A DNA stretch of 64,000 nt, from positions 6,553,001 through 6,617,000 of the forward strand of contig NC_092570.1 in assembly GCF_037975245.1 (NCBI RefSeq). The letters run 5' to 3'. Shown piece after piece: positions 1 through 64,000 of this stretch. The notes beneath the pieces were generated by a model. That model worked only from the letters and a program-made list of their open reading frames with translations. It was not told the DNA's origin and made no database searches. Each line of letters starts with the position of its first letter. Within the stretch, counting starts at the first letter, position 1. Position numbers and translations under genes: made by a program. Source of the stretch: Apostichopus japonicus. Its lineage: Eukaryota > Echinodermata > Holothuroidea > Aspidochirotida > Stichopodidae.

Positions 1-3000
1 TTCTTACAAAACTGAGAGAGCTCAAAGGTCACTGATAATGGCCTCAGATTTTAGCGCAAAAAATCAATGAGACATTCAAATGTTTCAAAATGCTTTTTGA
101 AGGTGGCCGTTAAATGCATACATGTCAAAATCCTGTGACCAATCAGTTGACTTTCTCTATCATACAGTACTTGTGGGCAAAACACTGATGACGCTTAACA
201 CATTGAGACTGGGCGGACAATTAAAACATGGCTGTTTATAAAGTCACCAAATACTACTAAACTTGCTTCAAAGAAAATCTTTGTGGTTCTGAAACTTCAT
301 AAAACCAAAAAATCATTGGACCTACCATACAGGTAAATAGGATTGTTAACCTTATGATGTCCATGGTTGTCAGTAACTCCAAAGACAGGTTATCAATCGA
401 TCTAGTTAATCTTTCTATCAATCCCACTTTCACTTTCATGAACTCTCTTCCCACTCTATCTCTCCCCCAACTGAACCTATCTACATTTTTCAATTACCCA
501 AAGAGAATGTATACACAGCACTGATCTTATATTTCCTAAAGAAGGGCAGTAATTCTTTCAACTGGTTGCCCTTCAATCCCTCCCTGTACAGTAAGTACAT
601 TCTATTCCAATTCTCAGATCATAAACAGTTTAGTACAGATCCTAGTGTCATATAAATTTGTTGTCAAATGAACCCAAACATTTTCTGATTTTCTGCTGGC
701 ATATTTTCAGCAAATGCCATGCACACGACCTTATGACCCTATATGATATCAATACCAAGAATTGATCCTTGAGTGGTGACAGGGCAGAATTAAGAAGCAA
801 ACATGTGTGCAAAGGGCCAATTATCCTAAACAGCAGACTAGCTCATGTTATCAATAGTTTCACAACATTATGAATAATACCATTATTTTTTTTTCTTTCT
901 AAAAAGTTAAATTTAATGTTTTTGACTAGTACATATTGACAAAGCAAAACATATAAGGGCAAGACTCATGTTTTGTTTTTGTCTCCTTTTCACCACACTT
1001 TGCCTTCCACCAACTGGTACCTTCTTTCAACAGGACTTTTTTTTTTTGCCTCAGTGAAAAACATTTCCAATGATTTTATTCAGTTTTAAAGAAGGGGGAA
1101 TTTTAGGAAAATATGAACAGGTGGGGAAGTGCTTTTGTACGATAAAAGTCTAGAAGAATTTCTAGCTGGATACCTCCAGGAAGAATGTTTCTGATGCTGA
1201 AAGACACATCACTGTAAATGAGAAGTTTCCAAGGGAGATTATGGTGGTAACTAATTGAACCCCAGGGGAACATTACAGGAGGTCTGTCTCAGTATGCTAT
1301 TATGTAAGAGTTTGCTATAAGAATCCAGTGGATCCATAAGTCTAAGCAATAACAAAGAAAAGAGAGAAATTGGACAGACAACTAACTCCCTTTCAGTATA
1401 AATTTACATAAAAATTGTCTACACGAGTCACTCAGGATCATGTTAAACAATGGTTGATTTAAAAGGACATTGCCTATGTAGGCCATTTCTCACAGTATAG
1501 CCATCTTTACCACATAGTCCACATACATGCGTTACAGTCCTCCACAACCCACAGGTTATAAATGTGCTGACATAGTTTCGGCAAGCTATCAGTGTAACGA
1601 GTGCATACTTTCAGGTAATCTCTACAATATTTGAAGCATATCGCCGATTTTTTGACACTGGCATTCATTTCACAAATTACACACATCAGCAATGGTAACT
1701 AACTACAGGCCTGTATTAAGCTGCCATTTCTATTCAAACCCCAAATCTGTTTATAGCTCCATGGTTCTATCAATCGGAAATGAACCCTGTAAGGGAGGTT
1801 TCCGTACTTCATGCCTGTGGCTAGAATTCCTGATTTATAGGCATGCATTGTTCTAGAAAAGAATGCTAGGACAAAGTTGAGTGTGTACTGACTGACACTT
1901 AACTTCCGATCCATTCCTCAAAATAGTACAATGGTACACATGAGAATTATAAATTCCATACACAGAAAACTGCATCAGTGCAATTGACACTGTTTACTTG
2001 CCCTTGTCTAAGAATTTACTGCCATGTATTTCTTATGGGTGGAACCTGCACATACCTTAACAAAGTCCATTCTGTAAGGCACTCTCCTTGCAATTTAACA
2101 GTTCAGCAAACAAGCTTTGAAAAATGTGTAAATTTTTTTCCTACCATTTAATATAAATGTCACCTTGACTTCACAGTTTTTCTGTCAACCAGAAAACTTG
2201 AGCCTACTAAATTACTCTTGCTTTTGTGTTTGGTAGATTACTATAAAGATTTCACACTAAAAACCCCATAAAAATTCAATTCATCAACTAGACGATATAT
2301 ACAGTAGGTTTCAAATTTGGAATATATACTGGAAGAAATTGTCCACACATTTACTTGAACTGATAGCAAATCTTTGATCAAAACTAAATGACAGAGTCTT
2401 TTGAACAGACATTTGGCAAACGACATACTCTGCTGGATTTCTGGAACTCTTCATTACAAGCAATGATCTATGTGTGAAATAAGGAGACTACCCGAGGGCA
2501 ATACAGAATTTAACAAAACTCATAAACAAGGCTGCAAAATGAATGCTGATGGACCCAGCTAAAAAGACCCAGCTAAAGAGTTTTTCTCCATTACAATGCT
2601 ACTACAGATTTATGAAAACTTCATCTGAGACATCGTTAAGCACAGACTTGCCACTGAATAACGAATGGGGTAGAAGAAAATTAAATCAGTCTAAATTCAA
2701 CACCGGCGTTAATACAGAATGACCTATATCTAATTTGATGCAATTAAGACCCCATCATATGATACTGTAGTGCAGGCATTTCCAGTGCCAGCTGTCAACA
2801 TTAGTACTGTCAGCCTTCTGTATTAAAATCTGTACAGAGGATTACAGTACATCTGGTCTGTTTCCTGTATGGTTCTATCTTTCAGGTCACACCTTTCCCC
2901 TTCTCCTCCATAAACTACTTGTGTATGCATGGACCACCCTTATGCAGTTTCCAATCTAGCATTTAATCTTGACACAAAAAGTAGATGAAAAGGAGGTCCA

Positions 3001-6000
3001 AAGCAGACAAATGGTGGAGGGGAAAAAAAAGCCACAAGAGGCAAGTATAAAGCCAAGAGGAAAGGGAAAGCACTGTTAAAAGATAATCTTATTGTCTGTC
3101 AAGTGTTATTGAGGGAGGTACCATTGTTATCTCCACTTTTGTCAAGATGGTTTCATTGAACTTGAAAGGGGCTGATGAAGTTCTTACCAGAGACATGGCT
3201 TGGGGCCAGACTGGAAAATCAAGAGCTATTTGTTGAGCGACTTTTAGGATAGAACATATGCTGATTGGTAGACTGTAATTGGTTTCTAAATAAAGACTAG
3301 ACTTGGGGGAGCTTTTTTAATGTAGATTGAACACTTTGATGTATTTTGGAGTTCTAAACAAAAGCCCTCTCTGGATGGTTAGAACTTGTGGCTTTTGAAG
3401 AGGTTCTTAGAGTCCCCCTGTACCGTCATCATCTTATGTACAATGCAAAAGTTGCTTTCTGGAGATTAAATGAATTGTGGCAGCTTTGAGAGCATTGAAA
3501 GTTTCGAAAGACAAGGTAGTGTTCAAGCTTACTTCCTCTTCTTGATCAACAAACAAATGTTTATGTCATCTTGTAAGATGCCTGTCCCAGGTCCTTGCCA
3601 CATGGCTTACAATTATGAACTGTGTGATTTTCCTCAGACTCGAAGTGGTTGTTTCTAGTACAAGAATTAGTATTTCAACTTCCAATTCACATTTTTGGAG
3701 AAAGCTACTGTATATATACAATCTTTCCAAACTTTGACCACTGGTGACTTCAAATGGCCTTTGGCATCCACCATTAAAAAAAGCAGCCATGAACTTCCTT
3801 CATGCCATCACCATCATGAACATGCATATTTGACAAAGATCATATTCCAAGTGAAAATTAAGACAGAAAGCAAACAATTTTGAAAGTTCTCTAAAAAAAG
3901 TAAAACTTTGTTAAACACAATGACACAACCCTTTTAGATCTACATGGAATCTATGTTACTTCATATTCACACAATTTGCAATTTTTTTTTTCCTTCTTAT
4001 TGCTGTCAAAGGAAAGGTGGAACTCCCCTAATTGCAGAGTATGTCGAAAGTTATCAAGTACCTCTCAAGTACGTCACAAGCATCTGTCTAATAGAGAACA
4101 TATCATGATTCAAGAAACAACATGGGGACATGGCATATAGGAAATTGCTTGACATCACCGTAGTCATAGTGACCAAACAGGTTAAACACATCTAAGTACT
4201 GATAAGTTCTGTACTTGAACAATGTTTGATTTATATAATCTATGAGCATAAAATTTTTCCAAGAATCATGATTAATAAGAGGTCAGAGACCTGCCCTGTT
4301 CTATTACACCGAATAATCTCCTCAGAGGTAAAGTGTACTAAACTAAGAAGCATAAGGAAGTCATAAAGACATCCATTGCAGAAATCAATATCCTCTATTG
4401 TGTTGGATTGTTTGATCTCCTTTTGTAATGGTTAGCTTGTTCAGGAAGTATTTGAAAAGTCTTTGAAGAAGATAAAGAGGTCACAGGGTTCTCAGGGTGA
4501 GGTCCCTTTTATTTATAGCATTCACTGCTCTGTTAACATTATCATTGAGATGGAAAACAAATCTGTCCCTACAGTGTGTGATAGTACGTACTCCAGAGAT
4601 ACCCTCTCTGTTCATTCAGTGAGATACTGTGGGAGGAAGGAACTGGAGCAATGTACCCAAGAATGTCCATACAATGTGGTAGGAGGCACCCTCTGTCACT
4701 AAAGTGTGATAGGGCGACGCATTCAACCAATAGTCCCCCTGTTCCTTCAGTGTCTGTGTGATAGGATAAACTAGAGAAATACCTTGCAGTGTGATGAGAG
4801 AGATTCGAGCACTGCCCTCTGTCCCTAACAATGTTACAATCTGGGGAAAAATCTCAACGAACATAAAACGCGCTTTCTATTTTCTCCTATGATTGACAAA
4901 ATTTGTTCAACGCAGGCACCCCCACACTGCCAGTGGGTCAACGCAACATGTTGGTTTGGCTTGTTTATGTACCAACACCGATGTTACTAAAAACCTGGCT
5001 TCAACTTCAACGATCATAAACATAACCACACACAATTTACTTAGAATACGGTACTGTGTATTGCTTGATCAGTGAACATCATTTACGTCAGAGCTCAAAA
5101 ACAATTAATTTATTTAGTGACCACGTTTGTGCTTCATTCCTGATACATACAGTATGTCTTTCAAAATCATTTGATTCTCACTACCGTAGATCAGACATAC
5201 ATATATAACAGAGCAAACTTCCAGCAACTGGACCCATTCAATCAATTATTATTAGCTGATGAATCTAGTGTTTTTCAAAGAAACAGGTGTACTATACATT
5301 GAATGGCCTTATGTCTCACTATTAGTTGTCATTCTAAGGATTTCGGTCTCCCAACTGGCCTCACAAAGATTACCAGGAAAGATGGGTTACTAGGGCAATT
5401 ATTAAAGTGAGCCTAACTCTGGCTTTTTGTAGTTCAATGTTCCTAAATCTTTACATACTAAAATGCTGAATCTTGAATTCAGTATGTATGATGTCATAAT
5501 GGCTGACGTTTTACAAAATTTCCCAGTACTAGATTTTCAATATATATATATATTTATATACGTTTTGTTGGTTGGTTGGCATCTATCTTGGCGCAGAGTG
5601 CTCTATGTCCGGTGGACAGAGTGAAGTAGGTGAGAATTAGTTGAGACTAGTGGAACACTAGTAGTTGTTACTCAGAGTTTCATTCGTTGACAACTGATAC
5701 ATAAACATATATGATGTCCAATTAGATTCCAATACATAGAGATCCAGTTTGTTCCAACTTACCAGGTAACATTTAAATTTAAAACCCCACTCTGCATCCT
5801 CTTGTCTAATACTGCTACCAGTAAATCAGAAAATGGTAAAAACCCTTTCGATAAATTGCTGGCTAGCATCACTAAATACTTTAAAACACACGGTCAAAAA
5901 CCCCTACTACTAACAGTTTTGTGTCCTCATGGCAACACTTCAGGGTATACTTGAAAATTTATTCAAGAATCATTGAAGGTCATAAGGTAGCAAAATTAGA

Positions 6001-6029
6001 ATGACAGCAGATACTGTAGAAGTGACCAA
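1..6029. other. Non-coding stretch left of the YAP1 exon; probably YAP1 intron
   Basis: No coding exon was recognised here on either strand. I looked for the second half of the first YAP WW domain, a second WW domain and the C-terminal PDZ-binding tail in minus-strand translation and found none. The small open frames are short, start in AT-rich sequence and have no protein signature. The stretch therefore most likely belongs to the first coding intron of YAP1, which would then exceed 6.7 kb. A repeat around 5520-5700 is listed separately. Confidence 0.5.
5520..5705 (-). repeat. Dispersed repeat with (TA)n tail, copy 1
   Basis: The segment at about 5640-5705 is the reverse complement, with a few changes, of about 10005-10065. 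Shared words include ACTCTGAGTAACAACTACTA and CTAGTGTTCC. In both places the shared segment is followed, in its own orientation, by a TA-rich tract (5535-5561 here, 10080 onward there), so this looks like one repeat family with a TA-rich end rather than chance similarity. Family unknown. Confidence 0.6.
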
Positions 6030-6310
6030 CTGACCATAACATTTAGATCTGAACAGGTCAAAACAAAAGGGCTATGGACATGGTTTATGGTCTTGTATCT
6101 GGGGGTTGGGGTGGTGGTTGGGAGGCGTTCCCAATGGGACACAAACCAGCGCAGGTTATCATTTATATACCTGGCAGTGGGTGAAGAGAGGCAATTGAGA
6201 TATTTAGGTGCCTTGCCCAAGGACACAACATAATGATCTGGCTAGGACTATGTCTGTTATCCTTACCATCTCAAGTCCATTGCCTCAGCCTTTTGACCAA
6301 AACTCCCTAG
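6030..6310 (-). mobile_element. tRNA-derived SINE, degenerate
   Basis: On the minus strand a tRNA-like head (AAAAGGCTGAGGCAATGGAC, about 6270-6295) is followed by the conserved SINE body word GTGTCCTTGGGCAAGGCAC at about 6207-6226. The same body word occurs in the SINE at 43708 (GCGTCCTTGGGCAAGGCACT). The B box is poorly preserved, so this is an old copy. It lies downstream of the YAP1 exon in the same orientation as that gene. Confidence 0.65.
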
Positions 6311-6783
6311 AAAGTAGACTTACTGTAACTAACATGTGACACTGATTTCTCTAAAATTAAGCACATTAGAATGCAAACTGCAAACTAAAACCCCCAGTTC
6401 GGAAGAACCCTACCCTCCTCATTGACAAAAAAAATATAACTTATGGTTGTAAGATTGAGGAAGAATTTACTTTAGGGCTTGTGAAGATACATCAACTCGG
6501 TCATTTTTGGTCATGTACCTGAAAGTATAAGTGAAGAGGTGTCAATCGGCGGATAGCTTAAATTTGCTTTGGCTTGGGGACTGAGCTATAGATATGACAA
6601 TATATCTGTCATAACTTGGCAACATAAAAACCTACACAAACCTACCAAAATAATCTCAAACTGTCTGACACAAGAAGGCAACATTTTTTTCATTCTTTTG
6701 CAACTTTTTAATCACATATAATTTATGAACTTAACAGGAGAGAGAGAGATAAAAATAATATAAAGCAAGAAAGGGTTACTCAC

Positions 6784-7307
6784 TCAAGAAAATATTGCTG
6801 TCCGTTAGGTGTATGGGCGACCTCCCATCCGGGTGGAAGAGGTATTGATGATAAAATATCTGCGTTATCCGTTATATCGTAACTCTGCTGTTTCAAATGT
6901 TGAACTTGGAGGGATTGCTGGCCAACAGCAGACCTCATTTCCTGCAAGATGGCGGGCGACGACCGTGCCCGCTGATGCACAATGTTCAGTCCATGGGTCG
7001 ACAGTGATTGCGGACCGCTAGGTGGGGAAGTTATCCCCGAATCTGTGGGAGAATCACTATAATGAGATTCGTCTTGACTGGAATCTCGCCGGTGGTTACC
7101 GTTAGGGCTTAGCCTTGGTCCAGGTTGAGAGAAAAATGACGGCGGCAAATTACGTTCTTTCATAGGCTTTGGCAGTTCTTCTTTATCCGCGCTAGGGTGC
7201 AAGACTCTCTGAAACAAATGTTCTAACTCGGTAGCCGAATCTCCCTTCATGTGAGAAATCACCTGTGTCTTCCTATCCTCCGCATCCACCATATCGACAG
7301 ACGTCAT
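6784..7307 (-). CDS. YAP1: YAP1/Yorkie transcriptional coactivator, first coding exon (partial gene)
   Basis: Hippo-pathway coactivator that binds TEAD factors in the nucleus and is held in the cytoplasm by LATS phosphorylation and 14-3-3. The exon codes 174 residues plus two bases. Residues 18-62 form the TEAD-binding region, ending with the LPPSFF loop (human LPDSFF). H111-Q-R113-A-R-S116-S-P matches the human S127 site; HRRDSS (72-77) is a second HxRxxS site. The first WW domain begins at L157 (LPPGWE) and is cut at QQYFL by donor GA|GTGAGT at 6784/6783, where human YAP reads RYFLNH. The start is the first ATG of the frame. An acceptor-like TTCTTCAG ends at 7339, so an upstream non-coding exon is likely. 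Later exons (rest of WW1, transactivation region, PDZ tail) were not found to the left. HMKGDS (19-24) and HLKQQS (137-142) carry K where LATS sites have R. The gene could equally be named yki. Confidence 0.95.
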
Positions 7308-7339
7308 TTTGAATCGAGACTGTCTGACAAATATCTGCC

Positions 7340-9984
7340 TGAAGAAAAAAAAATTTAATCTAAGTTGTCAAATGTTTCATAGATTTTCAGACTGAACTAA
7401 ATTGTAAAATTATGGAAAATGCATTTTGCAAGTTATATGGACTCAAGTTGAGCTGGGTGTAGTCAGAAGGGGAATTAATCCACCATCAAAAATTATACAA
7501 CAAACTAACACCAATAACTCATTTGTTTTTTTCCAAACTATATCTAAGAATGAATGGAGGGGGGAAAATTGGCACTATTTGAGCTGAGCAGATCTGCTCA
7601 ACATTGCATACATATTATCAGCACTCTTTTTGAAAATTAAGCATATATCCTATTAACTAATTAAACTTCACAACTCAACCAAAACATGTTCTTTTCCAGT
7701 TTGTGCTTTTAAAGTCCACTAATCTCAAAGAAGCAAAAAAATAATGAGCATACTGTACATATACAGGCCACTAGCGTTATACAATTGCAGGAATAAAAAT
7801 TTGGATGAAAACAGGTTATGGGTTTGCAATGACTATTTTGTCAATTGCTATATTATACATGTACAGTACAACTCTGAAAGACTGAAAAGGGTTGAGGCTA
7901 TGAGTGATTAGGTCATGACATTGCATGTTTGCTATGGATGAAACAGGCTTGTTATTGCTTTTGCTTCTACAAGAACATATGTAACTTGAACTTGTGGAAA
8001 ATGTGGCTGAGCTTGAAACCATAGACTTAACTTCTCCTTGATCACTGCTGGAGACAAGGTTAGGTAACCAGTAATCTCTGCTTGAAGTCTTCTGTCAGAC
8101 TGGGACTGGGACAGCCTTTGATATACTTAATGTTAGCTATTTACAAGGAAGCATCCCATAATACCCAGACAAGTAGAATAGAGGTTCCATTTGCCCAGAT
8201 TAGGCACATGCAGAATTTGTATGTTACATGACATGTTAAGATTACCTCACAAAACTAGGGAGACAGATCTGTAACTAAGGAGCAGGGGCCAAAAGTCACT
8301 GTATGCAGTATGAAGTTTTAAACTTATACTTTATAGAGTATGAATGGCTTGTGGCTTGAGTTTACTGCATGAAAAATAAAACCTGATACTACATTTGCAT
8401 CAAACAATGTTAAACAGGTTATAAACAAACTGAGGTCATTTAAACTTAGTCTATAGTCATTTTAATGAATGGAATTAGTACTAATTAGGCTACCTTCGTT
8501 CAGTCTTCGGGATAAATTGACATGTATGTTACCTGTGTGTAAGTGGGAACTGTGAAAAGTCAATTTAACCTTAGGAGTAAATTAAAATAGCACTATGGAT
8601 AAGTATTCTCACCTTTTTAACTTAGTTACAGGAGCCAAACCTGACAAATTTACAGCATCAGTGAAATTCCTCAGATCAAGTCTCCCAATAATCCCATTAC
8701 AATAAACAATCGTAATATGAAATCTCCGAGTTAATTTCCCTTCTCCTTTCTAAAGTCTTTTCAACCTTCAGTTAAGTAAGGAACATAGAGTAAACCGCTC
8801 CTATTTTTTAATGAGAGCTAGCAGCAACAAGTCAACTCAAAGTATACAACAACGAAGTTGACTGGTCTATTCCCTATCCAGTAACATAGGTTCCGGAGTA
8901 GATGGTATTAACACCATACAACACGTAAACTTTCCAACACAAGCTTTAAAACTTCTAAATAAAAGGAAATTCACAAGTTGGAATTGTAGATTTATATCCT
9001 GTGTCATACGTTGGTCTGATGTTGGTAGTTTTATGAAAGAGTTAACACACAAACAACGTCATGCTAACTAAGTAAAGCCTTTTAAATGGTCCGATCCTTG
9101 TATTCTCGGCAAATTTTCACCCGTACCTGCCGTAGGGATCTGTGCGTATATGAAATACAGTGTATATACTGCAGTGTATTAGAAATCACGAATGTTGACG
9201 AAGCTCATCATGCATGTAGGTGCGAATCAACTTGATGAGCCGTAGCACTTAGTTTTCTTGCAACTGGTAGAAAATAATCCAAAATAATATCGTTCATTGC
9301 TACTTTGTCTAAGCCTCATATCATTTCTTTATTTAATCTTGATCGATTTGCATATAATTTGATACATTTACATTGAAAACATGAAAATTATCGTGCACAA
9401 TTAATGAAAAATACAGCCAAAACGTAATTTCTTATATATTATTCCGCCAGAGATTCGCCGTTTCCGGGGCAGTGCGGTCACATCGCAGGGTAAGAGTAAT
9501 ATAATCACTTATTTCGACAGGCATTGGTAAATCAGTAATACGTCACAGTTGCGTAGGCGTGAACTTACTAAAGGATTTAACTGTATCAATGGGCTACCAT
9601 TAGCTCTTCTCTGGTAAATGATTGTTTCGGGGTTATCTCTTTAAACAGAAAATTCTAAGAAAAGGATTGTGTTCTGATCTTAGTGGTTCGCAAAGAAATG
9701 TGCCGCTATAGTTTTCAAAAATTAATTCCACTTTATTGACATGTACACCAATTCGGGATCTGAGGATTTGGCAGGTGAAAACTTGTATGTAAGCAGAACT
9801 ACAATATAACAACATTGTAATGTACCATTCGTTATATTATTGCAAAGGTTGGTAAACACCCACTTCAAAAGAAAATATAATGATCCCAGAAAATCTTAAT
9901 GTTGTAAAGAAAATAACAAAAGGGATGTACATCTTAGCTCTAGATGATTAGCCATGTTGATATTTATATACAGATTTTTTTATA
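7340..9984. other. Non-coding stretch between YAP1 coding exon 1 and the palindromic (TA)n locus
   Basis: No coding exon recognised. It should hold the YAP1 5' intron, promoter and any non-coding first exon. A GC-richer patch at about 9445-9490 follows a TATA-like string (TTATATATTATTCC, about 9431) and ends in CATCGCAGGGTAAGAG, which resembles a plus-strand exon end with a 5' splice site. This could be a non-coding exon, but nothing else supports it. Confidence 0.35.
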
Positions 9985-10065
9985 CAGAGTTGTCTGATGA
10001 TCGCTCAACGCATGAAACTCTGAGTAACAACTACTAGTGTTCCCACTAGTATCAACTAGTCTCAA
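9985..10065 (+). repeat. Dispersed repeat with (TA)n tail, copy 2
   Basis: Matches the reverse complement of 5640-5705 over ATGAAACTCTGAGTAACAAC and the following CTACTAGTGTTCC. It is immediately followed by the inverted-repeat arm and (TA)n tract at 10066 onward. Confidence 0.6.
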
Positions 10066-10078
10066 CGGCTACTACCTC

Positions 10079-10159
<81 letters not shown>

Positions 10160-10207
10160 TATATATATATATGTATATATGTATATATATATGTATATAT
10201 GTATATA

Positions 10208-10261
<54 letters not shown>

Positions 10262-10333
10262 CATATATATATACATATATACATATATATATATATCTAT
10301 ATATATATATATATATACAGGAGGTAGTAGCCG
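10066..10333. repeat. (TA)n microsatellite enclosed in a perfect inverted repeat
   Basis: A roughly 237-bp tract of alternating T and A, with scattered G or C interruptions, spans 10081-10317. It is bracketed by CGGCTACTACCTCCTG (10066-10081) and its exact reverse complement CAGGAGGTAGTAGCCG (10318-10333). Since (TA)n is itself self-complementary, the whole 268 bp can fold as one hairpin or cruciform. Long open frames here are artefacts of the dinucleotide repeat. Confidence 0.9.
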
Positions 10334-11556
10334 GGGGACACTGGGGCACGTGCCCCCACACTTTTGGAACTGTGGCTCAAGGGGAACCCACTCAGCCCAT
10401 ATAGCCAGGGGTTGTATGAACTTACACCAACAATCCAAGCAGGGCAACAGTTCAAGGAGGGACACAATACTCGTGTCCTGCAGCTTTTGAAGTGTTGTTT
10501 TTTTTTCTTATACTAGAGGTACAGATAGGACGATGGAGGGGAATGGCACTTGGGAACCTACTTCCATGTCCAAGCTTATGCATGTTTTTACCCTCAACTT
10601 TAATTATCATTTAATATTTAGTTACGATACTCTCTTCACGTTAGTAAGGAGGGCTGAGTATGATCTCAGAAAAAAAAGTGACGCAAAAAGCTAGGTCAAG
10701 GCGCTTGTCCGGGACGCCCTCTAATGTTGATGCATCTATATATTATAAGCCCAGCCACCGTGTCAATATACGTGGCTGCTCATGATACGTGTGATAACAT
10801 GTTTTGCTTTCCTTGAAAATCCATGGTTTATCTAACCCTCCCAACATATTTTCAAGTAATTATACACATCTGTATTATACGCGATACAACACACATGACC
10901 ATGCATCAGTGGGGTAAGAAAAGTTGGTCGATCTATTTTAACCTATTGAAGTAAATCAAATACAAAAATATTGTTTGTATCTTTATGTTATTCCTCTTGT
11001 TGACTTCCGTTCGGAAATGCAAGTCTGTTGACTAAGGTGTAAACCAGGGTCCAAAGTACACCGCGAGAATTTATACAAACTAGCCTTGCATGACGGAAAC
11101 TATAGAGCTCTGTTTACATATACATTTTGTCTTAAACTTACAACGTGTCGCAAGCCTTTGTTGCCATAGATAGGTAAGAATAAAAGGAGGCGTTCCTTTT
11201 CTCACAAGGAATTTTTTTTAAATACGTGAGACCTATTCCATGCACCAAATTCTCAGAGATAAAAGGAAAAGTCGTGAGAATGCCAAAATTGTTTCAAGAT
11301 TGTGCAATAGTTACATGTGGTCGCAATACACGACGGGACGCAATTGAAAAAATTAAATCTTTAAAATTCTTTTGAATAATTTGGTTGAAAGGTTTCAGTG
11401 TCATTTTTTTGCTCTCTTGTTTATCTTCAATGTTATATTTCTCACAATCAATATTTGTTATTCATCAGATTACTTTGACACGAAATCTTATAAGGATATC
11501 CCGATGACTAAAATCTTTATACACTTTATACACCGTCACGGTATGGGAAGTCATAG

Positions 11557-11559
<3 letters not shown>
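10334..11559. other. Non-coding AT-rich stretch
   Basis: No gene recognised. The first 150 bp are GC-richer and lack any protein signature; the rest is AT-rich single-copy-looking sequence. Confidence 0.4.
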
Positions 11560-11589
<30 letters not shown>

Positions 11590-11657
11590 CCTATATATAT
11601 ATATATATATATAGGCCTATATATATATATATATATATATAGGCCTATATATATAGG

Positions 11658-11722
<65 letters not shown>
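11560..11722. repeat. (TA)n microsatellite with AGGCCT interruptions, then (TG)n
   Basis: Alternating TA tract broken several times by the palindromic hexamer AGGCCT, giving a short higher-order pattern, and ending in a (GT)n run at about 11702-11722. It directly precedes the tRNA-like element at 11733. Confidence 0.9.
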
Positions 11723-11732
11723 ATATATGTGA

Positions 11733-11896
11733 GATTCGAACCTCCGGACATACAATCAGCGTCCATAGCCTAGTGGTTAGGGTGTCCGCATATAAAGCGG
11801 GAGGCCCGGGTTCGAACCCCGGTGGAGGCTGGAAGTTTTTCACTGTTCTTGATTTTCCAACCCATTACGATTTCAATTATATATATATTCATTTGC
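11733..11896 (+). mobile_element. tRNA-derived SINE, copy A, with an intact cloverleaf head
   Basis: Positions 11759-11830 (72 nt) fold as a complete tRNA: acceptor GCGTCCA with TGGAGGC (one mismatch), a four-pair D stem, anticodon stem TCCGC/GCGGG with loop ATATAAA (anticodon ATA), and T arm CCGGG-TTCGAAC-CCCGG. The A box is TAGCCTAGTGG and the B box GGTTCGAACCC. It is followed by a tail (GGAAGTTTTTCACTGTT to TTCATTTGC, ending about 11896) shared with the copy at 12116. That shared tail, the shared 5' flank and the odd anticodon mean a SINE is more likely than a tRNA-Tyr gene. The 5' flank holds an opposed B-box-like GGTTCGAATC on the minus strand at 11733-11742. Confidence 0.75.
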
Positions 11897-12115
11897 CTTT
11901 GTCGTTTACCTCCATTTCCATTTCATTAACATAAAGTCTGTTCAAAGTATCTCTTTCGATATCCGGCTTTAGGAATCACAAATGATTTCGATTTGGTTAG
12001 CATCATGTTTGATCTCAGTCTAGAGTAAGGCAAAATATGTCACCAAAAACAGAACTAGTATATTGTTCGATACAGGTGACAAACGTCTACAGTGGAATTA
12101 CGACCTTCCTGACCG

Positions 12116-12281
12116 GTCTCGAACCTCTGGACATACAATCAGCGTCCATAGCCTATAGTGGTTAGGGTGTCCGCATATAAAGAGGGAGGCCCGGGTTCGA
12201 ACCCCGGTGGAGGCTGGAAATTTTTCACTGTTTTTGATTTTCCAACCCAGTACGATTTCAATTATATATATATTCATTTGC
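12116..12281 (+). mobile_element. tRNA-derived SINE, copy B, degraded
   Basis: Same element as 11733-11896. The tRNA-like part is 12142-12215 and is 74 nt because of a two-base TA insertion in the D arm; its anticodon stem has a mismatch (GAGGG for GCGGG). The T arm and B box are intact. The 5' flank and 3' tail match copy A through TTCATTTGC, after which a new (TA)n tract starts. The opposed minus-strand B-box-like word (GGTTCGAGACC) is present at 12116-12126. Confidence 0.75.
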
Positions 12282-12284
<3 letters not shown>

Positions 12285-12314
<30 letters not shown>

Positions 12315-12324
12315 CCATATATAT

Positions 12325-12383
<59 letters not shown>

Positions 12384-12413
12384 CTATATATATAATTATA
12401 TAGATAGATATAG

Positions 12414-12452
<39 letters not shown>
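12285..12452. repeat. (TA)n microsatellite
   Basis: Alternating TA with a few G and C interruptions, directly abutting the 3' end of SINE copy B. Open frames across it are repeat artefacts. Confidence 0.9.
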
Positions 12453-12455
<3 letters not shown>

Positions 12456-12519
12456 TCATACATAATTAGGTTCAATTGACCCTGGTGTTATAGTAAAATT
12501 TGTCATATCTTATCCGAAT

Positions 12520-13315
12520 ACACGCAGCCAGACCATTCAATGAGTGACGTCATACCCATAATCTGACTGCTAATGAAACGTTATATCTTCTAAACACCAA
12601 AGTACTTTTGTGATATAGCAAAGTTGTGTAAACATGAAAAGAACGGAAACTGATGCTTATGCATGACTGCACGTATTGTCCCATGTTAGAGAGGTAGCTG
12701 CACTTTCAAACGATGTATAATAAACCAACAATATTACAATGGTGTATATAGCGGGAAGCTGATGTAACACGGTGATGTTCATTACTCATGTACATACCGG
12801 GGTAGGGACCTGAAGGAGAGGGGTGAGGGTCTGTACCACCTTTCAACCTCACTCAAAAGGTGTTTTTATAAGCTCAACCTTAACTATTTAAATAGGGTAT
12901 GTCTCAGAATGCACCGTCCAAAATTACATATTGATATAAATATTTGTTTTTCTCGGGGAGGACTCCTCTGGACCCCTCCTTGGGTGTGTTTTAAGTAAAG
13001 CCTTATCCATATACATGCGACTGGGCCCTTCGAAGAAAGTTGACGTCATACCTACAATCTGCCGCAAATTAGAAAGTATCCATCTTTTAAACACCAAAGT
13101 ATTTTTGTGATGTCATACAGCAAAATTGTGAAAACACGAAAAGAACGAAAATTTTGCTTATGCATGAGTGCACGTTTTGTTCCATTTAGAGAGGTAGCTG
13201 CACTTTCAAAATATGTTTAAAAACAACTTGATGGTGTGCATTAGTCAGGCGAGGATCTGGGGACGGGAGAATAGGGTCGTGTGGGGGTCTACCCTCCGTT
13301 TTCAACCTCTCACTG
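12520..13315. repeat. Diverged direct duplication, period about 496 bp
   Basis: Two copies (about 12520-12850 and 13016-13315) share, in order, TGACGTCATACC, AAACACCAAAGTA, GAAAAGAACG, GCTTATGCATGA and AGAGAGGTAGCTGCACTTTC, followed by a similar G-rich end and TTTCAACCTC. The first shared word falls at 12545 and 13041, giving the 496-bp period. Each copy carries one palindromic TGACGTCA. Confidence 0.8.
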
Positions 13316-14020
13316 TTGGGCAATTTCAAGTATTTTATAACTGATCGGAAATGAAAACTAACTAGCCATTATAATGAACAACATATCATCGATTTTTATC
13401 TTTATTCAAAATCATCAACTAACCAATTTCAGCTCAGGACGTTGCATTAAAAATTTGCCAAATTCCACCGGAAGATCTTCAACATTTGTGTAAAAGGTGA
13501 CTAGGTGTAAATTAGATAGGCCTATGCATAAGCTCTTCGTTTAGCACACAAACATATAGAGACTTGTAATACGCATAGGCCCGCACAGGCCCGCATCACA
13601 AAGTGTATCACGTGTCACGGAGCCTAGTAACGAACCACTTGTAAAATTTAAGTGTATACTTGCCCAACTTCTATAGATCTAAGTTGAATAAAATTAATTT
13701 GCATTTACTTTTGATATATGCATAACTCTTCGTTTCCCGGCTTCGCATAAGGTATGACGTCACATGGCAAATGGCAAACTACCCTAAAATTTAAATTAAA
13801 TAAATTATCTGAGTTAAATTTTCATTTGTTTATGTATATATATATACAGGACAAGTTTTGCTCTATATGTATCATCCTCATGGTATCTCAGAGATTGAAA
13901 AATCGCCTTGTTATAGCCTGTAACTATATGCTCGTATGCCATCATGACCCTTAGTGATACACAAATATCCGTATTATTTTTTGAAAATCATTTAGGTATA
14001 ATTAGTACGTGTCATTTGTT
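13316..14020. other. Non-coding stretch upstream of CENPI
   Basis: No gene recognised. It contains a third TGACGTCA octamer at 13755-13762 and a short (TA)n run near 13837. Confidence 0.4.
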
Positions 14021-14274
14021 GGGGGGGGGGGGGCAGGCGCGTAGCGAGGAATTTGCCAAGGAAGGGGCGAAGCCTGTAGACAAACTATCTAAGCGTAGAG
14101 CCACGATTGGTTGGCGCGAAGCGTACAAGAACATTTTGGCCGGAAATGCCTCCCAGATCGCTGGAAATGGCACTTTCCAGGCCTTGTAAGTTGCATCTAA
14201 CCTTCTTTTTTATTTTGAAATTACTAGCGGTCTCCCCCTTCGCCTCCCTTGGCTACGCGCCTGGGGGGGGGGGG
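14021..14274. mobile_element. Foldback/MITE-like element bounded by G runs
   Basis: CAGGCGCGTAGC at 14034-14045 is matched by its exact reverse complement GCTACGCGCCTG at 14252-14263; less exact pairing continues inward (GAGG...GGCGAAG against CTTCGCCTCC). A 13-G run precedes the left arm and an 11-G run follows the right arm, both on the plus strand. No transposase is encoded in the about 200-bp interior. Terminal repeats of this kind with G runs are common in marine invertebrate genomes; I cannot assign the superfamily. Confidence 0.7.
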
Positions 14275-15606
14275 AGGTATAAGAAATGCATAATATATAT
14301 TATTGAGTAGAGGATCAAAATAAAGGCCATGTTTAACAGGCAGTCAACTACAGCGTTACAGTAGGCTGTATATCAATCCGTTGCGATTTTAATCATTAAA
14401 TTAAAATATCTGTGATGTACTTTAATAAAGATATCTGTAAATATTTATCAATCGAATATATCATTAATTATTTACCATAGCTTTAAAGTTGGAAAATCAA
14501 AATGGCTGGCAATACGCACAGAGTTTACAACTCTCACCAAGTACCACGAAAATAACTCAGAATATGGAGGGCAGTATTAACGCCGCGGTATTTCAAATAG
14601 CAGTATAAGAAAAACAGTGCAGATTATGTGTACATTTTCAAACTTGGGGATTGTCTTCACTACGGTCTGTGTTAACCTTCTCGAAAGTCTCAGCCTTTAA
14701 TTCCGGGTTTGGGTTTTTAAAAAGTCAATTTCTGTTTTTGATTAAGTCATTGTGGCAAATTTTGTTGTAGGCCGACCAGTGCTATGGACATGAAGTTATT
14801 TTATCTAGGCCTACCGTTATTACCGCCACTTATCCTAACACACAACAATTGCCAGTCGATTGTATAGCCTAATGTTAATCACTTGTTCAGTAAGTCAGAA
14901 CAGGGGACCAGGGAGTTCTAGTGCAAGCAGTTATACCAGACATACAGAAATTGTTGAGCAACTAACACTCGACTAGGCAACAGGTAGGCATATAGACAAG
15001 GCTAGGTCGAAGAACTTACAAGTAACATTTCCCTTTCTATATGCTACATTTAGGCTCAAACGTTAATAAGTCATAGGTCTATAGGCCTACTCTGAATTTG
15101 AGTAGTGATGAATTTAGGTGGTGAACATATAATGGTGGTGACTTTACAACAGTTTACATTAGGCCTAACATTAGCTTAGGTGAAGCCATAGCCCAATTTG
15201 GAAAGTTTTGTTGGTGTTACTGTGTTAGGTCTAACAAAGCATTACGTTACAGACATTGACCTAGGCTAAACCAGGCAGTACTGCCAGTAGTAGTACTGTA
15301 GTGAAGGTCTAAGGTTAAGTCAATTTAATTGTAGGCCTAGGTCCAATGGCCCTTAACTAATTCCTTAGGTCTATGTGACATCCATGACTTGGTGAAACAT
15401 AGTATCTTTTGTGATTCATGTCATTGATGTCATATTCACAACTTTTCTCTTGCAGTGATACAGAGAGACACTGAGACTGAGGAACAGAGACTGGACAGTG
15501 TGGGTTTGGCTGCCTGGTTATTGGCATAGGCTTATTGCCCACTAGTGATCTCATGAAATGAGGAGCTGTGTTTAGTCTACATGTCTTACAAAGAAAACCA
15601 GTAGCA
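14275..15606. other. CENPI: 5' flank of CENPI
   Basis: No coding exon seen. This should include the CENPI promoter and 5' UTR. The palindrome TAGGCCTA and close variants recur. An in-frame TGA at 15559 closes the CENPI frame upstream of the chosen ATG. No convincing TATA box or initiator was identified. Confidence 0.4.
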
Positions 15607-18600
15607 ATGAAAAGGAACGCTAGTGAACAACAGCAATCCCAACAGACTCCTGATGACTTAAGTTTAGAGGAACAGATTGCTTTCTTCACAAGTGGTTAGT
15701 CATGTAATTAAGAGATTGTTTTCTAAAGATGGAAATATTCACCCATTTGTCAAATCTATAAGGATGGTGCTCTTGCTTATTTACCCATTCGTGTGCTAAG
15801 AAAGCATTGTACTGGTGCTTACTTACCTAATTATTAGTCATTACGGGTTCCAATTTCCTAAGGAGATGTTAAAATGAGAAATGTTTGTTTGGATAGGGGG
15901 GCTTATATCATTTCCATCATGATAAGAACATTAATGCAAAACAAGTATTGTTAGGCATGTGTTCTTAATTGTGAACCATCTGGAAGATTTTTTTTTTTTG
16001 GGGGGGGGGGGAAGGGGGGGACATCCCCCAACTGATGTGGCTACAGCCCTGTTGGTAAGCGTACCATTTCTACATCGGTCTAAAAGTAAATTTGAAGGAA
16101 GCAGTAATTTATTTAATACTTCTTAGGGTAGTACAATGTTTTGCCAGGAGCCAACTTTGAAGCATTTCCAATGCTCTGACAGTCTTTTATACAAATACAG
16201 TGAAACTTTCCTTAAATACTTTTTTGAGAGTTCATCAAACCTACTGAACTTAATCATTCCATGATCATCTTGTGTTTACTAAACATATATACCTTATATC
16301 AATGCATGTATTCAACTTGAAATCTAACACTCGATAAGGTTACAGGTTGGCCTTCACAAATGCAGCAATGCAGAAACATTGGTGCTCTTGTTTCTGCATT
16401 CACCAGTGACATTGCTTATTGGTGACCAACATGGACTGATTTCTGATTTATGAATATCAATTATATGCAAATTGATATTTCATATTTAGCCTATTGCAAT
16501 GGTGATCTTAAAACTTTTGGATACAAATTCTCCTTTCTCTGTGAAACTTATTATTTCAAGTACTATAAAATATGCAACTTCATTAATGTTTTTTCCCCCT
16601 TCTGTTTTGGTTCAGAAACATCCAGCAGGAAAGTTCGCAACAATGTTGAGTTATCAGTTGCTCTTGGGGTGGTTGAGAATGTTGCCAAAACAGAAGGACT
16701 GACTACTGATAAGCTGGCTGTCCTTCTTGACGTAGCTCTCACAGGGAAGTTCGGTAAGTAACGTTTGTGTCTTAAACTAAATTATGTACGTAGTACCACA
16801 AGCTGGCAATCATTATCACCATGCATCCTGCAAAGCAGCGTTCCCTGAAGTGTTCTCTCTGGCGACCCATATGCTCACGAACTATTCTGCCCAAGGGACT
16901 CAAATTCACAAACTTATCACATAGGTTCAGACCACTCATTTATTTTCTCCTGGTCATCTTCATTTAGCTGACATAAACTATCAACACAATAGGGTATGTC
17001 CTTCCTGTTTATCTGGTCTTGGGGGTAGCCTTCAGGTCCAGCTGTCGAGAATCACTACTGAATCTTTGTTTGCTGGAGAATATAAATTGATGCAGGGAAG
17101 CTTTCTTCACAGAGTAACTCCAGCTTCCTCTTTGTGATATACGTATTACATTTTACTCTTATACTGTACTAAACTTTTGCATTTATTATTAATTTGCATT
17201 TTACTTTATTATACAGTACTGTACTGTTATCCATCTATTCAGAATACATTATATTAGTGTTGGATCTGTACAATAATAATATTTCAGGAAATCTTACTCC
17301 ACTTGTTGTATTTATTTATGCATCCCCTGTCTTAAACTACATGTATTCCAATGCACAGAAGACTCATTTTTAATAAGTGTTAGACTTGTTGTGCTAGATA
17401 ATGCTATCTTTGGAATGATATTTATGACTGCATTATCTTTGATTTTCAGCTAACACAACCAGTTCCAAACTTATCAAATGTTTACTTCCCAAGACATACA
17501 TCGCTGAAAAGTTAGTACTGAAATGTCTGTCTTGGATATGTACTGGAAAAGCGGCCAACGAAGTTCAGGTACGTAGAAAATTTTCACTTTCCTCTTGAAA
17601 CAAATAATGTCAAAATTGAAAACAATAGCTTCCTTTTTGTGTTAATAATCCTTCTGCTATCTTGACCTGTATTAACATAAAATAACTTTGAAAGCTAATT
17701 GATATGCTGTTAACTTTGTAAATTTATAATATTGACTACATATCTAGGGTATTATCTCACTGTAGTGAGTTTACATTATATTTTTATTAGGAAAACCAGA
17801 AAGAAAGGCATCATATTATTGTAATAACATATGCTATTTGACTTCATAATTTTTTTATTTTCATAAAAAGACTCATTTGGGAGTTAGCTTTTACTTGATT
17901 GATATAGAAGACTTCTATTTAAGCTTAACAGTATATAGAAATATAGAAGATAAATAGAAACTTATTTGGTAGTACTGAGAGAATCCATCAATGTCAACAG
18001 TACTGGTATTGGCTATTCTGTTTTCTATTGTTAGAACAATGAATATGGTTAGGCTTGGAACAATAAACAGCTTATTTTGAGATAATTTTAAGGCCTGCTG
18101 GATGTGTTTGTGGACATGTTTTGTGTTTTTGTGTGTAGGTCATGCTGATGAAATGGATGGTGCTAACCTTCGACCTTTGGGATTCTTCCAAGCAAGTGCA
18201 GGCTCTCTATGGTGTCATCTTTAGTTTTATTGAAAATGATTTATTGGTAAGTTTATCAAATTAATTAGAAGAGTCCTTTGTGTTAAGATGTATAATAACA
18301 TCAGAATTTGTTAATTGGACAATGCAATAACGCTTCAGTCTGAGGAAAGGTACGAAGTGTGCTTATTATTTCTTTCCATGTGAGGTTATGTTATCTCACT
18401 TTTTCTGTGGGTTATAATTCGTGATGACCCTGAAAGAAGATGTTAAAATGTTACAATTTTTGTTTTTAATTTTAAACCCCCCCCCCAAAAAAAAAAACCC
18501 TGAATTGCGACGATGACATGATTCAATCAGGGAATAACTTATCTAGTATTGTGTTGCAAAATGCAACACTAGTTAGCAAATTGCTGTAAAAGTGTAAGGC

Positions 18601-21600
18601 TGTAAAGCTTTTTATTTATACACAGGAATTCAGGAACCATCATATTTTATAATAGAAAGTCTAACTGCCTTCAAGTACTGCAACACAAAATTTGAATGCT
18701 AAACTATTCCCTATCACTCTACTATTGTCAGATGCATTCACAAAATACCACCAAATTTGAAAAATGCATATTATCTTCACAATACAAAATTACAAATAGC
18801 TACGAGGATGTGGGTTGGGCCTACGGAGGCAGAGAATTGCCATCTTTTCTATTGAGCATTCAATAACAGCCACCAGAATATTTCTAGAACTTTAAGAACG
18901 GAATCATTACAATCTGAGGGAACCCTTTTGAGAACTTCATCAAACCTTGTTTTTAATATGTATTTTGTCGTTATTTGAAAAACTCAAACAACTATTTCCT
19001 TTTCTTTTCCTTTTTCATATATTTTAGTGCCCCCATGTATGCCACCTTCTCTACAAACTAACAAGAAAGGATGACGTCGTCCTGTTTCGCATTCAGCGGC
19101 TTCTCAACCTTCAAAAGAGAGTTGTAAGAACAAAATAATTTGAGACAAATTTTTATGTTTTATAAATAAATATCATGACTTTCTGAAACTCGCTCGCTGA
19201 ATCTCATAGTGAGATGAGTAGCATTGTATGGTTTTACACCCGAATTGAGTTTAATGTGACTGTCCAGCGTTTCTGCCGAGGGGGCAGTCATATTTGTTCT
19301 AATCTTTTCTCTTTACATATCTCTGAATCTAAGTAACACGATGGCGTGAAAGCACTCACAAGCATTGCAAACAAGCCGAATGAGGTGCGCTTGGCTGTTG
19401 CCTAGTTCAAGGTTTCCACTCATTCATGCAGTTCGACCAACCAAAAAAATTGTTTCAAAACGCAAGTTAAAATGCTTAAAACAATTAGCCATGAAGCTTT
19501 GAAAATATGTTTTCAAAGATCTCTTCTTCAGTAACTAGGAAAGAGATTACACATACTATTAGTGATCAACTAAAGGTGCTGTTTTGATCTATCAGACAGA
19601 CTGTCAGAGCCTGCAATTTGTTGAGTTTCTCGGAACTAGGTAGGACCGATATGACAGCACCCTTTGTAAGTTGATTTTTGGTGTTTTTTTTGGGGGGGGG
19701 GGGTGGTCCTTTGAATGATTCCAATCAGATCACAGAAACGCTCTTTCGACCTTGCGGTAAAAGAAGAAAGACAACTAAGAGGAATGTGATATATTGTGTG
19801 ATGTCATATCTATGTATTGGAAGTGGCATCTAGGTTAATTTGTTAATAAACTTTCAGTTTTACCAGTCAAGGCTCTTCTAGTTCCAACTGAGTTGGTGTG
19901 GTGACATATTCATTCATTCATTCATTCATTCATTCATTCATTCATTCATTCATTCATTCATTCATATGATTAACTTATTAGTTTGCTTACTGTTCATGCC
20001 AAGGTTAGCATGCAAAGTTGAAATTTTTATCACATTTGTATGATATTTATCTGCTTTGTCCATTATGCAATCGATGAAAGTAAAGTCAAGAAAGGCAACA
20101 AGAAAGAAAGAGAAGAGAAATTTACCCACAAAAAAAAGAAGAGAGAAGCACTCAACATTTCTGTGTGTTCCCCATCGGCCTTGCATTCTGAAATTCTCTA
20201 AATTCATATTAAACCTTTCGTTTCCATGACATGGATTTTTTGGCTTAAAATCTTTCTTGACAAAGAAGAAGAAGGAAACAGCCAATGGCCTGCAGTTTGA
20301 AATAATTATTACATAACAGACATATTTTGTAATTTTAGTAAGAGTAATTTAATATAATTTCACTTTTTTTTTTTTTTTAGGGTGCTCAGCCTCACCTGAT
20401 GGGTCTACTGAAGCTGTACAAGGTCTACGCACCTCACCTAGTGGTCATATCGGTTCCGACATCGAGGACCGTCTTTTTCCGGGCCACAGATAGAAAGTTG
20501 ATGGCAGATATCAGGGAAGCCCAGGAGAGGATAAGACAAGCAGAGGGTACACTGGGTGCAGATATCACCGAGAAGAGCGAAGAAGAAGGAAGAAAAGTCA
20601 GTCATTTCATTGATTCATGTTCGATAATTTTTTGTAGATCTATAGTTTTCCTTCTGCCAAGAAAGAGATGTGACTTGTGAGTTGATTTAAGCTTTGGAGA
20701 AGCATTTAACCAAATAAATTATTGAAATTATGAAACTTTGTTATTTCAATATTGGCATATAGAGCCAGTTTTGTTGGGAATGGAGTGAGGGTGAAGTTTT
20801 TGGCTGTGTGTTATTGCATTCATAGGTGTAGGAGGCGGGGGGGCTGCAGCCCCCCAACCAAAAATTTTTGGTGAAAATTCGGGCAATATGCTGAGAATTT
20901 TTTCGGGCACCTACTGAAAGAAAAATAATTTGCAATGTGTTTTTCAATGGTTAAACTGATATATTATGATCATTATTATTGTAATGACTTCCCCAATAAT
21001 TATAACCAATATGGAAGGGTAATAACACGGCAAATGATTGTACGTTGTTGGCATGCGGTGTAATAACCAATGCAAACCTATATGATATGCACATTAAGAT
21101 GTTGAACGTGTGCGGAGCGCACAAAAATTTTGGTTATACATTTCGGGCAAGTCGTTACAGCCCCCCCCAAATCAAATTGGGCTCCTACGCCTATGAGTGC
21201 ATTGACCGTTGTCTGATACAGTCAACAACAAATGCCAGTTGTTCAGAACTTTCGAGAGGAAGTAGAATGGGATGTTGGGTTTGTGATATCTATCCACATC
21301 ATTAACATCACTCACTTACCCTGTGTCCTTTCTGTGCATATTTGCATGGATCTATTTAAGTTTGTTATCTACCCTGTCGCTGTGCCATTTTATGCTACTT
21401 TCCTCCCCACCCTCTCCCATCCCATCTTTGTGCTTCCTTCGCCGCTAGGAAGTTGACATCTCACTTGCTATCGCTTGTCTGAACATTTGACAACAGAGAA
21501 AAAGTATCCATATATTGTGGTATGGAGCTGGAATGTTGCTGTACTATCTAACGCCTCAACTCTCATTTCAATTATTTTTCGATCTTCTTTGTCAGGTCTC

Positions 21601-24600
21601 TAAGAGGAGAAGATTAGATGTCATTCCATCCGTGTCAAGTGCAGCAGTGACTGGTGGTGAGAGTCTAGCTGACCTCACTCTTCTTAGGTCACACATACCA
21701 ATCACACCAGCGGAACAGATACGGTCGTTTGAAGAACTGTTGGACAATTTAGACAGAATAGAGGTACATTTATTTATGAAAACATATTATGAATATTCTT
21801 GACAAAATTCTAATTTATTCTATCTTTTAAGTCTATGAGGTGCATCAGATTGAAAGTATTCATGACATAAATGTTCTTCTCTGGTGCCAGATATCGTTGC
21901 CTGGGGAACGGGTCTACCAGGAGGAGACCGTAATCTTCTCTTCTTATATGACTAAGCACAATGGTGATATTGGGAAGTAATTTTATGTTCAAGATTCTTC
22001 CACATATTTTTTTCCCCCACAAATATTGGCAGTACCTCTTCTGATTTTTTTTTGCCACCCTCCAGATGTTTTTGGCGACCCTAGAAATGGCTGTGACTCC
22101 CACTTTGAATACCTGGGCTTTATTGTACCACTCGTTCTAAAGTGGGAAATGAAACTGGGAGATGGTAGGGAAGGGGTACTACCTCTCCTCAGGTTGTAGA
22201 TGGAACTCTTCATAAAATGAGAGTCACCATGGTGATATTAATTTGCCTGCTTGTCATTGTAATGTGGTCTATTCAACAGTCTGATTCTGTGGGGAAAACA
22301 AATATTCAAGCTGCTATGTCATAGTTTTTTGCTGCTGGCTTTATAGAAGTAGAGAATTTCATTTGTTGTAAAGTTTCACTCAAGATTGACAGAAAGCCTC
22401 TCGAGCTTCTGCAACAGCAAATAAAGGAAAGGATAACTAATTTGCATATCTAGGTCAGTATGAATAATTATGGTTGTCAAAGATTGTATTGTTGTCAATG
22501 ATGCAACAGCTCGTAGAGAGATCTTTGTCATGTAAAATGCATGGAGTAATGTAGTGTTCAAATTTTGTGTAGTAGTTTTGAAGACTGAGCTTTATCTTAT
22601 ATGAAATTATATGGCTTCTGTGTGCAAAATCTGCTTTACATCATTGCATTTGTATAGCAATTTGGTGGAAGTCAAAGGTCATTTGAGGTCAACCAACGCC
22701 AAGCATTTACTTCACTCCCCTCTTACCTGTCTCTCTACAAACGCATCTTCCTAAACATAATATCGCAAGGGAAGCTTGGACAGATCGCATATTTGGTATG
22801 TAATTGTACCACATTGAGTACAAGAAGCTAAATGTGGGCAGAGGTCAATGGTCGTTTGAGTTCACCAGGGGTCAAATTATGCCCTAAAATGAGCAGCGTA
22901 CATGAACGCTTGTTTCGGCTGGCTGTTAATTGAAATGACTTTTGCTATAGCAACATGGTACATAACATTCGTTCATTCATTACTTGATTTCTTAACAGTT
23001 ACCCGGACAGATAGCGTCGGTATTAAAATCTCCCGTTCTCCAGCATGTTATAGCATGCTGTCAGGAGGAACAGATATCTCAGCGGTTGGGGTTCTGGTTG
23101 TACGAAACGTTACACGAAGGTGAGCACATTAGATAATATTTATCAATATCATATTGATAAAATTCACTGTTGTATAACAGGTAAACTATCATCCTTTGAC
23201 CTCTGTGAAAAGAGTATTATAATGTGCAGTCAGTGGGATAGTATTTTTGTCACTATGAAAAATTTTCACAAAAAATTATTATACAGAGTTTCTCTCTGTT
23301 TTCAAAATTGCAATCGGGCATTGACAGCAAGGAAACAATTTTCTACCAAACATGCTTCTTGAATCAACTAAAACAAAACTGTAAGCAAACTGCTTATCCA
23401 CTAAAGAACCTGTGTAAGAGAATGTGTAAAAATTAAAAGGGCCTGATGTTTCGATCCTAGCAGGATAATCCTCAGAGGCCGACTAACAAACACGCTGCTT
23501 GCTAACATTGCTGTCATGATTGCAGTCAATCTAAATTTAGCCTGTCTTTCAAGTTGGTATCTGCCAATCTATGACACTTGACAAGTGTTTTGAAAATGAA
23601 GATTATTGAGGATATTTCAAAAACACCCAGGTTTCATTTCTCCCTCTTTCTTTTAATTTTCAGAAATTGTCGACCAACCCCGTTCAGACAGGGCTCGTGG
23701 AGAACGCTTTCTGAGATTATTGATAAATTTCACTGAGTTTTTACAGGTGAAGTAGAATTTAAGTTTCTGAGACCTCTGTAACCCCCACTGCTAGAGAAGC
23801 AAACTTCCCAACAGGTATTAGCCTATTACAAGGGAATCTGATATATTCAAGCGTTTTCAGCTCTAGCATTCGTGCACCTGTGACATACAACATTTCAGAA
23901 TTTGTTTGTGTACATTTTGCTTCAAGTTTTGGGAAATATAGTCAGTGTTTTGATTTAAATTGTAACAACACCCTTATTTTGTTTTGGATAATTTGTTTGA
24001 TAGAAAAACTTGCTCGCTTGTGATGAAGCATCCTAAAACATGTTTTTTTTTTTTTTTTTTTCATGTAACCAATCTTGTCACATTCATGGAACTGAAGTTA
24101 ATTCTGTGATTATCTTCTAGTGTGGCTTTGTTAGAAAGTAGTAAGATTAAAATGTTACTTTTGTAAGCTGACTGCTCGTTGCCTGACCGAACGAGACCCA
24201 CCTCGATGCAAATTGTTTGCAGCCTGCATGCTTAAGAGTACGACTGAACAAGACTTTACCAGTAGAAAGTCGCATTGGCCTCAGTCAAGGAAACTCAACA
24301 AGTTGGTGTTTTCATGACAGGCAGTCGGCAGTGTGTGGCGCTTCACGACTTTAAACTGCCAAGAACCAACCATTCAAAATGGAAACATTAAAGCAGAAAT
24401 AAGTTTTTCATGGAAATGAACAAGGATCATCCTTATAATGTACGCACATCAGTATTTCAGTGTTAGATACTGACAACTATTAAAAACTAGGTCACAACTG
24501 TCGAGGTGAGTTAGGACGCGTCCGACGTGGGACAGCGTGCAGCCTGCTTTAGTGCTCCGTTTACGAACCTTTCCTTAAAGGTTTTCAAAGAAATCATCAA

Positions 24601-27600
24601 TGTATTCAGTGAGAGGGATTCTTCAGTTATCGAAATGATGATGATGAGCAGTTAATAGTTTTTCAATACTTTTGTATCAAAATCTCTTACAAACAGGAGG
24701 GTGTACCAGCTTGTGAGAATTTCTTGGTCCGTTACCTTCACACCTGGAACGGAGCAGACTACAGGCCGCAGATTCTGAAGCTTGTTTCCAGGTTCAGACT
24801 TTATGCCTTTCCAAGTATGTGAAACCTTACATCAGCTGTTAAAAACCTTTGCTCGTATCTTGTATGTATGTATGTATGTATCTTGCATGTATGTATGTAT
24901 GTATGTATTTTAGATCCTCCTGCAAGCAGGAACTTGTGAAAAAGCCTCATTGGCTTATCAAAGCTGCAAGCTGACCGAAATCAGTCTCTTAGGTTCATAT
25001 TTTACGATGTAAAATGCACATGGAAGGAATCAAACGAATATTTTTCCATGATTATGAATTGTCAATTGTCAACAACTCTGTGACTGGACGATATACATTA
25101 ATCTTGGAGTGACTCGAACCAGGAACCTTATGATTGGAAGGCACCGGCGTTAACCACTGAGCTAACACTCCTTGATATCTACACATCTTCCTTTAAGACT
25201 AATGAATATTATTCTCTTTCCTTATTACATTCCTCATTTCTTTAATTTATACAATATATTAAGTTTTTGCCTTCCTTTTGTTTCAAAAACTTGTAAGATG
25301 TATTTAAGAAACAATATTATTTTTTCTGCTTCCTTTTCTGCCCCGAGGAAGCTATCCAGGACAATATTTTGAATAGGACGCTGAATTATTATTATTTAAA
25401 TACTATTTTTCAGATGTCACCAACTCATCATTTTTTTGTTCCTGCTTAACAATCTTCCCTTTTTCAGAATTAAACGATCTGATTTTGGAGCCGTTGCGAA
25501 AAATCTTCTTCTGTTCATCCGTCTTCTGCAAGTGCCAGATCGTCCACACGTTAACCCTGATGCTGAGAAATTTTATCACCGAGGAGATTCCGCGGTATAA
25601 AGCCAAACGAGGAATGACAGGGTTGAGCAATGATGGAGAGACGTCAGACGAGAGGTAAGATCGACTGACTGCAGGCATCGAGCATTTGATTACAAAGTCT
25701 CTGGAACATTACGACTTGTACCCGTTGGATAAACTTGAGTTCCTTTTCAGAGACAGCTTGGCTCCCTAAATGAATTTTGTTATTCGTCGTTGCTTTTTGG
25801 AGGAGAAGAAAGTAAATTTTCATTTGTGATATTGAAATTGTATTTCCATAGTTAATTTCTTGTGTATTGTGTTGTACATGGATGAAAATGTCAACCTTAA
25901 CCTGTTGTGGTGCTGAAAGTCATGTTGCGATTCAAGGAATCATAAAATTAAATATTTGAGAATGTTTCTCCGAATTGAAGAATCTTCAAAAACGAAAGAA
26001 GAGTTGGCAAATCTATTCCGTGGAGATATCGCCATGACGTCGTTATGTGATAGTGGTGTTTTTGATCCTTAGTGAGATTGTATATGTCTGTTCCATTGTA
26101 CAATTTCATGATATTTTGGCCTTTAGAATATCAATAATGCAGTACAAAATCATTTTCAAAAGTTTAAAAGAGCAAAAATTAAAATTACTCAAATAATGTT
26201 CAAAATATTAAAATATTTATTCATATATTTTTCAAATTACATTCTTTTTGCAATAATTCATGTAACAAACTTTAAATGAATCTTTCAAATAATATTGCAA
26301 ATTGTTGACACAATATACTGGATTATGTATCGTCACAATTTCTTCATATGAGGCCTTTGAAGATGAAATGAGTTTTGTATATGTACATTGTCTGTTATAA
26401 AGGAAAAAGGCAGAAAAGTTACATTTTGTTATAAGAATTTGGAATGATACCCTATTTTGATCATAATTGACGTACCTGATAATTGAATTTTTTTAAACTT
26501 GCCAGCTCTGAAGAGGTTGACTTCTGTCACACGATTGAGGAATTCATCAGTTTTGTGGATAAGATTTCCGTGGTGGCGCTGATAGCCGAGAAGGACCACA
26601 TACTCCTTTTTCATCATATCTTAACGTTTTATGAAATGGTAAGAATGGTTAAGTTTGTCTGATCGCTCCTCTCTACGAGGTTAGTTTTGTAAAATACTGT
26701 TGTCTGTGTGTGAACCAGTGTATCTGTTAGAGTGTAAACTAAAGCATGAATCACATTTTGATTGTACCTTCAATCAAAACTGAAATTACAAAACCTCATA
26801 CAAGTGATGATTGTATCGAAATACTTTTTAAAGACTTTTCTGTATTCCAGTGACAACATTTTTGAAAATTAAAGGCAAAAAAAAGAATAAGTGGATGAAG
26901 AGTCAGTGAAGTCATTACTGTATTTAACTTTGCTGTAATTCTTGTAACGAAAATATGGAAAAACATGTTTTTCTTCATAATTTGCAATTCAAGCCATCTG
27001 AGGGGTGGGGGGTGTAGGTTGTTGTGTAAAATGTGTTGGGAATTGTTTAAGAATTTATAGAACTGAAATTCAGTGTGAGTTTGCAAACACGTAGGCAGTT
27101 TAGATGCATATTCATTGATATTTGAGGTGATAGGTTACAGTGTGTTCTGTATATAATTGTATTTCTATACAGAGATATCTCTGTGTACCATGAAAATTGT
27201 CATTCTTCATTTGTTCACCATTATTGAGACGGATAAATAATTGTCAGTTCCTGCTTTAAGCATTATCACTAAGATTCCAGATGTAAGCTCATATTTTGTT
27301 TTCTCTAGTTACTGCTATCTGCATGGGTTCTTTAGTGTATTCTGAGATTGAAGATCGACGGCATGGTTTAATGGTTATTCTTCCTTTCTTTGACAGGTCT
27401 CCAAGCTACGATGCAGGTACCAAACCCCATATGTCTGCATCCCATCGGCTGGAATCGTATACAGGGCGTTGCTCTCTACTAATGCCGTGGTCATATCGAG
27501 AATGTGCAATATCATGTGCAAGTGAGTTGACAATTCTTCAAAATCACCGGAATTTGAAGTTTAACAATTTTAATGGTCTTTCCTAATTCTTCACAAAACA

Positions 27601-28938
27601 CGAAGACCTGAAATGTCACATGACTGTATTTTTTTCATTTTTCAGCTACCACAAGGAGTTCAGTTCTTGGAAAGAAGCCAGTGCTGTTGGTGATGTTTGG
27701 GTAGGTGAGTTTTAGTTTTTCTCAAATAATGTCAATGTGTAATTCATAGCAGAGAATGCATCAGTTAGAAATAACTCAGGCCTCTAATGTAGAATGTTTT
27801 CATGTAAAACCAGTACACATGTCACATTGTACAGTGGCTCACCTTAGGCTAAGTGTTTAGTCAGTAGTGAGGAACCTCTAGAGACCCATTCCTACAACAA
27901 TTAGCTTAGGCCTTTCTCAACAATTTACTGACATTCCAAAGTATAGTGTTTATGTTGAATCACACTGCACCATCTATTGTGTATGTCAGCAGAAGAAACA
28001 TAAAAATGAGTGGATCTTGACCACATAATTTTCTGTGGTTGTACAGTCTTACTTGTTTTGTTTTCTTGTTTGCAATATGGTTTGCTTCAGGAAGAGCAGA
28101 TTATGGTCTTGATCGGTATTTTCAATCCATCATTCATAATTCCTTTGTGAAGTAACTGAAGTCTTTGATGTCTTTCCAGAAGGGTACAAGGAGTCTAATA
28201 CCTCCATTCAACCAGTACGTTCTAGACTTTAGCAACATTCTATGGAGAAACAAGGCCTTCAAAGAGACCCAGAGAGTTGCCGATCCATTCCTGTCTGTGG
28301 TTCCAAATGAGGCGGTTGAGCGGACCCTTGTAGATGGGCCCAACGATGGCCTCTCGGTCCTGAGACATGTTGGGCTGCTGGGATATGCTTACCAGTTTCT
28401 AAAAGAAGTGAGTATGTGAGGTGGTGTAATACAATGGCCTGAAAGACTATGCTGTCCGACCCTAGAAATGGGTCGCGAAAAGTTCTACATGGGTCGTTTG
28501 ATTCCTTCCATGTGCATTTTTCAGGGTTTTTTAAGTCAGGGACTTGTAAGTTATAATAAAGTTGTTTTTTATCTGTTAGAAAATCATCACAAAATAGTAT
28601 TTACAGTATGTATACATTTATGTATTTGTCCCTTCTTTTAATCTCTGCTGTATTAAAATTAATGGCCTTCTTGCCTTGAAGTGTTTAACTTTCATAGGAA
28701 ATCGTGTACCACTGAGAGAGATACTGTATACAAACTAGGAATATTACAAGACTATCTTCTCACCATATTTGCTTCTTTCGTTCATTTTCCTCAGACCCAA
28801 CCAGAGCATAAGAAACTGCACCCTAACCTAATCCAGCCCCACAACAGAGACTTATACCTGGATTACCTCCAGAAACAGAGGTTAGATGGTATCTTGGCAT
28901 TCATCCACACTTACATCAAGAGAACAGCCAAGAAGTAG
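15607..28938 (+). CDS. CENPI: Centromere protein I (CENP-I/Mis6), complete, 16 coding exons
   Basis: CENP-I belongs to the CENP-H/I/K/M part of the constitutive centromere-associated network, which links CENP-A chromatin to the kinetochore. Coding exons: 15607-15694, 16616-16753, 17450-17568, 18139-18246, 19028-19123, 20381-20596, 21596-21763, 22999-23119, 23664-23746, 24697-24814, 25468-25654, 26506-26638, 27397-27521, 27646-27700, 28180-28407, 28795-28938. All are GT-AG and in phase, giving 2127 bp (708 aa; human 756). Best family matches are CPHVCHLLYKLTRKDDV (from residue 152; human CPYVCHLLYLLT), GAQPHLMGLLKLYKVYAPHL (184-203) and LPGQIASVL (from 312; human LPSQMGSVL). The protein is alpha-helical with no catalytic motif. 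The start is MKRNASEQQQ, with an in-frame TGA 48 bp upstream. The exon 14 donor was set at 27700 because the alternative at 27704 breaks the frame. It is divergent from YAP1 and convergent with SMCO4. Confidence 0.95.
15975..16050. repeat. Homopolymer T/G run next to a MITE-like end
   Basis: A T run passes into a long G run (about 15979-16020), followed by GTGGCTACAGCCCTG, which resembles one end of the G-run foldback family seen at 14021 and 20821. Only one end is visible. It lies in CENPI intron 1. Confidence 0.4.
19907..19964. repeat. (ATTC)n microsatellite
   Basis: About fourteen consecutive tetranucleotides in CENPI intron 5, uninterrupted. Confidence 0.95.
20821..21195. mobile_element. 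Foldback/MITE-like element in CENPI intron 6
   Basis: CATAGGTGTAGGAG at 20821-20834 pairs with CTCCTACGCCTATG at 21182-21195 (one mismatch). The arms continue inward with GGGGGGCTGCAGCCCCCC on the left, TACAGCCCCCCCC on the right, and an AAATTTT/TTCGGGCAA segment near each end. TGCATT lies at 20815-20820 and again at 21198-21203, a possible target duplication separated by two bases on the right. There is no coding capacity. Confidence 0.7.
24861..25171 (-). mobile_element. tRNA-derived SINE with (ACAT)n tail in CENPI intron 10
   Basis: The minus strand starts at 25171 with a tRNA-like head (25171-25106): acceptor GGAGTGT, A box TAGCTCAGTGG, B box GGTTCGAGTCA and closing CACTCC. A body of about 190 bp follows, including GCAGCTTTGATAAGCCAAT, and it ends in an (ATGT)n tract (24861-24909 on the plus strand) that serves as the SINE's simple-repeat tail. 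It is antisense to CENPI. Confidence 0.75.
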
Positions 28939-31900
28939 GGTCCCGTAAGTCCAAACTAGTTACAAACAGTTCAGGTAGTGAGAACAAATGAGCGAATCCG
29001 GTGAAAAGTAACCAACTGTTAACTTGCCCCAAAACATACGATAGATGATATTTATCTGAATATATTTTATCTGAAGAAAAGAAGGACAAGTTGTCAACAA
29101 GGGAGAGCATTATCAACATTTAACGTTAACTGGAAGTCTTATTATTTGCCACTAAATGCAAAAACAAGAAGGATTGGAAAGTGAAACGACAGGCTGTTAA
29201 ACTACTAAATGATGTGGGTTGCCTTGATCAATGAGTGTGAATGAAGTATGTAGGTGCACCCAATCACGACATACCTTAATGATGCTTTCTGAGCATGGAG
29301 GACCAGATAGGTTTAATTAAAAATGAATCCGGACCTTCTTACAAATATCGGGGATGGTTCCTGGGACAAATTTAATGATTTCTAGAAGATGTGCAAAAAT
29401 CATTTCCTGGTTCAGTCCATGAAATCTGGGGACTGTCCCCAGAATTGAGCTACTGCATTAGGGATTCTCTCTGTCCTATTTTCTGAGGGATTTGGGCCAA
29501 GATTAAGTTAAGGCATGACGATGTAATGAATAGTTCTTTTACTAATATTTTTAAAAAATGTTGCCTTATATGTATCATAATACATACTGAATGTGCCTAT
29601 GGATGAATTACACATCTTTGTATTTTAAGTATATATAGTATTAGTAAGTAATAATGTATACTCTGCATAAATAATGTACAGTATTTTATGTGTATAAAGT
29701 GTAGCATATAGCGTCATTGAGACATCACATTACATGTAATTTGCACTTTTTAACTGTACAGTTGACCATTAATGTAACATTTTAATACACTAAAGAATTT
29801 AAAAAAACAGATTTTGTTATCGTTATTGAAATATTACCTAAATATAAAATGTTAAAAATGTGCAGTTCTTTGCGTTGTGATTATTTCTTTCTGCCGTTGT
29901 CAGTAAAGGTCTGGTAGTACTTGTTACCAGGTCTGATGGTTGGCAGGGGTGGGGGGGGGGAGGGGGTGGTTCCACAGTCCTTGGAAATATTGGATAAAAT
30001 AATGTATTATCATTATATTAAAGAAAGGAAAAAAGACTTCCAAAAGGGGATTATGATGTAACTGTCTCCTGGATAGAACCTGGCTCTCTGCCTTTTACCA
30101 GGGTAACATAAAGCAGAGTTTAAAAACCAGGTTCATGGTTTGATTACAATGTCCAAAGTCAGTTGCAGTTTTCTGAATTAGTGATGTTTAAGTTAGGATA
30201 TAACCTTGTTTTTTATAAAACCGTGTTGTCAGGATTTTTTTAAGTCTGACCACTCCTCTGGGTCAAGGGCAGTAGACTGCCTGAGGTCTGTGGGGTAGGC
30301 ACTCTCCCTTTGCAACCTTGCAAAAAAAAGTAGTTTTTAAGCCTGAGATGTCTCAAAATGCACCTTTTGATGCCGTAACACTTTTCTGGGGACCTCACTC
30401 AGTACTTGGACAGTGGCTTCAACAACCCCAGGGTTAAACTCCATCCTAAATAAGACTAGATCCACCTATGGCCCTTCCATAAAGGTTCATGCCCCCACCT
30501 AAATCAATGTCTAAAATGACCCCATCCCACCCTCCTCCCCCAACCAACACAAACTTAAAAATCCTGTGAACATCACTGGATGGGTCAGTTGGGCAAAAAC
30601 AGACATAGAGGGAAACATGTTACCAGAACATCAATGTAAGAAACAAACCAAACTCACTCTGTAAATTGTGTAATTTGGAGTATTTATTATGTACAGGTAT
30701 ATTATGGAAGAAAAAAGTTGACTTTGTATTCAACATAAAAAAAAATTGCAATATTTCATGATCGTTGGCTATTGACAATATTTCTCAAAAATCATTTGCA
30801 TCTGATACTGGGCTACGGGGATGGTAAAGCTGTGAGCAAAAAAACCTCCGTACAAAATATGTATTAATTTTTCGATCTGATTCTCCATTTTCGGTTATGT
30901 TATCTTTTTATTTTTAGACTCAAAAGCGACTTACTAATAACCAAATACAATTGTAAAGTTGACAATCACATGCTCCAAATTAGCACATTTCTGACTAGAA
31001 ACAATATATCGTCAGGTTGTATAACACTGGCTTATCTGTATGTGAGGTTTTGTAATACCATTGTTCAATATTACAAAGAACCTGGCTAACTACATAGGAG
31101 AGGACATACAGTTTTACTTTCCAGTTTTAATATAATGTAGACCAAAAAAGCTTTTGAAACAAAGGAAAGAGAATACCATTTATCAATTAATTTAAAATAT
31201 GTCACTGCCTATTGCACTTCCAACCTGGTAAAACGTTTTTTAACTTAGAAAAAGAAAAGAAAATTACTTATTGTAAGGACTAGTGGCAAGTGATTTTCCA
31301 TGTGCCAATGTAATCAGATAATATTTGTGACAAGGATACATGTAACATTGTTATAACTATTTCAAACTTTTTGAGTTTCATGCCATAGATACATAAATTA
31401 ATTCACATTCACAATTTGACAATGAAACCAAGATTCAAACTTACAGAATTTGGTTCCAGTTCATAAATTGATGCCCTAAGTACTTGATGACGAAGATGAA
31501 TTCACACTGTGACATCCCCAGGATGGTGCCACATTCTAACGCCTGTTTTGGGTGAAACAGATCACATGGAATTGGTTTTGTTAAATTCTCTGTTTGAGAT
31601 ACTCTAATAAGAGTGTCCAAGGCAGTGTAAACTAATATGTGCTCTGGTTGACTGAATAAATGTGGCTTCCAGATGCACACACATCGTTATGATATTGCTG
31701 TCGGTCTTGGCCTCTGGTTAGTCAGGCATGTAGTATATACCTCGTCCTCACTATGCTTCATGATACCAACATAAACGCAGCCTATAAATTGTGAAATTCC
31801 CTAAATTCTAACAAATAAAACATCTCAAAATATAAGAACTTTCTCTTTCAAATAAACAAAGACTATAGTCCCGAGATGCTCCTCTTTTACGTGGTGTAGG

Positions 31901-32572
31901 TCCGCTGTCAGTATCAACGACAAATTCTTGACCCAAAATGACCTTAAACAAATTGATGTGTCAAGAAATGTTAGAAAATAACCTCTGTGAAAATGTTCAA
32001 TGCACAGTCTCTATGACCCTTAGAATATTTCTTGCCCTGGATGTTGTCCTTTCTTGATGTCTCAGCAATTAATAGTCAGTCTGGATAGGACATGTCGGAA
32101 ATACATTTAGCACACAGTCGCTCTATAACATCTTTGCATTGCCCTTCTCAAGTATATATTGGTGCAAACAGCTTGGTAAAAAGTGCATCGCAGCAATCTC
32201 TCGGACCTTTACATAGTTCCAGGATATATAGGTAATATTTCCAGCAGATCAAATTAACACATGAGTCATATATTATTCCAATAACTTAGACAACATGGAA
32301 GACAAAGTCTGCCCAAATGGGAAACCCTCATGGCTGAACGAAGACATCCAAAAGCATTCCAAAACTGGAATGACGTAGAGACTGTTTTAAGAATGTACTT
32401 TGAAATAAATAATGGCTCATATTCTGTTAACTGTAAGTGACTGCTCATCTTTCCAATTGAAGAGAGCCTTAGAGAAATGGTTTCCTTTTTATGATCGTAG
32501 AACACCGTTGTACAGTTAGCATCTCCCCCCAAAAATGTAATGAACTCAAGAGATGCTACATATGCACCATAA
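28939..32572. other. CENPI 3' UTR and CENPI-SMCO4 intergenic/3' UTR stretch
   Basis: The two genes converge here, so this should hold both 3' UTRs. No canonical AATAAA was found soon after the CENPI stop; ATTAAA occurs at 29316-29321. A G-rich run lies at 29949-29966. Small frames at 31441-31680 and 32266-32532 have no recognisable protein signature and are treated as chance. Confidence 0.45.
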
Positions 32573-32764
32573 TTAGTTTGGCTCCATCATTTTTAACTGA
32601 GGTCTGGTCTGCATGTATAAAAATGTGACTAAAAGTACCGCTATGGCTACCAAAACTGGCACGACCACCCGGACCATGGTCCGCTGTGCCTCCATGTTTT
32701 CCTTCTTCCTCTCCCGTTTCTCCTTCTTCGATTCCTTCTTGACTTTTCCCTTTAACTGTCGCAT
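32573..32764 (-). CDS. SMCO4: Single-pass membrane and coiled-coil domain protein 4 (SMCO4)
   Basis: This encodes a 63-residue protein of unknown function, conserved across animals (human form 59 aa). It opens with MRQLKGK, identical to the human start, followed by a highly charged K/E/R helix (residues 5-25). A single hydrophobic segment follows at about 31-50 (VRVVVPVLVAIAVLLVTFLY), then TRP, also present in the human protein, and a short tail. The frame is intronless. The sequence just upstream (TAGCAGACTTGTCAAG before the ATG) could be a splice acceptor for an upstream non-coding exon. The match in length, N terminus, membrane segment and TRP makes the assignment firm. It lies tail-to-tail with CENPI, and COG3 is upstream on the same strand. 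Confidence 0.93.
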   Translation of the reverse strand: MRQLKGKVKKESKKEKRERKKENMEAQRTMVRVVVPVLVAIAVLLVTFLYMQTRPQLKMMEPN

Positions 32765-35700
32765 CTTGACAAGTCTGCTACCTTAAACATAGAATTTGGA
32801 AATGGAGAGCATCAATATAGAGGTCCATATCATTTTATAACACTCGAAATATACGTTCTTACGTAGGCAGTTTTATTTGGAGTAACAAAGACTTAGGCTA
32901 TACCTATCAGCCTGTATCAGCCTATTCAGCTGAACTTGAACAAACAGGCTAGGCCAAAGTTTAAGATTATGCCCCAGTTAATCGTGCGAACACAAAATGC
33001 TCATAATAATAATATGATACAGTGCATGCAGTCTATTTTGTTCTGTTACCTTAAATGGGTATTTCTTTTTGGTTGGTTCTGGTTTTCAGACCGAACAATA
33101 TCTCAGTCAATCAGTCTCATATGCTGTCTCTGACCCAGGTACACGTATATCAGTTGATCAGTGTACATCAGTACTGTAGCAGAAGTAGGTGTCGTCTGTA
33201 CAATATTGATTTGACACGTTAACTTTAATGTGACCATTTCCTATCCTTGTCTTACTGTTACGTAAAATCGCTAGAATGCGTACATACTCATGCCACAAGA
33301 AAGTGGTTCTTGCTGTTTGGGTTCGATGAATGCGCTAAGATGGGTAGAACGGGGAGCGAAACGGGTAGGGGTAAGGGAAGGTGAGGAGGGAGCAGAAAAT
33401 AAGTGTACTTTTGTTATTCAAAAAGTGCTCTTCTGTAGTTGAAATACAAAAATGTACCCTGTTGTTGAAAAAATTCAAATAGTAGATTTTGTCGTATCAT
33501 GCCATGCACGTATGCATCCATATTGTCGGAAAGTTCCGAGGTTTACTTTTATGGTGGCTCCTTACATCAAATCGAATTGGTGATGTCGGTAGAGATGTCA
33601 GGGGTGTAAGAGGGTATTTTTGTGGGTAAGGGTACTGTTATTGACTGGGGATACTGGCAGCCACGAAGAGGGAGAGCTGATGGAAAATTCAAGGGGAAAA
33701 GATAACACATGGAAGCGGCAGCATATTCAATTATTCTTGTCTTTTCACAACGATACTCTGAAATTTATTTTTAGAGTGAAAATTTGGAGGGATTGATAAA
33801 TGTGTTAGGGTGGATCCAATGTTTATTTATGGGGCAGGCATGGCCTAAAAATTGTGTTCACCTAGTTTTTGGATGACCTGACAGATATTTTTTTTTGGGG
33901 GGGGAGGGGAGAGGGCTAGGCCCCTATGCCACTGACATACACCACAAACACACCCATGGTTTCTATATCCCTGACTGTGCTGTGTTTGTGTGTAGTTGAA
34001 CTTCCAAATGGCTCAAGTCAAGGAATGGAGGGGGATAGGGGGTGGTTTGGGCCTGGGGAGGGACAGGGTACATTATCATGTATTTGATACCCACTCGAAA
34101 TTCTTCTGCCAATCAATATACTTAATGTCATATACTTATAACTACTACTCAAATATTATACAAAAAAAGAAGCTGAGATAACAAATCCTTACTTTGAAAA
34201 CATTTTTAGAATTGTATTTTTTTGGACAAGAATATACAGAAGATATTACAATGTGAACAGAAAAAAATGACTAAATTTATTATTAGTTTTACCATAATCG
34301 TGAGACATTACCAATATTTCTACTCAAGTTTGTTTTCCAACTATTGATAGAAAAATTCTGTGAACATTTATAGAAAAATCTGAAACTGAATGAATTTCTA
34401 TTGGGCCCAGCAGCATGGACTGAAATTCGAAGTGGGAGGGAAAGTTTCTGTGTACTGTTAAATATAGTTTGTTTGAAGAGACAGAGGGGAAGGGTGTGGG
34501 TGGGGGTCGATTTATTTTCTTAAACTAACAAGAAAATGCAAATCTCATTAAACTAGTTTTCATTTTGAAACTTTCCTTTTGCTCCATTAAGGCCAAATCA
34601 AATTTCAAAGATCAAAATGGTGTAAAATCATTTCTCATGACCCACTTCCATATTCCTGTATAGTATATGGGTTTCCCAGCAAACCTATACTGAAATCGCA
34701 AGCATCAATATCAAAACGTTTTGTGCTTTTATTGCCACATTTGTTATACACAAACTTGGTATAATCCAAGAAGTGATCCTACATGTACATCAGCACATAC
34801 CGTGTAGTTTCAAATTGTATCAAATTGTACCCGCACTTCACGCACCCTACTTAACCATACGAGTAATAACAGAGTGCACACATGACATTCTCATTCATTT
34901 GTTGCACAGATTTCTGGACAATTCATAGCAAGTGATGCAAATTAATTTAAACCTACCCAGAATCCTGCATGGGATTCATCACATACAAAACAACAAAGCT
35001 TGCTTTTCATAATATAATCATTTGAATATTTCCATGTTTTTTCTTTCTTGGTAAGTAAAAAAAAAAAAAATTAAATGTTTGAGTAAGAATCTGATTTTAT
35101 CAGTAAATTCTGATTACAAATGAAGCATGATAAGGTATCATAATTATGGCTCAGTTTTGCTGATTAGAAATAATTAATGTTTGCCAAAAAAATTCAAACA
35201 CAGGTATAACCATCTTTCATAAGACAAATAAGTTGAAAATTATATGTAAATAAAGGAACCTTGCAATATTTAAACAAAAAGTTTCATATTTATTTACAAA
35301 CTTTATTTGAAAAATAATTTTTAATCTGTAAATCTGTTTCTTACAATGAATAACTGACAGATATAGACAGAAGGAATTAAGCAGCTGGTTACATTCCATT
35401 GCCACACTCCACTACCTCCCCCCCCCCCCGCCCCCTCCTTTTTCCCTTCTAAAACAAACTCAGGTTACTAGTTCAATGTTCTTTTTGAATGTCTGTGAAG
35501 TTACTCATTCAATAGGTTGTTTTTTATCATCAACAAGTTATGATTATAACAGCTTCAGGCCTGACTGGTATATGCAAATTTGATAGGTTTAATAAGTACA
35601 TCTAGAGTGTGAAATGTGGTAGATTGAAGCTACATATTGAAGTTGGTTTTGAAATTAAACATTCTCCCTCAAGATTTTGAACACACCAAGATAACAAACT

Positions 35701-35786
35701 TGCTTCTGTTCCAGTGTACTTGATGATGAGAGAAAAACCCACTTTCTTTACACTGTGCAACATCTGTTTTTATCAGCTGGATTGGA
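32765..35786. other. SMCO4 upstream region and COG3 3' UTR
   Basis: No coding exon recognised. The right-hand part should be the COG3 3' UTR; minus-strand ATTAAA (35588-35593) and AATAAA (35289-35294) are possible polyadenylation signals, unverified. At 33887-33950 a T run, a G-rich run and GGCTAGGCCCCTATGCCACTG resemble one end of a MITE; no partner end was located. A long C run lies at 35418-35430. Confidence 0.4.
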
Positions 35787-38700
35787 TTAAGGAGATGCAG
35801 AGAGTAAAAGGTTCACCTGAAGTTGGAAGAAAAAAGAAAGACAGTAGAAGATTTTAATTGTTTTAAAGGATAATTTGATAAATTAATGGTACCACTTAAT
35901 TCAGGCTATTTATGCCCTACCTTCATAGTGGTGAAAGACCACAACCATTCCACAACAGTTCTTCATGTAAGGAAAGTGTTCATTTGTAGTTCCATGTATT
36001 AAGAACTGTTCATTCATACTTAGTAAAGATTCCTAAATCCTATTGGTCCATTCAGGTCAGCTGACCGTGGTTAATCCTGTGAGTAACGCACGGTAAAACT
36101 ACGGGGCATCACTTTAATAAATCTTTGGTTATATGTAACCAAAAATGTTTTGTTTTATGATTTTTCCCCCACACAAATGGTAGTGTATGAATGAACGGGG
36201 TTAATGAACGGTCTAGCATGCGTTACTCACATGATTAATGCACTTCGGGTGTTAATGCTATCGCTGGATGCACTCGGGCTCCGCCCTCGTGTATCGCTTG
36301 CATTATCCCCCGATCGTGCATTAATCCTGTGAGTAACGCACGCTAGACCGTTGATTAACCCCTTATTGTAACTAGTTATATCCTACCTTCATAATGGTTT
36401 AAGACCATAACAAATTAGGGAAAAGTGTTCATTTTGTAGTTCCTTGTACTAAGAACTGTTGTAACTAGTTATATCCTACCTTCATAATGGTTTAAGACCA
36501 TAACAAATTAGGGAAAAGTGTTTATTTCGTAGTTCCTTGCATTAAGAACTGTTGTAACTAGTTATATCCTACCTTCATAATGGTTTAAGACCATAACAAA
36601 TTAGGGAAAAGTGTTCATTTAATAATTCCTTGTACTAAGAACTGTCGTAACTATCTATATCCTACCTTCATAATAGTTTAAGACCATAACAAAGTAGGGA
36701 AAAGTGTTTATTTTGTAGTTCCTTGTACTAAGAACTGTTGTTACTATTTATATCCTACCTTCATAATGGTTTAAGACCATAACAAATCAGGGAAAAGTGT
36801 TTGTTTCGTAGTTCCTTTTACTAAGAACTGTTGTAACTATTTATATCCTACCTTCATAATGGTTTAAGACCATAACAAATTAGGGAACAGTGTTTGTTTC
36901 GTAGTTCCTTTTACTAAGAACTGTTGTAACTAGTTATATCCTACCTTCATAATGGTTTAAGACCATAACAAATTAGGGAAAAGTGTTTATTTCGTAGTTC
37001 CTTGCATTAAGAACTGTTGTAACTAGTTATATCCTACCTTCATAATGGTTTAAGACCATAACAAATTAGGGAAAAGTGTTCATTTAATAATTCCTTGTAC
37101 TAAGAACTGTCGTAACTATCTATATCCTACCTTCATAATAGTTTAAGACCATAACAAAGTAGGGAAAAGTGTTTATTTTGTAGTTCCTTGTACTAAGAAC
37201 TGTTGTTACTATTTATATCCTACCTTCATAATGGTTTAAGACCATAACAAATTAGGGAACAGTGTTTGTTTCGTAGTTCCTTTTACTAAGAACTGTTGTA
37301 ACTATTTATATCCTACCTTCATAATGGTTTAAGACCATAACAAATTAGGGAACAGTGTTTGTTTCGTAGTTCCTTTTACTAAGAACTGTTATAACTATTT
37401 TTATCCTACCTGTTCTGCAGACGGACATCCAATAATCTGCTGATCTTCTTCCGTGTAGTTATCTTTAACTAGAACTTCAAATCTCTGGAAAGACTGTTGT
37501 ATGTTTGTCTGAGGAACAACGTGAAACAAAGCAAAAAATGTGTTAAACAAAGTTAGGACATTAATATAAATGAGTTAAATTCACCAAGTTTACACCACTA
37601 TTTCCTCTAACAGAATGTTGGTTGGTAAGTCAGAATGCCAATGGGATTATCAATGGGATTACAAATGGGATTATCAATGGGATTATCAGGTATTATGTCT
37701 CCTCTTTACATCAACAAAAGAAATGACCATATTTTAAATTTCATTTTGCTCCAAATATCAAACCTTGGGATACTTTAAATTCCCTACGCTATGTATGTGA
37801 TTACGGTCTTATTGCTGCTGTAACAGACTCTAAAGTTAAATGGACTGAGAAATTTCTTTTAATATTGACTTAAGAAAAAGTATTTTTGAATAGGAAATGT
37901 AAAGGGACAAAAATACACAAACAATCACACAAACATAACAAACTAAACTAAACAAACAATTGGGATATGCCCTCAGGAAACCATTAGCATCATATTGTAG
38001 CAGCTCTTTAATATAATTGCTTGGTTACAATGCCAATATAGGACTTCTTGTAATTACCAATGTGACATACCTTAACCGGTCTGAAGAGAATGTATTCTGT
38101 ATCCTTATTAGCTAGATATAGAGACATTTTCTCAAATATAACAGATACTAAGGATTTTATCTGTTTGTTGGTGATCCCAACAATATCTCTCAGCTTCTCT
38201 GTAAAGAAGAAGAAAAATACACCAACTTCAACAGTTACTCAGAAGAATTCCATTTAGCTATCATTCCAAAATTCTACACGGAGAGATGTGACCGAAATTT
38301 TAGCACGTTGAAACTTCAGAAGTTTTGCAAAACTGCTTCCCTTTTTTCATGTATCCTAATTTTGTTAGCAGATAATGACAATTATTAAATTAGACAATTA
38401 GATCTATCAGTAAGGAAATAGACACTGATGGTTGCAGTCCCTCTCCACCCCTACCCCCCCCCTCCAAATAAAACCCATTTATGACCATTTGTCATCTTTC
38501 TTAATACATTAGAAGCTCTGTATGTCATCTAATCACAGCTTTGTAAAATCACTAGTCAATCTAAAGAGAGATCCCTTTCCTGTTTCACAAAATGAACTGG
38601 ACTTGCTCTGAGCAATGATGACAGCGGTTAAATTTAGGATTCGATTTATTGCAGATATTATTGAACGGAGAAGCAAGAATAACATAAAGTTGTTTACTAT

Positions 38701-41700
38701 GTGTATGTCTAAAACATCATCATGATCATACACTTACAGTCTTGACGTTTTAACAGATACTGGACTGAGAGTGGATCAACCTTTTTTTGGCCTGAGCTCT
38801 ACCTTGGGTGATTTTTCTTAAAAGGTATGTATATGTCTAAAATTAACAAATTGCAACTTTGTTCATGTTCATTGGGGGGAGGGGGAAGGAGGGGAGGGGG
38901 AGGGGAGGGGAGGAGGGAGTAAGAACACTATCAAGTATATCTGTTAACTCAAACAGGTGCATTTAGTTGATGATTAGTCTTACCAGTTTAAGCGAACAAC
39001 TTTCCCCCATTTTTTGGTTATTCTTTTCTTTTTTCATTTTTGTATTCATTTTTGTCTTTTTTTACTTTATATCTGGTGTAGATAATTGATAATCAACCAA
39101 TCAAAAACCAACACAATCACACAATGGATTACTCAACATATGCTCACCTGGATTGGCAAATGGCTGGCTCCTTAAAGACACCTTAGGTCCCTCTCCCTCT
39201 TGGCCAATATTCTTGACTACTTCAGCCTATAAAAGATCAAAAGTGAATCGTTAGCATTCAATCATGTTAATTTCATTCGATTCATATCTTTACCCCAGAA
39301 ACTTTGTTTTAGTTTTCATCTTGCTTTATAGTTGCTCGTAGTGAATCGTTAGGATGAGGTTTTATTCCGATTTACTCCAGGTTTTACGAAACGATGCATC
39401 TTGTAAAAACTGTGCTGTTACATTAGTTAAAAATAACCTACGAAATGAGCTGGTTACAAAACAGTCCGTAGTCACGCTCTTCTTCAATCCTACCAAAAAT
39501 GTCCCGAATAATGGCAGACGAATTTGTAGCACGTGCTCCTGGCAAAATAGACTCGCTTTCAGGGAAATGGCCTGGTAGAATACATCTCCTCGGTTTATGA
39601 CATCAAAATTACACTGGTTGGAAAAAATAGTCACAAAAATATGAGATTTGAGGTTAAAAAGATAGAAAATTTCAGAATGCAAATTTATACCTTTGTCAGG
39701 AATGTAGTAAGTTCGAGTGTCATGACGTGTGTACAGTGCCTAATGAATCCCTCACAGGTCTTCTTCAGCTGGTTATCTACATCCTTCTTGGAGTCGACGT
39801 AATACTCTGTCACAAGTGGAGCTCCCTAGAAACAAAAGGGGGAGAAGAGATAGAAGACATTTTCACCTCAAAACAGCTTTTTCCTCAAGAAAGGGAGCCT
39901 ATCTATTAAACGCTCACACAAAAGAGTAGAATTAGCTATATTGATATATGAACACTTTCATCACAATATCATGTTTATCATGTAAATTTACAGAGTTGAG
40001 TTACTCTACCTTAGGTGGTTAAATGTGATGGTATTTGATGTCAAAAGCATTAACATCTTTGGAAAAGCATTGGTTTCCTTTTGCTACTGATTTTTCCATT
40101 AATAATATATTAAAAAATAAATATTATATAATAATATATTAAATATATAAATAATAATATATTAAAAAACAAAATTTGATATTTTTTTTAATAGAAAGAT
40201 TTTACACTTGGAAACCTTCTCTTTAGATGTTCTACAAACTGTTGAAATAAAGTCCACTCAAAAGCAAAGTGTTTCATGGAGATCTGCAACACATCTTTTA
40301 CAAGGACACACCTGTAAGATTTAACCAGATTTATAACTAGTCACTTCAGTTTGCGATCAAGTCAACCCAAGTCACTACTGGCGATTTTCCTGTCTCGGGT
40401 AGAATCATAAACTTGAGTCACTGTATTCCCTATATGTGAAAAAGTTGACACTTTCAGGACCTTTTACCTTTTGATATTTGGTCACAATATTTTGATATTC
40501 CAGTCGTGACCTTATACAACGCTGGGTTCCACACACATCACATGTGTGGATCAGATGATACAGCGTTCGTGCTGCAAAGATTAACACAAACTACATATAT
40601 GCATATACATGCATCATATGTATTTTATGAAATATGGTATGAAATATTTTTGTATATATATTTATGTATATATATATCTATATATTTGTATTTGTTATTT
40701 TTTTGTTGTATATATATTTGTATATATATTTTTGTATATATAATATATTGTATATAAATATTTTATAAAATATTTATGAAATATTGTATTGTATGTCATA
40801 TCAAATATGGAAAAGAAAAATAGGATACAAAAATTCCATGAAACATGACAAACCTCTAATAAAAACTCCAGGACGGAATTATTACTTCCCAGAGAGAACA
40901 ATCTTCCTTTCTTGCTGAAGAAATCCATGGCAGCATCTGTGTAAACAAGACATTACATCACTTTTTAAGGACCAACCTCTCCTGCTTCCTGCACCCTTAC
41001 TCTCCCTCCTTTTCTCTTCACTTTCTACTACCATTTATCCTAACTTTTCTTTGCTGCACCCTATTAATTCCTCCCCCCCCCCCCTTTGGTCCTTAGAATT
41101 TCTACCCCAAGGTGTGAAAACTCAAACCTTTGTGTATCTCAACAAAGTACTACTTGTGACACAAGTTCAAGTACACAAAATACTACACTACCAAAGAGCA
41201 CATATCATCATTTGGATTGCACATATCATCATTTGGATTGCACATATCATCATTTGGATTGCACATTAATTCTAATAAATTTGAAAGATAATGTTTTATA
41301 GATACATATAAATAAGAAGTTATTTTAAGGTTATTCGACAAAAGCGGCTTAACTTCCTACTGATCTCTTTAGAACCAACTTTCCGTGCTAAAGCAGTTTT
41401 TAGAGTTTAAAAGTACTGTTTCAAAAATTATAACTGGTATTGAAATCTACCATTTAGCAATATTGCTAACCAATATTACTCTCAGACATATCAAAAATTA
41501 ATGTATTGCACAAAGCCCTCAGAAAGATAATTAAAATAAAAAATTTAGGTACTGAAAAAAAGGACAATCACTTACTTCTAGTTGATGAGAAATCTAAGGA
41601 AGTTTCTTTGATGGCAAATTCAACTTGGAATGGTGCAATCTGCTCCCGTAGAATCAGTAAATGTTTTATGAGAAAAAGTTCTCCGTCGACTTCACTCTAC

Positions 41701-44700
41701 AAACAGAGAAAGCAAAGGTCTATTGGGAATTGTACGATCAGGATATTTCCAATGGAACGGAAAACTATCTCTGTAAATTTAATGACATGGTAACCCGGTG
41801 TCTAAGGAACTAACAACTTCCTATTTCTACAGATTTTTATAGATTTCCAATAGAATCACTAGAAGATATTTGATAAGAAACAGCTCTCTGCCAAATTCAT
41901 CCTGCAAACAGATATGAATTGAAAGCATTTTGCGATGTATAACAAAGTATGAATAGTGCCATATGATCACGGATGTCAAAGGTCACTACTATTTTCACTG
42001 TTTTTTTATAATTTATGGCAGCTTAATTTGAAATTTTTGGCGCATAATTTCTCCCCCGTCATCGAAGACATTTAAACAGTAATCCAGATTGATAGTTTGT
42101 TTCGTTCGTATCACAACAGATGTAAGAAGACTCCACAAGACAGATCCGACGTGAATGACTTTCAAAAAAAAAAATAAATAAATTAAAAATAAAAATAAAA
42201 TGAATGACTTTCCACTAATATGCTACGTTGCGCTTTACTGATTGCAAAGGTTCACGGTTTATGGAAAATAAATTGCAGACAAGAAGAAGGAAACGATGAA
42301 GAACACAAACCTTTTTCTTAACAATGGAATCACTGGCTAATAGTAAAGACTGTATACAGCATTGTAAGATTTCCTGAGATAAACCTTGGAATATTGACCT
42401 CTGTTAGCGAAAAGAAATAAAACCATTTGTTTTGTTTTAAAATTAACGTTACGGACATAGCTTGTCGGGGAAAAATAACATAAAGGTATCTTTGTACGTT
42501 AATGTTTGCATTTGATCATAATTCGATATTTTCTTTGAATATGTCTGTGAAGTAATAAACACTTGTGACTATATAGTTTGGCATTGTGGACAAAATAAAT
42601 ACGAGGACGAAGCATAATTCCAAACTGTAAACTTCTGATGCCTGAATATTTATGATTAAAACAATTTTAGTATCCATAGATACTAAAAGTAGACACAAAA
42701 CCCAACCATCTTTTTTTGGTCTATGTGATAGAGATAACTGTCATTAATACCATCCACATACAACTCAGAAAAATTGTATTCCATTTAGGAGACATCACAG
42801 TCGTTAATTTAATGAGTGTCGAAAAAAAAAAAGAAGGAGTTACCTTTGTATCTTAATTTTAATTTTTATAGCTTTAGAAATTACCAGTTCAACTTCAGAA
42901 ATGATCATGAAAATGGCAAAAAAATACTTTCAACTTACATCTATACACCTGTAGAGCTTCGATAGGCAGACTAGGGTCCTTCTGACTGTAGGGTACCACA
43001 TCCCATGAAGGTCAGCGGGAGACATGGTGGAGTTACTTCTTACTGCCCGAGCAGTACCTGAATATGAACCAACAGAAGTAACTTTGTAGGCAGAGACATA
43101 ACTTAGTAACAAGTTTCTTCCAAGTTTTACTCATTTACACCCTTTTTTTAACCCCTTTACATGTGAGTACACAAAACCACCAAAACAAAAATCCCCGAAG
43201 TTATTTCCATTTCTCAGCAAAAGGGCATTTTTTAAATTCCAAACATGAAAAAGTGTAGCACTTTACATTAACAAAAAGTGACACTTTTAAGTAATGAAAA
43301 TGGGAATTATAAGGTTTTCACAAAACTGGGGGATGTGAATTACTGTGCCAACCCCTCCCCCTAACCTCTGTCCACCCCCCAGCTCCTTCACCGTTGCTCT
43401 CTTTTGATAGATGGAACAACCAAACATGTTCAAGGTCAATGTGTTTTCCATTTGTCTCTATAGCAACCACTTGTACTCACCAGCTCCTGTGAAGAGTTTT
43501 CCATTTATTGCAGCGCTAGCTTCACTCTGTCCATCTTGTATCGAAGATGCCGTCTCGTTGATATTCGCAACCTCTTTGCTGGTAGCTGAATCCACAGATT
43601 CGTTATCTGAATCTTTGGTAGCCGTCTGTTCAGCCGGTCTCTTCTCTTGCAAGCTCTCGGCTATACTCTGTCCGAAAAAGAAATTAAACATGTTTTGTGG
43701 AGTGTTCGGGTCAAATGGAAAGGCAATGGACTTGCAATCTAATGGTTGTAGGTTCAAGTCCTGCATAGATCATTAGGTTGCGTCCTTGGGCAAGGCACTT
43801 CGGCTTCGTTGCCCTCCAGGCGTACAAATCAGGACCTGCCAGGGTAACTTGTGAATATAGTTACGGTTTTATGACCGCACCCAACGGGAGGGACCCGAGG
43901 GGACATGTGGACGTTGTGTACTGTATTAACCTGGAGGGACTCTCTCAATGGTGCTCACTTGGATATGCGGGTGAGAACAGTTACCAATGACCAGGGGTCA
44001 ACTGTTGTATAAAGTTTGGGCGAGAAAGCATTGCATTGATACAATACTGTAAACCTTCTAACTTTAACGTTTTTTTGCTTTAGTTATATTTTAGAGGTTA
44101 TGAAAGCAATCAATAGTAAACACCCTTTCAAAAATCTTTTGATATTTTCAAGTATTAAAGATTAACTGTATTTCACTTATTTCAATTTAAAGAAAAAAAA
44201 ATCTAGCAGGTTGTCTTAGATTGATCAATTGCAATTTCTTTTGCAGATAGAAAGGTTTTGTCACAGCTAAAGGTTTGGTGAAAATTGTTGACCAAGAACA
44301 AACAGGCTGCTTTAATCAGACACTTTAATCAGACATCCTCATTAAGATGACAATAATAAAAAATAAAAAATAAAAAAAATAAAAACTTTAATCAAATGTT
44401 CGCATGTTACTAAAAGATGAAATACCTTCATCATTTCTAGTTTTTCCGGGTATGCGAGGTCACCAGGGGCTGGTTGATAGGACAGAATATCTGTCCTGAC
44501 ATAGACACTCGCTCTGTAGACCAGCCGTTCTTGAACGTCTTCTAACATCTGCCTGGCCAGGGCTCCGAACGCCCCCAGCTCCTCCGCTGCAAATATTAGG
44601 AGAAATAATTTAATCTTGGAAGTTTATTTCAAAGTTTTTTTTTCACTTATCGTGGAAAAAGTTTTCTCTCAAATGCAATACAAAACATGTTCTTGTTTGA

Positions 44701-47700
44701 TTCTGTCATATATTTTATAAGTTGTGATTCCTACAGATTTAAAATTCACCTCTGATTCTTGTTTTCTACTCAATCTGCTAGAACAGTTTATTCTGGTCGG
44801 ATAATGCTGTCGTTGCAATTTTGATGTGAATGCAAAAATGAAAATGAAAATCGACTGGATTGGAGAAAGTGAAAACTCTACCATTATTTAGAACATGATC
44901 CTGAAGCATTTCATTTTTCAAGATTCCGCAGAGCTCGGCGAGGGTCTCCAGATGGTTGATGTGTATGATCAGCGGTCGTAGAACATCGTATAAACTCATA
45001 CACAGACCCTCCAACATTTCGCTGCGGAAGAGTTAAATAGTATTTATTCAGATTTGATTGAACTTTGAGATGAAAGTTAGCAATATAAATATCACATTAA
45101 ATGCCATAATTAAATATTATATTTTAAATATTGTATTATTTATATATAATCCTCAAATATATATATATTGCAGACTTTTGGGCTTTTCACTAAAAAACAT
45201 TTATTTACTATTTATTCAAAACTGCCTCTCTCTTCAACTTGCACACCAAACTCTTTTGCCCACTTCTATATTATTTATATTCTATATTGTATATTATTTA
45301 TAATGGCATTTAATGTGATATTTACATTGACTAAAAATAATTTATTTATTATTTATTCAAAACTGCCTCTCTTCAACTTGCACACCCCCCTCTATTGCCC
45401 ACTTCCTTTCCTCTTATTTTTTTTCTTTCTTGTCTTTTCCATCACGTTGCTTCTGTGAAAGCGTTGCTTTAAACTTACCACTTGTGGAAGGTTGCATTAC
45501 ATCCTTCAGGCTCTCTAATAATGTTAACCCATACTTATTCACAAAGTAGACACAAATCTCCCAAAAGTGTACAGAATTATCACAAACTTTACTTCCAATA
45601 AAAACTCTGCCAAAATGTCTGCCATTTTCAGTGTTACTGCTATAGAAGTAAGTGTAAACAGTTTTATAAAACCAAGCCAGCAAATCATTTAATCATAAAA
45701 AATGAAAATAAACTACTCACTCGAGACCTTCCGTAGGCTGACTGAAGAAATGGAAGAAAAGTTGGTGTTCGTCTTCACAGACGTGCGCCATGAAAGCACA
45801 TCCGCTCCGAACCTAAAAGTGTCAACAAAAGTAGATCGTAGTTTATCACGAGATCCATTGCATCACCGGTTACTCCTCACAGGTACCAGGATTATCCAAT
45901 ACATGAGTACTCCAGGCATCACTTGATCTCTCTCTCTTCACACCTTAGTTTAATCTACAACAGATATACCTGTCAACTTTATAATCCAACCTACACAGAG
46001 CACCATTGACCTCCACCAAAATTTCACATTCCAAGCTGATATTAAACGTTAACCCTGATACACAATTATCCATTGATTTGATATAGTCCAGGCTGCATCC
46101 CAGCATTAATATGAGTATCAGGGGTATCCATGATATTACATTAACCAAACAGTGTAACCATTAGAACCCAATTTTCAATTAATCCAGTATAGTCCAGACT
46201 GCATCATAGCATTAATATGAGTACCAGGGGTATCCATGATATTACATCAACCAAACAGTATAAACATTAGTACCCAATTGTCAATTAATCCAGTATAGTC
46301 CAGTCTGCATCCCAGCATTAATATGAGTACCAGGAGGGTCCATGATATTGCATTAACCAAAACAGTACTTCAGTATAAAGATAAGTACCTAGTTATTCAT
46401 TATATCTATAAATGATACCTGTCTCATTATGAGTACCAAGGTCATTGAACAAATTTATGAACATATATGAGTACCAGGGAACTCCTCATACTCCATATTC
46501 TATACATTATTGCAATCTAAAACATGAACAGCAGGGGTAACCTACCATAACTTTATTATCAAAGTATAAATGAATAACGGAAAACTGAATGACCAAATTA
46601 GAGACAAAAAGTCCTCTTTTTTAATCCACAGATGTCGATCAAAATAAATCCTATATTCCGTACTGCATTGTGTTATAAATATGAGTTTTTCCATTTTCTT
46701 CCAAATACCACACCAGATTTCATATTAAATTAATTATGCCTTTCAAGGAGTGTACATAATAATATTCCCATTACTAATATACTATTTTTCTTTCACACCT
46801 AAGATAAGTTTTGCATGAGAATGGCTTGCAAAGAGTAAATGGATTAAAAATACAAAATGGATACAAAATAAATACATAAACTACAAAACGAAATACAAAA
46901 GTACAAAATGGATACAAAATGGACCAAAAATACAAAGTCATATCCAGAGGGTGGAATTAAATATATAGTTGTCTTACCAAGGCACAATGGTCTTTGCTAT
47001 GTTTAGTGGCCAGTTCTGTGACTGCTTGAAAGATACTCGGACCCAACAACTGCTGCCTCTGTTGAAAGTAACACTGGTGGCAGTCTTTTAGAAGGGTTTG
47101 ATACCTGATATGAAATGAAAAGTAAAATTAACATTCTTAAGGGTAAGGTAATGTAAAACGGGTGATATGGAATAATAGCAATGCATGTTATAAATGTTAA
47201 CTAACTATCAGATTTTGTATGTGCAGGCTATGATGCTGAATTTCTCAAAAAAAATGAAATTTCTGAGGGACTGTTTTTGGATTTAGTTCAAAAGGAGGCA
47301 TCCAGTTGTTCAGTATCAAGAACCAATTCTTGAACTTGAGCTATCCCGAAAAATTTGCGGTCGAACGTTTTGAAGTGATCTCTAGGACAAGCACCATGGA
47401 ATAGATCTTCCTTTGCGGTAAGTTTGATCAAAAGTTTTTACACTTTCTGAAAAAAGGAAATACAAACTGGAAAATGATTCTTACTCTGGACTTTTCCCAA
47501 GTCTCTGTTCAATCTGGTCCATCAAAGCTTTGACTTTTGGTGCGTTGGTCCTAAACTTTCCATAAAATAAAGTAAAGGCATTTTCTGAGGGGTTGACTGT
47601 CTGCTCCTGAGGAAAGATCAAGAAATCGATTACCAATTTCAACTGTATAATATTCATCCTATATTCATCAGTGAAAGCAAGTCACATTTAAAACCAGCAA

Positions 47701-50700
47701 TTTGTTTCATACATTAATAATTTCACATCTTTATGTAAACCAACACGGACACAATGTTGTGAATACTAATCATTCGTAGGTTATGTCATGTATATTAAAG
47801 CCCAGTCACATCTCACCGGATTGCAATAACGGAGAGGGAACGAAGACAAAAAATGGCACTCCGTTGATGTACGTTAGTATCCGTTTAGTATGCGGTTCTC
47901 CTCCGTCCGTCTACGTTTCATTACCGGGAGAGTCCGGTTTGTCCGGTGTCGATTTTGAACATGCACAAAACTTGGAACGGACATCCACCGAAAAATGTCT
48001 CCGTTATTTATTCGTTACTAATCCGTTAAGCTTCCGTTTTATCAGTTTCTCATGCGTTTTGTTCGTTCTGTATGCGTTTGGCATACTGTATTTCTCCGTT
48101 CGTCTCTGGTTATTGCTATTGCTCACCGGATCATTAACGGACAAAGAGCGGATGAAACGTAGAAGTACAGTACCTATACCGTATATTCGACGGACGCTAA
48201 CGTAGAAATAACGGAAGTGCAAAGGAATAGAACTGACAATGAACAGATAGGTAACGTACGTTACACGGAAGAAACGGAAGAACTCAGGCCAGGAAAGTAT
48301 AACAGACGGACATAGAACGGAGATGCAGCGTACCTCCACCTTGTCCACTCCAAGCGTCCCACGCCTCATTCTGCTCCTATAACCTCTACCGTCAACACCT
48401 ACATCATGGACCCTTCAGAAAGATTCAAGCTTCAGACCACAGTGCCAGCTTTACAAGCACAGATGCTTATCATTGAAGCCAACATCAAGACCAATGAACA
48501 AGTCAAGAAGAGAAGGAAGAGACGTGCTCGGCGTAAATGCTTGTCTAGGGCCTTGCTAGGTTCACAGAGAAGACGGCAGTGTGGTCTTTATGACCAACTA
48601 ATGCAGGAGCTGCGAATGGAAGACCAAAATCTTCCATCAACTTCATGAGGATGCCCCCTGATTTCGAGGCACTCCGGAGGCCCAGGTTTTAGACCGTTTC
48701 TTCCCCGTTGCTAGTCCGGTATGTTCGTTACTTTTCCGGTACTCCTACGTTTTGTATGTTCTTTATCCGTTGTAAATTCGTTACTATCCGTTGGTGTTCG
48801 TTAGTTCGTTCGTTGTTATTCCGTTGTTCATCCGTTGTTCGTCCGTTGCTGTCCGTCCCTTGTGCGTTTGTATTCCGTTTTCACCGTTGAACGTCCGGTA
48901 CGTTGCAAACCCCAGATGCATACGCGACAACTTTTGCCAACGGAAATAACCGGATGACTGTTTTTCGCGCGTACTCTTGTCCGTTCGTGCAATCCGGTGA
49001 GATGTGACTGGGCCTTTAGCAAATGCAATTCAAGTTGCCATTTTTCAACAAGTGTTCTGTTTCAGAAACAAGCGTGTGTCTATGTTGGCTTGTTCTAATA
49101 CGCATGGGTTTATACCTCCACTTAAACAGATGACATGATTTCCTGAGTTTAAGCTGATTGGTTCAAATCATGTCCATTCCATATCTCCCAACTTCTTAAA
49201 ATCATTTTAAAAATTTAAGAATTGTTTCATGTTCAGCTGCATTCAAGATGAAAGTAAATCATGAGTCTTTTATAGATTTTGGAAGAAGTGATGAGCGGAT
49301 AAAACTTACCGTCTTTGGTCGTACTTGTTGCGTTGCTTGTTGCAACGTGTTGAACACTGTCGTCTTCACCAGAGATAAAACTTTCGAAAGACATTGATGT
49401 AATCTCGTCTTATATAACTCATACTCTTTATAGTTTGGCTGGTTTTTTAAAATGAAAAGAAGAAACAGGAAGAAAAGATAAATAAATATAAAAAACATAT
49501 AAAAACAAATTACAATGAGAGAAACATAATGACTAGAAATCAACAACAAAATATAAAATAAACTTTTTATCTAATGGGAAGAACTTTTATTTCTGACAAT
49601 AGTTTTGAAATATTCTGTAATCGTGTTGGACAAATTTAAGACATAAATCTCAGTGTAATCTCATTTCTTAAAACTTACATTTGATGTAATATGTATGATG
49701 CATTCATCTAGCTTGGTGAGAAGAGGTACAAACCCCTCACTGGTCACTGAAAAGGCCGGTGAACTTAATTTCTGGTTTATCCTTTCCAGTTCGTTGAAGT
49801 AAGAAAGCTTAGAACTGATAGTCTCGGCTTTGTTGACGAGTTCGGTCTATCCGTACGAATATTGAAAGAAAAAAAATGTGAGAACTCAATACAACTGATT
49901 GTTAATTTTTCAATTGGTATTTGTCAGTAGTTGAGACAGGAATTTGGTTACGAGAGATGGTAAAAGTATTTTTTCCCTGAATATAAAAAGGTAAATGTAT
50001 CCATAAAATGCCAAAAGTATGGTAACTGATCCATGAGGACGATTGCAGTTACAGGCAACTATGTTAGAATACCTGTATGGACTCACTGCATTGAAGTCTG
50101 GTATTTACTATTAACATATCATTCATAAAATTTCCATTTAACCATTGCATATTACCTGCAAATGCTTTCCTTCTTTTGAAAACATTATTAATGTTAAATA
50201 ATTGCTGCCTTTACCACAAATTCATGAATATCTGATAATATATGAATATCCATTTACCAAACCCTTACTTCCACCAGTTGTGACAATTTTCTCACACAAT
50301 GACCTCTCTTTATTTTACATTCACGTAACAGTTCAAAGCAATCAAACTGACTGTATGAAAAGTTCCAAACATATATATATATAATATATAAATACAGTAT
50401 ATATATATTTCTAATAGAAACAGGCTAGTCACACGGCTAATACTGACATACAAGTACATTGGTGTGGGTGTTTATTTTATACCTGATCATTCATAGATTC
50501 TTCACATGCCTCATGGAGGGCATTGGTCTTAGTTGAGACGTGGACATATTGCTGTTGAAGGTCGCTGAGGTGGTTAAGTGCGGAAGACACCTCATCTAGG
50601 ACTTGTTGACATTGTTGTCGGTAATGGTGGAGCTGATCGCAGTAAACTCTGTAATATTGCAAGCAATGGCCGATTCAGTTATTTAAAATATTTGCTTGGG

Positions 50701-53240
50701 TGTCAACCATGCAATCCCAAATTACTGCATAACACATAGAAATTTCCTGTTCCTCATATGGCCATGTTCTAACCCCATGCCCTCAATATGCAAATTTGCA
50801 ATATTTGTCAAATATACCCTTACAAGTTTTTTAGATGCTACAAGAATATCTGGGGATAAAAAGAAGAATGTAACTTTAGAAAAGCCAAAGTGCTGCGAAC
50901 ATTACAAAGCCCTTTGTGAGTATCTTCTCTCTGTCTGCTCTACTTGTTGTCTGAATTTGTGAAATATCGGAGAATTATTTACATATTATTTACATATTAT
51001 TGACTTACTTATATGGTTGCTCTTCATCTTCTTCCATTTTACTTTCAACTTTGTTGATCCAAGCAAAAAACTGCAAAGGGAAAGACAGAATAATGTCTAA
51101 AATTTGGTGTCAACCTGCTCAGCCCAGGTTATTATCCTCTCTGATATGAATCTATGATGCAAATTGAATTAACTTTACAAAATTAGTCTATGTTAAGTCT
51201 AGATCAACGGAACACATCTTACTGGCAACGTTTGAATGATAAAGAGGGGAACCCTGCTGCACTGCTACTTTCAACTTTGTTTATATAACACAAGCAAAAA
51301 ACTGTGAAGGATGGACAAAATAATGTTGAAAATGTTTCGAGAATGACTGGAATTTTTTACTACTGATACCAATGTCTATTTTGGTGAGTGTCAGACAAAC
51401 AATCCATCTACTTCACACTTAAACCTGCCACTTGAAGCAAATTAATATCACTCTCATAAGATGGATCGCAGCAGAAATAAGCAAAGCTCTCTGTAGGTAC
51501 TGAAGGGCTCAGATTTTAGGTTCATATATCTTCATCAGTTTTCTTTTTCCTGATCTGTAAATGTGCAGGGACTGTGCTTCCTCAAGATCTTTGATAATTT
51601 CTTCTCTCCCGAGACTCTGATTCTCTTTCCTTTATCGTTTTAATATGCTACTCGTGGTCATGAAATTCACAAACAGCTGCTGGCTGAAGACATCGGAAAC
51701 AATACGAAGAATGCTGGGAATATGTTACAAACATATCTGAACAAGATTGAACCAACTTGCCAAATAAATAAAGAGATCCATAATTATTTTAGTACATTTA
51801 AAATAGAAATAAACATACTGATAATATCTCACACTTCATATTTACTATGTTAAATATTTTTAAACACTAAATTATTCCCAACAATATATTTCATATTTAC
51901 CTGTTGAGCATTGTTTATTTTCTCGTCCTTCATCTCCAAAGAGGCAAAAGCCTGTGAGAAAGGATCTTCCTCCGTGCTCATATTCATGCCAACCATTGAC
52001 AATTTTTGTGAGACACTACCTGGTTCATCAAGTGGAAGCTGCAAAATATAACACAAAACACTATTTCTGTTTAGAAACCATGTTAGCTCAGTGTTTTAGT
52101 TCTCTCCCTCAGCTATGTGATTTCATTGATGGGTTGACCAGATTCCGATAGTAATAGAAAAACTTTACTTGTAAAGGTCAGGAGTCAAACTGCTCAAAGT
52201 TAGGAAAAATTTCCGTAACTTCCGCATGCATTGCAGTTTCCATTTAAATTTAATTCTGCTAAGATGGGTGAAATCTGCTTCTGTTAGGTACAGTTTGTTA
52301 AAAAACCCTCTCGGGTATCACAACGAGGATGTTGGTGCACAGCGCTAATAACAATGCGTGGGCAATCTTGTCTTAAACACCTCAAGACTAGGGCTCTCTT
52401 TAATGGCCAAGGATTGTGTTTTCCAGTCTTTTACAGACCTAGGATAGAAACTATACTGAAAAGCACAATGATTATGTGGAATTTGTGTATAGCGGCCACA
52501 CCTCCCTGGTTTCAAGAAGGAATTAGTATCGTTTGGGACTGCAATTAGGCCATTAATAATTTGGTAAAAGAGCATAAGTCTGGCCCTTTTCCTTCTTTCT
52601 GTGATCCATGAAGGTGTCTCAAAATACAAAGTTGATGTTTAATTGCTTAACTGTGACAATTTTGGTGGGTTTTTTGCCTTTTTTATTTAAACTGTTATTG
52701 AAAAGTTGGTTACGATTTGACTTACTGTACACCACCATACATACAAAGAGCTTCAACTGCTAGTCACAAAAAAAGATGAGTAGGGCCTGTGTCAACTTGC
52801 AAGTTTTACTCTTAATGACTTGTTATTAATGTTGGATCACTGGAAACTTGGCTTTGGACACAAGTTACTTACAGCTAACATTAACTTGCAGTCCTTAATA
52901 AGTTAGGTTAACCCTGTAGGACTAAGGCTAACTTTGACTAGCCTAGGTCCCTAGGAATACAGTATTACCAGTCTTTTAGTTTTAGTTCCCAGTGCTAGCA
53001 TTCTGACTAGAAACTTAAGAATGATACGTATCTAGGGAGATAACTTATACAAATAGCTTGGCGTGACATGAATATTTGCAAATTAGGCTAGAGATTCACC
53101 TCCATTGGTAGTGGGCGGCTGGATGCAACAGTTGTCAACTCCATAATGCTATCCCTTTGGACCTGGTTCAAGGGAGCCAAAGAACTGTTCTTGTGATCCC
53201 AGTGGCTAAGATTCTCTCTTAAAACCTTCTGGCTAGCCAT
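35787..53240 (-). CDS. COG3: Conserved oligomeric Golgi complex subunit 3 (COG3/Sec34), complete, 21 coding exons
   Basis: COG3 is a lobe A subunit of the COG tether, which captures retrograde vesicles at the Golgi. Exons, 5' to 3': 53240-53100, 52038-51901, 51070-51009, 50648-50483, 49846-49679, 49438-49310, 47606-47485, 47104-46978, 45812-45721, 45021-44882, 44586-44426, 43667-43481, 43057-42939, 42400-42311, 41696-41576, 40936-40854, 39825-39691, 39226-39148, 38198-38071, 37508-37410, 35816-35787. All are GT-AG and in phase, giving 2517 bp (838 aa; human 828). The N-terminal Sec34 region includes [13 protein letters not shown] (153-165). Near-identical blocks to human are [18 protein letters not shown] (from 352), [12 protein letters not shown] and [20 protein letters not shown]. 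Exon 12 codes a variable acidic/serine linker. The last exon codes only VNLLLSASP before TAA (human LSLLLLVSK). Intron 20 holds a 93-bp satellite, and several introns hold mobile elements. Confidence 0.96.
35906..36012. repeat. Diverged outlying unit of the 93-bp satellite
   Basis: CCCTACCTTCATAGTGG, AGACCA, GGAAAGTGTTCAT, GTAGTTCC and TTAAGAACTGTT occur in the same order as in the main array at 36366-37410, with more changes. On the gene strand it also carries a donor-like AAG|GTAGG. It is separated from the array by the foldback element. Confidence 0.7.
36070..36362. mobile_element. Foldback element in COG3 intron 20
   Basis: A left arm (36197-36243, including GGTCTAGCATGCGTTACTCA) pairs with a right arm (36316-36362, including GAGTAACGCACGCTAGACC) across a 72-bp GC-richer interior that contains GGGCTCCGCCC. 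The outermost words GGGGTTAA and TTAACCCC also pair. A further copy of the arm in the right-arm orientation lies at 36070-36095. No coding capacity. It directly abuts the first full 93-bp satellite unit. Confidence 0.75.
36366..37410 (-). repeat. 93-bp satellite in COG3 intron 20; every unit contains the 5' splice-site motif
   Basis: Unit starts fall at 36366, 36459, 36552, 36645, 36738, 36831, 36924, 37017, 37110, 37203 and 37296, exactly 93 bp apart with no indel. A twelfth partial unit (37389-37410) runs into exon 20. In gene orientation exon 20 ends ACAG|GTAGGATAAAAATAG, and each unit contains ATGAAG|GTAGGATAT in the same register. The array is thus a tandem copy of the first 93 bp of the intron. 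Units 2-6 match units 7-11 one to one, giving a 465-bp higher-order repeat. Each unit also holds ATGGT-TTAAG-ACCAT, a small hairpin (ATAGT replaces ATGGT in units 4 and 9). Confidence 0.95.
37636..37688. repeat. Short tandem repeat, about 12-15-bp unit
   Basis: Four or five copies of (ATC)AATGGGATT in COG3 intron 19. Confidence 0.8.
38871..38918. repeat. Purine-only G/A tract
   Basis: About 45 bp of almost only G and A on the plus strand, mostly GGGGA-type words, in COG3 intron 18. Confidence 0.8.
41203..41266. repeat. 21-bp tandem repeat, three copies
   Basis: Three near-identical 21-bp copies of CATATCATCATTTGGATTGCA in COG3 intron 15. The unit is a multiple of three, which explains a repetitive HIIIWIA open frame; that frame is not a gene. 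Confidence 0.9.
42152..42212. mobile_element. A-rich insert with 12-bp target-site duplication
   Basis: TGAATGACTTTC at 42152-42163 is repeated exactly at 42201-42212. Between them are 37 bp of only A and T, chiefly A with AAAT words. This is what an extremely 5'-truncated retrotransposon copy leaves behind. It lies in COG3 intron 14. Confidence 0.65.
43708..44060 (+). mobile_element. tRNA-derived SINE in COG3 intron 11
   Basis: The head shows TCAAATGGAAAGGCAATGGA (A-box region) and B box GGTTCAAGTCC (43751-43761). The body word GCGTCCTTGGGCAAGGCACT follows at 43780-43799. The 3' part (CAGTTACCAATGACCAGGGG and CTGTAAACCTTCTAACTTT) recurs in the fragment at 61740-61910. It is antisense to COG3 and its 5' end is about 40 bp from the exon 12 acceptor. 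Confidence 0.75.
44322..44394. mobile_element. Possible short retro-insert with A-rich tail
   Basis: ACTTTAATCA at 44322-44331 recurs at 44385-44394. The 53 bp between end in an AAT/AAAAAT-rich tail, as expected of a truncated retrotransposed copy. CTTTAATCAGAC also occurs just upstream, so a local duplication could mimic this. Confidence 0.4.
45185..45415. repeat. Direct duplication, period about 134 bp
   Basis: TATTTATTCAAAACTGCCTC, CTTCAACTTGCACACC and TTGCCCACTTC occur in order twice (about 45195-45270 and 45330-45410) in COG3 intron 9. Confidence 0.8.
46086..46380. repeat. 106-bp tandem repeat, nearly three copies
   Basis: Units start at 46086, 46192 and 46298 (GTCCAG, CTGCATC, AGCATTAATATGAGTA, CCATGATATT), exactly 106 bp apart, diverged by a few percent; the third is incomplete. 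They lie in COG3 intron 8. Looser copies of ATGAGTACCA continue to about 46480. Confidence 0.9.
47798..49015. mobile_element. PIF/Harbinger-like DNA transposon, non-autonomous, in COG3 intron 6
   Basis: Terminal inverted repeats begin AAGCCCAGTCACATCTCACC at 47798 and, on the other strand, AGGCCCAGTCACATCTCACC at 49015, and continue through CGGATTGCA. The element is flanked by TTA at 47795-47797 and 49016-49018, a 3-bp TWA target duplication typical of PIF/Harbinger. The interior is GC-richer than its surroundings and studded with CCGTT/AACGG pentamers on both sides. One remnant frame (48406-48648) resembles the transposase N terminus. The 1.2-kb length leaves no room for an intact DDE transposase. 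Confidence 0.85.
48406..48648 (+). pseudogene. Remnant of Harbinger transposase N terminus
   Basis: An 80-residue frame begins [10 protein letters not shown], has a basic stretch (residues 34-46, [11 protein letters not shown]) and then [18 protein letters not shown]. This resembles the start of PIF/Harbinger transposases, which usually have a similar GxYxxLxxEL block followed by a FxRMPPxxF motif. Just past the stop, in another frame, [12 protein letters not shown] can be read at about 48645-48680, so a frameshift separates the two. No catalytic DDE part is present. Similarity was judged by eye. Confidence 0.6.
52290..52640 (-). mobile_element. 5'-truncated non-LTR retrotransposon fragment in COG3 intron 1
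   Basis: A 94-residue minus-strand frame (52629-52345) reads [20 protein letters not shown], later [13 protein letters not shown] and finally [11 protein letters not shown] before its stop. This is the usual carboxyl end of LINE reverse-transcriptase polyproteins (RRxxARLxxxYKIxNGL, then YxxSFFPRxxxxWN and SLExFKxxL). No catalytic reverse-transcriptase motifs are present, so only the 3' end remains. It has the same orientation as COG3. Confidence 0.75.
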
Positions 53241-53708
53241 GGTGGTTGTATCCACGTTAATCACTGTCTCACCACCTAACGTTTAAGTCCAAGCTCAGCT
53301 AAGGTCCGATATTAGTCCTGAGCCCTAATGTTAAACCTAACCAGTGTTACTGTTACTAAGTCAGTGTAGCCTCGTACTACTGTAGGCTAGGCTATAAATT
53401 AACTGTAAGAAGGTTACGGGTGCTGCTCTGAATCAGAATGGTGGCAGTTACTGAATTATACAGACAAATGTAAATTGTGTCTGCTTATGAACAGGAACAT
53501 CTTCCAGAAGGTCATATCAAGTCATTCACTTTCAGGAGAAGTACACAACAATTGCCTACGACACAGTAGCTCAGGTACGCTGTGCTGGTGTGTTCTCGCT
53601 GATTTAGCTAATGCCTTAGGACCTGTTGTGCGAAAAAATTACACGTCAACTGTTCACACAATAGTTTTAGCAGAGCTGATATTTTGGTGCCACCCTCAGA
53701 CAAGTTCG

Positions 53709-53716
53709 TGACGTCA
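53709..53716. promoter_or_regulatory. Palindromic CRE octamer TGACGTCA
   Basis: Exact consensus for CREB/ATF-family factors, 469 bp upstream of the COG3 start codon and 786 bp from that of RNASEH2B. Function is inferred from the motif and its position only. Confidence 0.5.
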
Positions 53717-53936
53717 TTTGCAATCCAAAACAAACGTGCGCTGAGACTGAGATCTCACCCAGGTACTTCGGTTTATTTTGTTGTAAATTTGCGTCGCATG
53801 ACAACAAATGCTTGAAAAAAGTAGCGATTTTTGTAATAGATTCAATTCACAGAGGTCGGGATAACTACTGCTTGGTATGTTTTCTTTTTAACATTGAAAA
53901 ATAAATTTCTATGATCTTGCATAACCTTTAGAAACC

Positions 53937-53944
53937 GCGGGAAA
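53937..53944. promoter_or_regulatory. E2F-like site GCGGGAAA
   Basis: Matches the TTTSSCGC E2F consensus on the minus strand (TTTCCCGC). An S-phase signal would suit RNASEH2B. Single motif, unverified. Confidence 0.4.
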
Positions 53945-54501
53945 TTAAATAGAACGTTCGTGGCCAGGGTTCTAAGTTTGGCTTAGCCTAGGCCTACACC
54001 GAAGTATCCTTAACCACCATACATGCAACGAGGTTAGCATACTTCTGAGCCCAGGTTATTATCTTCCCTTAAATTGTAGCTATTTATCTGACATTGAAAA
54101 ATATGATGTATAAACATTTGGATTGTGATGGTCTGGTAAAGTGGTAGATAAAAATAAGTGCAATGCTATGCTAACCAGTGACAGGGTGCTTATTACCAGA
54201 TTATTGGTTAAATAAGGATGGCACTTTTGCCTAATTAACCGTATTAGATTATTTAGAGTGTTAAAATTTATGTAAGTTTAACAGTTAATCTATTTGTATT
54301 CTTCAGCGCATGCATAAGCAGTAGGCCTACAACGGTTGTTTTCGCGTAGTAAACTTCGTTACTTTCCAGTTGTAGATTCTTGCTATTACATTTTGGAACA
54401 CTTGTTTTCTTTTTTATCATCATGTAGTTTACTACAAAATAATGTTTCTCCCTTTTTAATTTTTTTGTCCATGCAAAGAACAGATATGAAAATTTTACAG
54501 T

Positions 54502-55899
54502 ATGATGTTACGTTCAAAATCTAAACCAATGGCAGAAGAAGAAAGAGAACCAGAGGATTCACCGAGATTGTCGTCGTCCAGTCAATCCAAGAACAAAGAA
54601 CAAAGTCAATGGGTTATGATAGTGCCTGGTAAGGATTTATGACAGATTTATCATGCTAACATGGTTCATGTTGGACAGCGTTGAAGTAGAAAGCTTGCTA
54701 AGTTACAAGATAACAGTATTGTGCCCCTACTTTAAAGGTATGCCGTTTTGGTCCCAAATATGCAAGATTTTCATGTATGGTCACCTTTGGTCAAAATTCT
54801 TAATATATTTTTGTTTTCACCCTGGAGGAAATTTACCTCACTGGGACATTCAAACATCTTGTGTGTTCATTTAGAATGTCTGAGAACTATGTGGAGAGTA
54901 AAGACCTCCAGGAAAGTACTATTTGAAAACTTCTAGCATTTAAGGCATGCGATAATTTGGGGCCTATACAAACTACCTTTAAGTTGTTGGTGCCCCTACT
55001 TAAATTGTTGGTGTTCATCCAACTCAGAACGTCTGGCTATGAGCCTGACTATCTAGACTGCTATATGGAATTGCAGCATTACAATAATTGTGCAAGTGGT
55101 AATTTGTGAATTTTTTCATTTTAGTTACAAGTTATTCACAGTTCTAATGAACAACACTTAACATAACTTTATGAGAAAAACATGAAAGAGAATTACGTGG
55201 AATTTTAAATTAGATGTTCATCTCTTACCCATTATCCATCCGAGATGGTTACACAATGTATTTGAATGACCTTGATTTTATTTGTGAGAAACTTTATTTC
55301 CATGAGAGAGAACTATTTCAATATTTTCAGCAACACTTATTCTTGTCATATATTTCAATTTTCAGAAAAAATTGCTGACCAGCAATTGGAAGATTCTTCA
55401 CCAGACAGCCAACCATCGATTATAAAATTAAAACACCCAAAGACAGGTATGTGAGAGGAATTTGGTTTATCATTTAGAAACCATTTGATAAACTCAGGAG
55501 TGCACTTGAAGTCAGAACTTAAAGGCAACTTATCTATACAGTGAAACCTGAATTTAATATTCAGACCTACATTGTCTGTTTCCTGGATTATATGCATACT
55601 AATTCCAATGATTAATCATTGTATAGCACTGCAGATGTAACAATGCTAATTTAATTGATTTGTATGGAATTACATCAGCATAACATATGACATGCAAAAG
55701 TCTGTGTGTTTGTATTTGTCTTTCAGAAGCGTTCAGCTATGGAATCATTCAACAGAATGTAGTTATTTGTTGATTGCATTTTTAAAGTATCCCTCTCATC
55801 GCCCCCTCCCCATATCAATCATTTCACTGTACAATGTGACTGCATATTCTTTCAGCTGGGACCTCCATGAACGATTCCCAAGCAGGTTTGAACATTGTA

Positions 55900-55941
<42 letters not shown>

Positions 55942-58900
55942 TTATTATTATCTTTTATTCAAGTTTAAAGTACCTTCCCCCCCCCAGATCTCACCCATTG
56001 CTTATGCCAAAGGTTTTTTTCATATTCAACATTTTCACAGTCAAACTCATCAGATAAATCAGTCATTTTCTCTCTCTTCTCTTCCATCTTTGTAGAATCT
56101 GCCGCTCAATTTCTCATTTGTCCGAAGGATAAGTCAATTCAGGAAATCTTGAGTTTTCAAGATTCAAAAGGATCCTGGTTCATTGATAATACAGTTCAAG
56201 AAGGTATTGAATGTATTCATATATTTTGAGATACTTATAACAAGTACCATGTTATTGATGAATAAGGCAGGGGGGGGAGTGGATTATGGGGGGTTAGTGT
56301 GAGGGCACTAGCCCATAGAGAATATAGGATTGGCTTTACGGAGACATGACTCTGTTTTCAGCAACTCACTTCAGTCTAGGCCATACTTCCATGGCACAGC
56401 ACATTGACTTATAAATGTTCAAATTATCCTTCCAAGTATTGTAAGTGCATCAAATCAAAGTGGTTGCACTACAATAAGTTTAGGACTAGTAGACAAGGGA
56501 TGGAGATAAGAAGGAGACCAGCAGGGGGAAGAGGAGAGGTAGGAGATAAACTGTAGAGGGACAAAGAGAGGTTTAATGGAAGAGGGTAGGGAGCAAACTA
56601 GAGAAGGACAAAGACAGAAAAATGTGGAGACAAAAAAAGTGGAAGAGAGCTATGAAAAGAGGGGTGACAGAGGGGGAAAAGAATGGGGGAGATAGAAGGG
56701 GGAGGGGGGGAAAGAGAAGAAAGGTTATTCATGTCCTTCCTGAATGTTGAGCCCATGAGGTTGAATGGTGCGAAGGCATTGCATCAACAGTCTCTCTGTG
56801 TTGATTCGTACCAGGTCAGTATGGCTACCGAAAGATTCAATCCCCTGTAGGGACATTTTATATGTTAGAAATGTTTTACCTGCACTCAAATTTTATCCTT
56901 GATTGCTGCATAGACCAATTGTCAGGTGCAAAAGGATCTTCACAACATTAAAAAAAAGGCATCGAAGGTAATAATATCCAAAGTAGCATAATATTAGTAC
57001 CACAACAGTAATGGAAAATTTTCAAAATGAAACGATATTACACAAAATAATAATTATAAAATCAATATGAGACAATCCTGTAATCCTATACTGTCATTTC
57101 TTTGTTTAGATGGAAGGTTATTGATGGCAACAAATATTGATCCTCTGTTTCTCATCTTACCGTATCTTCAGAGTGAGAACAATACCAAGGTAAGGAAGTG
57201 GTTGGGTGTTCATTCCCCCCTCGGGCACTCAAGAAACCCTGGTCCCCTGGGCTGTAGCCCCTATCCAACCCTCCCCGTTAATCAGGCCTGGTGCCAGATA
57301 CGTCCATAATGAATACTGAAAATTTGGAATTAGACAAGAATGATGCTATTTGGGATTTAGGGAGCATTCAGTGATTTTGGAAAATGTCAAAGCTAATTTT
57401 TAACAATTAATTTTGCTAACAGATTCACCTATATTGTTTGGTAACTTGAAGCACTAAACTGGAAAGGCTTTGTATAACAATTTTCAATGTCTGTGCAGAA
57501 GAAAAGCCCAAAAGGAGGCAAGGCTGATAATCTACAGATGATCAACATGAAATCCAAACACCAATCTGTTTTAATTCCCTTTTTGTCTTACAGAAGCACA
57601 TGTTCATGGAGTTAGATCAGATTGTGACAGATTCTTCCTACCCACAATGCAACAGGCTGGTTGAAATACTTGATCACCAAACGACCTGTCAAATCTGCGA
57701 CTCTAAAGGTGAGTGTTTCATCTTGGTACAGATGACTCTGTATTGGTACAGTGGAAACATTTAAAAAACCAGAGTGCTGATTTACATGAATATTTACATA
57801 AAGTTAAAGTGAACATAAGTGAGGTTTGGTTTATATAAATATGAATGGTTGCCAATAGAATTTAATTATTGCATAAACATTGTCAATGGCACTCTGACAA
57901 TATCTGAGAAATATTTGCAAAAGACTAGAAATTGGATTATGTCTGTAGTTTACTCAGAACTAGAAGGGCTTAAAAAGCCTTTTGATAATGAACTATTCTC
58001 AAAGACAGACTGCTCTGCATTCTAATCTCCCCTTTTTTCTTCACTTCCCTCTCTTCCCCTGTCCCTCCCCTTCCCTCCCCATATGAACAATATGTGGAGG
58101 GGGGAGGAGAAATTAACTTCAGTCAGAGTAACTTTGAACTGCTGTCTCCTCAAATTTGAGACAAATTAGTTTTATTCATTTTAGGTAACGAAGATTTCAA
58201 AGTTTACAGGTACAGTGAAGAGAAGACCCTTGCTTGGCTTAAAGCAAAAGTGGAGAGGACAGCTGACTACTTGTCAAGCAGTGACATATCAGTGTCATCC
58301 GGTCAGTGCAGTTCATATGTCCGTAGCAGTAAACCCAGTGAGGTACCAAGAGGTAAGTCTATTGATAATAATAATAATATTTGCTTTTTATATAGCACTT
58401 TATACCAGCAATAGGTCTCTCAAAGCGCTTAACAGACGTTATATTTCCCCTAGTCAATGATAACTTGTCCCAGAGACAATCCCTCCAGTCGGCAGCAGTA
58501 TATAATGTGCCCAATGACAAATTACCTCACAGGTACCCATTTTACCCCTGGGTGGAGAGAGGCAAGTGAGATAAACATCTTGACCAAGGACACAACGTAA
58601 TGAACTAGGCAGGAATCCAACCAGCAATCCTTGGATCACGAGTCCGACGCCTTAGCTAATTGGCCACTACGCTCTCATAATCATGACTATTACTGCTATC
58701 TGGTGGATTTAGCCCATATGCTTCGTTTTTGTCAGGTTTATAATTCTTTTGTGAACTTCATAATTTCTTTCGTGTTTTCACTATATTTAAACTCAGCTTT
58801 CCAGCCATAAAATGTGACAATTTGTATTAATTATTTATTTAATGTGGGTTCCAGTCAGAAACCATAGTAACATGCCTTTAAAAACTTTTTAAGTAACCTT

Positions 58901-61900
58901 GGCAAAGTTTAGATTTGCTTTTTTGTCACAAGCTAAAGCGAAATGTTCTGTTTTCAGCAGGGCTTTTCTATAAGCAGCCTATGGGTCAAATCTGAAATGT
59001 GAAAGAATTTAGTCCTGCATTAGAAAACCAAGAGTGGTCCTTGATCTTGCACCAATCATAGGTCAAGTTTATCATAATAATTTTTTTTAATTTCATTGAA
59101 ATTACGAATGAATTTTTCTGTAATTATCAAGCTGCCAAGTAGGTTTTTTACAAGATTATGTGAAATGTTTTAAATTGGAAGTTATTTGACAGGATTTTAA
59201 TCACATCCCTATGAATGCATCTGGCAACAGGAGACTTAGTGACGTAACCATGGTAATCGAGCCGTAAATGTCATTCATTTAAATGCCAATGTTTAAATCA
59301 TTATTCACTGAAGATAATAATATTGTTATGACACAAGTTGCATTTTAATGAAATTCTAAATGCAGAAGACCTTTGTTTACAAGTTCGTTTATTTTAATCA
59401 AGCTGACAACTAGACTGTTTACAATGTTACATAAATGTTATAAATGCAAGTTATTTGTCTGGAATTTAATGACATTCTAGGAATGCATCTGGCAACAGGA
59501 GAGTTAGTGATGTAATCAAGCAAGATTTTCAAATGTTTTGGTAGTTCAAGGACAAATATAGCAACAATATTATAAATAAGAATGTAAAGGTTTTAAAGAA
59601 CCAGAACCAACTGTTGAAGCCAGCCACCTCTCACCACCATCACCACCACCACTCAACGCCTCCTCCAACCCTCAAAACATGCTATCTTCCTGTTACCGTA
59701 CGGCGTACAGCCACGTTTCTCTCCGACCCGGCCCACAAAGTTCAAACTTAAAAAATCTCAACTTTTCTGATCTCTCACTTTAGGAGTCTTATATTTACCG
59801 GTCAGGGGCATTTGCCCCTGGCTCGCTGAAGCGCCATTCGGCTTTTACAAGACAATCAGTCAGTTTTGAAGACAGTCTGCGGTGATGACATAACGTACCA
59901 CCTTCTGAGAGTTTAAACAAGTGTGTGATGTGGCACATCGTCTCCCACAAGAATTCTCCTTTAAGACCGGGATAGCTTAGTTTGTGGAGAGAGAACTTGC
60001 ATCTCAAGATCACTGGTCTATGATTTGCTAAAATGTTCTATTTACTTTATAATTCATCTTTTTACAGAGGACTGCTTGCGATATGCAGCAGGGCTCATAT
60101 CTGACTATCTCCATCCAAGTTTAAGCAAAAAGATGTTTTCTAATCTAGGGTAAGTTTTATAATCAGAAAGTCTGACAAGAATTTATATCTGATAAATGAG
60201 ACATGGATCCCTTGAAGCTATACAAAACCAATTTGATCTGTCATTCTGTAATAGGCAATTGGAGAATGGAAATGTTGCCCTCTATGTGGGAACGATATGA
60301 AGAAACTGGATGAATTGCTGTGAACTTGAACTTATTTGCTATGCCTAGTTTTATTGTGCAAATTCTTGCAATCGCCCATGTGCAAGGTAGATATTTTAAT
60401 ATTGATGAAGTGAAAATGTTTATAATCATGCCTCTCTGTAAAATCCAGCTGATGACATTGTAGCAAGGATACCATATTAAAAACTACCTAAAATCTATTG
60501 TTTACAGCTGTGGTTCCTATTAGGCCAAGTCTGGCCTGCGACATTTTCAATACAGCCTGTGAGAAGACATATCAACCCACAATCATGCACTAATCGTAAA
60601 AATGTCTTAGGCTTGAACATGATATCCCCCTACCCTGCAGGCTGCACATCACTCATTCTATGTGCTGTGAGATTTGGGTTCTCTCTGGGCCCCTTGCTCC
60701 GACCAAGGTTTTTCTCTGGCCGTAGTAGGAAAGTAATTGGGGACCCTTGTTGACAGTTATGTAATCATATTGACAGAACCAAATTTAAGTAAACAGAAAC
60801 AGAAGGGGATGGTGTCTCATGTCTTCTCATCGATCCGCAATTTGTTAATTAATTAATAACTAATTAGCCTGACCAGGCAGGAAATCAATCAGATGTTTGC
60901 AATCACATTTTACAGCAATTATTTCATCTTTGTTTCCATTTTGAAATGATGCTTGCATCTTTGTTTCAGAATCAAAGAAGAAACCACAAAAGGAAAAAAG
61001 GTGTCTGAAAATGGAAACAAGATTGAAGAAGAAACCACGAATGGAAAAAGGCGGCCGGATGAAAATGGACACAAAGCTGAAGAAGAACCACCTCTAAAAG
61101 TAGGCTTTTTTTCACAGAGTTTTGTTTTTCCATTTTCATAATTTGAAATATATTTTTGTGTGTTTCATGCTGTGTTTGACTAATTTCATTCAATACCATT
61201 TTTGTTTGATTCTTTTACCCACAATTATGGATGCCAGTTGATGGATGTTTGTTGACACTGATTTGCTTCGAGAAGTTCGCCCAGTTGTGTGTGGTACAAG
61301 CTGTTTCCAAAATATTGTATGGTTCAAACTGTTTGGCTCAATTTTATATGTGTTGTCTTTGCCATTCTAAGTGAGCATTTATTGGTTTACACACATTTTC
61401 TTGTGTTTCAATGGGTAGTTTTGTTAACATTGTTTGCTGTAGCTGTTGGCACAGTTGTTTGGGAGTGGTACAAGCTGTTTGCCACAATATTACATTGTTC
61501 AAACTGTTTGCTTATTAAATTTTCATTCGTGACCATCACTGGTTGCTCACTTGTATGTGAGAAAGGCTGTATATTTTAAATTTAATTTGGGGCAGGCAAA
61601 TATTGGCATTATTTCAACTTTCACAAGTGGTGCTTCTTAAATATGATTAGCGGCAAGCTGTTTTCCAAGAGGATTTGATACATGCTGCTTTTGCCCAATT
61701 TTGTGCGTAAAATGGTATGCTTTGGTAATGGCTTGGTAATGGTGTGGAGCGGACACATAGACGTGGTGCATTGTAGTGCCCCAGGAGTGATTGCTTGAAT
61801 TGTGCACACACATTGATGTGTGGGTGTGACAAGTTACCAATGACCAGGTGTTCAGTTGTAAAGTCTTGTGAGGGGGCCTTGGCATCTCACAAGACTGTAA

Positions 61901-62944
61901 ACCTTTAACTTTGAATATGATTTGTAGAGCTACAGCTATGATTCCCTAGTTACAGTCTGCTTTGTCTTAGTTTTGGAACATGGCAGACTAATAGTCTGAG
62001 TACAATAAGAATTCGAATACAACAAGAATTCGAGTACAACAAGAATTCGAGTACAAATAGAATTCGATTACAATAAGAGTACAACAAGAATCCGAGTAAA
62101 ATAAGAGTACAACAAGAATCCGAGTACAATAAAATTTGAGTACAATAAAAGTACAACAAGAATCCGAGTACAATAAGAGTACAACAAGAATCCGAGTAGA
62201 ATGAGAGTACAACAAGAATCCAAGTACAATAAGAGTAAAACAAGAATCCGAGTACAACAAAAATCTTAGTACAATAAGAGTACAATAAGAATTTGAATAC
62301 AATAAAAATTTGAGTACAATAAGAGTACAATAAGAATTATAGTACAATAAGAATTGGGCTTGGTATAAATATGAGCACATGTGCAGGGCTGTATATGTAT
62401 CGGTGCAAGTACAGGGAATATTTACTGTTCAAATCTTGTGTAGCAGTTTGGAAGGCTCTAAACTTTGTCTCAGATTAAATAGTATGGTTACTGTGCGGAA
62501 AACCTGCTACACATGTTTGCACTTGATAGCAGCTTGCCCATTTTACATAGCATTTTGTGATGTGCTGACGGGGAAATTATTCACCATACAAAGTGTGTAA
62601 CCTTGCACAAGTTCCTATACAGTGTTTACTCTAAGAAATTTCCCATTGAGTCAAAATGGCTAATATCTGAACATTTGACTGACCAGAATCCTATACTTGA
62701 ATCAAGATACTCCAAGGATGAATTTAAATCCATCGAGCGGATTACGATTCTAGTAACTGAACCGACTCACTGCAAGTCTGTTACAAGCTATGTTTTGCGC
62801 AATGTCATGTGACTAAGTACCCCAATTGTCTTGTCTTATCTCAACGCTTGCTCTGATATATCTACACAGAAAGTTAGAAAGTCATCTTCCGAACCCGATG
62901 AAGATTACAGTCGATCGTTCTCAATGCCGGAAGTCAAAGCTGTG
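54502..62944 (+). CDS. RNASEH2B: Ribonuclease H2 subunit B (RNASEH2B), nine exons visible, 3' end beyond the window
   Basis: Non-catalytic subunit of nuclear RNase H2, which removes ribonucleotides and RNA from DNA; B packs with C to support catalytic subunit A. Exons: 54502-54628, 55366-55446, 56096-56203, 57110-57189, 57594-57708, 58185-58352, 60068-60149, 60970-61099, 62870-62944; GT-AG and in phase, 966 bp (322 codons). Family blocks: SWFIDNTVQ then DGRLLMATNIDPLFLILPYL (106-125; human ATPVDPLFLLLHYL), LDQIV, YRYSEEKTLAWLKAKV (178-193; human YKYSKEKTLKWLEKKV) and LRYAAGLISDYL (230-241; human IRYAHGLISDYI). Exon 8 is a lysine/glutamate-rich linker holding two EETT..GK repeats. SSSEPDEDYSR in exon 9 matches human LSDEPVEAKEDYTK. 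The lysine-rich tail with the PCNA-binding motif is missing and should lie past 64000. The start is the first of two adjacent ATGs, with an in-frame TGA 15 bp upstream. The first 60 or so residues are serine/acid-rich and unlike human. Confidence 0.94.
55903..55936. repeat. (TA)n microsatellite
   Basis: Short uninterrupted TA run in RNASEH2B intron 2, followed by TTTATTTATT. Confidence 0.9.
56490..56735. repeat. Polypurine tract in RNASEH2B intron 3
   Basis: About 245 bp in which the plus strand is overwhelmingly A and G (GGAG, AGAG, GGGGGA words) with isolated pyrimidines. Such tracts can form triplex DNA when mirror-symmetric; I did not find an extended perfect mirror repeat. Confidence 0.75.
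58364..58675 (-). mobile_element. tRNA-derived SINE with (ATT)n tail in RNASEH2B intron 6
   Basis: The minus strand starts at 58675 with AGAGCGTAGTGGCC, TTAGCTAAGGCG and B-box-like GGTTGGATTCC. The body includes TTGTGTCCTTGGTCAAGATG, and the 3' domain AGCGCTTTGAGAGACCTATT and AAGTGCTATATAAAAAGC precedes an (ATT)n tail at 58380-58364. The head, body and tail order is complete. The tail end lies 11 bp past the exon 6 donor. Confidence 0.85.
59129..59515. repeat. Diverged direct duplication, period about 269 bp
   Basis: TCAAGCTG, TTTACAA, AAGTTATTTG, GAATGCATCTGGCAACAGGA and TTAGTGA.GTAA occur in order at about 59129-59246 and 59398-59515, in RNASEH2B intron 6. Confidence 0.8.
59795..60025. repeat. 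Unclassified repeat-like segment before RNASEH2B exon 7
   Basis: GC-richer than the surrounding intron, starting with the small palindrome AGGGGCATTTGCCCCT (59803-59818) and ending with a tRNA-like plus-strand word, GGGATAGCTTAGTTTGTGG. It may be a SINE-related fragment; no second copy in the window supports this. Confidence 0.3.
61294..61520. repeat. Diverged direct duplication, period about 172 bp
   Basis: GTGGTACAAGCTGTTT.C and TGGTTCAAACTGTTTG-like words occur at about 61294-61340 and 61466-61515, in RNASEH2B intron 8. Confidence 0.7.
61740..61910 (+). mobile_element. SINE 3' fragment related to the element at 43708
   Basis: GTTACCAATGACCAGG and ACTGTAAACCTTTAACTTT match the 3' part of the SINE at 43708-44060, in the same order and spacing class. 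No tRNA-like head is visible. RNASEH2B intron 8. Confidence 0.55.
61998..62355. repeat. Minisatellite built from GAGTACAA(T/C)AAGAATTC-like units
   Basis: About twenty units of 11 to 17 bp alternate between a long form (GAGTACAACAAGAATCC) and a short form (GAGTACAATAA), giving a 28-bp compound period over much of the tract. Open frames across it are repeat artefacts. RNASEH2B intron 8. Confidence 0.9.
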
Positions 62945-64000
62945 GTGAGTGAATTTTGAATATTCAAGAGAGACTGTAAAATACTTATTAATGTGCACAA
63001 CCAAAAACAAATTTCCCATAATCCTGGAAAATTCATCTGTTGCATAATTAATTGGCATCAAGCATCCTTAGAAGCTAATTAAAACAAATTCATATCAGGG
63101 AAAATTATGGCAGACTAGATTTTTTATGATAGATAATTGATTTCTGATAATAAGAGATTGCTGATACTGCAATTCCAGTAAGGTTCTTCATTGACAAACT
63201 GAACAGACTCCGGGCCAGTCGTCTCAAAGTGCTCTTATTATTACCTACAAAAAAACCTGAATCCTTCGTAAATGTGTTTACTTGTTTTAAAGTATGTTTA
63301 AACAAAAATGTTTTACTTCTATTTATGTCATGTTCCTGTGCCATCAATAGAACCAAGAGGTCTGTTAAGTTACATATTTGCCAAAATGGATTAGAAAATT
63401 GTTTGGCACTCACGAATCAGTAATTTCAAGTAGAAAGCTTGGCGATACTAGTCTCAACAAGTGGAAATTTAATTTGGAAGAATTCTCTATACTTTTGTTG
63501 GAACTGCTGTAAACTACCAAACAAATTTAATGTGCTGATTAAAGCCACATTTTTTATCAACTTCACTTTCAAGCACTTCGTTGGCTCAGCCTCATATCGC
63601 AACAGATTGCACTCAACGTTGCCTCATTGTATATTAAGATCGAGGTGGGCGGTGGGAGTTGTTTCTGGGTCATTCCATGCTAAAATCACCAGATTTTCAA
63701 ACATGTCTTTAGGTGTGACACTTACAAAGTTTGCTGCAACTCCATCAGAGAGATTCATTTCACACAAAATAGAAGCAACTCTAAACTCTGGCAACCTTAT
63801 GAACAAACAGTTAAAGGGACTCTTAAGAAGTGTTATGCAAGGCTGTTCACTTTGCACCATTTTCTCCAGATGTTGGTTGCTAATAATTGGTACAAACCTG
63901 ACCATTTATGGGAGATTCACAGCCGCATTTCAACATCGTATTTGACCCCTTTAGGTCATTTTTTTTGTGTGGGTACATTTAGGTTATTTTTTTTCTCATT
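62945..64000. other. RNASEH2B intron 9, no exon recognised
   Basis: The remaining RNASEH2B tail (lysine-rich, ending in a PIP box) was not found before the right edge. A 168-codon plus frame (63439-63945) and an opposed 93-codon frame (63905-63624) are unusually long for this AT-rich DNA but have no recognised motif; they are more likely part of an unclassified repeat than a gene. Confidence 0.45.

Follow-up and report, generated by a model that had tools for sequence, protein, structure and literature searches.

The closest described counterpart of the repeat reported here is the VNTR in intron 18 of human ABCA7, which consists of a 25-bp array directly flanking exon 18 and whose first GT is the canonical donor (PMC5954066). 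According to the available part of that report, an isoform that retains one unit is produced from a donor one unit downstream, and this retention is independent of VNTR length. In addition, skipping of exon 19 rises and expression falls with VNTR length, and the same part of the report finds no effect of VNTR length on nonsense-mediated decay (PMC5954066). The ABCA7 array is C-rich and disease-linked, and is described as comprising about 12 to 427 units among people (PMC5954066).

A comparable array is present in the last intron of COG3 in Apostichopus japonicus, within a window of 64,000 nt (the whole stretch of DNA that was analysed, to which plain coordinates refer). The gene is identified as COG3 because a peptide joined by eye from the window exons matches Pfam COG3_C (E 2.3e-50) and COG3_N (E 1.4e-11). 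A search of the PDB with the joined last-exon peptide returned no COG3, the sole match being Csm6' (E 0.52). The last COG3 intron is 1,593 nt long with its 3' end at 35817, and translation bears out the statement of the first-pass annotation that the exon behind it encodes only nine residues (VNLLLSASP). Elsewhere in the window, positions 6780-7307 of the minus strand hold a 175-aa open frame, which we take to resemble part of a YAP1-type WW-domain protein. The features of the COG3 locus are collected in Table 1.

Table 1. Positions of the last COG3 exons, the intron and its repeat units in the window (a slash marks the exon-intron edge or its counterpart in the units)
Feature	Position	Strand	Basis
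Penultimate COG3 exon, 99 nt, end ...IIGCPSAEQ, phase 0	37410..37508	minus	Translation, CCTCAG acceptor, Pfam COG3_C on joined exons
True 5' splice site CAG/GTAGGA, GT = 37409-37408	37404..37412	minus	
Tandem array, 11 full 93-bp units and a partial unit, no indel	36366..37411	minus	TRF and direct cut
Starts of units 2-11, donor-like AAG/GTAGGA	37316, 37223, 37130, 37037, 36944, 36851, 36758, 36665, 36572, 36479	minus	
Start of unit 12, identical AAG/GTAGGA word	36386	minus	
Traces of a 465-bp (five-unit) duplication	36480..37252	minus	
Inserted dispersed element with a pair of 47-nt inverted repeats, within unit 12	36012..36367	minus	Ends by eye, about +/-2 bp
Diverged part of unit 12 and beginning of a 13th unit, AAG/GTAGGG at 35920	35906..36010	minus	
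Non-repeat intron end, polypyrimidine tract and acceptor TTCAG	35817..35905	minus	
Last coding stretch, VNLLLSASP and stop	35787..35816	minus	Translation

TRF delimits the array at 36366-37411 with a period of 93, 11.2 copies, 93% matches, 0% indels and a score of 1777, and when the sequence is cut every 93 bp from 37409 onward, eleven full units result, each with between 3 and 6 deviations from the consensus. Both approaches confirm the eleven tandem 93-bp copies without an indel that had been noticed from the letters. The true donor of the penultimate exon (37409, CAG/GTAGGA) is where unit 1 begins, the 9-mer AAGGTAGGA recurs at the 11 unit starts beyond it, from 37316 down to 36386 in 93-bp steps, and AAGGTAGGG is found at 35920, past the inserted element. 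The later units therefore hold AAG/GTAGGA in register, as annotated, but the true donor reads CAG instead of AAG. Similarly, an array does occupy 36366..37410, the span first assigned to it, but its diverged end and the insertion lie outside this span and the intron reaches to 35817. The array is AT-rich, and together with the later insert it occupies all of the intron except about 89 nt.

Based on two structural features, the COG3 array can be filed among the ABCA7-type, donor-including intronic VNTRs, a placement made from sequence and from the available part of the ABCA7 report. As in ABCA7, the array is intronic and adjoins the exon, with the GT of unit 1 being the canonical donor (COG3 edge at 37411, GT at 37409), and the later units repeat the donor in register (11 copies of AAGGTAGGA in 93-bp steps). 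Furthermore, use of the donor one unit downstream is described as leading to a premature stop in ABCA7, and the same outcome is predicted from the frame for COG3. However, the 25-bp unit of ABCA7 shifts the frame, whereas the 93-bp unit of COG3 is a multiple of three with an immediate in-frame stop. The ABCA7 array, as far as described in that part of the report, adjoins an internal exon, is C-rich and ranges from about 12 to 427 units among people, in contrast to the AT-rich COG3 array, which lies in the last intron and is represented by 11 units in one assembly. With its position behind the last intron, the next exon of COG3 cannot be skipped in the manner described for ABCA7.

Towards the exon, the unit end agrees with the final 31 exon bases at 9 positions, and AG is the sole run that touches the donor. 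The 289 nt upstream (exon included, minus the two AG bases) align to the unit with a score of 60, below the 78.5 that marks the best 5% of 300 shuffles, and the 317 nt from the last exon onward reach a score of 69, with shuffles at 84 (best 5% of 300). The few matches and the below-shuffle upstream score indicate that the unit contains no exon edge of any detectable length. The array had been attributed to a tandem duplication that included the exon-intron edge or a near copy of it; local tandem duplication with a donor-like site at each unit start holds, but no exon edge is detectable in the unit. The same comparisons bear on the Rogers model of intron gain (PMC4974935), in which an exon segment bearing AGGT is duplicated in tandem and thereby gives rise to an intron. 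The COG3 locus shares with that model, in the part of the source available, tandem copies bounded by AG/GT, as the model requires. However, the unit is not detectably exonic, resembling neither the upstream 289 nt nor the 317 nt from the last exon, and the acceptor in use is embedded in non-repeat sequence outside the array, where it has a separate pyrimidine tract, which makes this origin highly improbable. Derivation of the intron from duplicated coding sequence was likewise rejected, on the single AG run shared with the exon end and on exon comparisons that stay below their shuffles.

At the other end of the intron, the final 89 nt do not resemble the unit (score 32, with shuffles at 48). 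The diverged terminal unit in front of them aligns to the unit with a score of 118, compared to at most 84 across 300 shuffles, and around its donor 33 of 39 bases match, with one change within the 9-mer. In this last unit (35906-35944), the array palindrome ATGGT...ACCAT reads GTGGT...ACCAC, a paired change on both sides; this is a single case and may be due to chance. The element inserted in unit 12 is about 356 bp long, and a related copy occurs in one of twenty sampled 10-kb stretches (L032 1600-1911). Measured against the shared flank, the inner segment of the L032 copy is inverted, as though flipped between the inverted repeats.

An array that starts at the donor and, with the later insert, accounts for all but those about 89 nt of the intron could also stem from an introner, a mobile sequence that carries its own splice site into a gene. 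In common with introners, as far as the available descriptions go, repeat sequence meets the intron edge. However, the mobile element of this intron entered unit 12 at a later stage, and a 25-base unit word searched with at most 3 mismatches has 12 matches in the 671.6-Mb genome, 12 of 12 of which lie in this array, with 0 for the reversed control. A DNA search of the genome with the whole array returned this locus and the adjoining diverged piece, the counts of both searches being lower bounds for repeats. Confinement of the unit word to the array speaks against both an introner and a dispersed satellite, and in view of the dispersed copies expected of introners and not found by these searches, we give an introner origin hardly any weight.

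The COG3 array rather appears to be a minisatellite that grew by tandem duplication in the last intron, from a segment whose left edge was the splice donor. The short word AGGTAGG occurs both at the donor and roughly one unit farther downstream, and probably determined where the first duplication broke and which register it took. From the pattern of the units, later unequal exchange would have amplified single units and, on one occasion, a five-unit block. Units 3, 4 and 5 (37223-36945) have exact counterparts in units 8, 9 and 10 (36758-36480), and at lag 465 the longest exact run is 341 bp (37252-36912), as would be expected of a recent five-unit unequal exchange. Unit 1 and unit 2 differ at two positions, both among the first 24 bases, and the longest lag-93 exact run starts after these, so that the donor edge seems older than the most recent single-unit exchange. 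That the array begins no more than 2 bp from the donor is a noteworthy coincidence, for which the microhomology model accounts by inference only. Most likely, the donor register is a by-product of where the duplication started. Taken together, we consider it quite probable that the COG3 array is a single-locus, locally grown and probably neutral intronic minisatellite of the ABCA7 type, with the true donor dominant.

Donor-like repeats elsewhere provide a measure of how unusual such units are. Genome-wide, three AGGTRRGW words with gaps of 70-100 show no excess over the reversed word, with 2,983 + 8,310 matches compared to 17,092 + 15,263, these matches overlapping and including simple repeats and hence not being counts of arrays. 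Among the matches listed, all on C1, are repeats with a unit of about 40 bp that contain AGGTGAGT, a strong donor-like word (G000:C1:4703609-4703904, 4704988-4705401 and 1922719-1922964). In a sample of 29 arrays (period 15-300, at least 3 copies) drawn from 200 kb of sampled genome plus the window (264 kb), one array has a unit that pairs with U1 at -9.2 or better, as does one of 29 sets of reversed units. With an earlier selection (period at least 30, at least 2.5 copies), 19 arrays were obtained, one of them with AGGTRRG; the sole positive of both samples is the COG3 array itself, which is therefore not an independent case. The array itself is thus more than chance and its position at the edge is notable, but a donor-like word within its units is not exceptional.

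By duplex energy, the decoy donors in the array are predicted to be good U1 sites. The calculated U1 duplex energy is -10.7 kcal/mol for the true donor, -9.2 for the eleven AAGGTAGGA copies and -9.7 for the copy at 35920. The 11 COG3 donors identified, which were placed by exon reading instead of transcripts in a gene that has further donors, range from -4.9 to -11.1 kcal/mol, with nine of them (-4.9 to -8.8) pairing less strongly than the decoys. Furthermore, among 708 GT sites from 49309 to 37412 only two reach -9.2, one of which is an identified COG3 donor. Since all but two of the 11 identified donors pair less well with U1 than the decoys do, occasional use of the decoys is plausible, and substantial use would also be compatible with this pairing. 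The AG directly before GT at every unit start might in addition suggest recursive or stepwise splicing, in which the AG/GT of a unit acts as acceptor and regenerates a donor. However, the unit-start AGs lack a pyrimidine-rich stretch upstream: by the measure of at least 13 pyrimidines among the 20 bases upstream, none of the AGs in the array qualifies as a usable acceptor, and from 37560 to 35780 only the two true acceptors and 36077 in the insert reach this value. Splicing of this kind is therefore given next to no credence.

The idea that the donor copies are kept by selection is not borne out by the units themselves. None of the nine donor columns is variable, with 18 variable columns of 93 across the eleven units (P = 0.13), and invariant runs of at least 17 columns occur in 35% of random draws (P = 0.35). 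The nine invariant columns are compatible with chance and also with weak constraint. A second property of the units is their potential to fold. A 271-nt stretch across the first units folds somewhat better than its shuffles (z = -1.98, 6 of 200 shuffles being equally good), and the fold model of this stretch places GTAGG in a stem. Over the five bases from GT, predicted accessibility falls below that of the true donor for 10 of 12 decoys at each of the two narrower settings and for 6 of 12 when the widest is used, and over the 9-mer for 10, 7 and 3 of 12 across the three settings. For decoy 3, the sole decoy compared with shuffles, 33-35% of 300 flank shuffles are equally closed. Masking of the decoys by hairpins was rejected as an explanation, being unstable across settings and without excess over the flank-shuffle control, although a weak effect of local structure at the decoys could be present.

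The consequences of decoy use follow from the reading frame. The penultimate exon is followed directly by GTAGGATAA, and the frame continues GTA GGA TAA, with an in-frame TAA as the third intron codon, so that the same ...AEQVG-stop end results whichever decoy is used. With a unit of 31 codons, decoys had been proposed to change intron retention in frame-preserving steps unless stops intervene; this in-frame TAA rules out such steps, and unit 2 has a stop codon in all three frames. The donor at 37409 is probably the main one, favoured by exon definition and by one extra base pair to U1, and low-level use of a decoy may occur, most likely of the nearest at 37316. Such use would replace the last nine residues by Val-Gly-stop. 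The predicted stop lies 84 nt upstream of the last junction for the nearest decoy and farther for the others, and in vertebrates such a stop-to-junction distance exceeds the usual trigger distance for nonsense-mediated decay. With a stop at least 84 nt before the last junction, decoy mRNA would probably be destroyed by this decay.

These predicted effects could make the array a copy-number rheostat, in which decoys capture U1 and sometimes the exon, and more units lead to more intron retention, nonsense-mediated decay and less COG3. The strong U1 pairing of the decoys and the in-frame stop, which gives one common outcome suited to decay, would fit such a role, as would the one-unit isoform of ABCA7 and the reported tracking of exon 19 skipping and lower expression with VNTR length (PMC5954066). 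However, in the available part of the same report one-unit retention is independent of VNTR length and nonsense-mediated decay shows no observed effect of it (PMC5954066), and the donor columns of the COG3 array show no excess conservation. A rheostat role is possible but unsupported, and we regard it as unlikely. Side by side with the donor-like words, six of the eleven units carry a poly(A)-signal-like hexamer between one donor-like site and the next (AATAAA at 36526, 36712, 36991 and 37177, ATTAAA at 36623 and 37088, minus strand); these hexamers are weak evidence, the sequence being AT-rich. Unit number might set the decay-prone share of transcripts ending in ...AEQVG-stop, or U1 bound along the array might shield these hexamers from premature cleavage, but either form of regulation is quite improbable. 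The reading preferred here remains that of a minisatellite with a dominant true donor, and the COG3 array is probably close to neutral.

COG3 is a second gene with the ABCA7 layout, which hints that intronic minisatellites may repeatedly have their breakpoints at donors. The near-identical 5' splice sites lined up behind the true donor, with their common stop, provide a natural test of how a donor is chosen by distance and context. If the array is neutral, it is a caution that repeated splice-like words need not mean regulation. If instead it were a functional U1 ladder, it would give a Golgi-tether gene a heritable rheostat, in an animal distant from human.
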